From Bacteroidales bacterium (GTDB taxonomy: Bacteria > Bacteroidota > Bacteroidia > Bacteroidales > JAADGE01), in contig JAKISF010000020.1 in NCBI GenBank assembly GCA_021648725.1, forward strand, positions 1 through 62,602: 62,602 nt of DNA, in the 5' to 3' direction. Numbering within the stretch: position 1 is the stretch's first letter; each line of letters begins with the position of its first letter. A program made the position numbers and the translations under genes. This document shows positions 1 to 62,602 of the stretch, piece by piece. The notes under the pieces were generated by a model. That model worked only from the letters and a program-made list of their open reading frames with translations. It was not told the DNA's origin and made no database searches.

Positions 1-290
1 AAGGTTTTATGCTATAAATATATAAAAAGCATTGCACTTATACAAATATTTCAACATGTTTTTTGCTATTATTTTGCTGTGCCTCAAATAATTATGTTCA
101 TCTAATTTAAAAATCAGCAAGCCCTAAATTATTTGTTGCAATATACGTGCTTGTAATTTTTTCGCTTTTCGGGCTTTAAGTTTCTATTGCCTTTAATCTA
201 TATAATAATTCTTTTTTGCTTGACAGCTAAATTTGATTTGTTTATTATTTCGGAGCAAAATGGTTATGAATGATAATTTAACAGTATTAT

Positions 291-422
291 TCATTTTGTG
301 TTCTTTTCTTTTTCATCGAGTTTTAATTTTTTCAACAATTTTTCCAGTGCTTCATTCTGCCCGGAGTATTGTTCGATTATTTCTTCGATGTTTTTTTCTT
401 TCACTTTATTTTTTTCGGACAT
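291..422 (-). CDS. small charged coiled-coil peptide, 43 aa (hypothetical)
   Basis: I do not recognise this family. The reading frame runs from ATG at 422 to TGA at 291 and encodes a 43-residue Lys/Glu-rich peptide beginning MSEKNKVKEKNIEE, predicted by eye to be one amphipathic helix. Support for a real gene: a perfect Bacteroidota -7 element (TAATTTTG on the minus strand, 438-445) sits just upstream, and a peptide of similar length, composition and opening residues lies at 4602-4736, also preceded by the 17-mer TA[A/G]CAAAAGGTTAACAA. A frame of 33 codons overlaps its stop (ATGA at 291-294) but has no independent support. The remaining sequence from 1 to 290 is AT-rich and shows nothing I can name. 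Confidence 0.4.
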   Translation of the reverse strand: MSEKNKVKEKNIEEIIEQYSGQNEALEKLLKKLKLDEKEKNTK

Positions 423-437
423 TAATATCTTTTTTTA

Positions 438-445
438 CAAAATTA
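438..445 (-). promoter_or_regulatory. -7 promoter element for the small peptide gene
   Basis: On the minus strand this reads TAATTTTG, an exact match to the Bacteroidota -7 consensus TAnnTTTG. It lies 15 bases upstream of the ATG at 422. I see no clean TTTG at the usual -33 spacing, so it is a half-match only. Confidence 0.35.
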
Positions 446-478
446 TGACATTTATTCGGTAAATATTTAAAAACAAGA

Positions 479-495
479 TAACAAAAGGTTAACAA
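479..495 (-). repeat. 17-mer repeat, copy 1 (TAACAAAAGGTTAACAA)
   Basis: This 17-base sequence recurs with one mismatch at 4806-4822. Both copies lie downstream of a response-regulator gene and upstream of a small coiled-coil peptide gene in the same orientation. It contains the palindrome GTTAAC. It may be an operator or a conserved relic of a segmental duplication. Confidence 0.45.
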
Positions 496-507
496 CCCGG
501 GCTATAT

Positions 508-654
508 ATAAGATTTGCTCACAGTTTCAGACAATTAGCTTCTAAACAAAACAAATTTATGCAGTATTATCGGGATAATTTAAGGAATTTTGATGAAGTT
601 TAGGAGTTAATTATAGAAATCTTTAAAATAAAAAAACAAAAGCACATCATCTTT
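508..654 (+). repeat. 147-bp inverted repeat, left copy
   Basis: The reverse complement of this segment is found at 4044-4189. By hand alignment the two differ at about 11 positions plus one single-base indel, so they are about 92% identical. The pair brackets the response regulator and kinase genes at 836-3919. Read toward the cassette, both copies carry the same open frame ending in RQLAS-x-QNKF, then YRDN and FDEV before a TAG stop. This suggests a remnant of the 3' end of a protein-coding element such as an insertion sequence, but no intact transposase is present. Outside this repeat, the stretch 655-835 holds nothing I recognise. Confidence 0.75.
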
Positions 655-835
655 TAACAGAAAATCTCTCATAATAACTCGTTATAATTTCATAATTTTC
701 AGTCCGAACCTAACGTATTTTTGTTTTTCGGTAAGATAAATATGTATATCGAACTTAGGTTAATATTATTTTTAAGAAAAACAAGAATAGTACAGAATAT
801 TCTGATAATAAGTAAGATGTGGGTTATTTGTGAGT

Positions 836-1663
836 TTAATATTTCGAGAGAAATGATTGCAGGTTCACAGATTGGTCAATATTTAATTTTTTTCGAAAAC
901 GAGAACGGAAAACCTTTACACTTTCTGCGGAAACATACATAACAGAAGCAATATCTTTTGAACTTAAACCAAGTTTTAAGAATGCGGCAAGTTTTATTTC
1001 GGATTGAGTTAAATTCGGAACATCAGCTGAAATGTTTTGATAAAAATACTCATTAACTGAATTAAAGGCTATTTCAAAACGTTTCCAACTGTCTGTTTTA
1101 ATTTTTGTATCAATATTTTTTATTATTTCTTCTGCTATTTTTATTGTTTTATTATTTTTTATTAATTTAATCAGTTCTTGCATTTTATAGGCAGTTTGTT
1201 GATTAAATTTATTATTTCGGATTAAAAAAAGTGTATTCTCAATAAGCTCTTGATTTTTCTTTTTTAAGATATTATTATTGTATTCAGCCATGTTTAATGC
1301 AGAAACAGTTCTGGCAACAAGTTCAACTTCGTTTATAGGTTTTCTTATATAGTCAACAGCACCTGCATCTAAAGCTGTTTGTAAATTTTCAACACTTACC
1401 ATAACTCCGGTTGCCATTATCACTGGAATATCTCTCAAATCTTTATTTTTTTTAACAAGTTTTACAAATGAGATTCCGTCCATTTCAGGCATGTCCCAAT
1501 CAGAAATAATTATATCGGGTATAATTTTCTCGGCAATTGATAAAGCAATTTTTCCGTCGGGTGCTTGATATAGTTTATATTCAGGTTTGTATTTTTCAAA
1601 AATTGAAACAATAATTTGAATGTTTTCAAGAATATCATCAACTACTAAAATTTTTTTCAGCAT
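836..1663 (-). CDS. response regulator, REC plus LuxR-like HTH output
   Basis: A 275-residue cytoplasmic response regulator. The receiver domain (about residues 3-125) has the acidic pair D9-D10, the phosphoacceptor D55 in SDWDMP, T85 and the conserved K108 in YIRKPI. A helical linker follows, then a C-terminal helix-turn-helix (about residues 217-262) with the pattern LTQSEIKLAAFL and RFRKKL. The same linker-plus-HTH module is found in the paralogue at 4877-5719 and in the TPR regulator at 31409-33097. It lies 27 bp downstream of the kinase gene at 1691-3919 on the same strand, so the two should be co-transcribed and form a phosphorelay pair. The start is ATG. DNA targets are not evident. 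Confidence 0.85.
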   Translation of the reverse strand: MLKKILVVDDILENIQIIVSIFEKYKPEYKLYQAPDGKIALSIAEKIIPDIIISDWDMPEMDGISFVKLVKKNKDLRDIPVIMATGVMVSVENLQTALDAGAVDYIRKPINEVELVARTVSALNMAEYNNNILKKKNQELIENTLFLIRNNKFNQQTAYKMQELIKLIKNNKTIKIAEEIIKNIDTKIKTDSWKRFEIAFNSVNEYFYQNISADVPNLTQSEIKLAAFLKLGLSSKDIASVMYVSAESVKVFRSRFRKKLNIDQSVNLQSFLSKY

Positions 1664-1690
1664 AATTGTTATATTGTGAAGTAAGTTTTT

Positions 1691-3919
1691 TTAATTTTCA
1701 ACGGTTAATAAAATCTCAAAAAGTTTTGTATTGTAATTTTCAATACTTTTTGATAATTCTTTTTTCCATTTTTTAATATTTCTGCCGTTGTCAACTATTT
1801 GGTTTAATACAGTTTTTAATTCACTAATTTCATAAATTTTAATTTTCTTTAACTTATTAATGTATGGTTTTAATACAGCTTTATCATTTTCAGTTAAACT
1901 AATTTTTTCGGCTTCCACTTTTTTTGGTATAATTCCTTTTCGTTTTTTCTCAATTAGTTTCAGTTCAAAAATAAAACTTGTTCCTTTGTTCGGTTCTGAT
2001 AAAACAATTATATTCCTGCCGTGAGCTTCAACAGCTTTTTTCACAAAATATAATCCTATGCCGGAAGAACTTACATTATGCGATTTCTCAGATATGCTTG
2101 ATTTGTAAATTTCAAATATTTCGTTTATTTTTTCTTTTTCAATCCCTATTCCGGTATCTTTTACTTCAATTTGCAGTTTATCTTTTACTTTTTTTGCCCG
2201 GACATATATTTCTCCCCCTGAATTTGTGTACCTTACTGCATTTGTAAAAATATTTATAAATATTCTTTTTAAAATTTCGAAGTCAGATAAAACAGTATAA
2301 TTATAATCTAACTCATTATTAAATTCAATACCTTTATTTATAAATAAAAATTCAGTAGAATTAATTGCGTCTTGAATAACATCATTTAGCCCGATTTGTT
2401 GAAAATTAATACTAAAAAAATCTTGCCGTATTTTTGAAATATTTAAAATGTTTTCGACAAGGTTAAGCATGAAAAGAGCATTATTCCGAAGCTTTATATT
2501 ATCGTTTGTTGTTTCGATTATCCGACTCAAGGGGTTTTTTAAATCATGAACTATCATTTGTGTTTGCAGTTCTTTAAAATTTGATATTTTTTCTAACTGT
2601 TGTTTTTGTTCAATTATTAACTGTTTTTGTTTTTCTTCATTTTTATAGCTTTTGAAGTATTTGTCAGAAATTAAATCAAGGACATTCTTTTGTCTGTTTA
2701 TTTTTTTATTTTTATTTAATAATTCCGCATTTATTTTTTCTAAGCCTATTCTCTGTTTTGAGATTTTATCGTTTTTACTGATTAGTTTTCGTCTGAGAAG
2801 CAGAAGTATTGTTAATATTGCTAAAGCCAGAAAAAATGCTATTAATAATCCGTGTTTTTGTTTTTTTTGCTGACTTATAATAATTTCTTTTTGCACTAAC
2901 AGTTGGTTTTGTTGGTTTATCTGAACTTCTTTTTTCTGAAATTCATATTTTTTAATGTAATTTTGAATTTCTGTATCTCTTTGTTCATTAAATAAATGAA
3001 CCCTCATATCAAGTGCCGAGTCAAAGTAGAAGCTTGCTTTTTCATAATCTTTAATTTTTCTGTATGTGTGACCTAGATAAGTTATTGAATTAAGAAGGTT
3101 CATTTTAAAGTTTTTTGCAGCACAAATTTCAGCACTTTTATTAAGATACTTAATTGCTTCGGAATAATCCTCCATTAAAAAATAAGCGTTTCCTAAATTA
3201 TTATAGTTATTTTGAAGAGCAATTGTATCTTTAAGTTTCAAATTTAATGTCATTGAACGTCTATAAAATGATATTGCTTTTTTGTGCTTGTTTTGGAAAC
3301 TGTAAACAGCACCTAATATTTCGTAGTTACTTGCAATCAAAGACAGACTTTCAATTTTTTCAGCATAAAATTCGGAAGAATCAATATTGTTTTTTAATTC
3401 TTCAAATGTTCCCAACTTAAAGTTGTTTGCAGCCATTCGGTTGTATATATGTGCTATATTAAAATCGTCTTGAAATAAGTATGCAATTTTGAGAGCTTCG
3501 TTTAATATTTTTACGGCATCTGTATGATTTTCTGTTGCACGATATTCTTCGGCAAGATTTTGCAGTAAAAAAATTCTGAATTCCGGCTTTTTAACATTAT
3601 TCAAAGCATTGTTTAAAATTTTGATTGAAGAAGCATAATCGCCGAATTTCCGATAAATAATTGTCAGCTCTTGTGCACTGTATGCAATTCCTTTTTCATA
3701 ACCGGAAGAATTAAAGTAGTTATATTTTTCTTTTGCAAATAAAAAAGCTTCGTCAACGTCATAATCTGACAACAGCCAAAAAATATTTTTGCTGACCTCA
3801 GTAATGCAAGAATCATTTTCACAGTCGGCTAAAATAATTTTAAGACTGTCAATCTTTTTTATTTGAGCATATTGTATAGCCGGATAAAAACAAAAAAATA
3901 AGACAATAATTTTTTTCAT
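1691..3919 (-). CDS. TPR-containing sensor histidine kinase
   Basis: A 742-residue kinase with an N-terminal signal peptide ending near residue 19, an array of TPR repeats (about 50-310) predicted to lie outside the cytoplasmic membrane, one transmembrane helix (about 357-375), a coiled coil, and a HisKA/HATPase core. The phosphoacceptor is H458 in IVHDLKNP. The ATP-binding N box (NAVRYTN), G1 box (DTGIGI) and G2 box (SSGIGLYF) are all present. A tail of about 60 residues follows the ATPase and is shared with the kinase at 5734-6879. TPRs on the sensory side usually bind protein or peptide partners, so the ligand cannot be guessed. A -7 element (TAACTTTG) lies at 3926-3933 on the minus strand. 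The gene and its regulator at 836-1663 sit between 147-bp inverted repeats. Confidence 0.88.
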   Translation of the reverse strand: MKKIIVLFFCFYPAIQYAQIKKIDSLKIILADCENDSCITEVSKNIFWLLSDYDVDEAFLFAKEKYNYFNSSGYEKGIAYSAQELTIIYRKFGDYASSIKILNNALNNVKKPEFRIFLLQNLAEEYRATENHTDAVKILNEALKIAYLFQDDFNIAHIYNRMAANNFKLGTFEELKNNIDSSEFYAEKIESLSLIASNYEILGAVYSFQNKHKKAISFYRRSMTLNLKLKDTIALQNNYNNLGNAYFLMEDYSEAIKYLNKSAEICAAKNFKMNLLNSITYLGHTYRKIKDYEKASFYFDSALDMRVHLFNEQRDTEIQNYIKKYEFQKKEVQINQQNQLLVQKEIIISQQKKQKHGLLIAFFLALAILTILLLLRRKLISKNDKISKQRIGLEKINAELLNKNKKINRQKNVLDLISDKYFKSYKNEEKQKQLIIEQKQQLEKISNFKELQTQMIVHDLKNPLSRIIETTNDNIKLRNNALFMLNLVENILNISKIRQDFFSINFQQIGLNDVIQDAINSTEFLFINKGIEFNNELDYNYTVLSDFEILKRIFINIFTNAVRYTNSGGEIYVRAKKVKDKLQIEVKDTGIGIEKEKINEIFEIYKSSISEKSHNVSSSGIGLYFVKKAVEAHGRNIIVLSEPNKGTSFIFELKLIEKKRKGIIPKKVEAEKISLTENDKAVLKPYINKLKKIKIYEISELKTVLNQIVDNGRNIKKWKKELSKSIENYNTKLFEILLTVEN

Positions 3920-4043
3920 CTATTACAAAGTTACTATTAAATTGAATATTAACCTGAATTCGACATAAGATTTATTTATGAGAAAAACAAGAGTGTATTA
4001 GATTTGAATTGAAAATAAAGAAATTATAACCGGTTTTCAATTC

Positions 4044-4189
4044 AAAGATGATGTGCTTTTGTTTTTTCTTTTAAAGATTTCTATAATTAACTCCTAAACT
4101 TCATCAAATTTCCTTGAATTATCCCGATAGTGCTGTATAAATTTATTTTGTTCAGAAGCTAATTGTCTGAAATTGTAAGTAAATCTTAT
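4044..4189 (-). repeat. 147-bp inverted repeat, right copy
   Basis: This is the inverted partner of 508-654, about 92% identical by hand alignment and one base shorter. It occupies much of the gap between the kinase start (3919) and the HU gene terminator (about 4253). Its frame toward the cassette also ends in RQLAS-x-QNKF, YRDN and FDEV before TAG. No other feature is visible in 3934-4043. Confidence 0.75.
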
Positions 4190-4252
4190 GTCAGACTCAG
4201 GTTTTTTCTATATTGTAAAATCATCGGAAATTTAATACAAATAAAGAAAAAT

Positions 4253-4283
4253 AAAAAAAGCCGATTTTTAAATCGACTTTTTA
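4253..4283 (-). terminator. rho-independent terminator after the HU gene
   Basis: A 13-bp stem (AAAAAGTCGATTT pairing with AAATCGGCTTTTT on the minus strand, with one G-U pair) is followed by a T-rich run. It lies 23 bp beyond the HU stop codon at 4306. Confidence 0.7.
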
Positions 4284-4305
4284 AGACACTGTTTATTAGT
4301 TTGTT

Positions 4306-4596
4306 TTAAGAATTTTTAATGTTTTCTTTAATGCTGTCTTTAAAAGCTTTTACCGGTTTAAACTTAGGAGCAAAATGTTCGGGAATAATAACTGATTTAT
4401 TCTTTCGAATATCTCGAGCTGTTTTTTTTGCTTTTTTCACAACTAAGAAGCTTCCGAAGCCTCTTAAATAAACATTATTATTGTTTTTTAATGAATCTTT
4501 TATGTTTTTTGCAAGAGATTCTACAATCTTTTTTACCTCAGTATTATCTATTCCGGTTTGATGAGATATCAATGTTATTAATTCTGATTTTGTCAT
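4306..4596 (-). CDS. HU/IHF-family DNA-binding protein
   Basis: A 96-residue nucleoid protein of the HU/IHF family, close to the usual 90-100 residues. The N-terminal helical dimerisation part (MTKSELITLISHQTG) and the signature RGFGSF near residue 45, which opens the beta-arm, are both present. The segment KTARDIRKN matches the beta-arm of the family, but the usual tip RNP is replaced by IIPEHF, so DNA intercalation may differ from standard HU. It begins 5 bp after the stop of the small peptide gene at 4602-4736, so the two are probably one transcript. A hairpin terminator follows. Confidence 0.9.
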   Translation of the reverse strand: MTKSELITLISHQTGIDNTEVKKIVESLAKNIKDSLKNNNNVYLRGFGSFLVVKKAKKTARDIRKNKSVIIPEHFAPKFKPVKAFKDSIKENIKNS

Positions 4597-4601
4597 TTTG
4601 T

Positions 4602-4736
4602 TTACTTGTTATGATTTATATTTTTGTCATTTTTTATTTCAACTATTTCCTTAAGTTCTTTTATTTGCTCCTCACAATCTTTAATAATGTTTTCTGCTTG
4701 TTCTATAATTCCTTTTTTATCTTTATTTTTTTTCAT
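4602..4736 (-). CDS. small coiled-coil peptide, 44 aa, upstream of HU
   Basis: The frame runs from ATG at 4736 to TAA at 4602 and encodes 44 residues opening MKKNKDKKGIIEQAENIIK. It is highly charged and predicted by eye to be a single amphipathic helix with one cysteine in the middle. The family is unknown to me. It lies 5 bp before the HU start, which argues for coupled expression. It resembles the peptide at 291-422 in size, composition and opening residues, and both have a 17-mer repeat upstream. It may be a small partner of HU or of the neighbouring kinase system, but that is inference only. Confidence 0.5.
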   Translation of the reverse strand: MKKNKDKKGIIEQAENIIKDCEEQIKELKEIVEIKNDKNINHNK

Positions 4737-4805
4737 TATTGCATATTTAAATAGTACAAGGGCACAATTTTAATAAAATTACTACTTAATTCTTTATAAA
4801 AAAGT

Positions 4806-4822
4806 TAGCAAAAGGTTAACAA
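4806..4822 (-). repeat. 17-mer repeat, copy 2 (TAGCAAAAGGTTAACAA)
   Basis: This is the second copy of the 17-mer at 479-495, with one mismatch. It lies in the gap between the response regulator stop (4877) and the small peptide start (4736), the equivalent position to copy 1. Confidence 0.45.
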
Positions 4823-4876
4823 AATGAAAGACTTTTCGGTTTGTAACGATTTAAATGTGTTATTAGAAGGTATAAA

Positions 4877-5719
4877 TTAAACAGAAGCAAAAAATGCCGA
4901 AAGGTTTTGTTTGCTGTCCAAATTAAGTTTTTTACGTAAACGAGAACGAGCAACTTTAACGCTTTCAGGGCTTTGAAATAATGCAGAAGAAATATCTTTT
5001 GTATTCATACCCAAACGCAAGAAAATACTTAGTTTTATTTCGGCGTTTGTTAAATTGGGGTATTTTTCAAGAAGTTTTTTACTGAAATCTTTATTACCCG
5101 ACTCAAATATTATTTCAAATCTTTGCCATGAATCTTGTTTTACTTTTTCATCAATACTTTTTATGATGTATTCAAATAAGTTATGTATTTCTTCATCTTT
5201 TTCGGGTAATTTTGTGTATAATTCTTTCAGTTTTTTTATTATTTGAATATTAAATTTATTATTTCTGATTAACATTAAAGCATTTTCGGCTATTTCTTGA
5301 TTTTTATTTTCAATAATTTGCTTGTTATATTCAGAAATCTTAAGAACAGATTTTACTCTTGCACACAGTTCAACGGAATCTATGGGTTTTCTGATGTAAT
5401 CAACTGCACCGGCATTTAGTGCCGTTTTTAAATCTGCTGAAGATTGCATAACAGCAGTTGCCATTATAATAGGAATCTCTTTTGTGTTTTTATTTTTTTG
5501 AAGTTTTTTAATCAGTTCAATTCCGTTTACAACGGGCATATCCCAATCTGTAATAATTAAGTCGGGTAATTTTAGTTCTGCAATTTTAAAGGCAATATCT
5601 CCGTTATTTGCCTGAAAGAAAATTGTGTTTTCATCATGCTGTAAAAGGATGTCTAAAATTGTGTTGATAATATGAGGGTTATCATCAACAACTAATATTT
5701 TATTTTTTAGTGTTTTCAA
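4877..5719 (-). CDS. response regulator, REC plus LuxR-like HTH output (paralogue)
   Basis: A 280-residue paralogue of the regulator at 836-1663, with the same layout. The receiver domain has D12-D13, phosphoacceptor D58 in TDWDMP and K111 in YIRKPID. The linker contains the shared motif LIRNNKFN, and the C-terminal HTH has LTNAEIKLSIFL and RLRKKL. The reading frame has no ATG at its head. The first usable start is TTG at 5717-5719, and an in-frame stop lies nine bases upstream, so a TTG start is likely. The gap to the kinase gene upstream is 14 bp, consistent with an operon and a cognate pair. Confidence 0.85.
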   Translation of the reverse strand: MKTLKNKILVVDDNPHIINTILDILLQHDENTIFFQANNGDIAFKIAELKLPDLIITDWDMPVVNGIELIKKLQKNKNTKEIPIIMATAVMQSSADLKTALNAGAVDYIRKPIDSVELCARVKSVLKISEYNKQIIENKNQEIAENALMLIRNNKFNIQIIKKLKELYTKLPEKDEEIHNLFEYIIKSIDEKVKQDSWQRFEIIFESGNKDFSKKLLEKYPNLTNAEIKLSIFLRLGMNTKDISSALFQSPESVKVARSRLRKKLNLDSKQNLSAFFASV

Positions 5720-5733
5720 AATATTTTATGTTA

Positions 5734-6879
5734 TTATTTTTCGGAAACAGAGTTTATTATTTCTTTATATAGTTCCGGATTACAATTATAAATAGCGTTA
5801 TTTAATTTTTTCTTCCATTTTTTAATGCCTTCCGAGAAATTTTCGTCAATTTGGGTTGTTACTTTTCGGAGTAAACTAATTTCATATACTTCAAGGTTTT
5901 TAAGTTGTTTACAAAAAACTTGTAAATACTCTTCATCTTTTTTAATGAGAACATTCTTAGTTGTTTTTCTTTTTGGTACTTTATTATTATTTATCACAGC
6001 GTTTTCTTCTGCTAAATCAATTGAAAAAGAGAAGACTGTATATTTGTCGGGTATTGATTCTACATTTATTTTTCCGTTATGAGCTTCTACCGCTATTTTA
6101 CAAAAAGTTAAACCTAAACCGGTGGATCTTGCCATTCCTGTTTTCTTTGCCATAACTTGTTTGAACTTACTGAATATTAAATCAATTTTATCTTCTTTGA
6201 CTCCTATTCCTGTATCAACAACTTTTATTGCAACCTTAGATTTCTCTTTATTTGTTTCATAATTTATTAATATTGAGCTGTTTGCATGAGAATATTTGAT
6301 TGAGTTTGACAGTAGGTTAACAATTATCCGTCTTAGAATTTCATTGTCGGCAAAAACAATTAATCCGCTGTGTATTCGATTTTCAATTTTTATGTTTTTG
6401 TGTTCTGCAAATAACTCAACTTGTTTAATTGCATTATCTGAGATTTCTTTCAGGTTATATTCCTTCTTATTTAGGGGCATAATCATTCCTTCGTATTTTT
6501 GTACGTCAAGAATGTTTTCTACCATTGTCAGTATTTCTTCGGCAAAAAACTTTACTTCTTTATTTTCTGAAATATTAATTATGCTGCTTATAGGGTTTTT
6601 TAAATCGTGTACAATCATACCGGTTAAACCTTCACGAAGTTTACTCTGTAGTCTTATTTCTCGATTTAATACCATTAAATCAATTGCTTTTTCGGTAAGT
6701 TTGTCTGTTTTGACTTTAACTTCTTTGTTTTTTTGAATTAACTCTTGTTTTTGGTCGGTATTTATTTTATTAAGCTTTGATATTATTTGACTTTTTATTA
6801 ATAATTTTTGTCTAAAAATTAATACTATGGTAATAATTAATAAAATAGAAATAATTATTATCAAAAGGAAGTAATTCAT
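5734..6879 (-). CDS. membrane sensor histidine kinase without TPR domain
   Basis: A 381-residue kinase with one N-terminal membrane helix (about residues 4-22), a coiled-coil linker and a HisKA/HATPase core. H91 in IVHDLKNP is the predicted phosphoacceptor. The N box (NLLSNSIKYSH), G1 (DTGVGVK written with I/V changes) and G2 (STGLGLTF) are present. It resembles the kinase at 1691-3919 without that protein's large periplasmic TPR region, so it probably senses through the membrane, the linker or a partner. The last 60 or so residues match the tail of the other kinase. It is followed after 14 bp by its response regulator. Confidence 0.87.
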   Translation of the reverse strand: MNYFLLIIIISILLIITIVLIFRQKLLIKSQIISKLNKINTDQKQELIQKNKEVKVKTDKLTEKAIDLMVLNREIRLQSKLREGLTGMIVHDLKNPISSIINISENKEVKFFAEEILTMVENILDVQKYEGMIMPLNKKEYNLKEISDNAIKQVELFAEHKNIKIENRIHSGLIVFADNEILRRIIVNLLSNSIKYSHANSSILINYETNKEKSKVAIKVVDTGIGVKEDKIDLIFSKFKQVMAKKTGMARSTGLGLTFCKIAVEAHNGKINVESIPDKYTVFSFSIDLAEENAVINNNKVPKRKTTKNVLIKKDEEYLQVFCKQLKNLEVYEISLLRKVTTQIDENFSEGIKKWKKKLNNAIYNCNPELYKEIINSVSEK

Positions 6880-6951
6880 AAAACCGGTTTTTGCTATTGC
6901 AATATATATAATTAATTTGAGTTTTTAAATATTTTCTTTTGCTGTACATAT

Positions 6952-6983
6952 CAAAAAAAAAAATCAACAACAGTTGATTTTTT
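6952..6983. terminator. bidirectional terminator between clpX and the kinase gene
   Basis: A perfect stem, AAATCAAC and GTTGATTT, closes on a 4-base loop and is flanked by A and T tracts on both sides. It lies about 40 bp after the clpX stop and most likely ends the tig-clpP-clpX transcript on the minus strand. Confidence 0.7.
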
Positions 6984-7019
6984 AGTAAAACTTATACCAA
7001 ACTCAGATTATTAAGTAAT

Positions 7020-8243
7020 TTAAGCTACTTTTAATTTTGTAATATCAGTTTTTTCTATTTTTTCTTTTGCATATTTAAGAGTAACTTTAAATTCTTTAAC
7101 ATTTTGAGAAGGTAAATCAAACATTGCATCTGTCATTATTGATTCGCAAATAGACCTCAGCCCTCTTGCTCCTATTTTGTATTCAATTGCTCTATCTACA
7201 ATGTATTCAAATACTTTTTTGTCGAATTTCAGCTTAATACCGTCAATTTCAAATAGTTTTGTATATTGCTTAATTATTGAATTTTTCGGTTCTGTTAAGA
7301 TAAGCCTTAAAACGTCCCTGTCAAGAGGATTTAAATGAGATAATACCGGTAAGCGACCGATTATTTCAGGAATAAGACCGAATGATTTTAAATCTTGCGG
7401 AGCAACATATTGCAGGAAATTTTCTTTGTCTATTTTTTCGGTTGCTTTTTTATCAAATCCTACAACTTGTGTATTTAATCGGCGTGCTATTTTCTTTTCT
7501 ATACCGTCAAAAGCCCCCCCTGCAATAAAAAGAATATTTTTAGTATTAATCTGAATTAAATTTTGTTCGGGATGTTTTCTGCCTCCTTTGGGCGGAACAC
7601 CTACAACTGAACCTTCGAGAAGTTTTAAAAGTCCTTGCTGAACACCTTCTCCGGAAACATCTCTTGTTATTGAAGGATTATCACCTTTTCGTGCAATTTT
7701 ATCAATTTCATCAATAAAAACGATGCCTTGTTCGGCTGCTTCAACATTAAAGTCTGCTGCTTGTAACAACCGGGTTAACAGGCTTTCAATATCTTCTCCT
7801 ACGTAGCCAGCTTCTGTTAATACTGTTGCGTCAACAATAGTGAAAGGAACCTGCAACATTTTTGCAATTGTTTTTGCAAGTAATGTTTTTCCGGTTCCTG
7901 TTTCACCAACTAAAATAATATTAGATTTATCAATTTCAACCTCATCATCAGATTTTTCCGGAACGGATAATCTTTTATAATGGTTATAAACTGCAACCGA
8001 TAATACTTTTTTTGCTTGGTCTTGTCCGATAATATATTGATCGAGAAATTTCTTAATTTCTTTCGGTTTTTTTAATTTAACACTATTTATGTCAAATTTA
8101 CTTTTATCTTTCTTATCCTTGAATTCTTCTGCAACAATTTCATATGCTCTACCGGTACATTCGTCACATATAAAACCGGATACACCGGAAATCAAAAATT
8201 CGACTTCGTTTCTTTTTCTGTCGCAAAAAGAGCATTTATCCAT
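7020..8243 (-). CDS. clpX: ATP-dependent Clp protease ATP-binding subunit ClpX
   Basis: ClpX is the hexameric AAA+ unfoldase that recognises tagged proteins and feeds them to ClpP in the cytoplasm. The 407-residue protein has the four-cysteine zinc-binding domain at its N-terminus (CSFC ... CDEC), Walker A GETGTGKT, the pore-loop motif YVGED, Walker [11 protein letters not shown] and the RKH loop in KGGRKHPEQ. The length fits the family. It is the last gene of a tig-clpP-clpX run on the minus strand, 23 bp after clpP, the order seen in many bacteria. A bidirectional terminator follows. Confidence 0.98.
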
Positions 8244-8266
8244 AAGGAACTAATTAAAATGATAAT

Positions 8267-8941
8267 TTATTTTTCTTTTAATAATACTTTGTCAATCATA
8301 CCGTATTTTACGGCTTCTTCAGAACGCATCCAGTAGTCTCTGTCAGAATCTTTTTCAATTTGCTTTAATGTTTTACCTGAATGTTTTGCAATTATATGAT
8401 AAAGTTCGTCTTTTAATTTTTTAATTTCATTAAAAGTAATTTCGATATCAGAGACTTGTCCTTGTGCACCACCCATAGGTTGATGAATCATTACTCTTGA
8501 ATGTTTTAATGCTGCACGTTTTCCTTTTTCTCCGGCAACCAAAAGAACTGCTGCCATTGATGCTGCCATACCCGTACACGTTGTTGCAACTTCGGAACTG
8601 ATATACTGCATTGTATCATAAATTCCGAGACCTGCATAAACACCTCCGCCGGGAGAATTTATATAAATTTGAATATCTTTTGAGGGGTCGGAAGATTCTA
8701 AGAAAAGCAATTGTGCTTGAATTATGTTTGCAACATATTCGTCAATAGGTAACCCCAGAAAAATTATTCTGTCCATCATTAAACGAGAAAATACGTCCAT
8801 TTGGGCAACATTCAGTTGTCGTTCTTCAATGATTGTAGGCGAAATATAGCTGCTTTGAACTGCTTTATAATATCTGTGAAGATTAAGGCTGCTTATACCT
8901 TTATGCTTTGTTGCATATTTGTTAAATTCATTGTTATCCAT
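8267..8941 (-). CDS. clpP: ATP-dependent Clp protease proteolytic subunit ClpP
   Basis: ClpP forms the tetradecameric serine-protease chamber of the Clp system. The 224-residue protein has the nucleophile in TGMAASMAA, the catalytic histidine in MIHQPMGG, and an aspartate in the DRDYWM segment typical of the family. It is somewhat longer at the N-terminus than the E. coli enzyme, as expected for a propeptide removed during maturation. It lies 6 bp after the tig stop codon and 23 bp before clpX, which supports one operon. Confidence 0.97.
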   Translation of the reverse strand: MDNNEFNKYATKHKGISSLNLHRYYKAVQSSYISPTIIEERQLNVAQMDVFSRLMMDRIIFLGLPIDEYVANIIQAQLLFLESSDPSKDIQIYINSPGGGVYAGLGIYDTMQYISSEVATTCTGMAASMAAVLLVAGEKGKRAALKHSRVMIHQPMGGAQGQVSDIEITFNEIKKLKDELYHIIAKHSGKTLKQIEKDSDRDYWMRSEEAVKYGMIDKVLLKEK

Positions 8942-8947
8942 TTTAAT

Positions 8948-10312
8948 TTATTTTTGTTCGTATAACTTTTTAAAATCGTCTAAAGATATTGCTTTTTCTT
9001 CTAATTTAGCATTTTCTTTAATATAATTTATTACTTTATTTTCAACGGCACGTTCTGCAAATCTGTTTCTGTCTTCTGCTTTTTCAAGATTTTTATCGAT
9101 AAAAGATGCCATTTGTTCTTCTGACATTGAATTTAAAGGTAAACCATATTGCATAAACTGTGCTTCGGTAAATTTTCTTGATTCTTGTCGTAATTCTTCT
9201 TCCGTAACTTTAAACTCTTGATTTTTAGAAATAGAGCTTTTTATAAGTTGCCAAATTGTATCTTTTTCAAACAGGGGATATTCTTTTTCTAAAATTTCAT
9301 CAGTAAGTTTACCTTCTTTATCGGTAGCTTTTAACCACTTTTTCATGAATTCTTCGGGTAATTTTACATCGGATTTTGATAATAATTTCTCTTTTGCATC
9401 CACTCCTAATCTGTATTCAGATTCATCTTTGTAAACTTTTTCAATATTTGCTTTGATTTTTTCTTTGTATTCTTCTTCTGTTTTTATTTTTTCATTTGCG
9501 AATACTTTATCAAAAAGTTCTTGGTTAATTTCAGCAGGGACATAATTTGTGATTTCAGATATTACGAATTGAAAGTGAGATTCAATTTCATCAACTTTTT
9601 CTTTATCAATTTTTAGAATTCCTGCAATTTCAGTATTATTCGGGAATGCTTTTTTGATATCAAAGGTTACTGTGTCATCAATTTTTGCACCTATAAATTT
9701 TTTCTTTTCTTTTTCATCTTTAATAATGTCTGTTGCAATCATTGTATCTTCCGAAAAAATTCCGTCTTGAATAACTTTGCCTTCTTTATCTGTTTGTATT
9801 ACATTACCTTTTACATAAGAAGTTCCTTCAATGGTATCTTTTTTTTCTGCTTTTGCAAATTGATTTCTGTGCCTTTCTATTTCATCGTTAATTAATTTAT
9901 CATCAATTTTAATTTTGTAATAAGGGATAGAAGTTTTTTTGTCTATTGTTAAATCAATTTTAGGAGCTAAACCTACATCAAATAAGAATTCGTGTTCTGT
10001 TTCATTAATAATATCAACAGGTTGTTGTTTGTCAGAAGGCAGAGGCTGACCTAATATATCTAATTTTTCGTCTATCAAATATTTTGTTAAACTTTCAGAT
10101 ACGAGTTTATCAACTTCTTGCATAACGATTTGGTTGCCGACCATTTTTTTTATTAAACCGATAGGAGCTTTCCCCGGTCTGAAACCTTTTATTTGAGCTT
10201 TTTTTCTGTATTCTTTTAATTCACTGTTTACTTTCGGCTCATAATCTTCAACATTTATTTTTAATGAAATAACTGAGTTTAACTCATCTTTTTCGGTTCT
10301 TGTAATATTCAT
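8948..10312 (-). CDS. tig: trigger factor, ribosome-associated chaperone
   Basis: Trigger factor binds at the ribosomal exit tunnel and shields nascent chains. The 454-residue protein carries the ribosome-docking signature GFRPGKAP near residues 43-50, followed by a central region corresponding to the FKBP-type domain and a long helical C-terminal region forming the substrate cradle. The central domain is poorly conserved in sequence, as is usual in Bacteroidota, so peptidyl-prolyl isomerase activity is uncertain. It heads the tig-clpP-clpX operon and lies 56 bp downstream of the tRNA-Leu gene, with the tRNA terminator in between. Confidence 0.96.
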   Translation of the reverse strand: MNITRTEKDELNSVISLKINVEDYEPKVNSELKEYRKKAQIKGFRPGKAPIGLIKKMVGNQIVMQEVDKLVSESLTKYLIDEKLDILGQPLPSDKQQPVDIINETEHEFLFDVGLAPKIDLTIDKKTSIPYYKIKIDDKLINDEIERHRNQFAKAEKKDTIEGTSYVKGNVIQTDKEGKVIQDGIFSEDTMIATDIIKDEKEKKKFIGAKIDDTVTFDIKKAFPNNTEIAGILKIDKEKVDEIESHFQFVISEITNYVPAEINQELFDKVFANEKIKTEEEYKEKIKANIEKVYKDESEYRLGVDAKEKLLSKSDVKLPEEFMKKWLKATDKEGKLTDEILEKEYPLFEKDTIWQLIKSSISKNQEFKVTEEELRQESRKFTEAQFMQYGLPLNSMSEEQMASFIDKNLEKAEDRNRFAERAVENKVINYIKENAKLEEKAISLDDFKKLYEQK

Positions 10313-10340
10313 AATTTACTTAATTATTTATATAAAATAA

Positions 10341-10367
10341 AATCCGCCTGCAAAATACAGGCGGATT
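10341..10367 (-). terminator. terminator of tRNA-Leu
   Basis: A 10-bp perfect stem (AATCCGCCTG and CAGGCGGATT) is followed on the minus strand by TTTTATTTT. It lies 2 bp beyond the tRNA 3' end. The stem includes ATCCGC, the same bases as the tRNA acceptor strand. Confidence 0.8.
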
Positions 10368-10368
10368 G

Positions 10369-10450
10369 TGCGGATGAAGGGACTCGAACCCCCACACCTT
10401 ACGGCACAAGATCCTAAGTCTAGCGTGTCTACCAATTTCACCACATCCGC
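10369..10450 (-). tRNA. tRNA-Leu, anticodon UAG
   Basis: The 82-nt minus-strand sequence folds as a class II tRNA. The acceptor pair is GCGGATG with CATCCGC and discriminator A. The D-arm contains AAATTGGTAGAC, the anticodon loop CTTAGGA gives UAG (reading CUA and related leucine codons), there is a variable arm around TGCCGTAAGGTG, and the T-arm has GGTTCGAGTC. CCA is not encoded, as is common in this phylum. The anticodon stem CTAGA/TCTTG has a T-T mismatch at the second pair. Confidence 0.95.
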
Positions 10451-10462
10451 ATTTTGCGTTTG

Positions 10463-10492
10463 CAAAAGTACTTTATTTTTTTTTTATACAAA
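10463..10492 (-). promoter_or_regulatory. promoter of tRNA-Leu
   Basis: On the minus strand TTTG (10489-10492) and TACTTTTG (10463-10470) are separated by 18 bp. This is a near-consensus Bacteroidota promoter (TTTG-N19-21-TAnnTTTG) placed directly upstream of the tRNA. Confidence 0.65.
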
Positions 10493-10546
10493 ACTTTTAC
10501 AGAATTTTTTCTTATGATTTAATTCCCTCTGAGGTTTTTAACAACA

Positions 10547-12487
10547 TCAAATTATTTTAAATTCAGTACGCCTGTTATTTTTTCTGCCTTTTTCGGTATT
10601 ATTTGTGTCGATAGGTAATAGGCTTCCGTAGCCTTTATATATTATTCTGTTTTCAGAAATTCCTTTTGAGATTAAATAATCGTAAACTGCTTTTGCTCTG
10701 TTCAGGGAAAGTTGTTTGTTGTGTGTTTCGTTTCCGGTATTATCTGTGTGTCCGCTTATTTCTGCTCTTAATTTTTGATTGGTTTGTAAGAAACTATATA
10801 GTTTTTCAAGTTCGGATAGTGATTTCTCTTCTAATTTATATGAATCGACTTCAAAGAAAATGTTTTTTAAAATTGTTTTTTTGCCTTTTCGGATAGGAGA
10901 GAGGGGAATGTCAAAACGGTAAACTTTTAATGAGTCTGAACTTTTTGTTAATGAAAATGATTCGGAATAAAATAAATATCCTTCTTTTGAAACATTAAAG
11001 GCATAATCTTGTCCTGCCGGAATACAAATTAGAAATTCTCCTGTTTCTTTATCGGAAATTGATTGAGCAACGGTTGAATTGTTTGAGAGGTTAATTAATT
11101 TTATGTTTGCATCTAATTTTTCAACTGATTCGGCATTATATACAATTCCTTTGATATAAGTAACTTTGTGCGGTTGGTTCTCGGGTGTAAGTTCAAAAGT
11201 ATATAGGTCTAAGCCTCCGAATTTTGATTTTTTTGAAGATGCATAATATGCTTTGTTTCCTTTTGCGTTTATAGTTAGGCTTACCTCTTCATCAAATGTA
11301 TTAATAGGGTAACCTAAGTTTTTTGCTTTGCCGAAATTACCGGAACTGTCTTTTCTTGATAAAAATAAATCTTGTTTTCCTAATCCGAGATGCCCGTTTG
11401 ATGCAAAATATAAAGTTTTATTATCGTAATGGATAAAAGGTGATTGGTCATGACCTTTTGTGTTAATTGAATTGCCGAGATTTACCGGTTTTGTCCAAGT
11501 GTTATCTTCTTGAAGTTCGGTTTTCCAAATATCAATTTTACCTTTTCCGCCGGGACGGTTGGATGCAAAGTACAAAGTTTTTCCGTCGGCTGAAAAAGAA
11601 GGTTGAGATTCCCAATATTTTGAATTTACGACAGCACCGAGATTTTCCGGTTGCGACCAGTTATCACCGGTTTTGTGAGAAACAAAAATATCGCAACTTC
11701 CGTATGTTTTTCCGTGATAACTTTTGCCGCTTTCGTATTCGCAAGAAGTAAAAAAAAGTGTTTTTCCGTCTGCCGAAATGCTTTGTGCTCCTTCGTTTCC
11801 TATTGTGTTTAAAGGTTCGCCCAATGCTGTTGCTTTTTTGAAGGTATTATTTTCTTTTTCTGAAATAAAAAAATCTTCCTGCATTTCTAAAGTGCCGTCG
11901 TCATATCTTTTTCCTGAGCCGATTAAACGTGTATAAATTAATGTTTGTTCATCAGCTGTTATGGCAGGTAAATATTCGTTATATTCTGAGTTAATGTTTT
12001 TTCCTAAGTTAACAGGTTTGAAATTTACGGGATTTTTAATTGCATTTATTCCGAAGTCGCATCTTTTTATATAATTTTTTGTTTGAGGTGCATATCTTCC
12101 GGAAGTGTCATGTTTTTTTAGTTCAAGTAAATGTCTTTTTGCATCTTCATATTTTCCTATTGATAATTCGGTTTTTGCAAGAGTAAAATATGCCATTGAA
12201 CTTTTTTGCGGATTAATTGCTATTGCTTTTTTTAATGTCAGAATTTTATATGCAGGACGTTTTGTTTCGTCATATATGTCTGATAATAAATAATATACTT
12301 CTATGAAATTTTTGTCTTTTGAAATAGCTTGTTCCGACCAGTAAATTGCTTTTTCGTAATTGTAGGCATTATAATAGCTGTATGCCTTATTGAAATATTC
12401 AATTGCTTTTTTATTTTTAGTCGATAAATTTTGGGAGAGTAATTGTCCGCAAGAGAATATTAGCAGTATAAATATAAACTTCTTCAT
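10547..12487 (-). CDS. PorE-like TPR / beta-propeller / OmpA-C peptidoglycan-binding protein
   Basis: The predicted protein has about 646 residues. The domains in order are a signal peptide (MKKFIFILLIFSCGQLLSQ), TPR repeats (to about 150), a WD40/PD40-like propeller (about 165-440) with repeated SADGKTLYF-type blades, a carboxypeptidase-regulatory-like beta domain (about 445-530), and an OmpA-C domain at the end with NKQLSLNRAKAVYDYL and RRTEFKI. This exact order is that of PorE of Porphyromonas gingivalis, which links the type IX secretion machinery to peptidoglycan, although several Bacteroidota paralogues share it. I chose the Met at 12487 because it starts the signal peptide. The frame is open to 12523, but that would overlap the upstream gene. 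The gene at 12499-13095 lies 11 bp upstream. Confidence 0.8.
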   Translation of the reverse strand: MKKFIFILLIFSCGQLLSQNLSTKNKKAIEYFNKAYSYYNAYNYEKAIYWSEQAISKDKNFIEVYYLLSDIYDETKRPAYKILTLKKAIAINPQKSSMAYFTLAKTELSIGKYEDAKRHLLELKKHDTSGRYAPQTKNYIKRCDFGINAIKNPVNFKPVNLGKNINSEYNEYLPAITADEQTLIYTRLIGSGKRYDDGTLEMQEDFFISEKENNTFKKATALGEPLNTIGNEGAQSISADGKTLFFTSCEYESGKSYHGKTYGSCDIFVSHKTGDNWSQPENLGAVVNSKYWESQPSFSADGKTLYFASNRPGGKGKIDIWKTELQEDNTWTKPVNLGNSINTKGHDQSPFIHYDNKTLYFASNGHLGLGKQDLFLSRKDSSGNFGKAKNLGYPINTFDEEVSLTINAKGNKAYYASSKKSKFGGLDLYTFELTPENQPHKVTYIKGIVYNAESVEKLDANIKLINLSNNSTVAQSISDKETGEFLICIPAGQDYAFNVSKEGYLFYSESFSLTKSSDSLKVYRFDIPLSPIRKGKKTILKNIFFEVDSYKLEEKSLSELEKLYSFLQTNQKLRAEISGHTDNTGNETHNKQLSLNRAKAVYDYLISKGISENRIIYKGYGSLLPIDTNNTEKGRKNNRRTEFKII

Positions 12488-12498
12488 TTTTTTTGATA

Positions 12499-13095
12499 TT
12501 ATCTGAAACTCGGGCAATCGCAACCTTTGCCGTTCGGATCGGGAATGTCGATTCTAACGCCGAAACTTATTGCAAGAGAACGAGAATGTGAATGATTTAA
12601 AGTTATTGCTAAATCAACTTTTTTTGATAAATAATAGTTGTATTCAACCATTCCGCTCAGCCATCCTATTTTATACATTGCATTTTTTCCTATTATATAA
12701 TTATCTTCGTTTACAAAATTTTCAATACTTGTTTTGTCGGTATCATAAAAAATAGCAGAACCGACACCGAAATAGAGAGAATGTTTAAAATGTTTGAATA
12801 ATTTATATCTTAACAGAACTTGGCTGTAACCGGAAAGTAAATTGAACCTGTCGTTCATAACAGCGGTTGTTGCTCTGAAAGATAAGTTTTTAATTAAAAA
12901 TCTGTCATAAGACATTATTATTCCGGGTTCAAAAGTTACATAACCTTTATTATCAAATGAGTTTTGATGAAGCGGAAGGTTTTGTTCTGCAAAAGGGTGG
13001 GTGCTGACTGTTAACAGCCCGGCAGAGAAGCTGCTTTGTGCAGAGATAATTCCTAAATTTAATATCAGAAAAATTATTGTAAAGATAATTCTCAT
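12499..13095 (-). CDS. small outer-membrane beta-barrel-like protein
   Basis: A 198-residue protein with a signal peptide (MRIIFTIIFLILNLGIISAQ) and a body of alternating hydrophobic and polar residues typical of outer-membrane strands. It ends in an unusual cysteine-containing tail, GCDCPSFR. I do not recognise the family with certainty. It could be an outer-membrane partner of the PorE-like protein encoded immediately downstream, as PorP/SprF-type proteins often sit beside such OmpA proteins, but at 198 residues it is shorter than PorP. A -7 element (TAAATTTG) lies at 13112-13119 on the minus strand. Confidence 0.55.
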   Translation of the reverse strand: MRIIFTIIFLILNLGIISAQSSFSAGLLTVSTHPFAEQNLPLHQNSFDNKGYVTFEPGIIMSYDRFLIKNLSFRATTAVMNDRFNLLSGYSQVLLRYKLFKHFKHSLYFGVGSAIFYDTDKTSIENFVNEDNYIIGKNAMYKIGWLSGMVEYNYYLSKKVDLAITLNHSHSRSLAISFGVRIDIPDPNGKGCDCPSFR

Positions 13096-13121
13096 TAGTT
13101 TTAGATTTATACAAATTTATT

Positions 13122-13161
13122 AAAAAAAAAGGATACATTTATTATAAACGCATCCTTTTCA
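13122..13161 (-). terminator. terminator after the small membrane protein gene
   Basis: On the minus strand GAAAAGGATGC pairs with GTATCCTTTT across an AT-rich loop and is followed by a T run. It separates the gene at 13183-13410 from the outer-membrane protein gene. Confidence 0.65.
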
Positions 13162-13182
13162 TTAAAATTTTACGGATAGAAT

Positions 13183-13410
13183 CTAACAATCGGAACAAGT
13201 CGGTTGAGACCAAGATTTTTGTTTGTAGTTTTTATCCAAAACAGCTTGCTCGGTTTTAATACAATATATTTTTTTCTTTCTTAAAGACTTATTGTGTCCG
13301 ACGCGAGTTTCGGGAAAAGCTTTCTTTTTTGAAAAAAAAGTTTGTATGCCGAGACCGATTAATGCTATTCCGATTAATGCTAAGGATAGTATGAATATTG
13401 TTAAAAACAT
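13183..13410 (-). CDS. small single-span membrane protein with Cys motif
   Basis: A 75-residue protein with one N-terminal membrane helix (about residues 3-25), a basic junction FFSKKK, then the motif FPETRVGHNKSLRKK and a C-terminal CSDC. The arrangement of a single span followed by a short cysteine-bearing tail resembles small membrane proteins widespread in Bacteroidota that carry an FPE-x-x-VG-x-N-K motif and are usually annotated only as membrane or secreted protein. A remote similarity in layout to NqrM was considered but the cysteine pattern does not match. A perfect -7 element (TAACTTTG) lies at 13433-13440 on the minus strand. The function is unknown. Confidence 0.65.
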   Translation of the reverse strand: MFLTIFILSLALIGIALIGLGIQTFFSKKKAFPETRVGHNKSLRKKKIYCIKTEQAVLDKNYKQKSWSQPTCSDC

Positions 13411-13447
13411 GATTTTTAATTTTAAATTTTTGCAAAGTTACGATATA

Positions 13448-15478
13448 TTAACTGATTGTTGAACCGTTTTCAAACTTTTCTTCCGGAGAAACAAATGATA
13501 GCTTTCCGTCAGGGTTTTCTGCCATTAAAATCATTCCTTGCGATTCAATACCTTTTAACTTACGAGGTGCAAGATTTACAAGTACTTGAACTTGTTTGCC
13601 TATAATTTCTTCGGGTTTGTAATATTCTGCAATACCTGAGACAACAGTTCTTTTGTCAACTCCTGTATCAAGTGTTATTTTCAATAACTTCTTTGTTTTT
13701 TTTACTTTTTCGGCTTCAATAATTGTTGCCGTTCTGATGTCAAGTTTTTGAAAATCGTCAAATGTTATTGTTTCTTTAACTGAAGGAAGCTTAATATTTT
13801 CTTTTGCGTTATCTTCTTTTGTTTTTAAAAGTTTTTTAATTTGAAATTCTATTTCTTTGTCTTCAATTTTTTGAAACAGAAGTTCAGGTTCATTTACTAT
13901 ATGACCGGGTTTAAGGATTTCTTTATTTGCATCTTCCCAGCTTATTTTATCAACATTTAACAGTTCTGTTAATTTTTTTGCTGTGAAAGGCATAAACGGT
14001 TCAACTAATACTGACAAACTTGCAGTTAATTGCAATGAAACATATATAATTGTTTTAACACGCTCTGTATCAGTTTTTATCATATGCCAAGGCTCTGTGT
14101 CGGCAAGATATTTGTTTCCGATTCTTGCCAAATTCATAACATCTTTCAGGGCTTCCCTGAATTTGTAATTTTCAATATTTTGCTCAATGCTTTCTTTTAT
14201 TTTTTTAATTTCTGAGAGCACAGTTTTGTCTTCTTTTGTATATTCTCCGGGAGTCGGAACTTTTTTGTCGTAATATTTTTTTGTAAGAACCAAAGTTCTG
14301 TTTACGAAATTTCCGAAAATATTAACTAATTCGCTGTTGTTTCTTTCTTGAAAATCTTTCCATGTAAAATCGCTGTCTCTTGTTTCAGGAGCAATTGCCG
14401 TAAGTACGTATCTTAAAACATCTTGCTTGTCTTTAAAGTCTTTAAGGTATTCATGCAGCCAAACAGCCCAGTTTCTTGAAGTTGAAATTTTATCGTTTTC
14501 CAAATTTAAAAAAGCATTTGCAGGAACATTGTCAGGCAGAATATAAGAACCTTCGGCTTTAAGCATTGCGGGGAATATTATGCAATGAAAAACGATATTA
14601 TCTTTTCCTATAAAATGTACCAACTTCGTTTCGGGGTCTTTCCAGTATTTCTCCCAGTTTTCTGTAACCTCTTTTGTTGCAGATATATAGCCTATCGGAG
14701 CATCAAACCAAACATATAAAACTTTACCTTTTGCATTTTCAACAGGAACGGGAACTCCCCAGTTTAAATCTCGACTTACGGCTCTTGCATGTAAACCGGA
14801 ATCAAGCCAAGATTTACATTGTCCGTAAACATTCGGTTTCCATTCTTTGTGATCTTCCAAAATCCATTTTCTCAGGAAGGGTTCATGTTTATCCAAAGGT
14901 AAATACCAATGTTTTGTTTCTTTCAAACTTAGTTCTGAACCGCTTATTGTTGATTTCGGATTAATAAGTTCGGTAGGACTTAAAGCACTTCCGCATTTTT
15001 CACATTGGTCTCCGTATGCTTCTTCGTTTCCGCATTTCGGGCAGGTACCTTTTATATATCTGTCGGCAAGAAATTGGTTTTCTTGTGTGTCAAAATATTG
15101 TTCGGTAGTTTTTTCAATGAATTTGCCCTCATCATTTAACTTTTTAAAAAAGTCGGAAGCTGTTTCGTGATGAATTTTATTGCTGGTTCTTGAGTATATA
15201 TCAACTGAAATTCCAAACTCTTTGAAAGAATTTTTAATAATATTATGATATCTGTCAACAACTTCTTGCGGGGAAATTCCTTCTTTCTTTGCTTTTAAAG
15301 TAATCGGTACACCGTGTTCATCGGAACCGCAAACCCATTTTACGTCTTCTCCTCTTAATCTTAAATATCGTACATAAATATCGGAAGGTATGTAAACACC
15401 TGCCAAATGTCCAATGTGGACAGGTCCGTTTGCATAGGGCAGGGCGGATGTTACCATGTATCTTTTATAGTCAGGCAT
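13448..15478 (-). CDS. metG: methionyl-tRNA synthetase
   Basis: This enzyme charges tRNA-Met for translation. The 676-residue protein has the class I signature HIGH in [10 protein letters not shown], a zinc knuckle with CPKC and CEKC, a KMSKS-type loop in the variant form KISTS, and a C-terminal Trbp111-like tRNA-binding domain (about residues 575-676, with [12 protein letters not shown] and LVNLAPRKL), as in the dimeric bacterial enzymes. The reading frame is open to 15565, but I chose the ATG at 15478. [18 protein letters not shown] is the usual opening of the family, and a -7 promoter element lies at 15514-15521, inside the longer frame. Confidence 0.97.
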
Positions 15479-15513
15479 AATTACTAAATTTGATATTTTA
15501 AATAAATAACTGA

Positions 15514-15521
15514 CAAAAGTA
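15514..15521 (-). promoter_or_regulatory. -7 promoter element of metG
   Basis: On the minus strand this reads TACTTTTG, matching TAnnTTTG. It lies 35 bp upstream of the chosen metG start and within the longer open frame, so it helps decide the start. No clear -33 TTTG is visible. Confidence 0.45.
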
Positions 15522-15665
15522 TCTTTTTTTGCTGAAAATATATGAATAAATCGCAATATTGTCATGTTTTTTTATGTTATTTGCAAAAAATATTGAAAGG
15601 CATATTGTTTGATATGTTAATTCAAATGTAAATAACAAAATATCTAAATAATTTAATACAACAAA

Positions 15666-16037
15666 ATGGCAAAAGTAGAATTTTTAAACGAAGAATCGTT
15701 TAAGGCAAATGTTTTCGATTACGAAAAAAATAAAGATTGGAAATACGAAGGTAATGTTCCGTGTTTAATTGATTTTTATGCAGATTGGTGTCAACCTTGT
15801 AAAATGGTTGCTCCTATACTTGATGAACTTCAAGCAGAATACGGAGACACAATTCAAATTTATAAAATTGATACGGAAGTAGAAAGAAATCTTGCAGGAA
15901 TGTTTGGAGTACAAAGTATTCCGTCGTTATTATTTGTACCTAAAGAAGGGCAACCGCAAATGGCTGCAGGTGCTTTACCGAAAGAAACTTTTGAGAAAGC
16001 TATTTCGGATGTTCTCGGTGTTGAAAAACCGGCATAA
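15666..16037 (+). CDS. thioredoxin (cytoplasmic)
   Basis: A 123-residue thioredoxin with the redox centre WCQPCK near residue 40, the preceding IDFYADWC strand, and the cis-proline segment SIPSLLFVP. It has no signal peptide, so it is expected in the cytoplasm. The N-terminal segment VEFLNEESFKANVFDYEKN is shared almost word for word with the second thioredoxin at 16142-16567, so the two are tandem duplicates. Such thioredoxins act as general disulfide reductases. A hairpin terminator follows, which suggests that the two copies are transcribed separately. Confidence 0.93.
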   Translation: MAKVEFLNEESFKANVFDYEKNKDWKYEGNVPCLIDFYADWCQPCKMVAPILDELQAEYGDTIQIYKIDTEVERNLAGMFGVQSIPSLLFVPKEGQPQMAAGALPKETFEKAISDVLGVEKPA

Positions 16038-16047
16038 ATTATTTCTT

Positions 16048-16080
16048 GAAAGCCGTTGAAATCCAGCGGTTTTCTTTTTA
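16048..16080 (+). terminator. terminator after the first thioredoxin gene
   Basis: An 11-bp stem (GAAAGCCGTTG and CAGCGGTTTTC, with two G-U pairs) is followed by TTTTT. It lies 10 bp after the stop codon. Confidence 0.7.
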
Positions 16081-16141
16081 CGGTAATTTTTTGGTATAAT
16101 TATCGTTATATTGTAATTGGTATATTAACACTTAAAATCAA

Positions 16142-16567
16142 ATGACAATGAAAAAGATTATGATTACAAGTTTATTCCTTTTGGGAATATTATATAGTTT
16201 TTCGCAAAAAGTAACATTTTTAGACGAAGCAACATTTAAAGCAAATGTTTGGAATTATGAAAAAAATGCAACTTGGAAGTTCGAAGGTAACAAACCTATG
16301 ATTATTGATTTTTATGCTGACTGGTGCAGACCTTGTAAAATGATTGCTCCGCATTTAAAAGATATTCAAGCCGAATACGGAAGTAAACTTCAGGTTTATA
16401 AAATTAATACGGATAAAAACCCGAACTTGGCAAACTTATTTAAAGTAAGAAGTATTCCTACATTATTATTTGTACCTGCCAACGGTGAGTATAAACAAAT
16501 TGTGGGGTACAGAAGTAAAGAGCAATTTGAAGAACTTGTTTCAAATATTTTGAAAGTAGAAAAATAG
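16142..16567 (+). CDS. thioredoxin-like protein, exported
   Basis: A 141-residue paralogue of the thioredoxin at 15666-16037, with an added signal peptide (KKIMITSLFLLGILYSFSQ), so it should work in the periplasm. The redox centre is WCRPCK and the cis-proline segment is SIPTLLFVP. Two ATG codons (16142 and 16148) both fit the signal peptide and I cannot decide between them. In the periplasm such proteins reduce or isomerise disulfides or serve cytochrome maturation, but no partner gene is nearby. A terminator hairpin follows. Confidence 0.88.
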   Translation: MTMKKIMITSLFLLGILYSFSQKVTFLDEATFKANVWNYEKNATWKFEGNKPMIIDFYADWCRPCKMIAPHLKDIQAEYGSKLQVYKINTDKNPNLANLFKVRSIPTLLFVPANGEYKQIVGYRSKEQFEELVSNILKVEK

Positions 16568-16587
16568 TTTTTTAAAAATATTCTAAA

Positions 16588-16621
16588 TTAAAAGTTGTTT
16601 TATTTAAAGCAACTTTTTTTA
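16588..16621 (+). terminator. terminator after the second thioredoxin gene
   Basis: An 8-bp stem (AAAAGTTG and CAACTTTT) is followed by a T run. It lies about 20 bp after the stop codon. Confidence 0.7.
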
Positions 16622-16690
16622 TGTGTTAATTTTTGGTAAATCTTTTTTTGAATATTAAATTTGACCCGAGAGGAAATACAAGTTTACTAT

Positions 16691-17494
16691 ATGAAAAATA
16701 AAATATATGTGTTCATTATCCTTTTAATTACTTGTAATAGTTGCGGAAAAGTACCGATATCTGTTCCCGGGCAGGATGTTTTGCATTTTACGGGTAATTT
16801 TGAAACAGGTTATTTGAACCAATATGAATATTTTGAGACAGATACTGCGATTAATACCGTAATTGTTACTGCTCCGGTTCGTAAAGGTAAGTTTGCATTA
16901 AAAAACACTTTGAATCCGGGCAATTATATTTTTAACGGATATCGTTCTGAACTGTCTGTTTATGATTGTGCTAAATATAAAACAAATGTATTTTACGGAT
17001 TAAGTTTCATGATTGATACAGGTTATGTAGATGAAAACTTCAACTTAATTTGCCAGTGGCATGATATGCCTGATTTTAATAATGGTGAAGATTGGTCTCC
17101 GATGCCTCTGTTGCATGGTTCGTCTCCTCCTGTAGCACTAATTTACCTTAACGGCAATATTGCATTAAAATTGAACGATAATCCGAACTCTAATACCGAA
17201 ACTATATTAGTGGGCGATGAACATCCCATTAATAAAGGAGAGTGGCAAGATGTAGTCTTTCATATTTACTGGAGTGATGATAAAACTGCTTTTATAGAGT
17301 GCCGGCTGAACGGAAACTATATAACACCTTTTAACGGTTCTGATAATAAGTATTACTATAGAAATTTATTTAACAGAGCAGGAAATTATTTTAAATTCGG
17401 ACATTATAGAGGTAAAAGTGATACTCCTCATTCCAACACGATTTATTTTGATGAAATAAAAATCGGTTCAACATATAAAGAAGTAGCACCATGA
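16691..17494 (+). CDS. polysaccharide-lyase-like lipoprotein
   Basis: The predicted protein has 267 residues. It begins with a lipoprotein-type signal peptide containing two cysteines (ITCNSCGK), and the body resembles the jelly-roll fold of the heparin-lyase-I-like family (Pfam Polysacc_lyase). Visible marks are the FTGNFETGYL opening, NGYRSEL with a basic-acidic pair, the QWHD motif, and the KGEWQDVVFHI strand near residue 185. In characterised members a histidine and a tyrosine act in elimination across uronic acids, and the substrate here is unknown. The frame is open to 16661, but the Met at 16691 starts the signal peptide. Its stop overlaps the next gene by 4 bp (ATGA), so the two are translationally coupled. 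Confidence 0.72.
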   Translation: MKNKIYVFIILLITCNSCGKVPISVPGQDVLHFTGNFETGYLNQYEYFETDTAINTVIVTAPVRKGKFALKNTLNPGNYIFNGYRSELSVYDCAKYKTNVFYGLSFMIDTGYVDENFNLICQWHDMPDFNNGEDWSPMPLLHGSSPPVALIYLNGNIALKLNDNPNSNTETILVGDEHPINKGEWQDVVFHIYWSDDKTAFIECRLNGNYITPFNGSDNKYYYRNLFNRAGNYFKFGHYRGKSDTPHSNTIYFDEIKIGSTYKEVAP

Positions 17495-18099
17495 AAAAAC
17501 TCATATTTACTTTTTTGTTTTGTTTTATTCTTTTACCGATGTTCGGACAAGAGGGAAATGTTCTGCAAAAACATCAATTAGACTTTGATTTCGGAAGTTA
17601 CCGTAACAGATATTTATATGCAGTAACTGATTTGAAATACATATCTCCTCTTTCAAGAAAAGCAAACTTAAATTATTCTGTCAGAATACGTTCTTACGGC
17701 ACATTGTTTTTTTACAGTAAAAGTGCATATGATTTTACTCCGTTTATAAATTATTATTTTACAAATCCGATAAAACCTATATACTTCTCAATAGGTTTAG
17801 GCGTAGATACCAGGATAAGATTAGTTAATGACATACGAAGTGAAGCAACAACCGGTGCAGAGCCTATAATAAGTACAACAATTCACGGAGATATAAAGAA
17901 TGCTTCATTTAACTTATCTTTATGGACAAGGTTCTATTCAAACGGGAGCTCATTTAATTTATTACCTGAATTTTCATATAAAATAGGAAGTAAGATTTCC
18001 TTATTTATTCGATATGAGTTGAATTATCTTAAAGTTTACGGCATATCTGCTCATAAGTGGAAACAAGATTCTTTTTTCGGAATGAAAATCTTATTTTAA
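17491..18099 (+). CDS. outer-membrane beta-barrel protein, unknown
   Basis: A 202-residue protein with a signal peptide (MKKLIFTFLFCFILLPMFGQ) and about eight amphipathic strands. It ends in the aromatic FFGMKILF, the pattern recognised by the Bam machinery. The start overlaps the stop of the polysaccharide-lyase-like gene, so the two products are made together. The barrel may carry products across the outer membrane or anchor the lyase there. I do not recognise a named family. It converges with the B12 operon on the minus strand, with a gap of only 22 bp. Confidence 0.65.
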   Translation: MKKLIFTFLFCFILLPMFGQEGNVLQKHQLDFDFGSYRNRYLYAVTDLKYISPLSRKANLNYSVRIRSYGTLFFYSKSAYDFTPFINYYFTNPIKPIYFSIGLGVDTRIRLVNDIRSEATTGAEPIISTTIHGDIKNASFNLSLWTRFYSNGSSFNLLPEFSYKIGSKISLFIRYELNYLKVYGISAHKWKQDSFFGMKILF

Positions 18100-18121
18100 T
18101 GTACTGACTGTTCCGGCACAG

Positions 18122-19177
18122 CTATATAATTGCCCCGTTCGGTCCGATACCTACTTTTAAAGGTTTCGAAATTTTATTTCCGCTTTTATTATAAATTGTC
18201 ATTGTTCCTGTGCCGGAAAAACCGTTGTCATTAAAAACATAAATGTTTCCGTTTTCTTGATTTACTTCCAAGCCGTAATATGAACCTGTTATAAATAATT
18301 CTTTTTGTTGCGGATTATTAATACTTAATTTATAAACACCCGATTTTTCGAGATAATAAATTAAACCGTTTTTTTTATCTGATGCAAGCCTTACGGGATA
18401 ATAATCATCGCCGGTAATACCGATATTAATTCTTTCAATTATTTCATAAGTTTCGGGATTTATGCAAACTAATTGAGAGGCAGTTTCTGTCGGATAATCA
18501 TAAATTGATTTTCCTTGGCAAAGAATCCACAGGTTGTTGTTTGTACTTGATACTAAATCTGTTGTGCCGTCTCCAACGGAAGTTGTAGTGATTATTTCAT
18601 CGGTTTCGGCATTAATAACAGTGATTGTGCTGTCGTGTCCCCAAGCACCGTTTGCAACAAAAACTTTATTGTTTAGGAGGAGTAAATTTTCGGGATTGCT
18701 TCCTGCAGGAATTCTTTTAATTATTTTTTTTGCAGAAACATCAATAACACAGACTTCACCGGAGTTTTTTCCGTTTGTTATATAGCAAATATTCTTCCTG
18801 ACGGGAATTATATATCTCGGATAAGAAATATCCGTAATTGTATTAATATGTTTAAATTTTTTTATATCAACAATTTCAATTTTTCTTGAATTGTTTACGC
18901 TTATTAACCCCAAAGTATCAATAATACACATAGATTGCACAACATCACCGAGAACCGCATTATTATTTTGTTTTGCATAAAGGTTATTTATTAGTTCTCC
19001 GCTTGCGGTGTTATAAAAACTTATTTCGCCGTTGTTCGACATAAAGTTTCCTTCATTTATTATGAAAATTCCTTTTGAAAGGTCAATTTCTTGTTTCGGA
19101 GCAGGTTTTGGTTTGCACGAAAAAAAACTTGTTATTAAAAAACTTATAATTAATATTATTTGAAAATGCTTTGCCAT
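18122..19177 (-). CDS. btuG: BtuG-like surface cobalamin-binding propeller lipoprotein
   Basis: A 351-residue lipoprotein (signal peptide then SFFSCKPKP) made of YncE/DUF5074-type propeller blades, with repeats such as VCVIDVSAKKIIKRIPAG and ITVINAETDEIITT. In Bacteroides thetaiotaomicron, BtuG is a seven-bladed propeller of this family that sits on the cell surface, binds cobalamin very tightly and caps the BtuB receptor. Here the gene lies 5 bp after the TonB-receptor gene in an operon headed by a cobalamin riboswitch, which makes the same role likely. The assignment rests on family and context, and I cannot verify the corrin-binding residues. Confidence 0.8.
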   Translation of the reverse strand: MAKHFQIILIISFLITSFFSCKPKPAPKQEIDLSKGIFIINEGNFMSNNGEISFYNTASGELINNLYAKQNNNAVLGDVVQSMCIIDTLGLISVNNSRKIEIVDIKKFKHINTITDISYPRYIIPVRKNICYITNGKNSGEVCVIDVSAKKIIKRIPAGSNPENLLLLNNKVFVANGAWGHDSTITVINAETDEIITTTSVGDGTTDLVSSTNNNLWILCQGKSIYDYPTETASQLVCINPETYEIIERINIGITGDDYYPVRLASDKKNGLIYYLEKSGVYKLSINNPQQKELFITGSYYGLEVNQENGNIYVFNDNGFSGTGTMTIYNKSGNKISKPLKVGIGPNGAII

Positions 19178-19182
19178 TTGAT

Positions 19183-21138
19183 TTATTTATACAGAAACAG
19201 CTTGCCGGATTGTTTCTGCTGAATATGTTGTTTGAATTTTAAAATAATGCTGAAATAAATACTCCTTCCGGGTGACGGGAATGATTTAATCATTTCGTAT
19301 TGCTTATTAAAAATGTTTAAAAACTTTAAATTAAATTCTGTTTTAAAATGCTTAATATCAATATTATAACTTGCATAAATATTTGATAAAAGATATTCCG
19401 GCAAAGTATAATCTTCATTATTTTCTTGTGTTATATATCTTTTTCCTGTGTATTGCGTTGCAAAACTTATTGTAAATTTTTTGTATGTGCTTGCAAAATA
19501 AAACTTTGCAGTATTTGTAGGTGTGTAAATCAATTTTTGAGGAATAATATAGTCGTCATTTGAATAAACATCAGTCAGCAAAGCATTTGTAAAATTATAT
19601 GATGCAATTATTTTGTTAGAAAACTTGCCTGTTTTCAGGCTGTGATTTATATTTATTTCAATTCCGTTTATTTTTACATTTTTATTATTTACGGCTGTCC
19701 AAACATTATCTTTCGGAATCCATTGAACCATGTCATTAATGTTTGAATGATAATATGTTGTGTTAAAAAAACTCTTATTATTAAAAAAATATTTCAGACT
19801 TATTTCGGCATTATTTCCGGTTTCGTAATTCAGATTTATGTTTCCGCCCGGTTGCCAATATCTTTCATTAAAAGTCGGTTTTCTGTATTTATTTGAAACG
19901 TTGGTGCTTATAAGTATTTTGTCATTTAAAAAAGCTTTGTTTATACCGAAATCAAAAAGCGGAATATATTTTATTTGTTCTGAAAACTCGTTTCTTAAAT
20001 TAAATTTAAAATTATAGCCCGAAAATGTATATTTTACCGATGAAATAAGCGAATAATCTGCTTCATAAATTTTATTTTCGAAATAATTTGAAGTTGAAAC
20101 TTGTTGCCGGTTAATTATTCCGGCAAGGCTTAAAATTAAGTTGTTTTTTAAATAATATATGTAAGAAATGTCATTTGCAAAATTCTTTGCTGATATTTCA
20201 GAGTTTATGTAATATTCTGTATCATAGCTATTTGTTTTGTCGGTGTAATGCAGGTATTCTGAAAAATATGCCGAGCTTACGGTAAGTAAAGAATTTTTAA
20301 AAAGTTTTTTCCATCGAAAATAAGTTCTGAAAATACTGTCTGTTTGCATTTTGTTCCCTTCAATATACGAACCTGCAATTTCCGGAATTTCTTTGTTTTT
20401 AATTACATACCAAATTCCGCTTTCCAATGTGTTGTTTTTCGGAAGTTTTAATTTAATGTTTTGAATAATATTAAAACTGTTGAGGCTGTTATGTTGTCTT
20501 TTTTCAAGCGGAGCATCAAATTTGTAATTATCAACAAAAGGAAAATTATTTTCGGCATTTATTTTATTGAACGATATTTTGTATTGCAAATTGTTGTTTG
20601 AAAATGAAGTACTTGCAAGATATTTGTGTGTTTTGAAACTTCCTGTTTCATTTCCTGTGCTGAAACTTAATCCTTTGCTGTATTCTGCAAAATTATTCAG
20701 TTCTAAAGCACCTCCGAAAGTTCCGCTTCCGTACAAAGATGAGGATGCCCCCGGAATAATCTTTATTTCATCAAAAAAACCGGTTTGAATAAGGGATAAA
20801 TCTGTGCTTCCTGTTGTTGCCGAATTTATTATAAAGCCGTTCCAATTAATTGCAACATGGTTTGCTCCGCTTCCTCTTAAACTTATGCTTGATAAATTTC
20901 CCAATCCTCCGTATGATTTTATTTGCGATGAAGTTTGTATTGCCAATATCTCATCAATTGAAACAAATTTATAATTTTCTTGTAATGTGCTGTCAATCAG
21001 TTCTTCATTTGAATTTCTGAAAGTGTTTTGAAATGAAGCGTTTTTTACAACTTCGTTTATTTGCAAGGTGTCTTGTGCTTTTAGTTTGACAGAAAAAAAG
21101 CTTATTAAAATTAATATGTAAAACTTATTTTTTTCCAT
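19183..21138 (-). CDS. btuB: TonB-dependent cobalamin receptor, BtuB-like
   Basis: The product is about 651 residues, with a signal peptide (MEKNKFYILILISFFSVKLKAQ), a plug domain containing ISLRGSGANHVAINWNG and PGASSSLYGSGTFGGALEL, and a 22-strand-type barrel. There is no N-terminal carboxypeptidase-regulatory domain, so it is of the BtuB type rather than the SusC type. It actively imports its ligand with energy from TonB/ExbBD. Cobalamin is inferred from the riboswitch at 23305-23495 and from the BtuG-like gene next to it. The Met at 21138 starts the signal peptide, although the frame is open to 21159. The protein ends in a basic tail rather than the usual terminal aromatic residue. Confidence 0.85.
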   Translation of the reverse strand: MEKNKFYILILISFFSVKLKAQDTLQINEVVKNASFQNTFRNSNEELIDSTLQENYKFVSIDEILAIQTSSQIKSYGGLGNLSSISLRGSGANHVAINWNGFIINSATTGSTDLSLIQTGFFDEIKIIPGASSSLYGSGTFGGALELNNFAEYSKGLSFSTGNETGSFKTHKYLASTSFSNNNLQYKISFNKINAENNFPFVDNYKFDAPLEKRQHNSLNSFNIIQNIKLKLPKNNTLESGIWYVIKNKEIPEIAGSYIEGNKMQTDSIFRTYFRWKKLFKNSLLTVSSAYFSEYLHYTDKTNSYDTEYYINSEISAKNFANDISYIYYLKNNLILSLAGIINRQQVSTSNYFENKIYEADYSLISSVKYTFSGYNFKFNLRNEFSEQIKYIPLFDFGINKAFLNDKILISTNVSNKYRKPTFNERYWQPGGNINLNYETGNNAEISLKYFFNNKSFFNTTYYHSNINDMVQWIPKDNVWTAVNNKNVKINGIEININHSLKTGKFSNKIIASYNFTNALLTDVYSNDDYIIPQKLIYTPTNTAKFYFASTYKKFTISFATQYTGKRYITQENNEDYTLPEYLLSNIYASYNIDIKHFKTEFNLKFLNIFNKQYEMIKSFPSPGRSIYFSIILKFKQHIQQKQSGKLFLYK

Positions 21139-21170
21139 AATTTTAAGTAAAACCCGCAAGGTCTGTAACC

Positions 21171-22160
21171 TTATTTAAAAAACACAGCCGAACTGCATTT
21201 CTCATTTCTTGAAACTTTCAAAATATAAACACCTTTTCGTAATTTTCTAACATCAATATTATTATTCTTATCAGTTGAAATAATTAATTTCCCCGTTACT
21301 GAAAAAACTTCAACTTTGTTAATTTTCGAAATATTACTTCTGAAATTTAAAAAATCTCTAACCGGATTGGGAACTATTACAATGTCTTCCGTGAATTTTA
21401 TATTTGACTGATTATTAATCACTCCCACAGCATCCAAATCGAAACCTCCCGAAGCAAAAGCCGTCGGGTAAGGGTCATTAATTATGTTTCCTTTGCTGTC
21501 GTGACTTGCCAAATTATCACTGATTGAACCTATAACATCAATTATTTTAATGTAATTAATTTCGTTTGTATTTACGGAAGTTCCGTCTGTCAAGTCTTCA
21601 ATATCATCTAAATTAAAAGGAGTTCCGTAAAACATTGTGTATTTGCCTGCAAGGTTGTGAATGTACCGTGCATTAATTTTTTCAAAACTTCCTGTTTGTG
21701 TGTATGTTTGAATTTCTGAAATTGCGGGAAATCTTACAAATTCGATACCATCGGTACTTACTTCAACAAATGCAAGTTCGAGAAATGCAAGTTCGGAAGT
21801 ATCGTTTTCAAAAAAGCCGTTTTCAAAAACAGCAAAATCGTAATCATCTCCGTTTACAATCGGAAAGTTGAATTTTAAAATTGCAGAACCGCCGTCACCC
21901 AAACTCACAACATTAGGGTTTCCGTCAGCTTTGCCTGTTGCATTTCCCACTGTTCCGTAATCAACATATCCGTTCTCGGGGAAAGCAATATCTTGATACC
22001 CTCTTGTAATTTTTGTTTCTGTTGCCCAATCAATAAAAATTGTACTGTCTTTATAAATTGCTGTCGTTCCTTCAAAACCGGATGCCGGTGCAAAGGATTG
22101 AGATTTTCCCGGCGAACAGAAAAAAAATATAAATAGTGATATTGAAATTAGTTGCTTCAT
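21171..22160 (-). CDS. T9SS-sorted cell-surface protein of the B12 operon
   Basis: A 329-residue protein with a signal peptide (KQLISISLFIFFFCSPGKSQ), a beta-rich globular part (about 20-255) with FDLDAVGVINN at its end, and a type A T9SS sorting domain (about 262-329: IVPNPVRDFLNFRS ... KGVYILKVSR). It is predicted to cross the outer membrane by type IX secretion and be attached to the surface. Related proteins often accompany BtuB in Bacteroidota B12 loci. I do not know a characterised function, and a role in capturing or handing over cobalamin is inferred from the operon. Each flanking intergenic gap holds a short hairpin. Confidence 0.72.
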   Translation of the reverse strand: MKQLISISLFIFFFCSPGKSQSFAPASGFEGTTAIYKDSTIFIDWATETKITRGYQDIAFPENGYVDYGTVGNATGKADGNPNVVSLGDGGSAILKFNFPIVNGDDYDFAVFENGFFENDTSELAFLELAFVEVSTDGIEFVRFPAISEIQTYTQTGSFEKINARYIHNLAGKYTMFYGTPFNLDDIEDLTDGTSVNTNEINYIKIIDVIGSISDNLASHDSKGNIINDPYPTAFASGGFDLDAVGVINNQSNIKFTEDIVIVPNPVRDFLNFRSNISKINKVEVFSVTGKLIISTDKNNNIDVRKLRKGVYILKVSRNEKCSSAVFFK

Positions 22161-22169
22161 ATTATTAGA

Positions 22170-22199
22170 CCCTGCGGATTTTCAAAACCCGCAGAGTCT
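22170..22199. repeat. intercistronic palindrome in the B12 operon
   Basis: GACCCTGCGGATTTT and AAAACCCGCAGAGTC form an imperfect stem between two genes of the operon. A related but smaller hairpin (AAGGT-CTGTA-ACCTT, following AAAACCCGC) lies at about 21146-21168. Similar GC-rich palindromes are scattered between genes in many Bacteroidota. They could stabilise or process the operon mRNA. Confidence 0.5.
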
Positions 22200-22204
22200 G
22201 AAAA

Positions 22205-23170
22205 TTATTCAATAATTAGTTTTTTAATAAAGCTTTGGTTATTATTTTCAATTCGTATAAAATAAACACCGGTATTTAAGTTTGAAACATCAATTTTCTC
22301 ACTTTTACGACAATTGTTTATTGTGTAAATTATTTTACCTGTAATGTCAATAACAGAAATATCTGCATTAAGCACATTGTCAATATTTACACTGCTTTTT
22401 GTCGGATTCGGGTAAACTGAAACATTTTTAAACTTGGTTGACGAAATGTTTACAGGTGAATTGTAAACAATATTATCAATACAAACATATGCAGGTGTCC
22501 AAGAATCTGAGCTGTATAAATCAATTTTAAGACCTCTTACATTACCAAGGTTGTTCAAATTAACTTCTGTCCAGTTATCAATAATTATTGAATTTCCGTT
22601 TGTGAAATCTGCCATATAAAACAGAACAGAATCTGTTGTAAATGTATTATCTGCAAGGATACCTTTAATAACAAGAGTTAAAGAGTCTCCGGCAGCATAA
22701 GTTCCCGTACCTATTCCGTCTGTTCCCTTCATATAATGATAAGCCCATACGGAGTTTGTTATATATATTGTATTAATATCAACATTTTCGGAAAATATTA
22801 TTGTATCTCCGACATTGAAAAAAAGATATGCAAAAGCATAATTATTTGAATTGTTATATCCGCCTGCAGGATTTGCATAAGCAGAATAATTTGTCCAATC
22901 TGTTGTTGTTAAGTCTGTTTGGTTGGAATATGCAAATCCGTTCCAATAATCATATCCGTCGGCTAAAGTATATGTTATATTAAATGTTGCATTGTTGTCT
23001 GAATATGAAAAAGATTCGGTACTGTTAACTGTCCCGCTGTGGTCGGTTGAGCCGTTATAATAACCTTCTGCCGGGACGGTCAGACTTTCAAAGTCAACAA
23101 TTGTTTGTGCATTAAAAGCATTTGTAAATAATGCGATTAATACGGTTGCTAAAAATAAATTTTTTTTCAT
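22205..23170 (-). CDS. DUF4465-like T9SS-sorted protein, first gene of the B12 operon
   Basis: The product is 321 residues: a signal peptide (MKKNLFLATVLIALFTNAFNAQ), a DUF4465-like beta-sandwich (about 25-240, with WNGFAYSNQTD, FNVGDTIIFSENV, and YVCIDNIVYN at the end), and a type A T9SS sorting domain (VSVYPNPTKSSVNI ... GVYFIRIENN). DUF4465 proteins are recurrent in cobalamin-riboswitch operons of Bacteroidota, so a surface role in B12 capture is likely, but the exact biochemical function is inference. I chose the Met at 23170, which opens the signal peptide. The frame is open to 23266 but extends toward the riboswitch. Confidence 0.75.
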   Translation of the reverse strand: MKKNLFLATVLIALFTNAFNAQTIVDFESLTVPAEGYYNGSTDHSGTVNSTESFSYSDNNATFNITYTLADGYDYWNGFAYSNQTDLTTTDWTNYSAYANPAGGYNNSNNYAFAYLFFNVGDTIIFSENVDINTIYITNSVWAYHYMKGTDGIGTGTYAAGDSLTLVIKGILADNTFTTDSVLFYMADFTNGNSIIIDNWTEVNLNNLGNVRGLKIDLYSSDSWTPAYVCIDNIVYNSPVNISSTKFKNVSVYPNPTKSSVNIDNVLNADISVIDITGKIIYTINNCRKSEKIDVSNLNTGVYFIRIENNNQSFIKKLIIE

Positions 23171-23304
23171 TTTAAATAAATTTAAAAAATTAATAAATAA
23201 AAAAATAACAACAGTATTAACCCGAAAAGTTTGGAAGTATAAAATAAGATGAGCAAAAATGTTCACCGTAAAGCTTTTTCTCCCGAAAGCTTCGGATAAT
23301 ATCT

Positions 23305-23495
23305 GCGAAAACAGGCAGGTATTCTGACTTACTCCTTATTTTGAACGCCTTCCCGTTTGTATGCATCCAAACAGTGGCAAAAAAATGTTCAAAACATTGA
23401 AGAACACAGCAGCGGGTACTGTTGCCGATTCTGACGGCATTCCCTTTTAAGCAAACTGTATGAAATAAATTTGCTTACCTGATTCGGTTGCAAAC
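23305..23495 (-). ncRNA. cobalamin (adenosylcobalamin-type) riboswitch
   Basis: The minus strand shows the conserved elements in order: AAAAGGGAATGCCG, then CGGCAACAGTACCCGCTGCTGTG (23404-23426 region), GCCACTG, GGGAAGGCG, and the B12 box AGTCAGAATACCTGCCTG (23313-23330). This is the standard cobalamin aptamer core. It sits about 135 bp upstream of the first gene of the B12 operon and should shut the operon down when cobalamin is plentiful. A stem CCGAA-GCTT-TTCGG (about 23283-23296) follows and may be part of the expression platform. The outer boundaries are approximate. Confidence 0.93.
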
Positions 23496-23621
23496 TTAAA
23501 TAATAATTTCTGAAAAATGCATTTAAAAAGAAAAATCTGTAAACTAAAATTCAATGAATACTATACAAAATGATATTTTTTTGTATCTTTCGGGTTTTAT
23601 TAAAACAGTGCATTATAAAAA

Positions 23622-25295
23622 ATGAATATAAGAACGAAAATACCTTTATATACAGGTGTAACGGTTTTAGTTACAATGCTTGTTGTTACGGTATTTTCTA
23701 TTTTAGAATACAGAAGCAGAACTCTTGAAAGTATTGAATCTTACAGGAATGAGCAAACAGATATTATTAAGAACCAATTAAAAGATCATGTTAATAATGC
23801 TTATAAAATATTGAATAAATCATATTCGGAGATAAAGAACAGGTATCAACTTAATTCTGTTAAAATTAAAGATTATCCGGTTGAACTAAGGCAAGCGATA
23901 AGAGATATTGAGCAAATATCATTCGGAGATGCAGGTTATATTTGGTTAAATGAAGTTAATCCGCCTTATACGGTTATTATGCATCCAATAAAACCGGAAA
24001 TGAACGGAACAGTTCAGGTATTCTATATAAAGGACACCCAACAGAATGTTTATGAGGCATTTGCAGATGTTATTATTGCAAATAAGGGCGAAGGTTTTTT
24101 AGGATATGACTATTATAAACCGGGAACAAATGAAAGAATTCCGAAATTGAGTTTTATAAAATTATTTGAACCATACGGCTGGGTTATAGGAACAGGTGTT
24201 TATGTTGATTATATTGATAAGATGGTTGCTCGTAAAACTGAAGAACTAAATAAACAAACGAGCAAAATGATTAAAATAATTTTAATACTCGGTTTTGTTT
24301 TAATTGCTTTAGCAACAGTTACACTATTCTATTTGGGAAAAACAATAACGGATGCAATATATTCTGTTCAACAAAAATTATTTCATATGTCAAAAGGGCA
24401 TATCATAGAACCCGATAAGACAGAAAGGTCTGATGAAATAGGAGATATGAATAAATCTTTAAGTGAGTTGATTGCGGGAGTTAATACATATTCAGAGTTT
24501 GCATCAAATATAGAAAAGGGGAATTTAGATGCAGGCTTTAAACCTTTGAGCGACAAAGATAATTTGGGTATTTCGTTGTTAGATATGAGAGAAAGTCTTA
24601 AGGCTGCAAAAGAAGAAGAACAAAAAAGAGCGGAAGAAAATGAGCGAAGAAATTATGCAAATGAAGGATATGCCATGTTTAGTGAACTTATGCGTAAAGG
24701 CAGTGAAGATATAAGAGAATTATCATACGCCGTAATAGGTAATCTTGTATCTTATGTTAAGGGTATTCAGGGTGGTATTTTTATCTTAAATGATGAAAAT
24801 AAAGAAGATGTTTTTTTGGAATTAACGGCATCAATAGCATATAACAGACGGAAATTTAAAGAAAAAAAGATAAAAATAGGCGACGGATTAATCGGAGCTT
24901 GTGCATACGAAAAAGAAAAAATTTATATAACAAATATTCCGGATGATTATGCTGAGATTCGCTCAGGCTTGGGAACAGCAAATCCTAAATCAATATTAAT
25001 TATTCCGTTATTGATGGAAGACAACTTAATCGGTATTATTGAGTTGGCTTCATTAGATATTATAGATGAATTTGATATTGAGTTTGTTGAAAAAGTTTCT
25101 GAAAGTATTGCAGCTTCATTATATGCAGCAAAAATTAGTACAAAAACATCTTTATTACAAAAAGAATATAACGAGTTGTTAAAAGAAAAAGAAAATTATA
25201 GTGAAACTTTGATTGCTAAAGAAAAAGAAATTAAGATGTTAAGGCGAAAATTAACAACATTAAAAGAAGAGAAATCAATTTTGTCGATTAAATAA
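23622..25295 (+). CDS. Cache-HAMP-GAF membrane sensor without catalytic output
   Basis: A 557-residue membrane sensor. The domains in order are a transmembrane helix (about 7-29), a periplasmic single-Cache domain (about 35-205, with GDAGYIWLNEV and GWVIGTGVYVDYID), a second transmembrane helix (about 217-238), a HAMP segment (about 240-290, ERSDEIGDMNKSL), a coiled coil, a GAF domain (about 340-500, KIGDGLIGACAYEKEKIYITNI) and a C-terminal coiled coil. There is no kinase, cyclase, phosphatase or methyl-accepting domain, so the signal must pass to a partner protein. It is followed after 20 bp by the transporter-like gene at 25316 and then by a LytTR regulator, which suggests one signalling unit. 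Confidence 0.82.
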   Translation: MNIRTKIPLYTGVTVLVTMLVVTVFSILEYRSRTLESIESYRNEQTDIIKNQLKDHVNNAYKILNKSYSEIKNRYQLNSVKIKDYPVELRQAIRDIEQISFGDAGYIWLNEVNPPYTVIMHPIKPEMNGTVQVFYIKDTQQNVYEAFADVIIANKGEGFLGYDYYKPGTNERIPKLSFIKLFEPYGWVIGTGVYVDYIDKMVARKTEELNKQTSKMIKIILILGFVLIALATVTLFYLGKTITDAIYSVQQKLFHMSKGHIIEPDKTERSDEIGDMNKSLSELIAGVNTYSEFASNIEKGNLDAGFKPLSDKDNLGISLLDMRESLKAAKEEEQKRAEENERRNYANEGYAMFSELMRKGSEDIRELSYAVIGNLVSYVKGIQGGIFILNDENKEDVFLELTASIAYNRRKFKEKKIKIGDGLIGACAYEKEKIYITNIPDDYAEIRSGLGTANPKSILIIPLLMEDNLIGIIELASLDIIDEFDIEFVEKVSESIAASLYAAKISTKTSLLQKEYNELLKEKENYSETLIAKEKEIKMLRRKLTTLKEEKSILSIK

Positions 25296-25315
25296 TGAAC
25301 TTATTAAAATGAATT

Positions 25316-28300
25316 ATGTCAAATATCAATAAGATATTAATTAAAACCTTAGGATTAAAATCTGATGAGATAAATAAATTCGTATTATTATTTTTACATT
25401 CTTTTTTTATAGGACTGTTTATTGCATTTTATTTTGTTCAGGCAAACTCTGTTTTTATACGAGAATACGGAAGTGAGCAATTACCTTATGCATATCTTAT
25501 GGCAGGACTGGTAGGATATATTATTTCATCTTTATATTCATATTTTCAACAAAAAGTAAAAAGTAAATATCTCTTTTTATCTGCATTAGCTTTTATGCTG
25601 ATAATAAGTCTTTTCGGAAGAATTGCTTTAGGATTTATAGATCCTAAATATTTAAGCTTCTTTGTTTTTATTTGGGCTTGGCCTTTTATTTCTCTTGCAG
25701 GAATTGAATCCGGAGGTTTAGCAATACGGTTATTAAACTTAGTTCAAATAAAACGTTTGTTCGGATTAATTAATATGGGCGGTGTTATTGCTTCAATTTT
25801 AGGTTATTTGATAATTCCTGTTTTAACAAATTATATAGGTTCAACTTATAACCTTTTACTCGTCTCCGTTGCAAGTCTCGGAGCGGCAATATTGGTATTG
25901 TATTTTATTTATAAAAAGTTTCCTGAGAAAAAAGAAAAAGAAAAGGTTTCAAAAACCGAAACAAAAACAACTTTTAAACACCTAATCAAAGACAAATATT
26001 TTAAATTGATATTCTTGTCTGCAACATTATCTATGACAGTAATTTATATTACTGATTTCGGATTCCTTTCGGCAATTAAAGTTCAAGAAAGTATTTTATT
26101 TATAAAAGAAGGTTCTGTTGCAGGATTTTTAGCACTTGTTTTTGCTGCTTTAAAGGTCGGAGAACTTATAATATCATATCTTTCAAGCAGAATATTAGTA
26201 AAATACGGAGTAAAACTCGGCTTAATTGTATTACCCGTTTCAATTACACTTATTGTTTTTATATCACTTTTTATCGGGTTTACTGTAGGAGCAGTTACAA
26301 TTACTTTTTTGATATTAATGGTTTTAAACAAATCATTTGAAAGAATAATGAGACGAGGGCTTGACGATCCTGCTTTTAATATTTTATACCAACCTTTACC
26401 GAGTAATTTGCAATTAGCGGTTCAATCAAAAGTAGGCATAGTAATGCAATTTGCTATTGCAATTGCCGGGGCACTATTATTAGCATTAAGTCTTTTGTTA
26501 AATTTAGGAGGAGGGTTCAGTTTAGAATTTTTCCCTGTATTCTTTTTGCCCATTTTAGTGTTATGGGTATTTGTAGCCAGAAAATTATATTTGGCATATA
26601 AAGATAAGTTGAGAGAAATTTTGAAAGAGATGAGTTCTCAAAAAAGACACGACACCTCAAAATACAGATATGGTACGGAAGTATTATCAAAAAAATTTAA
26701 AAAGTTCAACGATAATGTTGTTAGGCTGAGTGTAACTATTCTTGCAGAAACAAATCCCAGAATTTTTGAACCTTATATTTCTTCATTAATAAAAAAAGAT
26801 GATAATGAAATTAACAAAGCTGTTTTAAAAAGTATTGATCCGACGTGGCGAGAAAGGATTGTTAAACAAATAAAAACACAATTTGAAAATGAAAATGAAA
26901 AAGAAGTTGCCGAATGTGCAAAACATGCCGTTTCACTTTTAGATTTTAATGAAGTTGAAAAAATAAAGCCCGAAATACTTGATAAGTCTGATAAAACAGA
27001 AGATAAGGTAAAACTAATCAAGTACTTGGTTAAAAATTCAAATGATAAGAATATTGAAAAATATATTTTGAATTTATTCAAATTTAATGATAAAACAGTT
27101 AAAAACTCAGCGGTAAGATTAGCGGTAGGAATTAAAACCGACAAATTAATTGAGCAATTAGTATTTTTATTAAAATCTCCTGAATATTATCACGTCAGTA
27201 TGGCTGCATTGCTTGATATAGGAGAAAAAGCATTAAATAAACTGAATGATTTATATGAAAACACAGAAGATGAGGCTGTATTATTAAAAATTATTGAGAT
27301 ATATGCTAAAATGGGTTCAAGCTCGGCAAAATCTTTAATAGTTAAACAAATTAATTACCCTTCAAGAAAAATTCAATTAGCTGTAATTTGGGCACTATTT
27401 TATTGTAAATACCAAGCTCCCGAAGAAGAAGAAAAAATAATTAAAGAAAAAATCCTCAGAGTAACCGATAATTTATTGCTTATACTAACCTCATTAAGTG
27501 ATATAAAATCTGAAAAAAATACTTTAAAGCTTTTTTTAGCTCTCGACCAAGAACGAGAAACAAATTATGAGATGCTGTTCAGCTTACTAAGCTTTCTTCA
27601 TGAACCCAGAATAATAAATCTGATTAAGAAAAATATTATAGGAAAAAATACAATATACGCATTAGAGCTCATTGATAACTTTATTCAACCGGATTTAAAA
27701 CCTTATATCGTTCCGATTTTTGACGATATATCTACGCCTCAAAAAATTAAAAAATTATCAAAATATTTCCCTCATAAAAGATTAGCTTATAATGACCGGC
27801 TTCGCTCAATCATTACTCTTGATTTTGACAAAATTAGCACATGGGCAGTTGCAAAAGCATTAGAAATGCTCGAAAGGGTTCACAGAAATAAGGAAAAAGA
27901 TAAAAACATCAGCAGTGAACAAAGTTTTGAAGATATTGTTCCGTGGACAAATGAAAATACAAAACCTGTTCTGGGACAAATTAAAAAAAGCGAATTGCCG
28001 GATGAAGTATTCCTAAGTCTGTTTCATCCCGATGAATTAGTTTATTCAACAGCAGCAAAAATTATTTATGATGAAAATCCGCAAAAATGTTTTGAGTATC
28101 TAAAAAATATGTCAAATAAGAAACAAGAACTGGCGGATATTCTTACAAATAACGGCGTTTTATTGCAAAATAAAGTAAAACTGTTAAGAAGGTATCAACT
28201 TTTCTTTAGTATCCCCGACTATTTGCTTGTCGAATTAGCCGAAATTATAAGCGTTAATGAACTCGGAAAAGGAGAAAAAATATTCTTTAATTCAAACGGA

Positions 28301-28537
28301 AACGAAAGTATTTTTATTTTAATAAGAGGAGAATTAATAAAAGATGCAGGAAAAAAATCAGAAGAAAAATTTTCAAAGAAAGTTGTATTAACACCGGGAT
28401 TAAATATTGACAGTGATACAGAATACTTAACCGCAAGCAAAAAAACAGTCGTATTAGTTGCTAACAGATTTCAATATTTTAATTTATTAGTAGATAATAC
28501 TAAAATTTTGCAGCATATATTTGATATTATACAATAA
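25316..28537 (+). CDS. nucleotide-transporter-like membrane protein fused to HEAT repeats and a CNB-like domain
   Basis: A 1073-residue protein. The N-terminal part (about residues 18-435) has about twelve transmembrane helices and resembles the MFS/NTT (ADP-ATP translocase-like) fold. A basic junction leads into a long series of HEAT-like helical repeats (about 450-955). The last 115 residues resemble a cyclic-nucleotide-binding domain (LFFSIPDYLLVELAEI ... NESIFILIRGEL). The phosphate-binding cassette with its conserved Gly-Glu and Arg is not evident, so nucleotide binding is doubtful. Such fusions are known in Bacteroidota genomes but I know of no characterised member. The position between a Cache-GAF sensor and a LytTR regulator suggests a transducer rather than a simple carrier. 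Confidence 0.72.
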   Translation: MSNINKILIKTLGLKSDEINKFVLLFLHSFFIGLFIAFYFVQANSVFIREYGSEQLPYAYLMAGLVGYIISSLYSYFQQKVKSKYLFLSALAFMLIISLFGRIALGFIDPKYLSFFVFIWAWPFISLAGIESGGLAIRLLNLVQIKRLFGLINMGGVIASILGYLIIPVLTNYIGSTYNLLLVSVASLGAAILVLYFIYKKFPEKKEKEKVSKTETKTTFKHLIKDKYFKLIFLSATLSMTVIYITDFGFLSAIKVQESILFIKEGSVAGFLALVFAALKVGELIISYLSSRILVKYGVKLGLIVLPVSITLIVFISLFIGFTVGAVTITFLILMVLNKSFERIMRRGLDDPAFNILYQPLPSNLQLAVQSKVGIVMQFAIAIAGALLLALSLLLNLGGGFSLEFFPVFFLPILVLWVFVARKLYLAYKDKLREILKEMSSQKRHDTSKYRYGTEVLSKKFKKFNDNVVRLSVTILAETNPRIFEPYISSLIKKDDNEINKAVLKSIDPTWRERIVKQIKTQFENENEKEVAECAKHAVSLLDFNEVEKIKPEILDKSDKTEDKVKLIKYLVKNSNDKNIEKYILNLFKFNDKTVKNSAVRLAVGIKTDKLIEQLVFLLKSPEYYHVSMAALLDIGEKALNKLNDLYENTEDEAVLLKIIEIYAKMGSSSAKSLIVKQINYPSRKIQLAVIWALFYCKYQAPEEEEKIIKEKILRVTDNLLLILTSLSDIKSEKNTLKLFLALDQERETNYEMLFSLLSFLHEPRIINLIKKNIIGKNTIYALELIDNFIQPDLKPYIVPIFDDISTPQKIKKLSKYFPHKRLAYNDRLRSIITLDFDKISTWAVAKALEMLERVHRNKEKDKNISSEQSFEDIVPWTNENTKPVLGQIKKSELPDEVFLSLFHPDELVYSTAAKIIYDENPQKCFEYLKNMSNKKQELADILTNNGVLLQNKVKLLRRYQLFFSIPDYLLVELAEIISVNELGKGEKIFFNSNGNESIFILIRGELIKDAGKKSEEKFSKKVVLTPGLNIDSDTEYLTASKKTVVLVANRFQYFNLLVDNTKILQHIFDIIQ

Positions 28538-28558
28538 ATACACATAAAAAAACATACT

Positions 28559-29266
28559 ATGAACTGTATTATAATTGATGATGATAAAGTTTCAAGACTC
28601 GTAATTGAAAAATACATAAGTAAAACAGATTTAGTTTCTTTAACCGAAACATTTGATAATGCGGTTGATGCTGCAAATTATTTTAATAAGAATGCTTCGA
28701 GCGATTTGATTTTTTTAGATATTGAAATGCCCGGAATGAGCGGTGTCGAATTTTTAGAAAGTCTTGATAATCTGCCTCAAATAATCATTGTTTCAGCTAA
28801 AGAAAAATATGCTTTACAAGCAATACAGCATGATGTTACGGATTATTTACTGAAACCTATCGTATATTCAAGGTTTCTGAAAGCTGTTACAAAAGCAAAT
28901 ACCAGACATAAAGAAGAAGCAGAGAAAGATAATTCAAAAGGAATATTTGTTAAAAGTAGTTCATCTTCTTTTGTCAGATTATTTTATGATGATGTTATGT
29001 ATATCGAAGCTATGGAAAATTATGTTGTGATTACAACTTACGAACACAAACATACAATCCATTTTACCATGAAAGCATTATTAAATAAATTACCTGCTGA
29101 TAAATTTGTACGTGTTCACAGGTCATATATTGTTAATAAAGACAAAGTAGAACGAATTGACGACAATATGATTATAATGAACACAAAAGATAAACGAAAA
29201 TCAATTCCTATATCAAAATCATATAAAGATGATTTTATGAAAAAAATAAATATTGTTAATAAATAG
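28559..29266 (+). CDS. LytTR-family response regulator
   Basis: A 235-residue regulator. The receiver domain (about 1-120) has D7-D9, phosphoacceptor D54 in FLDIEMPGM and K99 in YLLKPI. A LytTR DNA-binding domain (about 135-235) follows, with MYIEAMENYVVITT, FVRVHRSYIVN and PISKSYKD. LytTR proteins bind tandem direct repeats upstream of promoters. No histidine kinase lies next to it. The neighbours are the Cache-HAMP-GAF sensor and the HEAT/CNB membrane protein, so the phosphate donor must be encoded elsewhere or the regulator is controlled in another way. The gap to the upstream gene is 21 bp. Confidence 0.92.
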   Translation: MNCIIIDDDKVSRLVIEKYISKTDLVSLTETFDNAVDAANYFNKNASSDLIFLDIEMPGMSGVEFLESLDNLPQIIIVSAKEKYALQAIQHDVTDYLLKPIVYSRFLKAVTKANTRHKEEAEKDNSKGIFVKSSSSSFVRLFYDDVMYIEAMENYVVITTYEHKHTIHFTMKALLNKLPADKFVRVHRSYIVNKDKVERIDDNMIIMNTKDKRKSIPISKSYKDDFMKKINIVNK

Positions 29267-29279
29267 AAAAACTTATAAA

Positions 29280-30740
29280 ATGAACGAAGAATTATTAAAA
29301 TTAAAACCGGAAATAGTTTGGAAAAACTTTGTCGAACTTACAAAAATACCACGCCCTTCAAAAAAAGAAAGAGCAATTATTGATTATATGAAATCCTGGG
29401 CAAACGAAAGAGGATTAGAAAATGTTGAAGACGAGATAGGAAATGTGATTGTAAAAAAACCGGCAACTCCCGGCATGGAAAATCGTAAAGGAATTATTTT
29501 GCAAGGACACCTTGATATGGTTCCTCAAAAAAATAATGATACCGTACATGATTTTGAAAAAGACCCGATTTCTGCATACGTAGATGGTGATTGGGTAACA
29601 GCAAAAGGAACAACATTAGGTGCCGACAACGGAATGGGAGTTGCAGCGGCAATGGCTGTTTTAGAATCAAAAGATATTGAACACGGACCCATTGAAGTTT
29701 TAATGACTATTGATGAAGAAACAGGTATGGCGGGTGCATTTAATTTAAAACCCGGCTTTTTAGACGGAGATATTCTTATGAACCTAGATTCTGAAGATGA
29801 AGGCGAATTATACATAGGATGTGCCGGCGGAATTGACTTAACTGCAACCTTCAAATATAAAGAAAAGAAAGTTCCGAAAGATTCTGTTGCTGTTAAATTA
29901 ACAGTTACGGGCTTAAAAGGCGGTCATTCCGGAATTGATATTCCCCTGCAAAGAGGAAATGCAAACAAAATAATTTTCAGGTTTCTTGAAAAAACGGCAA
30001 AAAACCATAAAACCAAATTAACAAATATTTCAGGCGGAGATTTAAGAAATGCAATTCCGAGAGAAGCAGTTGCAATTATTACGATGCCGAAATCCGAACT
30101 TGCTGAATTTAATAAATGCGTAAAAAAATATGAAGCAAAGGTTATGGCAGAAATTAAAGTTCCTGACCCGGATTTTAAAATGTTTGCGGAAGAAACCGAA
30201 ATGCCCGAATTCATAATCGATAATAAAACTGCTAAAAAGTTATACAAAGCAGTAAATGCAGTACCTCACGGTCCGCAAAGATTTATTGACGGAATGAATG
30301 ATATACCCGAAACTTCAACAAACCTCGGAATAGTAAAATCAGAAAAAGGAAAAATAATGGTTGCGAACCTTATTCGAAGTTCTTCCGATACCGCAAAACA
30401 ATACTTACAAGATTCAATGGGAGGTTTGTTTAAACTTGCAGGAGCAAAAGTGAAATTTTCAGGTGAATATCCCGGCTGGAAACCCAACTTTGATTCACCG
30501 ATTTTAGCAGCAATGAAAGAATCATATAATAAAAAGTTCGGTAAAGTTCCCGAAGTAAAAATTATTCATGCAGGATTAGAGTGTGGCGTTCTCGGTGCAA
30601 CTTATACAAATTGGGATATGATTTCTTTCGGACCTACTATTCGTTTCCCTCATTCGCCCGATGAAAAAGTTAAAATTGATACGGTAGAAAAGTTTTGGGA
30701 CTTTTTAGTGGATACTCTCAAAAATGTACCTGAAAAATAA
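29280..30740 (+). CDS. pepD: aminoacyl-histidine dipeptidase (Xaa-His dipeptidase)
   Basis: A 486-residue zinc peptidase of family M20 that splits dipeptides such as carnosine-like Xaa-His in the cytoplasm. Visible motifs are the metal-binding histidine in LQGHLDMVPQ, the bridging aspartate in GADNGMGVAAAMAV, the catalytic glutamates in DEETGMAGAF, LDSEDEGELYIGCAGG, and the C-terminal HAGLECG and FPHSPDE. The length fits PepD. The frame is open to 29253, but MNEELLKLKPE at 29280 is the usual opening and lies beyond the LytTR stop. It is 13 bp downstream of the LytTR gene and may be read from the same transcript. A terminator follows. Confidence 0.95.
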   Translation: MNEELLKLKPEIVWKNFVELTKIPRPSKKERAIIDYMKSWANERGLENVEDEIGNVIVKKPATPGMENRKGIILQGHLDMVPQKNNDTVHDFEKDPISAYVDGDWVTAKGTTLGADNGMGVAAAMAVLESKDIEHGPIEVLMTIDEETGMAGAFNLKPGFLDGDILMNLDSEDEGELYIGCAGGIDLTATFKYKEKKVPKDSVAVKLTVTGLKGGHSGIDIPLQRGNANKIIFRFLEKTAKNHKTKLTNISGGDLRNAIPREAVAIITMPKSELAEFNKCVKKYEAKVMAEIKVPDPDFKMFAEETEMPEFIIDNKTAKKLYKAVNAVPHGPQRFIDGMNDIPETSTNLGIVKSEKGKIMVANLIRSSSDTAKQYLQDSMGGLFKLAGAKVKFSGEYPGWKPNFDSPILAAMKESYNKKFGKVPEVKIIHAGLECGVLGATYTNWDMISFGPTIRFPHSPDEKVKIDTVEKFWDFLVDTLKNVPEK

Positions 30741-30756
30741 TTAGTAATAATAATTA

Positions 30757-30796
30757 AAAAGCCTCACATATTTAGAAATTTGTGAGGCTTTGTTTT
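30757..30796. terminator. terminator after pepD
   Basis: An 11-bp perfect stem (AAAGCCTCACA and TGTGAGGCTTT) with flanking A and T tracts lies 17 bp after the pepD stop. Confidence 0.8.
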
Positions 30797-30881
30797 CTCG
30801 GCAATATTTTTGCAGTATAAAAATACCTTTAGATATTACTTGACGAATATAATATAAAAAAGGTTTTAACAAGAAGTTATT

Positions 30882-31367
30882 ATGAAGAAAGTAGAAATAA
30901 CAACAACAACATACGAGTATGATTCTCCCGAAGAATTAAGCAAAAATGAACAAATATTAATTAATAAGTCAAAAGAAGTCGTAAAAAATGCATATGCTCC
31001 TTACTCTAAATTTAATGTAGGTGCTGCGGTTTTGCTTGAAAACGGAGAAATAATAACCGGTACAAATCAAGAAAATGCTGCATACCCCTCGGGTTTATGT
31101 GCCGAACGCGTGGCTATTTTTTATGCAAATTCAAAATATCCGGATGTTCCGGTAAAAGCAATAGCAGTTTCAGCCTTTACAAATAATAAGTTTGTAGGTA
31201 ATCCTGTTCCTCCTTGCGGCTCGTGCCGACAAGTTATTATGGAAACCGAAACAAGATTTAAAACACCTATTAAAATATATTTGGTAAGCAGTAATAAAAT
31301 TACGGTTATTAATGATGCCAAAAATCTGCTTCCTTTAAATTTTGATGAGCATTTTTTATCGGAATAG
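30882..31367 (+). CDS. cdd: cytidine deaminase
   Basis: A 161-residue enzyme that deaminates cytidine and deoxycytidine to uridine in pyrimidine salvage. The zinc-site motifs of the small tetrameric class are CAERVAIF (Cys-Ala-Glu, with the proton-shuttling Glu) and PCGSCRQV. The substrate-binding segment YAPYSKFNVGAAVLLENG is also present. The N-terminal 20 residues (threonine-rich, KVEITTTTYEYD) are an extension relative to short bacterial forms. It has its own space between a terminator upstream and the TPR regulator 41 bp downstream. Confidence 0.95.
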   Translation: MKKVEITTTTYEYDSPEELSKNEQILINKSKEVVKNAYAPYSKFNVGAAVLLENGEIITGTNQENAAYPSGLCAERVAIFYANSKYPDVPVKAIAVSAFTNNKFVGNPVPPCGSCRQVIMETETRFKTPIKIYLVSSNKITVINDAKNLLPLNFDEHFLSE

Positions 31368-31408
31368 AATTTCTTTTTATTGTGCCTGTCTTTTTTTAGT
31401 GTTTTTTT

Positions 31409-33097
31409 ATGAATAAATATTCAATTAAAATACAATTACTGCTTCTTATTTTTCTGTTTCTTAATAAGACAACATTTTCTCAAACAAGTAATAAGATATT
31501 TTTTGACAGTATTTATAATAATACCCTTGAGCTGTTTGAGAAAACAAGAGATATTTCACAAGAAAATATAAATAAAGCCCGAACATATACATTAAACGAT
31601 ATTCAGGAAGCAAAAATTAACTTCATAAAAACAAGAATTGCTCTTTTATATGAAGTCGATCCATTGTTTAAAAGTACTCCGATTATTTTCAATGAAACTT
31701 CTGACACATCTACTTATGAGGAAAAACTTTTGTTTCAGGCTCAACAATATACAAATAAATCAATGCCTGATAATGCAATTCCCTTACTTTTTGAAATATT
31801 AGATAATGTTGATGCTGATTCAGATATTGCTTTAAAAAGTAAAATATATTTGGCTGAAGCTTACCGTGAGAAAAGAGAGTACCATAAAGGAATATTTATA
31901 ATTCAAGAAGCTTTGCAAAATGATAACTTAAGTTTAAAAAATAAGGCATTTGCTTATAACAGAATAGCTGCACTTTACAACGAAATGGGCGATCCGCAAA
32001 TTTCCACACAAGATACAGTAATAAAATATTCCGAACTGTGTATTCAAATATCGGAAAAAGAGCTGTTTAATGATTATATTGCAAGTTCACAAAATGAATT
32101 GGGATTTGTTTTTGAACAACAGCAAAGATATTCAGAAGCAATTGAATATTGCACAAAAGCAGTTGAAGGTTTTATAAAACAAAATAAACTTCACAATGCT
32201 ATGAATGCATCAATAAATTTGAGCAGTGTGTATATAGCATTAAATAATTTTGAGAAAGCAAATTCTGTAATTGACGATGCTTTGGAACTATGTGATGTAA
32301 ATGAGAATAAAAACTTATTTATGCGTCTTTATCTTCAAAAGGCAGACATATATACTCGTATGAGCAAATATAAAACAGCTTATGATTTTCTTTCACTTGC
32401 ACGAATAATGCAAAATGATTTTTATCACGACAGAATGAGATTGCAAATTAATGAAATGTCCGCAAAATATGAATTGCAATTGAAAGAGAGTGAAATAATT
32501 GAAGAACAACATAAAAACAAAATACAAAAGCAACAAAAAACATATTTGTTTGTAATATTGCTTGTCCTTATTACAGTGTTAATTTTTGTAATTTTCAATT
32601 TTCGTTTAAAACGAAAAATACGACTTCAAAATGAGAAAATTGTAAAACAAGAAAATACCGAACTGAAAACAATTCTGGAATTTAAAGAAAAAGAATTAAA
32701 TTTTAAGGCAAAAGAACTTTCGCAAGCCATTGCAAATATTATTTCATATAATGAAACATTAAGAAAAATTAAAAAATCATTACCTAAAACAGCAAACAGA
32801 GAAACTCTTAGTATTCTTAATAATAACCTAAGGACAAATCAAAATTGGGAGAAATTCAAACTTACATTTAATAATTTGTACCCTTCATTTTTTACAAAAA
32901 TTAATGAAATATTTACTAGTCTTACCGAAAATGAAATCAAACTTTGTGCTTTTCTCATTATGGATTTAAAAACACGAGAAATTGCTGATATAATGAATAT
33001 TTCCGAAACATCGGTAAGCAAAAACAGAAATCGGCTTCGTAAAAAACTTCAACTTGAATCCGGAACAGATATAGCCGTTTATTTGAAAACAATTTAA
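31409..33097 (+). CDS. TPR membrane regulator with C-terminal LuxR-like HTH
   Basis: A 562-residue one-component regulator of a type common in Bacteroidota. A signal peptide (about 1-25) is followed by TPR repeats (about 95-370), one transmembrane helix (about 376-398), a coiled coil, and a C-terminal HTH (about 510-555) with LTENEIKLCAFLIM, SETSVSKNRNRLRKKLQ. The linker plus HTH is the same module as in the response regulators at 836 and 4877. The TPR part lies in the periplasm and would pass a protein-binding signal to DNA. It precedes the large surface protein at 33351 by 253 bp, a stretch that holds no other feature I can identify, so that gene is a candidate target. Confidence 0.82.
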   Translation: MNKYSIKIQLLLLIFLFLNKTTFSQTSNKIFFDSIYNNTLELFEKTRDISQENINKARTYTLNDIQEAKINFIKTRIALLYEVDPLFKSTPIIFNETSDTSTYEEKLLFQAQQYTNKSMPDNAIPLLFEILDNVDADSDIALKSKIYLAEAYREKREYHKGIFIIQEALQNDNLSLKNKAFAYNRIAALYNEMGDPQISTQDTVIKYSELCIQISEKELFNDYIASSQNELGFVFEQQQRYSEAIEYCTKAVEGFIKQNKLHNAMNASINLSSVYIALNNFEKANSVIDDALELCDVNENKNLFMRLYLQKADIYTRMSKYKTAYDFLSLARIMQNDFYHDRMRLQINEMSAKYELQLKESEIIEEQHKNKIQKQQKTYLFVILLVLITVLIFVIFNFRLKRKIRLQNEKIVKQENTELKTILEFKEKELNFKAKELSQAIANIISYNETLRKIKKSLPKTANRETLSILNNNLRTNQNWEKFKLTFNNLYPSFFTKINEIFTSLTENEIKLCAFLIMDLKTREIADIMNISETSVSKNRNRLRKKLQLESGTDIAVYLKTI

Positions 33098-33350
33098 TTT
33101 AATTTTTGATAAGAAGGTGCAAACTAACTGTTGAAAGTTGCATCAGTAGCCATAATTCTTCAAATCTTTATAGGCTTTTTACGACATATTAATTGAAATG
33201 ACTATTGTTACAGTCAGATTATCACCCTTTTGTGATTTTGTCATACCTTTTGTCATACCTAGTTATTCTTTTCTCTGAGAGGTTTGTTTTATTTTTATAA
33301 TTTAAATTATATTAATCCGGAAATATCTTATAAATTTAAAATATAACATC

Positions 33351-36300
33351 ATGACAAAAAATCTAACATTATTTTTAGCAATAATGCTTGTGTCATTATT
33401 AAGCATACAAGCCCAAAATGCCCTAAATTTCGACGGCACAAATGATTATGTAAACATTAATGATAATGATGCACTTGATTTAACAACAAATTATACAATA
33501 GAAGCATGGATAATGCCTGAAAGTTTTATTTCTATGGGAGGAATTGTTTGTAAATATCATACCCCCGGCAGTAACGGATATTTACTTCGTTTAGCAGGCA
33601 CAGCACCATATTCCGGTTTGACTTTTGACGAAATGAATACCCAATCCGGAATTTTAACAAGCGGAGTATGGCATCATATTGCTGCCGTAAACGATAACGG
33701 AACAAGAAGACTTTACCTTAACGGTATAGAGCAAACACTTACGGGAACACCATTAGTTGTTACGGCAAATATCGATCCCTTAACAATTGGTGTAGATTAT
33801 CTCGATATCCCAAGATTTTTTGACGGTAATATCGATGAAGTCAGAATTTGGAATGATGTACGAACAGAACAAGAAATTAAAGATAATATGAACTCCGAAA
33901 TAGACCCTGCATCTGCAAATCTTGTTGCATACTATAACTTTAATGAAATAAGCGGAAGTGCTTTGCCTGATATAACTCCAAATTTACATAACGGAACTCT
34001 AAATAATATGATTGATGAAGATTGGACAGAAAGCTATGCAATGGTTGTTCCTCAAAATCTATCTTCCGATGGTTGTACTTCATCATTGCAATGGGAAGCT
34101 CCCGTAACAGGCGGAATTGAAAATTATTATCTTGAAATAGCAGAAGATATTACTTTTGCAACTTATGTTACAGGATATAACCCGTATAAAGATATGGGAA
34201 CAGCTACATCCGAAATATACTCAACCCTTACATACGGGAATACTTATTATGCAAGAGTAAGAGCATTTAAAAGTTCAGTCGGAGATGTCGGTGCAAGTTC
34301 TGATATCCTTACTTTTACGGCATCAGATGATGTTGAAAATCCTGTTTTAGTTGTTTCTGCTGATGTAATAGCCTTTTTAGATGCAACAGGCAACCTGACA
34401 ATTACGGCATCCGATATTGTTTCAAGTGCAACAGATAACTGTATAATTGCCGATACAACACTAAGCCAAAGTGTTTTTGATTGCTCAAATGTTGGTACAC
34501 CTATAAATATTGATGTTACATTAAGCGATGTTGCAGGGAATACACACGTTCAAGTTTCTACAATAGATGTTAGAGATAACATAAACCCAACTCTGGCTGT
34601 TCAAAATTTAACAGTTCAACTTGATGCAACAGGTAATGCAACAATCTCAGCATTTAATGTTGTAACAAATGCAACAGATAATTGTATAATTGCTGATACA
34701 ACTTTAAGTCAAAGTACTTTTAATCAGTCAGATGTAGGCATTTTAAATGTTGATGTTACATTAAGCGATGTTTCAGGAAATACACATGTGCAAGTTTCAC
34801 AAATAACAGTTGTCGATTTACCTTTAATCGGAACTTATGCAATAGGGCAAGGAACAAGCGATGATTATCCTACTTTATATGATGCTTTGGAAGATATAAA
34901 ATTAAGAGGTGTTGACGGTGCTGTTGTTTTTGAACTTTCTGCCGATTATAATTATATCTCCGATGCTTATCCTGTTAGCATTCAGTCTTTCACAGGAGCA
35001 AGTGAAATAAACACTCTTACAATAAAACCGGCTGCCGGCACAGCTCATTTTATTGAAAGTAATGCAGATTATATAATAAAAATAAATGCAGATTATATTA
35101 TTATTGATGGTTCAAATAACGGAACTGACAGCAGAGATTTAACAATTTCAAATATATCTGCAAATAATACAACATATACAATTTTTGCAGGTTATGTAGT
35201 AAAAAACACATATTCTAACAGCGGAGAGAATATAACAGTTAAAAATTGCATAATAAAAGGAGGAAGCAAAGAAAATGAAAGTGTAGGAATAGGTTTTTCT
35301 GATTGTGTTAATGTAACAATTGAAAATAACTTAATTTCTCGTGCTCGTTTAGGTATTTTAAGCTATAACGGTAGTGATGTCACTATTTTAAAAAACGAAA
35401 TAGGCTCTGAAAATTCAAGTGAATATTTACATTACGGAATTAGCTCACAGTTTGCATCAGCAATTACAATTTCAGGAAATAAAATCTATAATTTAATTGA
35501 TAACCAAGATTTTGATGCAATACGAGCAATTGCAATAAATGATTTAACAGGTAATGTAATTATTTCAGATAACTATATTGATAACTTAATTCATACAGGA
35601 AATAATGTTGTTCAAGCTATCGGTATTTCTGATTGTACACCTTCAGATATGAGAATTTTTAATAATCGAATTTCAAACATTGCATCTAATTCATTTGAAA
35701 ATAACTTCCCCGCAGGAATAGCAATTAATTGTCCTGCAATGACAAGCGGAATGTACATTATGCATAATTCAATAAATATTCCTGAAAATACAACTTACGG
35801 AATAGGAACGGGAGCAGATAATACAATGACCGGCGGAATTAATATTGGAGCCGGAAGCGGAATTAGTTTTGTAAATAATATTATTTCAAATACTTTGGGA
35901 GAACGTACGGGGGCAACCTATATGACTTTTGCAGCAGCAGTATTGGTAAATTCAGACGTATCTCCTTTTATGCTGAATGATAAAAATTTATTCTATGCAG
36001 CCGGAAATAACGATTTTAGTTTCATGGCAATTAATACAAACGGAGGATTGTCTTTATCAGAATGGAAAACATGGACCGGTGGCGGTGTATTTTCTATTTT
36101 TGATGAGGCTCTTTTTACTTCTGATGATGATTTAAACTTACAAGCATGTTCACCGGCAATTGCACATGCTGAGTATCGTTCTTATTATGAGTTTGATATT
36201 GAAGGAAATGCCAGAGATACTCAGTATCCTGCAATGGGTGCCTATGAATATGAAAAAGTGCAGGCAACAAATCTACTCATTACCCAGCCGGTTAAAGGTC

Positions 36301-36887
36301 AGGGTTATATAAGTTGGACACAAGGGAACGGGTGTAATGCAGTTGTTTTTATGAAACAAGGGTATGTGTTACCGGAAACACCTTCCCCTGTTAACGGAAC
36401 TACTTATGCAAGCAATTTAGATTTTGGCAGTGGAGACCAAATAGGAACAACCGGTTGGTATTGTGTTTTTAATGGGTTTGGAAGCGGAGACTTCTGGGTA
36501 AATGGTGCTGACGGAGAATATACAGCAATGGTTTGTGAATATTACGGTAGTGAAGGAAATGAAATTTATTTAACAGAAACTGCAATTCAAAATCCGAATG
36601 AAGGTTATTTATCATCTGATATAGAAAAACTTAATTCTCAGTTAATAAATATATATCCAAACCCTGCAACAGGGAAAGTAACAATAAACTTTATCGGAAT
36701 TTCGAACTTTGGAGAAGTTGTAAATGTCAGTGTCAATGGTATAACCGGAAAAGTTGTATTTAATAATCAACATTTAATAAAAAATAATCAGTTAGAAATT
36801 GATTTGTCAAATTACGGCAAGGGAGTTTATTTTGTTAAAATAGAATACAAGCAAGGTATAATAACAAAGAAATTAATTTTAAAATAA
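33351..36887 (+). CDS. T9SS-secreted LamG / HYR-like / beta-helix surface protein
   Basis: A 1178-residue exported protein. The order is a signal peptide (KNLTLFLAIMLVSLLSIQAQ), a LamG/concanavalin-like jelly roll (about 22-225, with NFDGTNDYVNI and NGNIDEVRIWN-type motif), a fibronectin-like region (about 228-325), two tandem HYR-like repeats (about 328-405 and 410-485, each with TDNCIIADTTLSQS), a right-handed beta-helix region (about 490-960), and a type A T9SS sorting domain (about 1105-1178, with IYPNPATGKVTINF and GKGVYFVKIEYKQG). LamG and beta-helix domains often bind or degrade polysaccharide, but I see no clear catalytic motif. A strong terminator follows. Confidence 0.85.
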   Translation: MTKNLTLFLAIMLVSLLSIQAQNALNFDGTNDYVNINDNDALDLTTNYTIEAWIMPESFISMGGIVCKYHTPGSNGYLLRLAGTAPYSGLTFDEMNTQSGILTSGVWHHIAAVNDNGTRRLYLNGIEQTLTGTPLVVTANIDPLTIGVDYLDIPRFFDGNIDEVRIWNDVRTEQEIKDNMNSEIDPASANLVAYYNFNEISGSALPDITPNLHNGTLNNMIDEDWTESYAMVVPQNLSSDGCTSSLQWEAPVTGGIENYYLEIAEDITFATYVTGYNPYKDMGTATSEIYSTLTYGNTYYARVRAFKSSVGDVGASSDILTFTASDDVENPVLVVSADVIAFLDATGNLTITASDIVSSATDNCIIADTTLSQSVFDCSNVGTPINIDVTLSDVAGNTHVQVSTIDVRDNINPTLAVQNLTVQLDATGNATISAFNVVTNATDNCIIADTTLSQSTFNQSDVGILNVDVTLSDVSGNTHVQVSQITVVDLPLIGTYAIGQGTSDDYPTLYDALEDIKLRGVDGAVVFELSADYNYISDAYPVSIQSFTGASEINTLTIKPAAGTAHFIESNADYIIKINADYIIIDGSNNGTDSRDLTISNISANNTTYTIFAGYVVKNTYSNSGENITVKNCIIKGGSKENESVGIGFSDCVNVTIENNLISRARLGILSYNGSDVTILKNEIGSENSSEYLHYGISSQFASAITISGNKIYNLIDNQDFDAIRAIAINDLTGNVIISDNYIDNLIHTGNNVVQAIGISDCTPSDMRIFNNRISNIASNSFENNFPAGIAINCPAMTSGMYIMHNSINIPENTTYGIGTGADNTMTGGINIGAGSGISFVNNIISNTLGERTGATYMTFAAAVLVNSDVSPFMLNDKNLFYAAGNNDFSFMAINTNGGLSLSEWKTWTGGGVFSIFDEALFTSDDDLNLQACSPAIAHAEYRSYYEFDIEGNARDTQYPAMGAYEYEKVQATNLLITQPVKGQGYISWTQGNGCNAVVFMKQGYVLPETPSPVNGTTYASNLDFGSGDQIGTTGWYCVFNGFGSGDFWVNGADGEYTAMVCEYYGSEGNEIYLTETAIQNPNEGYLSSDIEKLNSQLINIYPNPATGKVTINFIGISNFGEVVNVSVNGITGKVVFNNQHLIKNNQLEIDLSNYGKGVYFVKIEYKQGIITKKLILK

Positions 36888-36895
36888 TTTATTTT

Positions 36896-36932
36896 ATGTC
36901 AGTGTGGTTTGTAGTCCACACTGACATTTTTA
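36896..36932. terminator. bidirectional terminator between convergent genes
   Basis: A 12-bp perfect stem, ATGTCAGTGTGG and CCACACTGACAT, with an 8-base loop, is followed by TTTTTATT. It lies between the converging surface-protein gene and the phosphohexomutase gene. Confidence 0.85.
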
Positions 36933-36938
36933 TTGAAG

Positions 36939-38669
36939 TTAAATCCCTAAATCCGTCTTTATATTATTAATTTTTGTATCAAGTTCTATGTTAACTTGTT
37001 CATATTTTTCTTTGCAACACAAATCAGCCTTTAAACCTATGTAAAATTTAATTTTCGGCTCTGTACCGGAAGGTCGTACAGTTATCTTTGAGTTATCTTC
37101 CGTAAAAAACTGAATAACATTCGATTTCGGAAGATTAACAGGCTCAACAGTTTCGGTTACTAAATTCTCGCAATGTTGCAATAAATAATCTGTTATTTCA
37201 ATAACTTTTGAACCTGCAATAGTTCTCGGCGGATTTTCTCTGAACTCGGTCATCATTTTTTGTATTTCTTCCGAACCTTTTTTTCCTTTTTTTACTAAGT
37301 TTACCAAAACTTCTTTATACAAACCGAATTCAACATAAATATCAACCAACATTTCATAAAAAGACTTACCTTGGTTCTTTGCCCAAACGGCAGCTTCGGC
37401 AATTAGTGCTGCAGACATAACAGCATCTTTATCCCTTACAAATTCGCCTGCAAGATATCCGTAACTTTCTTCACCGCCTCCGATGAATAATTTCTTTCCT
37501 TCGTTTTCTTTAATAATTTCTGCAATAAATTTAAATCCTGTGAGAGTATCATAATATTCAATATTAAATTTCCTTGCAATATCAGCCAATAATTCAGATG
37601 TAACAATGGTTTTTACAATATATTCGTTTCCTTTTATTAAACCTTTGTCAACCCTTACTTTTATTAAATAATATATCAGAACTGATGCGGTTTGGTTTCC
37701 GTTAAGTAAAATAAATTCATTATTTAAATCTTTCACTGCAATTCCTACCCGGTCAGCATCAGGATCAGTTGCTAAAACTAAATCGGCGTCAACTTCTTTT
37801 GCCTTTTGAATAGCCATTTTAAGTGCTTCTGCATTTTCGGGGTTAGGAGAAATTACGGTAGGGAAATTTCCGTCAACAACATCTTGTTCCGGAACATTGT
37901 AAATGTTTTTAAAGCCGAATGCTTTTAAAGTTGCGGGAACTAATTTAACACCTGTACCGTGTATGGGGGTATAAACAATTTTAAAATCGGAATATTTTTT
38001 AATTATATCCTGTGAAAGTGATAATGATTTCAGTTTATCAATATATAAGGTGTCAAAGCCTTTTCCTAAAATTTCTATTTTATCTTTTACTCCCTTAAAT
38101 TTAATATCATTAATATTTGTTATTTTATTAACCTCGTTAATTATATTTTTATCGTGCGGAGAAACAACCTGTCCGCCGTCATCCCAATAAGCTTTATATC
38201 CGTTATATTCTTTCGGATTATGTGAAGCTGTTATTACAACACCGCTTCGGCAAGAAAAATGCCTTAATGCAAAAGATAACTCCGGTGTAGGTCTTAAACT
38301 TTCAAAAAGATAAACTTTAAAACCGTTTGCAGAAAATATATCTGCTGTTAATTCTGCAAAAAAACGACTGTTATTCCTGTTATCATGAGCAACAGCCACA
38401 CTGATTTCTTTAAGCTCAGGAAAGTTTTTTCTAATATAATTACTTAAGCCTTGTGTTGCAGCTCCGATAGTATATTTATTTACTCTGTTTGTTCCTGCAC
38501 CCATAATACCTCTTAATCCTCCGGTTCCGAATTCAAGGTTTTTATAAAAAGCATCTGTAAGTTGTTCAAACTTTTTTTGTTTAATCAAAGATTTAATTTC
38601 GTTTTTTACATTGTTGTCATAATCTCCGGTAAGCCATAACTCAACATTTTTCGGAATATTTTGTATCAT
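36939..38669 (-). CDS. phosphoglucomutase / phosphomannomutase family enzyme
   Basis: A 576-residue alpha-D-phosphohexomutase that interconverts hexose 1- and 6-phosphates, feeding glycogen, cell-wall and sugar-nucleotide synthesis. The four family motifs are all present: the phosphoserine loop in VVITASHNPKEYNGYK, the metal loop ATDPDADRVGIAV, the sugar-binding GGGEESYGY, and the phosphate-binding RPSGTEPKIKFY. The length of about 575 residues is that of the bacterial phosphoglucomutase/mannomutase subgroup related to PgcA. Specificity for glucose or mannose cannot be read by eye. Confidence 0.95.
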   Translation of the reverse strand: MIQNIPKNVELWLTGDYDNNVKNEIKSLIKQKKFEQLTDAFYKNLEFGTGGLRGIMGAGTNRVNKYTIGAATQGLSNYIRKNFPELKEISVAVAHDNRNNSRFFAELTADIFSANGFKVYLFESLRPTPELSFALRHFSCRSGVVITASHNPKEYNGYKAYWDDGGQVVSPHDKNIINEVNKITNINDIKFKGVKDKIEILGKGFDTLYIDKLKSLSLSQDIIKKYSDFKIVYTPIHGTGVKLVPATLKAFGFKNIYNVPEQDVVDGNFPTVISPNPENAEALKMAIQKAKEVDADLVLATDPDADRVGIAVKDLNNEFILLNGNQTASVLIYYLIKVRVDKGLIKGNEYIVKTIVTSELLADIARKFNIEYYDTLTGFKFIAEIIKENEGKKLFIGGGEESYGYLAGEFVRDKDAVMSAALIAEAAVWAKNQGKSFYEMLVDIYVEFGLYKEVLVNLVKKGKKGSEEIQKMMTEFRENPPRTIAGSKVIEITDYLLQHCENLVTETVEPVNLPKSNVIQFFTEDNSKITVRPSGTEPKIKFYIGLKADLCCKEKYEQVNIELDTKINNIKTDLGI

Positions 38670-38898
38670 ACTATTAATAATTTTTTAAAATAATTTTAAA
38701 TGTAAAAATGCAGATAATATTTATAAAAAAAAAATACAGAATTTGATAATTCAAAGAAAAAACAGTTTATAGCCTGAATATTAATAAAATACGAATTACT
38801 TTAACAATTTTTAACAAATTTAAGACTCTTTATTGGGCTGATAAACAGCAATGTACATTGACATTCTGCAAGTTTGTTAAAATATAGGTAAGAAGTTT

Positions 38899-38930
38899 TT
38901 TGGTAGCAACTATTTTTTTTCTTATGTTTG
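38899..38930 (+). promoter_or_regulatory. promoter of the SusC/SusD operon
   Basis: TTTG (38899-38902) and TATGTTTG (38923-38930) are separated by exactly 20 bp, a full match to the Bacteroidota consensus. It lies 45 bp upstream of the SusC start. Farther upstream is the perfect palindrome AATGTACATT (about 38850). Confidence 0.8.
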
Positions 38931-38974
38931 TATGATAAAATGAATTTTAATTGTTAACTAAAAATTGTTTGTTT

Positions 38975-41900
38975 ATGAAAAAACTAATGCTATTATTTGC
39001 ATTCTTTTCTATTTTAGGAATGCAGGTTTATGCTCAAAAAACAGTAACGGGTACAGTTACTGACGATGCCGGAGATGTACTTCCCGGAGCCAGTGTACTC
39101 GTAAAAGGAACAACGGTTGGCACCATGACTTTAGGTGACGGTACTTACTCAATTGATGTTCCTGAAGGATCTAACACTTTGGTGTTTTCGTACATAGCTA
39201 TGGAAACACAAGAAGTTGCTATTTCCGGTGACGTAATAGATGTTACTCTAAAGCCTTCGAGTGAGGCATTGGAAGAAATCGTTGTAACAGCACTTGGAAT
39301 AAGTAAAGACAAGAAATCTCTTGGCTATTCTGTCCAAAATGTAAGCGGAGATGAATTTACAAAAGCAAGAGAAACGAATATTGTAAACTCATTATCAGGT
39401 CAAATTGCAGGTGTCCAAGTTACAAATTCTTCAGGTGCAGTAGGTGCCTCTTCAAGAATTGTTCTTCGGGGATCAACCTCAATTACGGGTAATAACGAAC
39501 CTCTTTTCGTTGTTGACGGTATTCCGATTAATAATTCGAATTATGGTTCTGCTGCCTCTTACGGGGGGTTTGATACTCCTTCAGGTGCTGCTGACATCAA
39601 CCCTGACGATATTGAATCTATTTCTGTATTAAAAGGTGCAAATGCAGCTGCTTTATATGGTTCCAGAGCTGCAAACGGTGTAATTTTGATTCAAACTAAG
39701 ACCGGGAAAGGTTCTAAAGGTCTTGGAGTTTCGTTCAATTCAGGTCTAACGGTTGAATCGCCTTTAATTTTGCCTGATTTCCAAAATTCATATGGTCAAG
39801 GTGCCAGCAATAATTTCTTTGAATTTATTGACGGACATACAGGAAGTGGTGCTGTTGACGAAAGTTGGGGAATGCCTTTAGATATTGGTTTGGAAGCTGT
39901 TCAGTTTACAACAAACGGAGCAAGTCCTGAGCCTTGGGTATCAGTTCCTGATAACATTAAGAATTTTTATGACTTAGGAATTACCCATAACGAAAACTTA
40001 GCTTTGACAGGAGGAAATGAAGATGCAAGTTTTAGACTTTCTGCTACAAACTTAATGCAAACCGGTATTGTCCCGAATACAGATTTTAACAGAATTACGT
40101 TAAACGGGTCGGCAACTGCGAATTTATCAGAAAAACTTTATGCAGGACTTTCTATAAACTATATTAAATCCGGAAGCGATAATTTACCGACTGTTGGTTA
40201 TAACAATGAAAACCCTGTTCAACAAATGATATGGGCAGGAAGAAATGTTGATTTTACTCAATTGAGAGATTATGAAAACCTTCCGTTATCAGCAGATAAT
40301 ACTGCTGCAGCAGGAACACCTTTGAACTGGAATACGCGTTTTCAAAATAATCCATATTGGGTACTGAATACAAACTTAAACGGATTAAGTAAAGACAGAC
40401 TTATCGGAAATGTTAAGATGGGTTATAAAATTACGGATTACTTAACGGCACAAGTAAGATCAGGTACTGACTATTGGTCATCTGTAACAACTCAACGAAA
40501 AGCCTTCGGTTCCAATGAATATCCTAACGGTTTTTATTCAGAAGTTTTCAGAACATGGTATGAAACTAACTCTGATGTTTTGATTATGTTTAATAAAGAT
40601 TTATCTGAAGATTTAGTATTAGGTTTAAATCTTGGAGGAAATCAAATGAAAACAGTTTATAACCGTATTGTAGGGCAAGCCCCTCAATTAGAATTAAATG
40701 GCGTTTACAATCTTTCTAATGTAAAATCCGGTGTTACTGCCGTGCTTACAAACTATAATTCGGAAAGAAGAGTGAATAGTGTTTATTTTAACGGCTCTTT
40801 AGCGTTCCGAAATTATTTATTCTTAGAATTCTCAGGTAGAAATGATTGGTCAAGCGTATTACCTGTTGACAACAATTCTTTCTTTTACCCTTCTGTTTCT
40901 TTAAGTGCAGATGTAACTGAAATGGCTTCTATAAAATCCAATATCCTCTCTTACTTAAAAGTTAGAGGAAGTTATGCAATTGTTGGTGGAGACGGTGCTT
41001 TAGGCCCGTATGCATTAAGGCAAACATTTTCTTTCAGAACAGATCCTTGGGGAGATGTGTTGTTACCGTACAACGGAACAACTTTGAATAACCCGAACTT
41101 AGTGTCCGAAACTACGACATCTATGGAATTCGGTTTTGATGCTAGATTGTTCGGCGGAAGAGCAAATGTTGAATTCTCTTATTACAATTCAGAAAGTAAA
41201 GACTTACTTGTTCCTGTAGAAGTTTCTGCTTCAACAGGTTATTTGTCGGCATGGGATAATGTAGGAGAAATGAGTAATAGCGGAATTGAAATTCAATTCG
41301 GTGCAGATGTATTAAAAACAAAGGACTTTAATTGGCACGTAAATTTAAACTGGTCTAAGTATAACAATGAAGTAGTTTCATTAGGCGGATTAGAATCATT
41401 AACATTAGGCGGACAATGGAATATGTCATTACAAGCACGTCCGGGTATGCCTTACGGAGTAATCTTCGGATCTGTATATGCAAGAGATCCTGAAGGAAAT
41501 ATTATTTATAAAAACGGTTTACCTACTTTAGATGATGAGTATCAGGTAATAGGTAATATTCAACCTGACTGGACAGGCGGTATAAGTAATACAATTACTT
41601 ATAAAGGAATTAGTGCCAGTGTTCTTATAGATGCTAAGATGGGTGGAGATGTTCACTCTATGACTACTACATGGGGACGATATGCGGGTATATTATCCGA
41701 AACTTTAGAAGGAAGAGAAACCGGAGTTGTCGGAGAAGGTGTAATTGATAACGGAAACGGAACATATAGTACAAATGATATTGTTGTAACAGCAGAAGCT
41801 TTTAATAAAGCTGCTTATTCAAACAATAATGTTGAAAGTTCTGTTTTTGATGCTTCTTATATTAAGTTAAGACAAGCAACTTTAGGCTATACATTACCTA

Positions 41901-42097
41901 AAAAATTATTGTCTAATTTACCAATCAGAGATTTATCTATTTCACTTGTAGGAAGAAATTTAGCTCTTCTTTATTCCAATATTCCTCATATTGACCCGGA
42001 AACTGCTTTTAGCAGTGCTAACGGTGAACAAGGTCAAGAATTTGGTCAGTTACCTTCAACAAGAAGTATAGGGTTTAATATTAACTTTAAATTTTAA
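38975..42097 (+). CDS. SusC/RagA-family TonB-linked outer-membrane protein
   Basis: The product is 1040 residues: a signal peptide (MKKLMLLFAFFSILGMQVYAQ), a carboxypeptidase-regulatory-like N-terminal domain (about 22-105, VTGTVTDDAGDVLPGASV), the TonB-box/linker segment EEIVVTALG, a plug domain with FVVDGIPI and LKGANAAALYGSRAANGVI, and a large barrel. SusC proteins import bulky nutrients through the outer membrane, with a SusD lipoprotein as lid. The start was chosen at the signal peptide; the frame is open to 38951. The SusD gene follows after 6 bp. No glycan-degrading enzyme is encoded nearby, so the substrate may be a peptide or another non-glycan ligand. Confidence 0.95.
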   Translation: MKKLMLLFAFFSILGMQVYAQKTVTGTVTDDAGDVLPGASVLVKGTTVGTMTLGDGTYSIDVPEGSNTLVFSYIAMETQEVAISGDVIDVTLKPSSEALEEIVVTALGISKDKKSLGYSVQNVSGDEFTKARETNIVNSLSGQIAGVQVTNSSGAVGASSRIVLRGSTSITGNNEPLFVVDGIPINNSNYGSAASYGGFDTPSGAADINPDDIESISVLKGANAAALYGSRAANGVILIQTKTGKGSKGLGVSFNSGLTVESPLILPDFQNSYGQGASNNFFEFIDGHTGSGAVDESWGMPLDIGLEAVQFTTNGASPEPWVSVPDNIKNFYDLGITHNENLALTGGNEDASFRLSATNLMQTGIVPNTDFNRITLNGSATANLSEKLYAGLSINYIKSGSDNLPTVGYNNENPVQQMIWAGRNVDFTQLRDYENLPLSADNTAAAGTPLNWNTRFQNNPYWVLNTNLNGLSKDRLIGNVKMGYKITDYLTAQVRSGTDYWSSVTTQRKAFGSNEYPNGFYSEVFRTWYETNSDVLIMFNKDLSEDLVLGLNLGGNQMKTVYNRIVGQAPQLELNGVYNLSNVKSGVTAVLTNYNSERRVNSVYFNGSLAFRNYLFLEFSGRNDWSSVLPVDNNSFFYPSVSLSADVTEMASIKSNILSYLKVRGSYAIVGGDGALGPYALRQTFSFRTDPWGDVLLPYNGTTLNNPNLVSETTTSMEFGFDARLFGGRANVEFSYYNSESKDLLVPVEVSASTGYLSAWDNVGEMSNSGIEIQFGADVLKTKDFNWHVNLNWSKYNNEVVSLGGLESLTLGGQWNMSLQARPGMPYGVIFGSVYARDPEGNIIYKNGLPTLDDEYQVIGNIQPDWTGGISNTITYKGISASVLIDAKMGGDVHSMTTTWGRYAGILSETLEGRETGVVGEGVIDNGNGTYSTNDIVVTAEAFNKAAYSNNNVESSVFDASYIKLRQATLGYTLPKKLLSNLPIRDLSISLVGRNLALLYSNIPHIDPETAFSSANGEQGQEFGQLPSTRSIGFNINFKF

Positions 42098-42103
42098 TTA
42101 ATT

Positions 42104-43513
42104 ATGAAAAAAATTATAGTATTTACATTATTTTTATCATCATTGTTATTTTCAACCAGTTGTGATAAAAATTTTGAAACAATAAATACCGATCCGAATA
42201 ATCCGACAGAAATTGAGTCAGGATTATTAATTGCGGATGCTTTGAGAAACACCGGGAATGTTCTGTACAGTACATTTGTAGGTGGTGATATGGGCTCGTG
42301 TTGGTCACAGCAATGGGCAAAAGTTCAGTATAATGATGAAGAAAGATATATACCAAGAGAGAGTGTAATCGGAATGGTTTGGGATGGTTTATATGAAGAC
42401 TTGGCATCCGATGCAAATATCATGTATAAACTGGCAGTTGCAGAAGAAAATACCAATATGCAAGGAGTTGCTTTAACAATGAAAGCTTATGCTTTTTCTT
42501 TGTTGACTGATTTATACGGAGATGTTCCTTTTACTGAAGCTTTAAGTACTGATGATGGTATACTTTCTCCGGCATATGATACTCAATCAGATGTTTATAC
42601 CGGCATTCTTACGATGTTAGATGATGCTAATACACTATTTACAGTGGGAGAAGGTATAGTTAATTCATCTTCCGACTTAATGTATAACGGAGACTATATG
42701 AAATGGCAGAAGTTTGCCAATACTCTAAAATTTAGAGTGTTAATGAGAATGTCTTCAGTGTCAGATGTTTCAGCTCAGTTAGCAGATGTTTTAACCAGAC
42801 CGGTTTTTACATCATCTTCTGATGAGGCTAAATTGCCTTACTTGAATTCTTATCCGAATGCAAATCCTATTTATGAAACAATTATTTTTGGTGTAAGAGA
42901 TGAGTTTAAGGTAAGTGATGTTTTGGTAAATATGTTAGCAGGGGATAATGACCCGCGCTTGATGGTTTATGCTCAACCGAATGATGACGGTGATTATAGA
43001 GGAAAACCCGCAGGAATTTTTAATGTTCCTAATGCAGAATACGATTATAATAATGTTTCTCCTGTAGGAGAGCGTTACTTAGACCCTGAATTACCTGCAT
43101 ATTTCTTATCTTATGCTGAGTTTATGTTTCTAAAAGCTGAAGCAGCTCAAAAAGGATATATTTCAGGTACAACGGCTGACTTTTTTAATGCCGGTGTTAC
43201 TGCATCAATGAATGAAAACGGAATATCAACATTCTCAATGCCGATATTATCTGTAACGGAAGCTACAGCTTTAGAGCAAATAGGGAATCAGAAATGGTTA
43301 GCTCTATATTGCCAAGGAGTTGAAGCATGGACTGAATGGAGAAGAACCGGATACCCGGTATTAACACCGGCTATTGAAGGTGCAATAGATGAAATTCCTT
43401 CAAGATATACTTATCCTTCTTCTGAACAATCTTTGAATGCAACAAATTATACAAATGCTGTTGCAAATCAAGGTGCTGATTTATTAACAACAAAAGTTTG
43501 GTGGAACAAATAA
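42104..43513 (+). CDS. SusD-like outer-membrane lipoprotein
   Basis: A 469-residue lipoprotein of the SusD/RagB superfamily, closest in pattern to the SusD-like_2 subgroup. The lipobox is STSCDKN near residue 20. Typical elements are INTDPNNPT near the N-terminus, the helical GVALTMKAYAFSLLTDLYGDVPFTEA segment (split by eye into TPR helices), FLSYAEFMFLKAEAA, and the C-terminal YCQGVEAWTEWRRTGYP. It should form the surface lid over the SusC barrel encoded 6 bp upstream. The next gene in the frame begins 11 bp after its stop. Confidence 0.93.
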   Translation: MKKIIVFTLFLSSLLFSTSCDKNFETINTDPNNPTEIESGLLIADALRNTGNVLYSTFVGGDMGSCWSQQWAKVQYNDEERYIPRESVIGMVWDGLYEDLASDANIMYKLAVAEENTNMQGVALTMKAYAFSLLTDLYGDVPFTEALSTDDGILSPAYDTQSDVYTGILTMLDDANTLFTVGEGIVNSSSDLMYNGDYMKWQKFANTLKFRVLMRMSSVSDVSAQLADVLTRPVFTSSSDEAKLPYLNSYPNANPIYETIIFGVRDEFKVSDVLVNMLAGDNDPRLMVYAQPNDDGDYRGKPAGIFNVPNAEYDYNNVSPVGERYLDPELPAYFLSYAEFMFLKAEAAQKGYISGTTADFFNAGVTASMNENGISTFSMPILSVTEATALEQIGNQKWLALYCQGVEAWTEWRRTGYPVLTPAIEGAIDEIPSRYTYPSSEQSLNATNYTNAVANQGADLLTTKVWWNK

Positions 43514-43524
43514 AATTTAGAATT

Positions 43525-44475
43525 ATGAAATCAATAAAAAAATTATATTTTATACTTGCTGCTTTCTTATTATTTATAGGAGCATGTATTAACCCGGAAG
43601 ATGTTACTCCTGTTCAAGAAGGAGGAGTGCTGCTTTCTATTGAAAATACAAGCGGCAAATTTTTAGGTTTACCCGAAACAGATGCGTTTCTGCCTTTAGA
43701 TGTCGCTTTAGATTATGAACTGTATATTCCTAACGGAATAACTGCAGATGTTGCAAGCTATTCAATTGTAAAACGTTATAATACAACAGGTGTCGTTCAA
43801 AACGATGCAGGAGAAGATAGTACTGTAGTGGTATCAGGCGATTGGATTGTGGTTGCATCTGTAACTGAATTACCGTATGTATTAGCATATACAACTGAGG
43901 CTGAATTTTACGATGGATTAAATATTACATCTGCTGACTTAAAAGTCGGAGATACTTTTGATTTTTGGGTAAAAGTTATAAAGAATGACGGAACTGAGTA
44001 TTTCCCTGCAGACAGCTACGGTATGTTTTCTGTTACGGTTAATTGTTTGTCTGACTTAGCCGCAACTTATGTGTTAGACGGTTTATATACCAGAACAAGT
44101 GCAGGTATTGTTAATCAACCGTTCCACAAAGATGCCGAAGTTATTTATGAAGTAGCTCCGGGTGAATACTTAACATCAAGTTCAGGGCACTGGGTTAATC
44201 CGGGTGATTTAGCTCCAGGAGATGACGGATTTTATTTCCAAGATGTATGCGGTTCGATTACTATGAAAGAGCAATACCTTGGCGGATATTGGGCAAATAT
44301 TTTGTCCGGGACAGGTACAGTTGACGGAGCTACCGGAAACTTGCATTTTGAATATACTGTTTGTTACGGAGGAGATTGCAGAGAATATGTTGCTGATTAT
44401 GTATTGGTAACGAAAGGAGCATTTTTTAAAGATAAAATAGAGGCTCAAAATATTCAAGCTAATAATGTTAAATAA
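43525..44475 (+). CDS. surface lipoprotein of the SusCD operon, unknown ligand
   Basis: A 316-residue predicted lipoprotein (MKSIKKLYFILAAFLLFIGACINPED; lipid on the cysteine of GACIN). The body is beta-rich. A first part (about 25-165) resembles the Ig-like domains of accessory proteins in SusCD loci, and a C-terminal part (about 170-305) contains four cysteines (VNCLSD, DVCGS, YTVCYGGDC) and a barrel-like strand pattern. It is third in an operon behind the SusC promoter, so it is probably an accessory ligand-binding protein. I do not recognise a named family. The Met at 43525 starts the signal peptide, and the longer frame overlaps the SusD stop. Confidence 0.75.
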   Translation: MKSIKKLYFILAAFLLFIGACINPEDVTPVQEGGVLLSIENTSGKFLGLPETDAFLPLDVALDYELYIPNGITADVASYSIVKRYNTTGVVQNDAGEDSTVVVSGDWIVVASVTELPYVLAYTTEAEFYDGLNITSADLKVGDTFDFWVKVIKNDGTEYFPADSYGMFSVTVNCLSDLAATYVLDGLYTRTSAGIVNQPFHKDAEVIYEVAPGEYLTSSSGHWVNPGDLAPGDDGFYFQDVCGSITMKEQYLGGYWANILSGTGTVDGATGNLHFEYTVCYGGDCREYVADYVLVTKGAFFKDKIEAQNIQANNVK

Positions 44476-44496
44476 TTAATTTAAAATTTTAATAAT

Positions 44497-45843
44497 ATGA
44501 AAAATATAAAAATATTATCAATTTTTCTTATGCTTGTAATTGTTTTTGCGGGCTGTAAGAAAAAAGATGATTTTACCGGTCATTCGCAGCTAACTCCTAC
44601 AAATCCTACAATTACAGTAGATTTAGGAACTATAACTGCTGCTAATGATGGTACTGAAAGTAGCCATACGATAACACTTAACATGGATGTAGCACAAATT
44701 GTTGATGTAGCTGTTCATATTTTAGTTCTCGAAGGCACGGCTACGGAGGACGTTGATTTCTCTTTAAGTACTAAAACAGTTATGATTCCTGCAGGAAAAA
44801 CAACAGCAAGTTTTACTGTGAACTTTTTAACAGACGATGAGTTTGAACCGACAGAAACCTTTAAAATTCAGATTGGTGATGACAGAACAGCCAATGCTGC
44901 AATAACTCCGGTTACGGCGGATTTTACAATTGTAAATGCTGTATCTGATGATTTAGTTGTAGGTATGAGTTGGTCAAGTGCAAAAGAAGTTTATGATGTC
45001 AGCGGAGCTTTAATTTCTGCTACTGATTTAGCAGATTTAATTCTTTCTGTAACAGATGATGCCGGAAACGAAATTTATAGCTCTGACGGAGGTTCTTTTG
45101 AAGAAGTTACCATGATTGCAGCTGATGTACCTGATGGGTTATATTATGTAACTGTAGCATTTTATTCTGCTATGGATTTAGGAGACCAAGGAGATGTTGA
45201 TTTAAATATATCATTGGATTTTATGCAATCAGGTGTATTTACTGCAACAAATGATTTTCCTTCTTTCTTCTCAATTTCAACAGCAACAACTTGTTCGGAA
45301 GGGTTTAGATTAATGGAAATTACAAAATCGGGAACAACTTGGACACTTGCAGAATATGTAGATCCTTTAGATGCGTTTATTGGTTCATACGGTGGAGTAG
45401 ATGATTATATTTCCGCTTATTGGTCGAACAATCCATCGGAGATTTATACTACTGTATGCGGAACAGATTTATTACTGCATAAAATAAATACCAGGTTTAT
45501 GGAAGATATATGGAGTGAAACAGTTGTAAGTTATGCACCGTTAGTAATTACCTTAAATCCTGATAATACAATTTCTATTGCTGATCAGTATTGTATGACT
45601 ACTGACTATAATGGTACGTTATATGATTATGATATAATTAATGTATCAGGAACATGGACAGCAGAAGGTGTTCTTCATATAGAATATGAAATGGATCAAG
45701 GCGGATTTTGGGTTGCTGCCGCTCTTCAATCTTGGGGTTACGGAGCAAATGATTTCTTTGAAGCGGATGTTACAATCGGTACAAAGAACCTTGTATCTGT
45801 AAATACGAATAACAAACCTATTGAGAGAAAGAAAATTCAGTAA
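44497..45843 (+). CDS. surface lipoprotein with Calx-beta-like domain, SusCD operon
   Basis: A 448-residue lipoprotein (signal peptide ending VIVFAGCKKKDD). An N-terminal Calx-beta-like domain (about 35-150) shows LVLEGTATEDVDFSL, VMIPAGKTTASFTVNF and DEFEPTETF, the usual succession of these calcium-associated folds. A middle domain (about 155-270) follows, and a C-terminal domain (about 285-430) has a strand pattern like that of the preceding lipoprotein. It is the last gene of the SusCD operon, followed by a strong terminator. A role in surface binding of the transported ligand is inferred from position only. Confidence 0.75.
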   Translation: MKNIKILSIFLMLVIVFAGCKKKDDFTGHSQLTPTNPTITVDLGTITAANDGTESSHTITLNMDVAQIVDVAVHILVLEGTATEDVDFSLSTKTVMIPAGKTTASFTVNFLTDDEFEPTETFKIQIGDDRTANAAITPVTADFTIVNAVSDDLVVGMSWSSAKEVYDVSGALISATDLADLILSVTDDAGNEIYSSDGGSFEEVTMIAADVPDGLYYVTVAFYSAMDLGDQGDVDLNISLDFMQSGVFTATNDFPSFFSISTATTCSEGFRLMEITKSGTTWTLAEYVDPLDAFIGSYGGVDDYISAYWSNNPSEIYTTVCGTDLLLHKINTRFMEDIWSETVVSYAPLVITLNPDNTISIADQYCMTTDYNGTLYDYDIINVSGTWTAEGVLHIEYEMDQGGFWVAAALQSWGYGANDFFEADVTIGTKNLVSVNTNNKPIERKKIQ

Positions 45844-45867
45844 TTTCTTTTAATAGATAATTTAAGT

Positions 45868-45907
45868 AAAAAAGAACTTGTCGATTTTCGGCAAGTTCTT
45901 TTTTGCT
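45868..45907 (+). terminator. terminator of the SusCD operon
   Basis: A 12-to-13-bp stem, AAAAAGAACTTG and CAAGTTCTTTTT, is closed by a short loop and followed by T residues. It lies about 25 bp after the last lipoprotein stop. Confidence 0.85.
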
Positions 45908-45917
45908 CAATAATTAG

Positions 45918-45925
45918 TATCTTTG
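45918..45925 (+). promoter_or_regulatory. -7 promoter element of meaB
   Basis: TATCTTTG matches the -7 consensus TAnnTTTG exactly and lies 17 bp before the meaB ATG. No TTTG is seen at the expected -33 distance; the nearest is 12 bp upstream and overlaps the terminator tail. Confidence 0.45.
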
Positions 45926-45942
45926 TGTAAGATTTATTCTAA

Positions 45943-47025
45943 ATGCCAAGACTAAGAAAAAATATTAAACCTACATTGTACGTAAAAAAAGGTGTAAAAC
46001 AAGTAAATAAGCTTGATGAAGATGCTGTATCAAAATTTAGTCTGTCAAAAAAAAAGAACAATATCTCTGTTGATTCTTATGTAAAAGGAATTTTAAACGG
46101 GAATATTTCAATTTTAAGCCAAGCGATAACTTTAGTTGAAAGTGCGAAACAAGAGCACAGAGAATATGCTCAGAAAATTATTAACTCTTGTATTCCTTAC
46201 AGCGGAAAATCTGTTCGTGTAGGTATTACCGGTGTGCCGGGTGTAGGAAAAAGCACTTTTATTGAAGCCTTAGGGGTGTATTTAATTGAAAGAGGAAATA
46301 AAGTTGCCGTGCTTGCAATTGACCCTTCAAGTGAGAAAACGAGAGGAAGTATTTTGGGAGATAAAACAAGAATGACTGAGTTAAGTTCTTGCAAAAATGC
46401 ATTTATCAGACCTTCGCCTTCGAGCGGAACACTTGGTGGTGTTGCCCGGAAGACTGCTGAAACAATTGTGCTGTGTGAAGCGGCAGGTTATAATATTATT
46501 TTTATTGAAACGGTAGGAGTGGGGCAGTCAGAGATTGCGGTAAATTCAATGGTTGATTTTTTTCTGTTATTAATGCTTGCCGGTGCAGGCGACGAACTTC
46601 AAGGTATAAAAAGAGGGATAACGGAAATGGCAGATACAATAGTTATTAATAAAGCCGACGGTGATAATATTCAAAAATCTGAATTAGCAAAGACAGAATA
46701 TAAAAATGCTTTACATTTGTTCCCGCGAACCGAATCGAATTGGCAGGCAGAGGTTAAAACAGCATCGGCAATAACAGGGAGCGGTATCTCGGATATATGG
46801 GATATTATTAAAAAATATGAATTGTTTACTAAAGAGTCAGGCTTTTTTGAAACAAAAAGAAACCGACAAGCCAAATACAGGATGTATGAAGCTGTGAATG
46901 AAGAGCTAAAATTACGGTTTTATAGTAATAACGTTGTCAGAAAAAAAATAAAAGAGTTAGAAAAAGAATTATTGTCGGGTAAAATAAGTCCTTATTTTGC
47001 TGCACAAACTCTTTTGGATTTATAA
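45943..47025 (+). CDS. meaB: MeaB/ArgK-family GTPase, methylmalonyl-CoA mutase chaperone
   Basis: A 360-residue G3E-type GTPase. It has Walker A GVPGVGKST, AIDPSSEKTRGSILGDKTRM, the switch segment FIETVGVGQSE, and the base-recognition motif NKADGDN. Members protect and reload the B12-dependent methylmalonyl-CoA mutase. The mutase genes are not in the window, but the cobalamin uptake operon at 18-23 kb fits a cell that uses B12. The first 60 residues are an unusual basic extension before the family core. The 3' end overlaps the converging gene at 47020-49356 by 6 bp. Confidence 0.93.
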   Translation: MPRLRKNIKPTLYVKKGVKQVNKLDEDAVSKFSLSKKKNNISVDSYVKGILNGNISILSQAITLVESAKQEHREYAQKIINSCIPYSGKSVRVGITGVPGVGKSTFIEALGVYLIERGNKVAVLAIDPSSEKTRGSILGDKTRMTELSSCKNAFIRPSPSSGTLGGVARKTAETIVLCEAAGYNIIFIETVGVGQSEIAVNSMVDFFLLLMLAGAGDELQGIKRGITEMADTIVINKADGDNIQKSELAKTEYKNALHLFPRTESNWQAEVKTASAITGSGISDIWDIIKKYELFTKESGFFETKRNRQAKYRMYEAVNEELKLRFYSNNVVRKKIKELEKELLSGKISPYFAAQTLLDL

Positions 47026-49356
47026 CTTCATTCCGATAATAATTATATCATCTAATTGTTCCAAATCACCTTTCCATTTATTCAAGAATTTATCTAAGAT
47101 ATCTTTTTGTTCTGCCATAGTTTTATCTTGTATCGTCAGTAGTAATTCTTGGAACTTTCTTGATTTCAATTTTCTTCCGTTTTCTCCGCCGAATTGATCC
47201 ATATAACCGTCGGAGAACATATAAACAGAGTCACCTTTGTTGTATTTAATAACATGATTGGTAAAGTCATCGTCCATTTTAAGATGAATTCCGATGGGCA
47301 TTCTGTCTGCACTTATTTTTTTAATATTATAAACATTGTTTTCATCGGCAGAAATAATATATAAAGGATTATATGCTCCGGCATATTGAATTTCTTGTTT
47401 TTTAGTATCAATAACTGATATTGCCATATCCATTCCGTCTTTTGATTCTCCGTCTGTTTGGTGCAACGAATCAATAATTTTAGCCCTTAGTTTGTCTAAA
47501 ATTTTTCCGGCTTCGGAAATTCGGTCTTTATTAACAATTTCATTTAAAAATGTAATACCCAGCATACTCATAAAAGCTCCCGGTACACCATGACCCGTGC
47601 AATCGGCTGCCGTAACTATTAATTTATCGTCAAACAATGTCATCCAATAAAAATCACCGCTTACTATATCTTTCGGTTTAAAATAAATAAAATAATCTTC
47701 AATATCTTGAACAAACATTTTTTTATCGGGTAAAATAGCATCTTGAATTCTTTGAGCATACTGGATACTGTCAGTTATTTCTTGTTTTTGTTTAAGTGCA
47801 ATATCTCTTTGTTCGGTAATTAAGATGTTTTTTTCTTCAATCTCATCTCTTTGAGCCATAATTTCTTCATTGCTTTGTTCCAACTCAACTTTTTGTGATT
47901 CAATTTCTTGTTTTTGGGCTTCTAACAATTTATTTGCTTTTACTTTTCTGCGATAACTGAAAATTGAAATTACTGCAATAAGTAACATAAATAATACAAG
48001 TAATGACAAGCCGAGTTTTACGACAAAATCTTTTTTATCTTTTTCTTTTTGAATAGCTTCATTTTTTTCTTTCTCTATTCTTTCTTTTTCTTTTCTTATT
48101 TTTTCTTCTTGCTCAAAATCATATTGCATTCTTAATTCTGTAATCTCTTTTTCATTATTTTCATTAAAAATACTATCGTTAAGTGCCTTAAAAAGTACAT
48201 GGTTTTCGTATGCTTTTTTATAATCTCCTGTTTTTGCATAATTTAAACTTAACCACTCAACAGCTTCTATTGAAGTATTAATGTCTGTTTTTTCAGATAT
48301 TTCTTTTGCTTTTAATAAATACTCAATTGCTTTTTCATAATTTGATTGATAATAATAATATTCTCCTAGTCCGTTATAACAAAGAGCCAGCCCGGGAGCA
48401 TGGTTCATGCTTTCATATATTTCAACACTTTTATCGAAATATTCTTTTGCTGAGTTATATTCTTTTTTCTTATTGTTAATATCACCTAAGTTGTAATATA
48501 AGCGTGCTATCATCGGAAAATAACCCATTTCTTCAAAAAGTTTTAATGCTTTTAAATAGTAATCATTTGAGAGGTCAAACTCTTTTTTTTCGGCATAAAA
48601 ATTTCCTAAATTATTATTTACGTCAGCAATACCTTTAATGTTTTCGATGTCATTAAATATTTGTAATGCTTTATTGAAATTTTCAATAGCTTTTTCACTT
48701 TCGTTTTGTTCATCGTAAACTATACCTATATTCTGATATAACTGGGCAGTATTATTTTTATCGTCAATTTCTTCAAAGAACTTTAAACTTCTTAAATAAA
48801 ACTCTAACGCACTTTTAAAATTACCTTGTTGTCTGAAATTATTTCCGAGATTTAAATTTGTTTTTGCAATACCTTCTTTGTCTTTAATTTCTTCATATAT
48901 TTCAAGAGCTTTTCTGTAACTTTCTTCTGATTCCTTAATTTTTCCCGTATTTCTGTTAAAAATACCGATATTTACATAGCAAGCAGCAATTCCTTTTTTG
49001 TCGCCGATGATTTCATAAGTATCTCTGCTGTTGTATGATGCTTTATAAGCGTTTTCAACATCTCCGAACATAAAATGAATAATTCCGAGAGTTTTATAGA
49101 CATCAGCCGTACCTTTTTTATAATCAATTTTCAGACTTAAAGTTAATGCTTGTTCTGCATAATTTTTTGCTTGCTCATTATCACGCCCTCTCATCATATT
49201 TGCAAGTTCACAAAGCGTATTAACTTTTACGGTATCAATTTGGGTAGTTTCAAGTACGGTTTTAAGGCTGTCAACCGGGTTTTGCTGTGCACTTATTAAA
49301 TTAAAATTGAAAATAAAAAGTGCAAAGAACAGAAGTATTGAAGCAGTTTTTTTCAT
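47020..49356 (-). CDS. TPR sensor with SpoIIE-type PP2C serine phosphatase domain
   Basis: A 778-residue membrane protein. The order is a signal peptide (about 1-24), a run of about nine TPR repeats (about 30-400), a basic coiled coil, one transmembrane helix (about 446-466), a second long coiled coil, and a SpoIIE/RsbU-like PP2C domain (about 545-778). Metal-binding acidic motifs are visible in VSGDFYW, AADCTGHGVPGAFMSML, DGMDMAI, FSDGYMDQFGG and the terminal DDIIIIGMK. Such phosphatases dephosphorylate anti-sigma-factor antagonists in partner-switching systems. No anti-sigma or antagonist gene is next to it, so the target is unknown. Confidence 0.88.
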   Translation of the reverse strand: MKKTASILLFFALFIFNFNLISAQQNPVDSLKTVLETTQIDTVKVNTLCELANMMRGRDNEQAKNYAEQALTLSLKIDYKKGTADVYKTLGIIHFMFGDVENAYKASYNSRDTYEIIGDKKGIAACYVNIGIFNRNTGKIKESEESYRKALEIYEEIKDKEGIAKTNLNLGNNFRQQGNFKSALEFYLRSLKFFEEIDDKNNTAQLYQNIGIVYDEQNESEKAIENFNKALQIFNDIENIKGIADVNNNLGNFYAEKKEFDLSNDYYLKALKLFEEMGYFPMIARLYYNLGDINNKKKEYNSAKEYFDKSVEIYESMNHAPGLALCYNGLGEYYYYQSNYEKAIEYLLKAKEISEKTDINTSIEAVEWLSLNYAKTGDYKKAYENHVLFKALNDSIFNENNEKEITELRMQYDFEQEEKIRKEKERIEKEKNEAIQKEKDKKDFVVKLGLSLLVLFMLLIAVISIFSYRRKVKANKLLEAQKQEIESQKVELEQSNEEIMAQRDEIEEKNILITEQRDIALKQKQEITDSIQYAQRIQDAILPDKKMFVQDIEDYFIYFKPKDIVSGDFYWMTLFDDKLIVTAADCTGHGVPGAFMSMLGITFLNEIVNKDRISEAGKILDKLRAKIIDSLHQTDGESKDGMDMAISVIDTKKQEIQYAGAYNPLYIISADENNVYNIKKISADRMPIGIHLKMDDDFTNHVIKYNKGDSVYMFSDGYMDQFGGENGRKLKSRKFQELLLTIQDKTMAEQKDILDKFLNKWKGDLEQLDDIIIIGMKL

Positions 49357-49457
49357 TTGTGTGTTTTAACAGAGTACAATCAGGGATTGTATAATTTTGA
49401 CAACAACGAAATTAGAAATAATAATTACATTAAGCAATTTTTGTTGTGTTTTTAAAT

Positions 49458-49488
49458 AAAAAAACCGACTCAAAAAGTGAATCGGTTA
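49458..49488 (-). terminator. terminator after the lipoprotein gene
   Basis: On the minus strand GAACCGATTC-like pairing is visible: AACCGATTC with GAGTCGGTT (one G-U pair), followed by a T run. It lies about 20 bp beyond the stop at 49509. Confidence 0.7.
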
Positions 49489-49508
49489 TTTGTTATTCTG
49501 AAAAATTT

Positions 49509-50282
49509 TTAGTTTAATGTTACTTCAACAGTTACTCCGTTATTAGTAACTGTTATTGTTTTGTCGCAAGTTCCGTTACCGTAGTCTATTACGGAAGTTC
49601 CTTTATCGCTTTCTATTGTAACAGTTCCTGAAACAGGGTAACCTGCCGTGCAGCTTCTTTCAATTCTCACCTTATTATAAACAGAAGAATAACTTTTACC
49701 TTGACGGTTAATACCGGAAGCAGTTCCTGACATTTCAATAATGTTTGTAGAAATATTACCATCGCCAAATCCGCTTACAATTGTAAAAGTTTTATCGGAA
49801 GACCAGGAAATAGTTTTATTATCGGTAAAAGTTGCTGACATATTTTCTGCAACAACATTAATCTCAGGTCTTATATATGTTCCTCCGAATGTTGTAGTTA
49901 TTTTCCCTTCAACTGCAATACCGTCTATTGTATAATTATCAAATGTGATAATAATATTTACAGCTCTGGCTCCGATATCAAGACGGGTATAGTTAATAAT
50001 AAGAGAGCCGCTTCTTACAGACCCCAGATAATCACAATTGTTGAAAGTTAGTACAATTGTATCTGTCTGATTTCTATAAACATCAACACAAGCAGGAAGG
50101 GATGCTTTTCCTGTTCCGCCGGCTTCAGTATTTCCGACAGCAAATGCATCTGCCATAATATAACTTCCTCTGGCATCATCTTCAGCTGATTGAGCATCGG
50201 GATCAGGTTTTTCACAAGAAGCTAATGCAAATAATCCGAGTGCAAAGAACACACTTAAAATTTTAAATAAATTTGTTTTCAT
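49509..50282 (-). CDS. hypothetical lipoprotein
   Basis: A 257-residue predicted lipoprotein (MKTNLFKILSVFFALGLFALASCEKPD; lipobox ASC). The mature part is rich in beta strands, with three further cysteines (LPACVD, NNCDYLG, RSCTAGYP) and a fourth near the end (NGTCDKT), which could form disulfides. I do not recognise a family. It is a single-gene unit: the next genes on either side are the PP2C phosphatase downstream on the same strand behind a terminator, and the AlkD-like gene on the opposite strand. Confidence 0.65.
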   Translation of the reverse strand: MKTNLFKILSVFFALGLFALASCEKPDPDAQSAEDDARGSYIMADAFAVGNTEAGGTGKASLPACVDVYRNQTDTIVLTFNNCDYLGSVRSGSLIINYTRLDIGARAVNIIITFDNYTIDGIAVEGKITTTFGGTYIRPEINVVAENMSATFTDNKTISWSSDKTFTIVSGFGDGNISTNIIEMSGTASGINRQGKSYSSVYNKVRIERSCTAGYPVSGTVTIESDKGTSVIDYGNGTCDKTITVTNNGVTVEVTLN

Positions 50283-50478
50283 AATATGTAAAGTTTAATT
50301 AATAAAAGTTTTATATGTCTATCTTATAAGACTGCAAAAAAACAAAAAAGTTGTTTGAATCAGTATTTTTTATTCGAATATAAGAAATTTATCCGTAAAA
50401 GTAATGTTTTTTATGATGAATTATGTTATATTTTGATAAGTTTGTTGCGTTTAGTGAAACCGTAAATACCTATTTCTT

Positions 50479-51144
50479 ATGAAAAATAATAATCTTTCGG
50501 TAAAAAACATTCTTAAAGAAATAAGAGCAAATGAAAACGGTCCTGCTGTTGATGCTATGGAAAGAATGGGTTTAAAGTACAGCAGAAATTTCGGTGTAAG
50601 CATTGCAGATTTAAAAAGAATAGCAACAAAATATAAATTCAATCATGAAATTGCCGATATGTTAAGAGAAAAAAACATAAGGGAAACGCGAATATTGGCA
50701 GAAATGATTGAAGATTCTAATTTAGTTTCGGAAGAAAAAGCAGATAAAATAGTTTCAAATATAGATACAAATGAATTGGCAGAGCAAAGTTGTTTGAACC
50801 TTTTTGAAAAACTTGATTTTGCGGATAAAAAAGCAGAGGAATGGATATTATCAGAACATAAATTTACTGTTGTTTGCGGATTTATTCTTTTTTCACGCAT
50901 TGCTTTAAATGACAAAACAAAAAAGAATGATTTTTTTATAAAAGCAATAAGTGTTGCTGAAAACTCTGTAAATAACGAAAGTGTTTTTATTAGAAAAGCA
51001 ATTGCAAGAGCTTTAAGGCAAATTGCTTTAAGAAATAATAATTTGAAAAAGCAAGTTCTGGAACTTACTAACAAAATAAAAAAAACCGGCAACGAATATT
51101 CAAAGTTAATTATCGAAGAGGTTGAAATGTTGATTGATTTTTAA
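50479..51144 (+). CDS. AlkD-like HEAT-repeat protein (DNA alkylation repair family)
   Basis: A 221-residue all-helical protein resembling the DNA-alkylation-repair family (Pfam DNA_alkylation, AlkD/AlkC fold). The segment MERMGLKYSRNFGVSIADLKRIATKYK near residue 25-50 (split here only by description) matches the family opening, and the rest consists of HEAT-like helix pairs with VFIRKAIARALRQIALR near the C-terminus. Characterised members are glycosylases that remove positively charged alkylated bases, but many relatives in this phylum are untested, so activity is not certain. A -7 element TAAGTTTG lies at 50437-50444. Confidence 0.8.
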   Translation: MKNNNLSVKNILKEIRANENGPAVDAMERMGLKYSRNFGVSIADLKRIATKYKFNHEIADMLREKNIRETRILAEMIEDSNLVSEEKADKIVSNIDTNELAEQSCLNLFEKLDFADKKAEEWILSEHKFTVVCGFILFSRIALNDKTKKNDFFIKAISVAENSVNNESVFIRKAIARALRQIALRNNNLKKQVLELTNKIKKTGNEYSKLIIEEVEMLIDF

Positions 51145-51165
51145 TGTGCTGTAGTCATCATAAAA

Positions 51166-52113
51166 TCACTTAAGATTTATTTTTTTATCAATTTGATATT
51201 TATTTCTGTCTTGTGAGGTTCTGGAAACTAAATCAGCCAATAAACCTGTTAAAAATAGTTGTGTTCCGAAAATAATTGCCAGCAAACCCAAGAAAAATAA
51301 CGGTCTTTCTGTCATGGAATATTGTTGCCAAAATAATTTTGCTATTGATAAATAGATTAAAATAACAAAACCTGCAAAAAAGCTGAAAGAACCTATTGTT
51401 CCGAAGAAGTGCATCGGGCGTTTTGCAAATTTTGTAATGAAAGTTATGGAAAGCAAATCAAGAGGGCCGTTAATAAATCTGCTAAGCCCGAATTTTGTTT
51501 TTCCGTATTTTCTTTCCTGATGTTTTACAACTTTTTCATCAATCTTTTTAAATCCGGCTTGCTTAACAAGTATAGGAATATAACGATGCATTTCACCGTA
51601 AACTTCAATGCTTTTTACAACTTTGTTTTTATAAGCTTTAAAACCGCAATTAAAATCATGCAATTTTAATCCGCTGACTTTTCTTGCAATGAAGTTAAAA
51701 AACTTACTCGGTAAATTTTTACTGAACAGCGGGTCGTAACGTTTCTTTTTCCAGCCCGAAACTAAATCAAAGCCGTCTTCTTTAATCATTTTGTATAGTT
51801 CGGGAATTTCTTCCGGATTGTCTTGTAAATCGGCATCCATTGTAATTACGACTTCGCCTTTTGCAACGGAAAAACCTTCGTGTATTGCTGCGGATTTTCC
51901 GTAATTCTTCATAAACTTAATGCCTTTAATATTACTATTTTCAGAAGACAGTTTTTCAATGATTTCCCAAGATGAGTCAGTACTTCCGTCGTCAATCATA
52001 ATTATCTCATAAGAAAATGAATTTTCATTACAAACCTTGGAAATCCAACCGCATAGTTCCGGTAAAGATTCTTCTTCGTTAAGTAATGAAATAACTACGG
52101 AAATATTTGTCAT
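51166..52113 (-). CDS. GT2-family polyprenyl-phosphate glycosyltransferase
   Basis: The product is 315 residues. The GT2 catalytic domain (about 1-215) begins ISVVISLLNEEESL, has IDDGSTDSSW and the metal-binding MDADLQDNP, and includes FNCGFKAYK. Two transmembrane helices follow (about 230-255 and 265-290). This is the layout of DPM1/GtrB/ArnC-like enzymes that move a sugar from a nucleotide donor to polyprenyl phosphate at the inner membrane, for later use in lipid or envelope glycosylation. The Met at 52113 opens the family sequence; the frame is open to 52134. The stop nearly meets that of the AlkD-like gene (22 bp). Confidence 0.9.
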   Translation of the reverse strand: MTNISVVISLLNEEESLPELCGWISKVCNENSFSYEIIMIDDGSTDSSWEIIEKLSSENSNIKGIKFMKNYGKSAAIHEGFSVAKGEVVITMDADLQDNPEEIPELYKMIKEDGFDLVSGWKKKRYDPLFSKNLPSKFFNFIARKVSGLKLHDFNCGFKAYKNKVVKSIEVYGEMHRYIPILVKQAGFKKIDEKVVKHQERKYGKTKFGLSRFINGPLDLLSITFITKFAKRPMHFFGTIGSFSFFAGFVILIYLSIAKLFWQQYSMTERPLFFLGLLAIIFGTQLFLTGLLADLVSRTSQDRNKYQIDKKINLK

Positions 52114-52305
52114 TGCCTTTAATTTTAATCTCAATTATTGTCCAAAAATAGATATAAGAATGTATAAAAAGAAAAAAATAAGTTCTTTTTTACATAAAAG
52201 ATTAAAATTTAAAGAATTAAGGTATAAAATTTGAATAAGTGTTATCGGACAGATGAAATTATACTTATTTTAAATTACAAAAAAAGAATAAAAGCGAAAG
52301 AAACA

Positions 52306-52518
52306 ATGGCAAGTAAACTGAAAGTAATCGAAAGTAACAGGGTTATAGGCGGGTATTCCTTATCTGTGAGAGATAACTGGGTTTATAAAATAAAAAAAGT
52401 TCACCTTTCTGAAACTGAAAAAGATAAATATTTAGAAGATTTCGGAGAAGTGATTATTACTTTCGAGGAATTTTTCGAATGGTATAAGTCTTTAAAAAAA
52501 CAAACTAAAAACTTTTAA
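52306..52518 (+). CDS. small hypothetical protein, 70 aa
   Basis: A 70-residue protein starting MASKLKVIESN and containing SVRDNWVYKIKKVHLS and EEFFEWYKSLKK. It has no signal peptide or membrane segment, and looks like a compact alpha/beta protein. The frame is open back to 52231, but the upstream residues are low in complexity and the Met at 52306 is the more natural start. I do not recognise a family. It stands alone ahead of the repeat-protein gene, with 222 bp between them that hold the direct repeats and promoter described separately. Confidence 0.5.
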   Translation: MASKLKVIESNRVIGGYSLSVRDNWVYKIKKVHLSETEKDKYLEDFGEVIITFEEFFEWYKSLKKQTKNF

Positions 52519-52617
52519 GTGTATTATTATTTATAATTCCGCAATTAAATATTCCGGTTTTATTTCCCTCTTTTTTTCAGAAGCACCTTAAATTTCGACC
52601 AATTTGGTCACTAAAAA

Positions 52618-52654
52618 TACGTATTCTAAATAAACTTATACGTATTCTAAATAA
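52618..52654 (+). promoter_or_regulatory. two perfect 16-bp direct repeats, 21-bp period: candidate LytTR operator
   Basis: TACGTATTCTAAATAA occurs at 52618-52633 and again at 52639-52654 with no mismatch. The start-to-start distance is 21 bp, two helical turns, so both copies face the same side of the DNA. The second copy ends 10 bp upstream of the TTTG element at 52665. Tandem repeats of this period next to -33 are the established binding layout for LytTR regulators, and one such regulator is encoded at 57618-58382. The assignment is inference from spacing and position. Confidence 0.6.
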
Positions 52655-52664
52655 TAGCTGTCTT

Positions 52665-52699
52665 TTTGTATATTGTTTTATGAAAAGATTGTATATTTG
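52665..52699 (+). promoter_or_regulatory. promoter of the repeat-protein gene
   Basis: TTTG (52665-52668) and TATATTTG (52692-52699) form a Bacteroidota-type promoter with a 23-bp spacer, slightly longer than the usual 19-21. A suboptimal spacer suits a promoter that needs an activator. The ATG follows 41 bp downstream. Confidence 0.5.
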
Positions 52700-52740
52700 G
52701 AAGTGTTATTTGATTATACTAACAATAAAACTACGAAAAA

Positions 52741-55700
52741 ATGAAAAAAATTACAATTCTCACACTATTATTAGGAGTACTCGTATTTACTAATACAACT
52801 TCTTTTTCGCAAGTCTTAATTTCAGGAAGTACAGGTACACCTGACCCTTCTGCAATGTTGGACATTGAGTCAACATCAAAGGGATTATTAATCCCGAGAA
52901 TGACAACTGCACAAAGAAACTTGATTGCTTCGCCGACACAAGGCCTATTAGTTTTTGATAAAGATATAGGAAGCTTCTTTATTTTCGGTAAAAACTATGA
53001 AGGAAAGCTCGGCTGGATTGATTTGTCTTCAGATGCAGGTTTGTGGACGAAAACCGGAGCTACGGTTTACTTAACTAATTCAACCTATAATGTCGGTGTA
53101 GGAACATCAAGTCCCTCCGGCAACTTTGTTGTTCAGGCAAACAGCGGCGACCTTACTGATGCAGATGTTTTGTTTGAGGTAAAAGATAAATTCGGAAAAA
53201 CAATATTTGAAGTAACTTCTGCAGGTGTAAAAGCTTATGTTAAAGATCCGACAAAAGCTGTTTCCGGAGGTTTTGCGGTAGGTAAATACGGAGCTGCAAA
53301 AGGAGTCGGAGATCTGTTTTTAGTAACATCAGACAGCACACGTGTTTATACCGATGCAAATGCAAGTATCTCCGGCGGTTTTGCGGTAGGTAAATACGGA
53401 GCAGCCAAAGGACAAGCTTTCAAATACTTCTTTACACATTCCGACAGCACACGTATTTATACTGATACCGGAGCAAAAGCTGTTTCCGGCGGTTTTGCGG
53501 TAGGTAAATACGGAGCTGCAAAAGGACCTATTAATAACTATATGCACATGACTAAAAATAATTATTTGGTCGGGCACAGTTCCGGTAAGGATATGACAAC
53601 CGGTTTATACAACTTATTTTTCGGTTTTGAAAGCGGTTTTATGAATACAACCGGTACCGATAATGTTTTTATCGGTTATCAAAGCGGTTATTCAAACTTA
53701 ATCGGTAATGATAATGTTTTTATGGGTAATGCTTCCGGTTTTTCCAATACAACGGGTTATAACAATGTTTTTATCGGGAAATTAGCAGGAACAGCAAATA
53801 CAGGCGGATGGAGCAATACTTTTGTAGGAGAAAATTCAGGATCAAGTAATACAACCGGTAATTTTAATGCATTTTACGGGTACCAAGCAGGAAAAGGTAA
53901 TGTTGACGGATTAGACAATGTTTTTATAGGATCGTATGCCGGTTTTACAAACACAACAGGCGATAATAATGTGATGATAGGAAAAGATGCCGGGCGAACT
54001 TCTAACGGAACTTCCAATGCATTTATAGGAGAAGGAGCCGGCTATTACAGTACGGGTTCAAATAACTTTTACGGAGGTTACAATGCGGGGCGTTCAACAG
54101 CGGGTTCCGGTTCCGGTTCTAATAATGTGTTTTTGGGTAACTACAGCGGATATTATAATTCAACAGGAAACTACAATGTTTTTTTGGGGTATTTTACGGG
54201 GGTGTACAATACCACAGGAGTAAACAATGTATTTATCGGACCTTTTTCAGGGTACAGAAATGTTTCGGGAGGTTATAACCTAATGATGGGATATCAAGCA
54301 GGTTACAGTAATGATACATCATATAATGTTTTCGCAGGAAGTTATGCCGGGTATTCAAATGTGAAAGGTACGCATAATGTTGCATTAGGATACAATTCCG
54401 GAAGATTGGCAGTATTAGGAGACAATAATGCACTGATGGGTTACCAAAGCGGATATAATGCCGATAATGCCGATAACAGTATAATGCTCGGATCCTATGC
54501 CGGATATAATGCCGATAACAGTACAAACAGTATATTAATAGGTTCATCAGCAGGTTATAATAATAATGCTGCAAATAATACTTTTGTAGGTACGGATGCA
54601 GGTTATGATAACACAACAGGAAGAGAAAATATATTTATGGGTTACCGTGCCGGATATAATAATACAACAGCATCAGATAATATTTTCATGGGTAACAGTT
54701 CAGGCTTTACCAACACAACCGGAGATAATAATATTATGGTAGGAAAGCAAGCCGGGTATCTTAATACAATAGGGCACAGAAATGTTTTTATGGGAGAAGC
54801 ATCTGCATATAACAATACCTCAGGTGTGAGAAATGTTTCTATCGGGTATTTTTCAGCATATTACATGAACACAGGTGCAGATAATGTTATACTGGGTGCT
54901 TATGCAGGTCAAAGAAATGAAACAGGAAGTTTTAATGTTATTTTAGGAAGCAGTGCAGGTACCAATGCAACATTAAATGATAATAATGTAGTTTTGGGTT
55001 ATTACAGCGGATTTAATGCCGATAACAGCTCAAACAGCATAATGATAGGCACAAGAAGCGGATATAATAACAATGCCGAAAATAATGCTTTTATAGGTAC
55101 GGAAGCCGGACGTTTTAATACAAGCGGTACAAAAAATGTATTTATGGGTTATCGTTCAGGCTATACTAATACAGGAGGAGAAAAAAATATTTTTATAGGA
55201 AATACGGCAGGATACCTAAATGCAAACGGAGACAGAATAATTTGTATCGGCGACAGCTCCGGCGTAAACAATACTGCAAGTAATAACGTATTTATCGGAG
55301 CAAATGCCGGAAGAGATAATACTTCGGGTAATAATAATTTATTTATAGGAAACGATGCAGGTGCTGAGAATATTACAGGAATGTCAAATACATATTTGGG
55401 TTGGGGTGCAGGTCTTAACAATAACGGTAATGATAATGTTATGGTAGGTTTTTGGGCAGGTTTGGCAGCTACAAGCTCTACCAGGAACTTATATCTTGGG
55501 CAAGGTGCAGGTGTTTGGAACACAGGAAGTAATAATATCTTTTTGGGTTATCTGACGGGAGGAAACAATAACACTTACGAAAGAAACATTATTATAGGAA
55601 ACGAACTTAACACTAACAGAAGCAATACATTAAAAATTGATGCAAGCAGCAGTATTGATCCCTTAATTTACGGTGAGTTTGATAATGATTTTATACAGTT

Positions 55701-56430
55701 TAATGCTAATGCAAGAATTGTTAACGATAATAATGCAGTAGCCCAAAAAGGTTTGGTTATTGATACCGACGGAGAAAATACAGATATACCTTTCAGAATA
55801 AGAACGGTGTCTGACCCTTCAACAACAAGTTTTACTGATGCCAATACAAAATTTGTTGTTGCCGGGAACGGTGATGTCGGTGTTAACATACAAACTCCTG
55901 CATACAGATTAGATGTAAAGGAAGATGCAACTACTTATATTGCCAGGTTCCATAACGACGGAGGTGATACTCATAGATATGGTATAAGAATATGGGCAGG
56001 GCATGATTTAGCTTCCGGTACCGGTTATTCTGATATTATTTACATGAATTGCGGCGACGGTGACGGCACGTGGGTAGGTTCAATTTACGGGAACAACGGA
56101 ACTTTACTTATGAACGGGAAATCTGCAAGTTACGGAAAAAGCCTCGGAATTAAAGAAAGCAATAAAGGTTTAAATATTATAACTAAGCTTCAAGTTGTTG
56201 ATTATGATTATGATTCAAAAACCGGGATATCAAAAACCGGATTTATCGGAGAAGAAGCAATTAAAGTATTGCCGGGAATGGTAAGATATGAAGAAGAAGC
56301 CGATGAATACGGTGTTGCACATTCTGTATTAGTCCCTGTTTTGACAAAAGCAATTCAAGAGCAACAATCAGAAATTGAACAACTAAAACAACAAATTCAA
56401 GAATTAAGAGACTTAATAAATAACAAATAA
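52741..56430 (+). CDS. secreted repeat adhesin-like protein with S74-type C-terminal domain
   Basis: A 1229-residue exported protein. A signal peptide (about 1-24) precedes the opening VLISGSTGTPDPSAMLDIES, which is shared with the partial gene at 62415. Three copies of SGGFAVGKYGAAKG (about residues 176, 212 and 249) are followed by about forty repeats, mostly of 17 residues with the consensus DNVFIGYxSGYxNTTG (about 288-960), similar in style to the left-handed beta-roll heads of trimeric adhesins. After a variable segment comes an S74/endosialidase-chaperone-like end (about 1135-1229) with GLNIITKLQVVDYDY and a coiled coil AIQEQQSEIEQLKQQ. The canonical SD-x-R-x-K autocleavage site is not visible. 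It is probably a trimeric surface fibre. The transport route is unclear, as no T9SS tail is present. Confidence 0.82.
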   Translation: MKKITILTLLLGVLVFTNTTSFSQVLISGSTGTPDPSAMLDIESTSKGLLIPRMTTAQRNLIASPTQGLLVFDKDIGSFFIFGKNYEGKLGWIDLSSDAGLWTKTGATVYLTNSTYNVGVGTSSPSGNFVVQANSGDLTDADVLFEVKDKFGKTIFEVTSAGVKAYVKDPTKAVSGGFAVGKYGAAKGVGDLFLVTSDSTRVYTDANASISGGFAVGKYGAAKGQAFKYFFTHSDSTRIYTDTGAKAVSGGFAVGKYGAAKGPINNYMHMTKNNYLVGHSSGKDMTTGLYNLFFGFESGFMNTTGTDNVFIGYQSGYSNLIGNDNVFMGNASGFSNTTGYNNVFIGKLAGTANTGGWSNTFVGENSGSSNTTGNFNAFYGYQAGKGNVDGLDNVFIGSYAGFTNTTGDNNVMIGKDAGRTSNGTSNAFIGEGAGYYSTGSNNFYGGYNAGRSTAGSGSGSNNVFLGNYSGYYNSTGNYNVFLGYFTGVYNTTGVNNVFIGPFSGYRNVSGGYNLMMGYQAGYSNDTSYNVFAGSYAGYSNVKGTHNVALGYNSGRLAVLGDNNALMGYQSGYNADNADNSIMLGSYAGYNADNSTNSILIGSSAGYNNNAANNTFVGTDAGYDNTTGRENIFMGYRAGYNNTTASDNIFMGNSSGFTNTTGDNNIMVGKQAGYLNTIGHRNVFMGEASAYNNTSGVRNVSIGYFSAYYMNTGADNVILGAYAGQRNETGSFNVILGSSAGTNATLNDNNVVLGYYSGFNADNSSNSIMIGTRSGYNNNAENNAFIGTEAGRFNTSGTKNVFMGYRSGYTNTGGEKNIFIGNTAGYLNANGDRIICIGDSSGVNNTASNNVFIGANAGRDNTSGNNNLFIGNDAGAENITGMSNTYLGWGAGLNNNGNDNVMVGFWAGLAATSSTRNLYLGQGAGVWNTGSNNIFLGYLTGGNNNTYERNIIIGNELNTNRSNTLKIDASSSIDPLIYGEFDNDFIQFNANARIVNDNNAVAQKGLVIDTDGENTDIPFRIRTVSDPSTTSFTDANTKFVVAGNGDVGVNIQTPAYRLDVKEDATTYIARFHNDGGDTHRYGIRIWAGHDLASGTGYSDIIYMNCGDGDGTWVGSIYGNNGTLLMNGKSASYGKSLGIKESNKGLNIITKLQVVDYDYDSKTGISKTGFIGEEAIKVLPGMVRYEEEADEYGVAHSVLVPVLTKAIQEQQSEIEQLKQQIQELRDLINNK

Positions 56431-56499
56431 ATTCATTTAAAATAAAATTACTGTTTAGTAGTTTTGCAGTAATTTGTGTAGTTTTTTTTCATAGAGTTT

Positions 56500-56525
56500 A
56501 TCCCGCTGAGAAGCGGGATTCTTTT
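56500..56525 (+). terminator. terminator after the repeat-protein gene
   Basis: ATCCCGC and GCGGGAT form a 7-bp stem with a 6-base loop, followed by TCTTTT. It lies about 70 bp after the stop. Confidence 0.75.
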
Positions 56526-56618
56526 ATTCTAAATAATATATGAAGTCTTTTTTAATGATTAGTTTTTAGTCTAAAATTATATGTTGGTACTTTTACGGCA
56601 GTTTAATTAAAAAAACTT

Positions 56619-57395
56619 ATGATATCACAAAAAGAATTAAAGAGCTTTCTTAACGAAAAATATGATTTGTATAATCGCCCTTCATTTATAGAATCAGACC
56701 CGATACAGATTCCTCACGGTTTTACCGAAAAAGAAGATATTGAAATAATTGCATTCTTATCTGCTCAAATTGCATGGGGAAACAGAAAAATGATTATCCG
56801 TAATGCAAATAAAATTGCAGAAATAATGAAAAATAATCCGTATGAATTTTTATTAAACTTAACCGGCAAAGAATTAAAAAATATTAATGATTTTAAACAC
56901 AGAACATTTCAATTTATTGATTTCAAATATTTTTTGGTTTCGCTTAAAAATATTTATTTAAAGCACGGAGGATTAGAAAAAGTTTTTACAAAAGGATATA
57001 AAATTGATAATACAATTTTTTCGTCAATAAAGTATTTCAGAGAAATATTCTTTGAATTACAACATGAAAAAAGAACAGAAAAACATATTGCAAATGTTGA
57101 AAAAAAATCTGCTGCAAAGCGAATTAATATGTTTTTAATGTGGATGGTAAGAAATGATAACAGAGGTGTTCATTTCGGTATTTGGAATAAAATTCCTGCA
57201 TCGGGTTTACAAATTCCGCTTGACGTTCATGTTGGTAATACGGCACGGGCATTAGGTATTTTAAAAAGAAAACAAAACGATTGGAGAGCCGTTGAAGAAC
57301 TTACGAGGAATTTAAAAAAGTTTGATAAGTCAGACCCTGTTAAATATGATTTTGCTTTATTCGGACTCGGTGTTTTTGAGAAGTTCGGGAAATAA
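56619..57395 (+). CDS. DUF2400 / TIGR02757 family protein
   Basis: A 258-residue cytoplasmic protein matching the TIGR02757/DUF2400 family. Typical segments are IPHGFTEKEDIEIIAFLSAQIAWGNR (described by position, about residues 32-57), MFLMWMVRNDNRGVHFGIW, the LDVHVGNTARALGIL motif, and DPVKYDFALFGLGVFEKFG at the end. The family is widespread in Bacteroidota and has an overall layout reminiscent of helix-hairpin-helix DNA glycosylases, but no activity is established that I know of. It stands alone between the repeat-protein terminator and a convergent LytTR gene. Confidence 0.85.
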   Translation: MISQKELKSFLNEKYDLYNRPSFIESDPIQIPHGFTEKEDIEIIAFLSAQIAWGNRKMIIRNANKIAEIMKNNPYEFLLNLTGKELKNINDFKHRTFQFIDFKYFLVSLKNIYLKHGGLEKVFTKGYKIDNTIFSSIKYFREIFFELQHEKRTEKHIANVEKKSAAKRINMFLMWMVRNDNRGVHFGIWNKIPASGLQIPLDVHVGNTARALGILKRKQNDWRAVEELTRNLKKFDKSDPVKYDFALFGLGVFEKFGK

Positions 57396-57401
57396 ATTTT
57401 T

Positions 57402-57607
57402 TGAATTAGGCATTTAGATAATACTTGTAATTTATTGCTTATCAATAGTTCTTATTTTTCCTTTGCGGTGCTTTGCGTAATCTCTGCGTTCTTTGCGTGA
57501 AATAAATCTGATTCAATCATATTTAGAACCCTTGAAATCGCAACAAATTAGATGAAATTTAGGTTCTATACAATTTCTCATTCTATATTACTTAAGTGCC
57601 TAATTTA
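57402..57607. repeat. MITE-like element: 22-bp inverted ends around a CTTTGCG-type repeat
   Basis: TGAATTAGGCATTTAGATAATA (57402-57423, described by its ends) is matched in inverted orientation at 57586-57607 with 18 of 22 bases equal. Between them, 57458-57505 carries a run of short units, TTTGCGGTGC, TTTGCGTAATC, TCTGCGTTC and TTTGCGTGA. Runs of this kind occur between genes in many unrelated bacteria. The element fills almost the whole space between two convergent genes. Confidence 0.5.
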
Positions 57608-57617
57608 ATAAATTTTT

Positions 57618-58382
57618 TTAACTTAGTTTGCTGAGAACTTTTAATAACAGCTCTTTTTTTCTTACCGAAACCGGAACAACAGATTTGTCTTTCATTATAA
57701 CTTTTCCTGATTTTCTTTTATCAAAACGTTCTATGTGAAATATGTTAATTAAGTGCGATCTGTGAACTCGTATGAAAATTGTTTCAGGCAATAAATTTTC
57801 ATATTCTTTTAATGTTTTTGACATTAGTAACTTTTTACTGTTATTTAAAAAAAAACAAGTGTAGTTATTGTCAGATTCGCATCTTATTATATCTTCTAAT
57901 CCGACAACATGAATGCTCTCAGCGGTGTTGAGTACCAGCTTTATAGACTTGCTGTTTGTTTCTTTAAAATTGTTCAAAAATGTATCTATCTTGATTTTAT
58001 TTTTTTCGTTTTCCGTTTCGTTTATTGCTTTATTAACAGCACTTATAAATTCATTTGTGTTTATGGGTTTAAGAATATAATCTAACGCACTGAATTTAAT
58101 TGCTTTTAAAGCATGCTCTTGATGAGCCGTAATAAAAATAACTTTAAAATTGTAGCTTGTAAGTTTGTTTAATAAATCAAAACCGGTTCCGTCGGGCATA
58201 TCAACATCCAAAAAAATAAACTGAGGTTTAATTCCGGAAATTGTTTCAATACCGGATTTAACATCTTCGGCAACCTCGATGCTGAAATCAGGATAATGTG
58301 TTTTTAACAGATTAAAAACAGCATCTCTTGAAATTTTTTCATCATCTACAATTACGGTTTTTATGTGTTTAAAACTCTTCAA
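57618..58382 (-). CDS. LytTR-family response regulator
   Basis: A 254-residue regulator. The receiver domain (about 8-125) has D13-D14, phosphoacceptor D59 in FIFLDVDMPDG and K105 in YILKPI. The LytTR DNA-binding domain (about 150-254) has IIRCESDNNYTCFF, IFIRVHRSHLIN and VSVRKKELL. The start codon is TTG (58380-58382), overlapping the kinase stop by 14 bp, so translation is coupled. It is the partner of the LytS-type kinase upstream. A 21-bp-phased direct repeat of the kind bound by LytTR proteins lies upstream of the repeat-protein gene at 52741. Confidence 0.92.
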   Translation of the reverse strand: MKSFKHIKTVIVDDEKISRDAVFNLLKTHYPDFSIEVAEDVKSGIETISGIKPQFIFLDVDMPDGTGFDLLNKLTSYNFKVIFITAHQEHALKAIKFSALDYILKPINTNEFISAVNKAINETENEKNKIKIDTFLNNFKETNSKSIKLVLNTAESIHVVGLEDIIRCESDNNYTCFFLNNSKKLLMSKTLKEYENLLPETIFIRVHRSHLINIFHIERFDKRKSGKVIMKDKSVVPVSVRKKELLLKVLSKLS

Positions 58383-60285
58383 TATGAGGTATTTTAAAAC
58401 TAATTTTTGTTCCTTTTTGTTCAGTATTCAGCTTATTTAAATTCAGAACTTCTAAGTTAATGTTTTTTTTGTGTTTCTTTCCGATAATTAAACTAAGTCT
58501 TTCTTTTGTAATTTGAATTGCTAATGATTGATGATTAGTTTTATTTGTATGTGTTTTGTTAATTCCTTTACCGTTGTCTTGAATTGATACTGAAATATAA
58601 TTATTTTCTGAAATAAACGAAATAATCAGTTCAGGACTCTTAATGTCTTTTGTAAAGCCGTGTTCAATGGCATTTTCAACAAAAGGTTGAACTAACATCG
58701 GAGGTATTAATGTATTTTCTTTATCAATATTATCGGATATTTCTATTTTATATGTGAATTTATTATTAAATCTCAACATTTGAAAACCTATGTAATATTC
58801 AAGTATTTCTATTTCTTTATTTAAACAAATTAAGTTCTTTCTTGAGCTTTCTAAAATCATTCGCATTAACTTAGAAAAATTTGACATATATAAAACTGAT
58901 TTTTTCAAGTCGTTTTTATTCATAAAACTTTCAATAGCAAATAACGCATTAAAAATAAAATGCGGATTCATTTGAATTCTCAGTAACTTTTGCTCAACTT
59001 CTATTGTCTTTTTATTTGTTCGCAGTTTATACCTGTTATAAAGTAAGAAAAAGAGAAGTATCGAGAAAAGTAAAAGAATAACAAGCCCGATAAGAAGTAT
59101 TTGTCTGTTTCTGTTCTCTTTATTTAATAATTCTTCATTTTTTTTCAACAGTTCAATTTCTTGTTCTTTTTGTGCTGTTTCATATTCTATTTCTAATTGA
59201 GAAAAACGTTCATTACTTTCTTTATTAAAAATACTGTCACTGTAAGTTTTTAAGAGTTTGGAATAATGATAAGCATTTTTATAATCTTTAAGGCTGTCAT
59301 AACAAGATTTGTATGTTGTGCTTAAAATAGATAAATGATGATAGTTGTTTTCTTCCGAAGCAATGTTAAACCCGCTGTCTAAATATAATATCGCTTTTTT
59401 ATAAAGTTTTAATTTTAAGTTGTTTGATGCTATAAAGCTGAATGAACTGATTATGTCAATCTTAGCGTTAAGGTCTTTATAAACCTTTAAAGCATTTTTT
59501 TCTTCATTAATAGCTGTTTTATATTGTTTCTTGAAACTTAGAATTCTCGAAACACCGCTTATACACTTAGCATAATTTAATAAGTTATTTGTTTCTTTAA
59601 AAATCTCGGAAGCTTTCTCATAATTATCAAGAGCAAAGTCATAACGTTCTGTATTATAAAATACAACGGCAATATTCATTAAAGATAATGCAATGCCGAT
59701 TTCCAAGTTCAGTTTTTCAAAATTTTCTTTTGATTTTTCGTAATAAGGCAATGCTTTTTCATAACTTTTCATATAAACATATAAGTTACCTATTGCCCCG
59801 TTTGCTGTTGCAATTGTTTTTATGTCTTGTTTTTTTTCGGCAATTATTGCAACATAAGTAAACAGCTCTATCGCTGTTTCATACTCTCCTACATACATGT
59901 GAGAATTCCCTAAATTCCCTGATCCTGAAATAATAAGCGAAGTGTCTGAAATTTCTTGTGCAATTTGAATTGTTTTTCGTAAATTTTTTTTTGCCGAACT
60001 GATATTGCCTCGTTCATTTTCAAGAATTCCTTTTTGTTGCAGAAATATAGCCTGATGTCTCAAATCGTTTTCATATACAGATAAATCTAATCCGTAGTTT
60101 AGATAATATTCGGCACTGTCCGGTTTAGAATAAATATATATATTTGACAGTTTTAAACAGGCTTCAATTTTTTCCTCTGTATTTTCCGTTTGCAGAATAT
60201 TTATTAAACTGTCTGTATTTTGTCCCGACAGAAAATGATTTGAAAAAAATAAAATTGAAATTAAGATTGCAGTTTTTTTTCTCAA
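58369..60285 (-). CDS. TPR-containing LytS/YehU-type sensor histidine kinase
   Basis: A 638-residue kinase. A signal peptide (about 1-22) is followed by TPR repeats (about 40-345), a coiled coil, one transmembrane helix (about 395-417), and a His_kinase/HATPase core of the LytS type. The phosphoacceptor is in QMNPHFIFNALF. The N box VQPFVENAIEHGF and G box DNGKGIN follow. The frame opens with TTG (60283-60285), and the only nearby ATG is out of frame and stops after two codons, so a TTG start is likely. A -7 element (TATATTTG) lies at 60310-60317 on the minus strand. It overlaps its regulator gene by 14 bp. Confidence 0.92.
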   Translation of the reverse strand: MRKKTAILISILFFSNHFLSGQNTDSLINILQTENTEEKIEACLKLSNIYIYSKPDSAEYYLNYGLDLSVYENDLRHQAIFLQQKGILENERGNISSAKKNLRKTIQIAQEISDTSLIISGSGNLGNSHMYVGEYETAIELFTYVAIIAEKKQDIKTIATANGAIGNLYVYMKSYEKALPYYEKSKENFEKLNLEIGIALSLMNIAVVFYNTERYDFALDNYEKASEIFKETNNLLNYAKCISGVSRILSFKKQYKTAINEEKNALKVYKDLNAKIDIISSFSFIASNNLKLKLYKKAILYLDSGFNIASEENNYHHLSILSTTYKSCYDSLKDYKNAYHYSKLLKTYSDSIFNKESNERFSQLEIEYETAQKEQEIELLKKNEELLNKENRNRQILLIGLVILLLFSILLFFLLYNRYKLRTNKKTIEVEQKLLRIQMNPHFIFNALFAIESFMNKNDLKKSVLYMSNFSKLMRMILESSRKNLICLNKEIEILEYYIGFQMLRFNNKFTYKIEISDNIDKENTLIPPMLVQPFVENAIEHGFTKDIKSPELIISFISENNYISVSIQDNGKGINKTHTNKTNHQSLAIQITKERLSLIIGKKHKKNINLEVLNLNKLNTEQKGTKISFKIPHIEEF

Positions 60286-60398
60286 AACATTAAGGTTTTT
60301 ATTCTACGGCAAATATAATTGAAAAAAATTAATAGAGAATATTATGTAATTAATAAAAAGTATAATTATTATTGCTTTTTTATTTTTACCATTTTAAT

Positions 60399-62291
60399 TT
60401 GAAACTTTTATTTACATATACTTTACTGTTATTAAGTTTGCTTTCTTGGTCACAATCGAAGAAAGACAGTCTTATTAATATAATTTCTCATACAAATGAT
60501 AATTTTGTTATTGCAGAAACATGTTATAAATTATCAAAAGAGTATGATAATATTGAGAAAGATGATGTTTTAAAGTATATAGAAATAGGAATTATTGCTG
60601 CAAAAAAAATAAAAAACTATAGCCTGATTGCAGATTTATATTTTATGAAAGCTATTTTGCATGATTACTATGAAGAATGGGATATTTCAAAGAATATATA
60701 TTATAAATCAGCAAAATTTTATCAACTTGTAAACGATTCTGTCAATGTGGGAAAATGCTATATAAATACAGGAGTTACACAATACTGTGACGGGAATTAT
60801 GAACAAGCTGTTAATGATTACAATAATGCCGTAAAAAACCTTATAAACAGCAATGAATTTGAGAACATTGCAAAAGCATATAATAATCTTGCTTTAGTGT
60901 ATAAAGCTCAAGGGAACTATAGGGATGCAATTAACACCTATATCCGAAGTTTAAAAATTAAAGAAAAAATCGGAGATAAACCGGGTTTGGCAAATACATA
61001 TCAAAATATAGGAGTTTTGTTTTGGGAGCAGGAAAACTTCAATATGGCTTTAAATAATTACTATAAAGCTGCAAATATTTTTGAAGAATTAAAAGATACT
61101 GTCGGACTGGGAAGTATATTCGGAAATATAGGGCTAATTCATAAAGACAGAAATGATACGGCAAAAGCAATGAAATATTATAATGAATCTATAAAATTGT
61201 TAACAAAAACTAATTATATTAAAGGACTGGCATCTGCAATTTTAAATAAAGGCGTAATAATTGATGAAACAGGAAATTTTGAATTATCGGAACAATATTT
61301 TTTAAAATCTTTAGGGTTGTGTGAAAAAATTAATTATTATACAGGAATTATGATTAACAAGGTAAGTTTAAGCCGGATTTATTCTGTCAGAGGAGAGCGT
61401 AAAAAGAGTTTAAGGTATGCCGAGGAAGCTATGAAAATTGCCGAAAAAAGTAATTCACTAAAATACTTATCTGAACTGTATTTACTTCTTTCAAAAAATT
61501 ACATTGATGTCGGGCAATATAAGTCGGCTTATAACTTTTTAAGTAAGTATCATACAATTAAGGATTCTCTGTTTACATTAGAAAAAAACAAACAAATAAC
61601 CGAAATCCAAACAAAGTATGAAACTGATAAAAAAGAAGCCAAAATTATTCTGCTTGAAAAAGAATCTGAAATTAAAAATCTTGAAATAGAAAAAAACAAT
61701 AAAAGGCTTCAAAATATAAGCATAACATTAATTTTAACATTAGGCTTTTTGGTAATACTGGTAATTATTTTACTGCAGAAAAGAAAGGCATATTTATTAT
61801 TAGTTGAACACAATATAGAATTAGCAAAAAAAGATATTGAAAACGAAGAGAAAATAAAAAAGCAAACACATAAATCCTTAGATAATATTGGGCTTAAAGA
61901 AAAATATTCCGACTCACAGTTAAGCAAAATACAAAAAAGAGAGTTGTTAGAAGACATAGTAATTTTAATGGAAGAAGAAAAATTCTTTCTAAATACGGGA
62001 TTTACCGTAAATGATTTTGCAAAAAAATTAAAAACAAACAGAAATTATATTTCTCAGGTTATTAATGAATATTTTAATACAAACTTCAATAACTTCATTA
62101 ATGAATACAGGGTAAAAGAAGCACGTAAACTATTAATAAATGAAGAGTATAAGAATTATTCTATTGAAGGAATTGCTTTAACCGTTGGGTTTAATACGAA
62201 AGCAACTTTTAATTCGGCATTTAAAAAGTTTACCGGAGTTACGCCTTCATTTTTCCAAAAAAACACCAAAAATATTGAAACTGATTTATAG
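60399..62291 (+). CDS. TPR membrane regulator with AraC-type HTH
   Basis: The product is about 630 residues: a signal peptide (KLLFTYTLLLLSLLSWSQ), TPR repeats (about 65-375), a coiled coil, one transmembrane helix (about 440-462), and an AraC-family double HTH at the end (about 540-625) with FTVNDFAKKLKTNRNYISQVINE and GIALTVGFNTKATFNSAFKK (named by position). No ATG lies near the head of the frame. TTG at 60399 starts the signal peptide directly, while TTG at 60372 would add nine residues. It is divergent from the LytS-type kinase and lies 124 bp before a second repeat-protein gene, which it may control. Confidence 0.85.
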   Translation: MKLLFTYTLLLLSLLSWSQSKKDSLINIISHTNDNFVIAETCYKLSKEYDNIEKDDVLKYIEIGIIAAKKIKNYSLIADLYFMKAILHDYYEEWDISKNIYYKSAKFYQLVNDSVNVGKCYINTGVTQYCDGNYEQAVNDYNNAVKNLINSNEFENIAKAYNNLALVYKAQGNYRDAINTYIRSLKIKEKIGDKPGLANTYQNIGVLFWEQENFNMALNNYYKAANIFEELKDTVGLGSIFGNIGLIHKDRNDTAKAMKYYNESIKLLTKTNYIKGLASAILNKGVIIDETGNFELSEQYFLKSLGLCEKINYYTGIMINKVSLSRIYSVRGERKKSLRYAEEAMKIAEKSNSLKYLSELYLLLSKNYIDVGQYKSAYNFLSKYHTIKDSLFTLEKNKQITEIQTKYETDKKEAKIILLEKESEIKNLEIEKNNKRLQNISITLILTLGFLVILVIILLQKRKAYLLLVEHNIELAKKDIENEEKIKKQTHKSLDNIGLKEKYSDSQLSKIQKRELLEDIVILMEEEKFFLNTGFTVNDFAKKLKTNRNYISQVINEYFNTNFNNFINEYRVKEARKLLINEEYKNYSIEGIALTVGFNTKATFNSAFKKFTGVTPSFFQKNTKNIETDL

Positions 62292-62330
62292 TTTTGATTT
62301 TAATTAAAACCTTTTTGTTGTACAAATTGC

Positions 62331-62354
62331 TCAATTTTTACACGAAAAAATTGA
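62331..62354. promoter_or_regulatory. inverted repeat overlapping the promoter of the second repeat-protein gene
   Basis: TCAATTTTT and AAAAATTGA form a perfect 9-bp inverted repeat with a 6-base centre. Its right arm covers the -33 element at 62351. It is a candidate repressor or activator site. Confidence 0.35.
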
Positions 62355-62381
62355 TACTGCAACACTTATTATATATGTTTG
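62351..62381 (+). promoter_or_regulatory. promoter of the second repeat-protein gene
   Basis: TTG (62351-62353) and TATGTTTG (62374-62381) are separated by 20 bp. The -7 element is a full match and the -33 element a partial one. The ATG follows 33 bp downstream. Confidence 0.55.
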
Positions 62382-62414
62382 TTTTAATCGTACAATTTTA
62401 ATTTTAAAACTACT

Positions 62415-62602
62415 ATGAAAAAAAACAAAATTTTAAAAATGCTGATTACCGGGATAATCTTTTTCTCAATACACCTTTCATCTTATTCACAAGTGCTGAT
62501 ATCAGGAAGCACAGGAACACCAAACAGTTCTGCAATGCTTGACATTGAGTCAACCTCAAAAGGATTATTAATCCCGAGGATGACAACCGCTCAGCGAACC
62601 GG
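62415..62602 (+). CDS. second secreted repeat protein (partial, N-terminus only)
   Basis: The frame opens with ATG at 62415 and runs off the window end after 62 codons. A signal peptide (about 1-25, KNKILKMLITGIIFFSIHLSSYSQ in outline) is followed by VLISGSTGTPNSSAMLDIES and KGLLIPRMTTAQR. The first 40 mature residues are nearly identical to those of the protein at 52741, so it is a paralogue and may carry the same repeats. The same opening is common in Bacteroidota proteins that end in an S74-type tail. Confidence 0.8.
   Translation, partial: MKKNKILKMLITGIIFFSIHLSSYSQVLISGSTGTPNSSAMLDIESTSKGLLIPRMTTAQRT

Follow-up and report, generated by a model that had tools for sequence, protein, structure and literature searches.

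A conserved sensor-fusion gene pair in a Bacteroidales family, and the recurrent signalling neighbours of its NTT-HEAT-CNB fusion proteins

The analysis of a Bacteroidales contig of 62,602 nucleotides (the window) showed that the conserved core of a run of three genes is two genes, which encode a Cache-GAF sensor and a fusion of an NTT-fold membrane domain with HEAT repeats and a CNB-like end. An earlier note, made from the sequence alone, had proposed all three as a unit; the sensor-fusion pair held, as the sensor was found directly upstream of the fusion gene in all 21 genomes of the family that a search for the fusion returned, spread over 7 genera, but the part of the claim concerning the third gene, a LytTR regulator, did not, as none of the six decidable genomes from other genera of the family has it adjacent to the fusion.

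The three open reading frames, all on the + strand, were located at 23622-25295 (sensor, 557 aa), 25316-28537 (fusion, 1073 aa) and 28559-29266 (LytTR, 235 aa), with gaps of 20 bp between sensor and fusion and 21 bp between fusion and LytTR, which bears out the order and spacing claimed before. They are not chance reading frames, because full-length fusion matches with 71-78% identity were found in 12 other genomes of the same genus, the copy in G007 carrying an in-frame stop. The run of genes continues past the LytTR gene with a dipeptidase gene (TIGR01893) from 29283, 16 bp beyond the LytTR stop. The source genome measures 3.24 Mb and is 98% complete. A promoter scan was uninformative, with 40 sigma-70-like sites against 42.2 expected; a pattern search for TAnnTTTG, which we take to be a Bacteroidota-type promoter element, gave one site in 23267-23621 and one in 30741-30881, a suggestive placement at most. 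The features are as follows.

23622..25295, + strand: Cache-(HAMP-like)-GAF-coil sensor, 557 aa, without enzymatic output (Pfam, orthologs, AF2 model)
23721..24236, + strand: Cache domain, residues 34-205, presumed periplasmic (dCache_2 8e-30, sCache_2 3e-17; model)
24339..24641, + strand: HAMP-like helical region, residues about 240-340 (model; ortholog match)
24705..25115, + strand: GAF domain, residues 362-498 (Pfam, model)
25068..25271, + strand: long C-terminal helix, residues 483-550, presumed coiled coil (model)
25316..28537, + strand: NTT-HEAT-CNB fusion, 1073 aa (Pfam, profile search, AlphaFold2 model, structural re-ranking)
25361..26641, + strand: membrane domain of MFS/NTT fold, residues 16-442 (AtNTT1 9j3m structural match; profile alignment)
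26366..26398, + strand: DPAFNILYQPL stretch, residues 351-361, aligned to DPCKEMAYIPL of plant NTT1 (profile alignment)
26654..28195, + strand: HEAT-type helical solenoid, residues about 447-960 (Pfam, profile, model)
28217..28531, + strand: CNB-like beta fold and C-terminal helices, residues about 968-1072, without canonical phosphate-binding cassette (profile, model)
28559..29266, + strand: LytTR response regulator, judged outside the conserved unit (Pfam, ortholog searches)

The 21 family genomes comprise 14 of the window's genus, its own included, and seven from six other genera, and the sensor adjoins the fusion in all seven of the latter; one sensor and one fusion among the 21 have an in-frame stop. 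In close relatives the gap between the two genes is kept at 11-39 bp. Two distant genomes also place a sensor beside a fusion in opposite orientation, with a 12 bp overlap in L048 and 174 bp apart in L055. The co-occurrence check proposed in the earlier note was run over 295 genomes of the order, in which a subfamily-A fusion (the window type) was counted above 750 bits by hand tally and a sensor at E <= 1e-90. The fusion was present in 30 of the 295 genomes, the sensor in 25 (the match covering the query only partly in three of these, G073, G200 and G278) and both in 23, while the sensor was matched in 2 of the 265 genomes without a subfamily-A fusion (Fisher 6e-26, a value confounded by descent) and 7 of the 30 genomes with the fusion had no sensor match at that threshold. 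Of the 23 genomes with both, 6 have the two genes side by side and 17 have them on different contigs. On an rpoB tree of 60 genomes, including 28 of the 30 with a subfamily-A fusion, each trait changes just 6 times, and the 3 (and 2) starred independent pairs left were too few for a test. The association is thus strong by count, but because it falls mostly into one clade it adds little independent proof, and order-wide co-occurrence was rejected as evidence of that kind.

The third gene encodes a protein with Response_reg and LytTR domains by Pfam. It directly follows the fusion gene in 13 of the 13 genomes of the window's genus that were searched; in the 14th, G013, which lay outside that search, the fusion is spread over more than one contig, and on one of the named contigs (L067) the LytTR gene adjoins the matching fusion end. 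Among the six decidable genomes of the other genera, five (G014-G017 and G019) carry the LytTR ortholog on another contig than the fusion, with other genes flanking the fusion or the LytTR gene, and in G020 a stretch of 2.1 kb with a leucine-rich-repeat (LRR) gene on the opposite strand separates the fusion from the ortholog downstream, after which come genes for dipeptidase and cytidine deaminase. G018 was not counted among the six: its fusion gene is divided between two contigs, and a contig end comes within 0.25 kb of its LytTR gene. LytTR orthologs were also found in genomes without a subfamily-A fusion (G026, 56% identity; G027, 51%; G057, 52%), and G027 and G057 carry fusions of the subfamily-B type. 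Both results led us to reject the LytTR gene as a member of the conserved unit, and it looks like a bystander which came to adjoin the pair in one genus. The claim that it has no adjacent kinase proved correct: its neighbours in the window are the fusion and dipeptidase genes, and no kinase was recognised by eye beside its orthologs at 14 loci, within 1.5 kb on each side or to the contig end.

Inspection by eye showed an LRR gene by the LytTR ortholog in six genomes (adjacent at L286, L287, L289, L291 and L292, one gene away at L290): besides G020 these are G014, G017, G019 and G186, where it is also adjacent, and G082, where one gene separates the two. It is a more widespread neighbour of the LytTR gene than the fusion is. 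Loss of the LRR gene would explain the adjacency of LytTR and fusion in the window's genus.

The description of the second gene as a transporter-HEAT-CNB fusion was confirmed mainly by profile and structure. Above noise, the single sequence matched only MFS_1 (1e-9) and HEAT_2 (2e-6) in Pfam; TLC (PF03219) gave no match up to E 10 anywhere in the window's genome, and none of the seven cNMP_binding matches in that genome falls on the fusion gene. A profile of 36 homologs matched the solved plant and chlamydial ATP/ADP translocators over profile positions 66-426 (E 8e-6 for plant NTT1, and 3e-5), designed HEAT repeats at 581-696, and the CNB domains of cGMP kinase at 918-1017 (E 3e-5). D351, P352, Y358, Q359 and L361 are invariant in the 36 homologs. 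The structure prediction that the earlier note had called for, an AlphaFold2 model (mean pLDDT 82.4, pTM 0.69), is made up of a membrane domain of helices, a solenoid and, at the end, a beta domain, and structural re-ranking placed AtNTT1 (9j3m) on top, with Z 34.6 and rmsd 3.1 over 420 aligned residues, ranks 2-3 being also NTT1, followed by LacY at Z 27.4; these matches fell almost wholly on residues 14-441, and the HEAT and CNB parts were barely covered. The protein thus has the NTT variant of the MFS fold with profile kinship to solved NTTs, C-terminal HEAT repeats by Pfam, profile and model, and a C-terminal CNB fold by profile and model, not by Pfam cNMP_binding.

CNB domains that bind cNMP have a phosphate-binding cassette (GE..., R). 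By sequence inspection, the canonical cassette is absent from the CNB end of the window's fusion, and in the last 130 residues a loose cassette pattern was found in none of 59 proteins of subfamily A and in 1 of 47 of subfamily B, the GE-type core alone being found in 1 of 59 and 4 of 47, respectively. Because the CNB end has no canonical cassette, control by cAMP is not supported for the window's fusion protein. Some fusion genes were matched through one in-frame stop, namely L151, L152 and L153 (G147, G244 and G030), where the open frame before the stop is about 1080 aa, so that the stop lies near the end, and L041 (G007:C144), where the frame breaks near residue 940.

The sensor had been read as Cache-HAMP-GAF without enzymatic output. 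Pfam supports the Cache and GAF parts (dCache_2, sCache_2, and GAF_2 at 1e-13) and gave neither an output domain nor a HAMP match in the window's sensor; a sub-threshold HAMP match (E 1.8e-4) was obtained in one ortholog, and the model of the window's protein has a HAMP-like helical region. The AF2 model (pLDDT 85.0, pTM 0.42) has an N-terminal helix, the Cache domain, a second long helix, the HAMP-like helices, the GAF domain and a long terminal helix, in this order. Searching the same genome with the HAMP-GAF half gave 12 more matches, one of which contains in-frame stops, and 9 of the 10 GAF paralogs that were scanned end in GAF, PAS or coil without output, the remaining one carrying SpoIIE. 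The missing output, which the earlier note took as a special sign, is therefore normal for this class of sensor. About a dozen related GAF sensors lie on contigs C29, C13, C63, C1, C11, C44, C8 and C18 of G000 (L106-L114); read by eye, these are mostly lone genes adjoining housekeeping genes.

To describe the neighbours of the fusion family, we surveyed 42 named contigs and the stretches around genome matches, which outside the family covered the window's order. The named contigs are labelled Bacteroidales, Bacteroidetes, Chlorobi or Chlorobiota, Acetofilamentum and, once, Draconibacterium. After removal of identical-protein duplicates, 107 distinct fusion reading frames of >= 850 aa were obtained, 59 of subfamily A and 48 of subfamily B. 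The linkage to signalling genes is strong for subfamily B and moderate for subfamily A, with the number of independent gains counted without a formal null.

In subfamily B, a co-directional gene lies within 300 bp downstream of 43 of the 48 fusions; among the five others, the stretch shows no further gene in two cases, and the next gene is on the opposite strand in three. By Pfam, 21 of the 43 co-directional +1 genes carry SpoIIE and 11 HATPase, in agreement with local HMMs, and the remaining eleven are six TIR-like genes, one nSTAND1 and four others (L181 and L188 cut by contig ends, L119 by the stretch end, and L195 with a propeller gene and then a kinase gene). SpoIIE or HATPase was found in 32 of 43 genes at +1, whereas at -1 to -3 the count was 3 of 97 co-directional genes (Fisher 7e-19, a p value too small since the loci are related); local HMMs found further such genes in 5 of 36 at +2 and in one of 30 at +3. 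Among co-directional genes, nSTAND1 occurs in 8 of 36 at +2, 13 of 30 at +3 and 10 of 27 at -3, and TIR-like/DUF4062 proteins lie farther downstream (at E <= 0.01, TIR_2 and DUF4062 each in 7 of 19, the TIR calls being weak). The nSTAND1 protein of L200, the one scanned whole, has WD40 repeats. The window's genome has a B copy as well, with a propeller-YYY-SpoIIE gene 12 bp downstream.

Individual B loci were also read gene by gene. In L173, L117, L176, L175 and L185, genes for NTT-HEAT-CNB, HAMP-SpoIIE, TIR-like/DUF4062 (~475 aa) and nSTAND1 proteins run co-directionally, and L197, L199-L202 and L204 have the same series with HAMP-SpoIIE absent. The nSTAND1 protein of these loci is ~1035 aa where complete, and in L203 an OMP_b-brl gene comes after it. 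The order NTT-HEAT-CNB/(HAMP-SpoIIE)/TIR-like/nSTAND1 looks like a conserved operon, of which we found no description. The kinase-type loci L166, L171, L190 and L192 comprise an nSTAND1-like gene, a TonB receptor, a formyltransferase-like gene, the fusion and a propeller-YYY kinase, with domains checked by Pfam in L166 save for the nSTAND1-like gene; L190 and L192 also encode a protein that carries SpoIIE by local HMM and, judged by eye, begins like a receiver, and a short gene of L192 looks by eye like one for an anti-sigma ATPase.

In subfamily A, 48 of 59 fusions have a co-directional upstream gene within 300 bp. Thirty-six of these 48 neighbours were scanned, after one truncated gene and the 11 sensors from close relatives had been set aside, and gave 20 Nramp, five TPR-SpoIIE and two Cache-GAF proteins, so that most A loci beyond the window's family have Nramp rather than a sensor upstream; the alignments A2 and A3 are of unrelated neighbours and served purely for Pfam scans. 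Nramp-linked members are scattered through subfamily A on the fusion tree (fasttree, with long-branch warnings). That tree has signalling neighbours at no fewer than seven separate points: the window's family, L048 and L055 (sensor on the opposite strand), ruminant-gut contigs that form a clade with SpoIIE upstream, L159 (SpoIIE), and, with a kinase-type ATPase, L153 and L069 (local HMM; L153 also by Pfam). Cache-GAF aside, 8 of the 97 genes directly next to A fusions (+/-1) carry SpoIIE or HATPase, versus 9 of 307 elsewhere in the stretches, and five of these eight belong to the ruminant-gut clade. TIR and nSTAND gave no match in subfamily-A stretches with local single-sequence HMMs at E 1e-6.

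A GGACT-like gene precedes the Nramp gene at 14 of 42 named loci, its domain having been checked in one. Such Nramp-family genes upstream of A fusions occur as tandem copies in L044 (5223-7922), L063 and L071, and also in L051, L053 and L061. The first membrane stretch of Nramp proteins is expected to contain DPGN; that of L044, by eye, has GPG in its place, so its substrate may not be a classical metal.

Gene order, domains, the predicted fold, the adjacency of sensor and fusion in one family and the recurrent signalling neighbours are what was observed, and we tentatively favour, at rather less than even confidence, the reading that the sensor controls the fusion, as transporter or transceptor, by contact with its HEAT-CNB arm. 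The two genes would presumably be co-transcribed. The fusion would be an NTT-fold membrane protein that acts as a transporter or as a receptor derived from one, and its HEAT solenoid and degenerate CNB would lie in the cytosol; the output-less Cache-GAF sensor would read a small extracellular ligand together with a cytosolic signal, and its HAMP/GAF/coil part would touch the arm and so control the fusion. At sister loci, the place of the sensor would be held by HAMP-SpoIIE, propeller-SpoIIE, TPR-SpoIIE or propeller-kinase proteins. Slightly less likely than such contact control, and in our view doubtful, is that the fusion is an ordinary regulated NTT-type transporter, the sensor signals via a separate shared pathway, and the operon is shared through a common physiology of the sensed and transported compounds. 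The output-less paralogs mostly adjoin unrelated genes, so this class of GAF sensor is probably able to signal without a neighbour, and the different contigs of sensor and fusion in most genomes with both genes agree with a separate pathway; against it, the sensor came to lie beside the fusion on more than one occasion and in either orientation, and the fusion family repeatedly has signalling neighbours. That the neighbourhood is an accident fixed by descent in one family, with no functional link, appears the least probable account: the co-directional order is indeed confined to one clade and the co-occurrence mostly phylogenetic, but the two further placements in L048 and L055 and the short gaps kept in close relatives speak against it.

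The recurrence of HEAT-CNB-tailed proteins beside signalling genes suggests that they work in signalling, and such partners, most evident in subfamily B, fit a transceptor-like role. A broader proposal, which we regard as speculative and on balance unlikely, is that NTT-HEAT-CNB proteins are mainly transceptors and not nucleotide importers, with an arm that would dock exchangeable SpoIIE, kinase or Cache-GAF partners and feed a TIR/nSTAND-WD40 module in many Bacteroidota, the window representing the simplest form, a sensor and a transceptor. Alternatively, the family could be the membrane part of a SpoIIE/TIR/nSTAND pathway, a scaffold in conflict or stress, with the window as a derived branch that kept the sensor and the membrane part. 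The many B loci with fusion, HAMP-SpoIIE, TIR-like and nSTAND1 genes in one direction and the B copy beside a propeller-SpoIIE gene in the window's own genome are in line with this scaffold, which we nevertheless consider improbable, given the subfamily-A stretches free of TIR and nSTAND matches and the weakness of the TIR calls. In addition, PADLOC, in a scan that lay outside the B fusions, matched neither the window's fusion nor its sensor, nor the SpoIIE and TIR-like proteins scanned (one of each), and on one nSTAND1 protein matched just the WD40 region (HEAT-ARM_XIII).

Linkage of the fusion to sensor, SpoIIE, kinase or TIR/nSTAND genes was not found in searches of open-licence papers, and neither SpoIIE nor nSTAND nor a nucleotide transporter comes up in the available part of a paper in eLife (2020) that treats NTP-dependent conflict systems. 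The repeated phosphatase, kinase, sensor and TIR/STAND neighbours lead to the testable hypothesis that the fusions transduce signals rather than, or besides, carrying nucleotides, and the window's pair provides a small system for testing the contact of a sensor with a transporter-like partner.

Among known systems, the BtsR/LytR-type regulators (NF008677, NF010684) share Response_reg and LytTR with the window's regulator, which matches these models below cut-off and differs in having no adjoining partner kinase. The CtpM malate chemoreceptor (NF058645) and the MctS sensor kinase (NF052443) share an N-terminal Cache domain and membrane part with the sensor, which scores 69 and 60 bits against these NCBIfam models, far under cut-off, and is without their MCP or kinase output; this likeness of its N-terminal half hints that the ligand may be a small carboxylate rather than a nucleotide. 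The AtNTT1 and Chlamydia NTT1 ATP/ADP translocators (9j3m, 9j3l, 9j3n) have the membrane fold and the DP..Y.PL stretch in common with the fusion, their aligned chains being without its HEAT-CNB tail. NTT-HEAT(-CNB) fusions are present in free-living bacteria, Chlamydia and oomycetes. The fusion architecture itself is not undescribed: NTT-HEAT and NTT-HEAT-cNBD fusions were published in 2017 with their function left open (Major, Embley and Williams, PMC5381601), and the available text of that paper tabulates Bacteroidetes NTTs (43 sequences) and offers cAMP control as a possibility. A neighbouring cNBD gene is mentioned in that text, which does not link the fusions with Cache-GAF, SpoIIE, kinase, TIR or nSTAND genes. 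The window's fusion, while differing in its want of a Pfam TLC match and of a canonical cassette in its CNB, has the same domain order, NTT fold and C-terminal CNB as the fusions described there.
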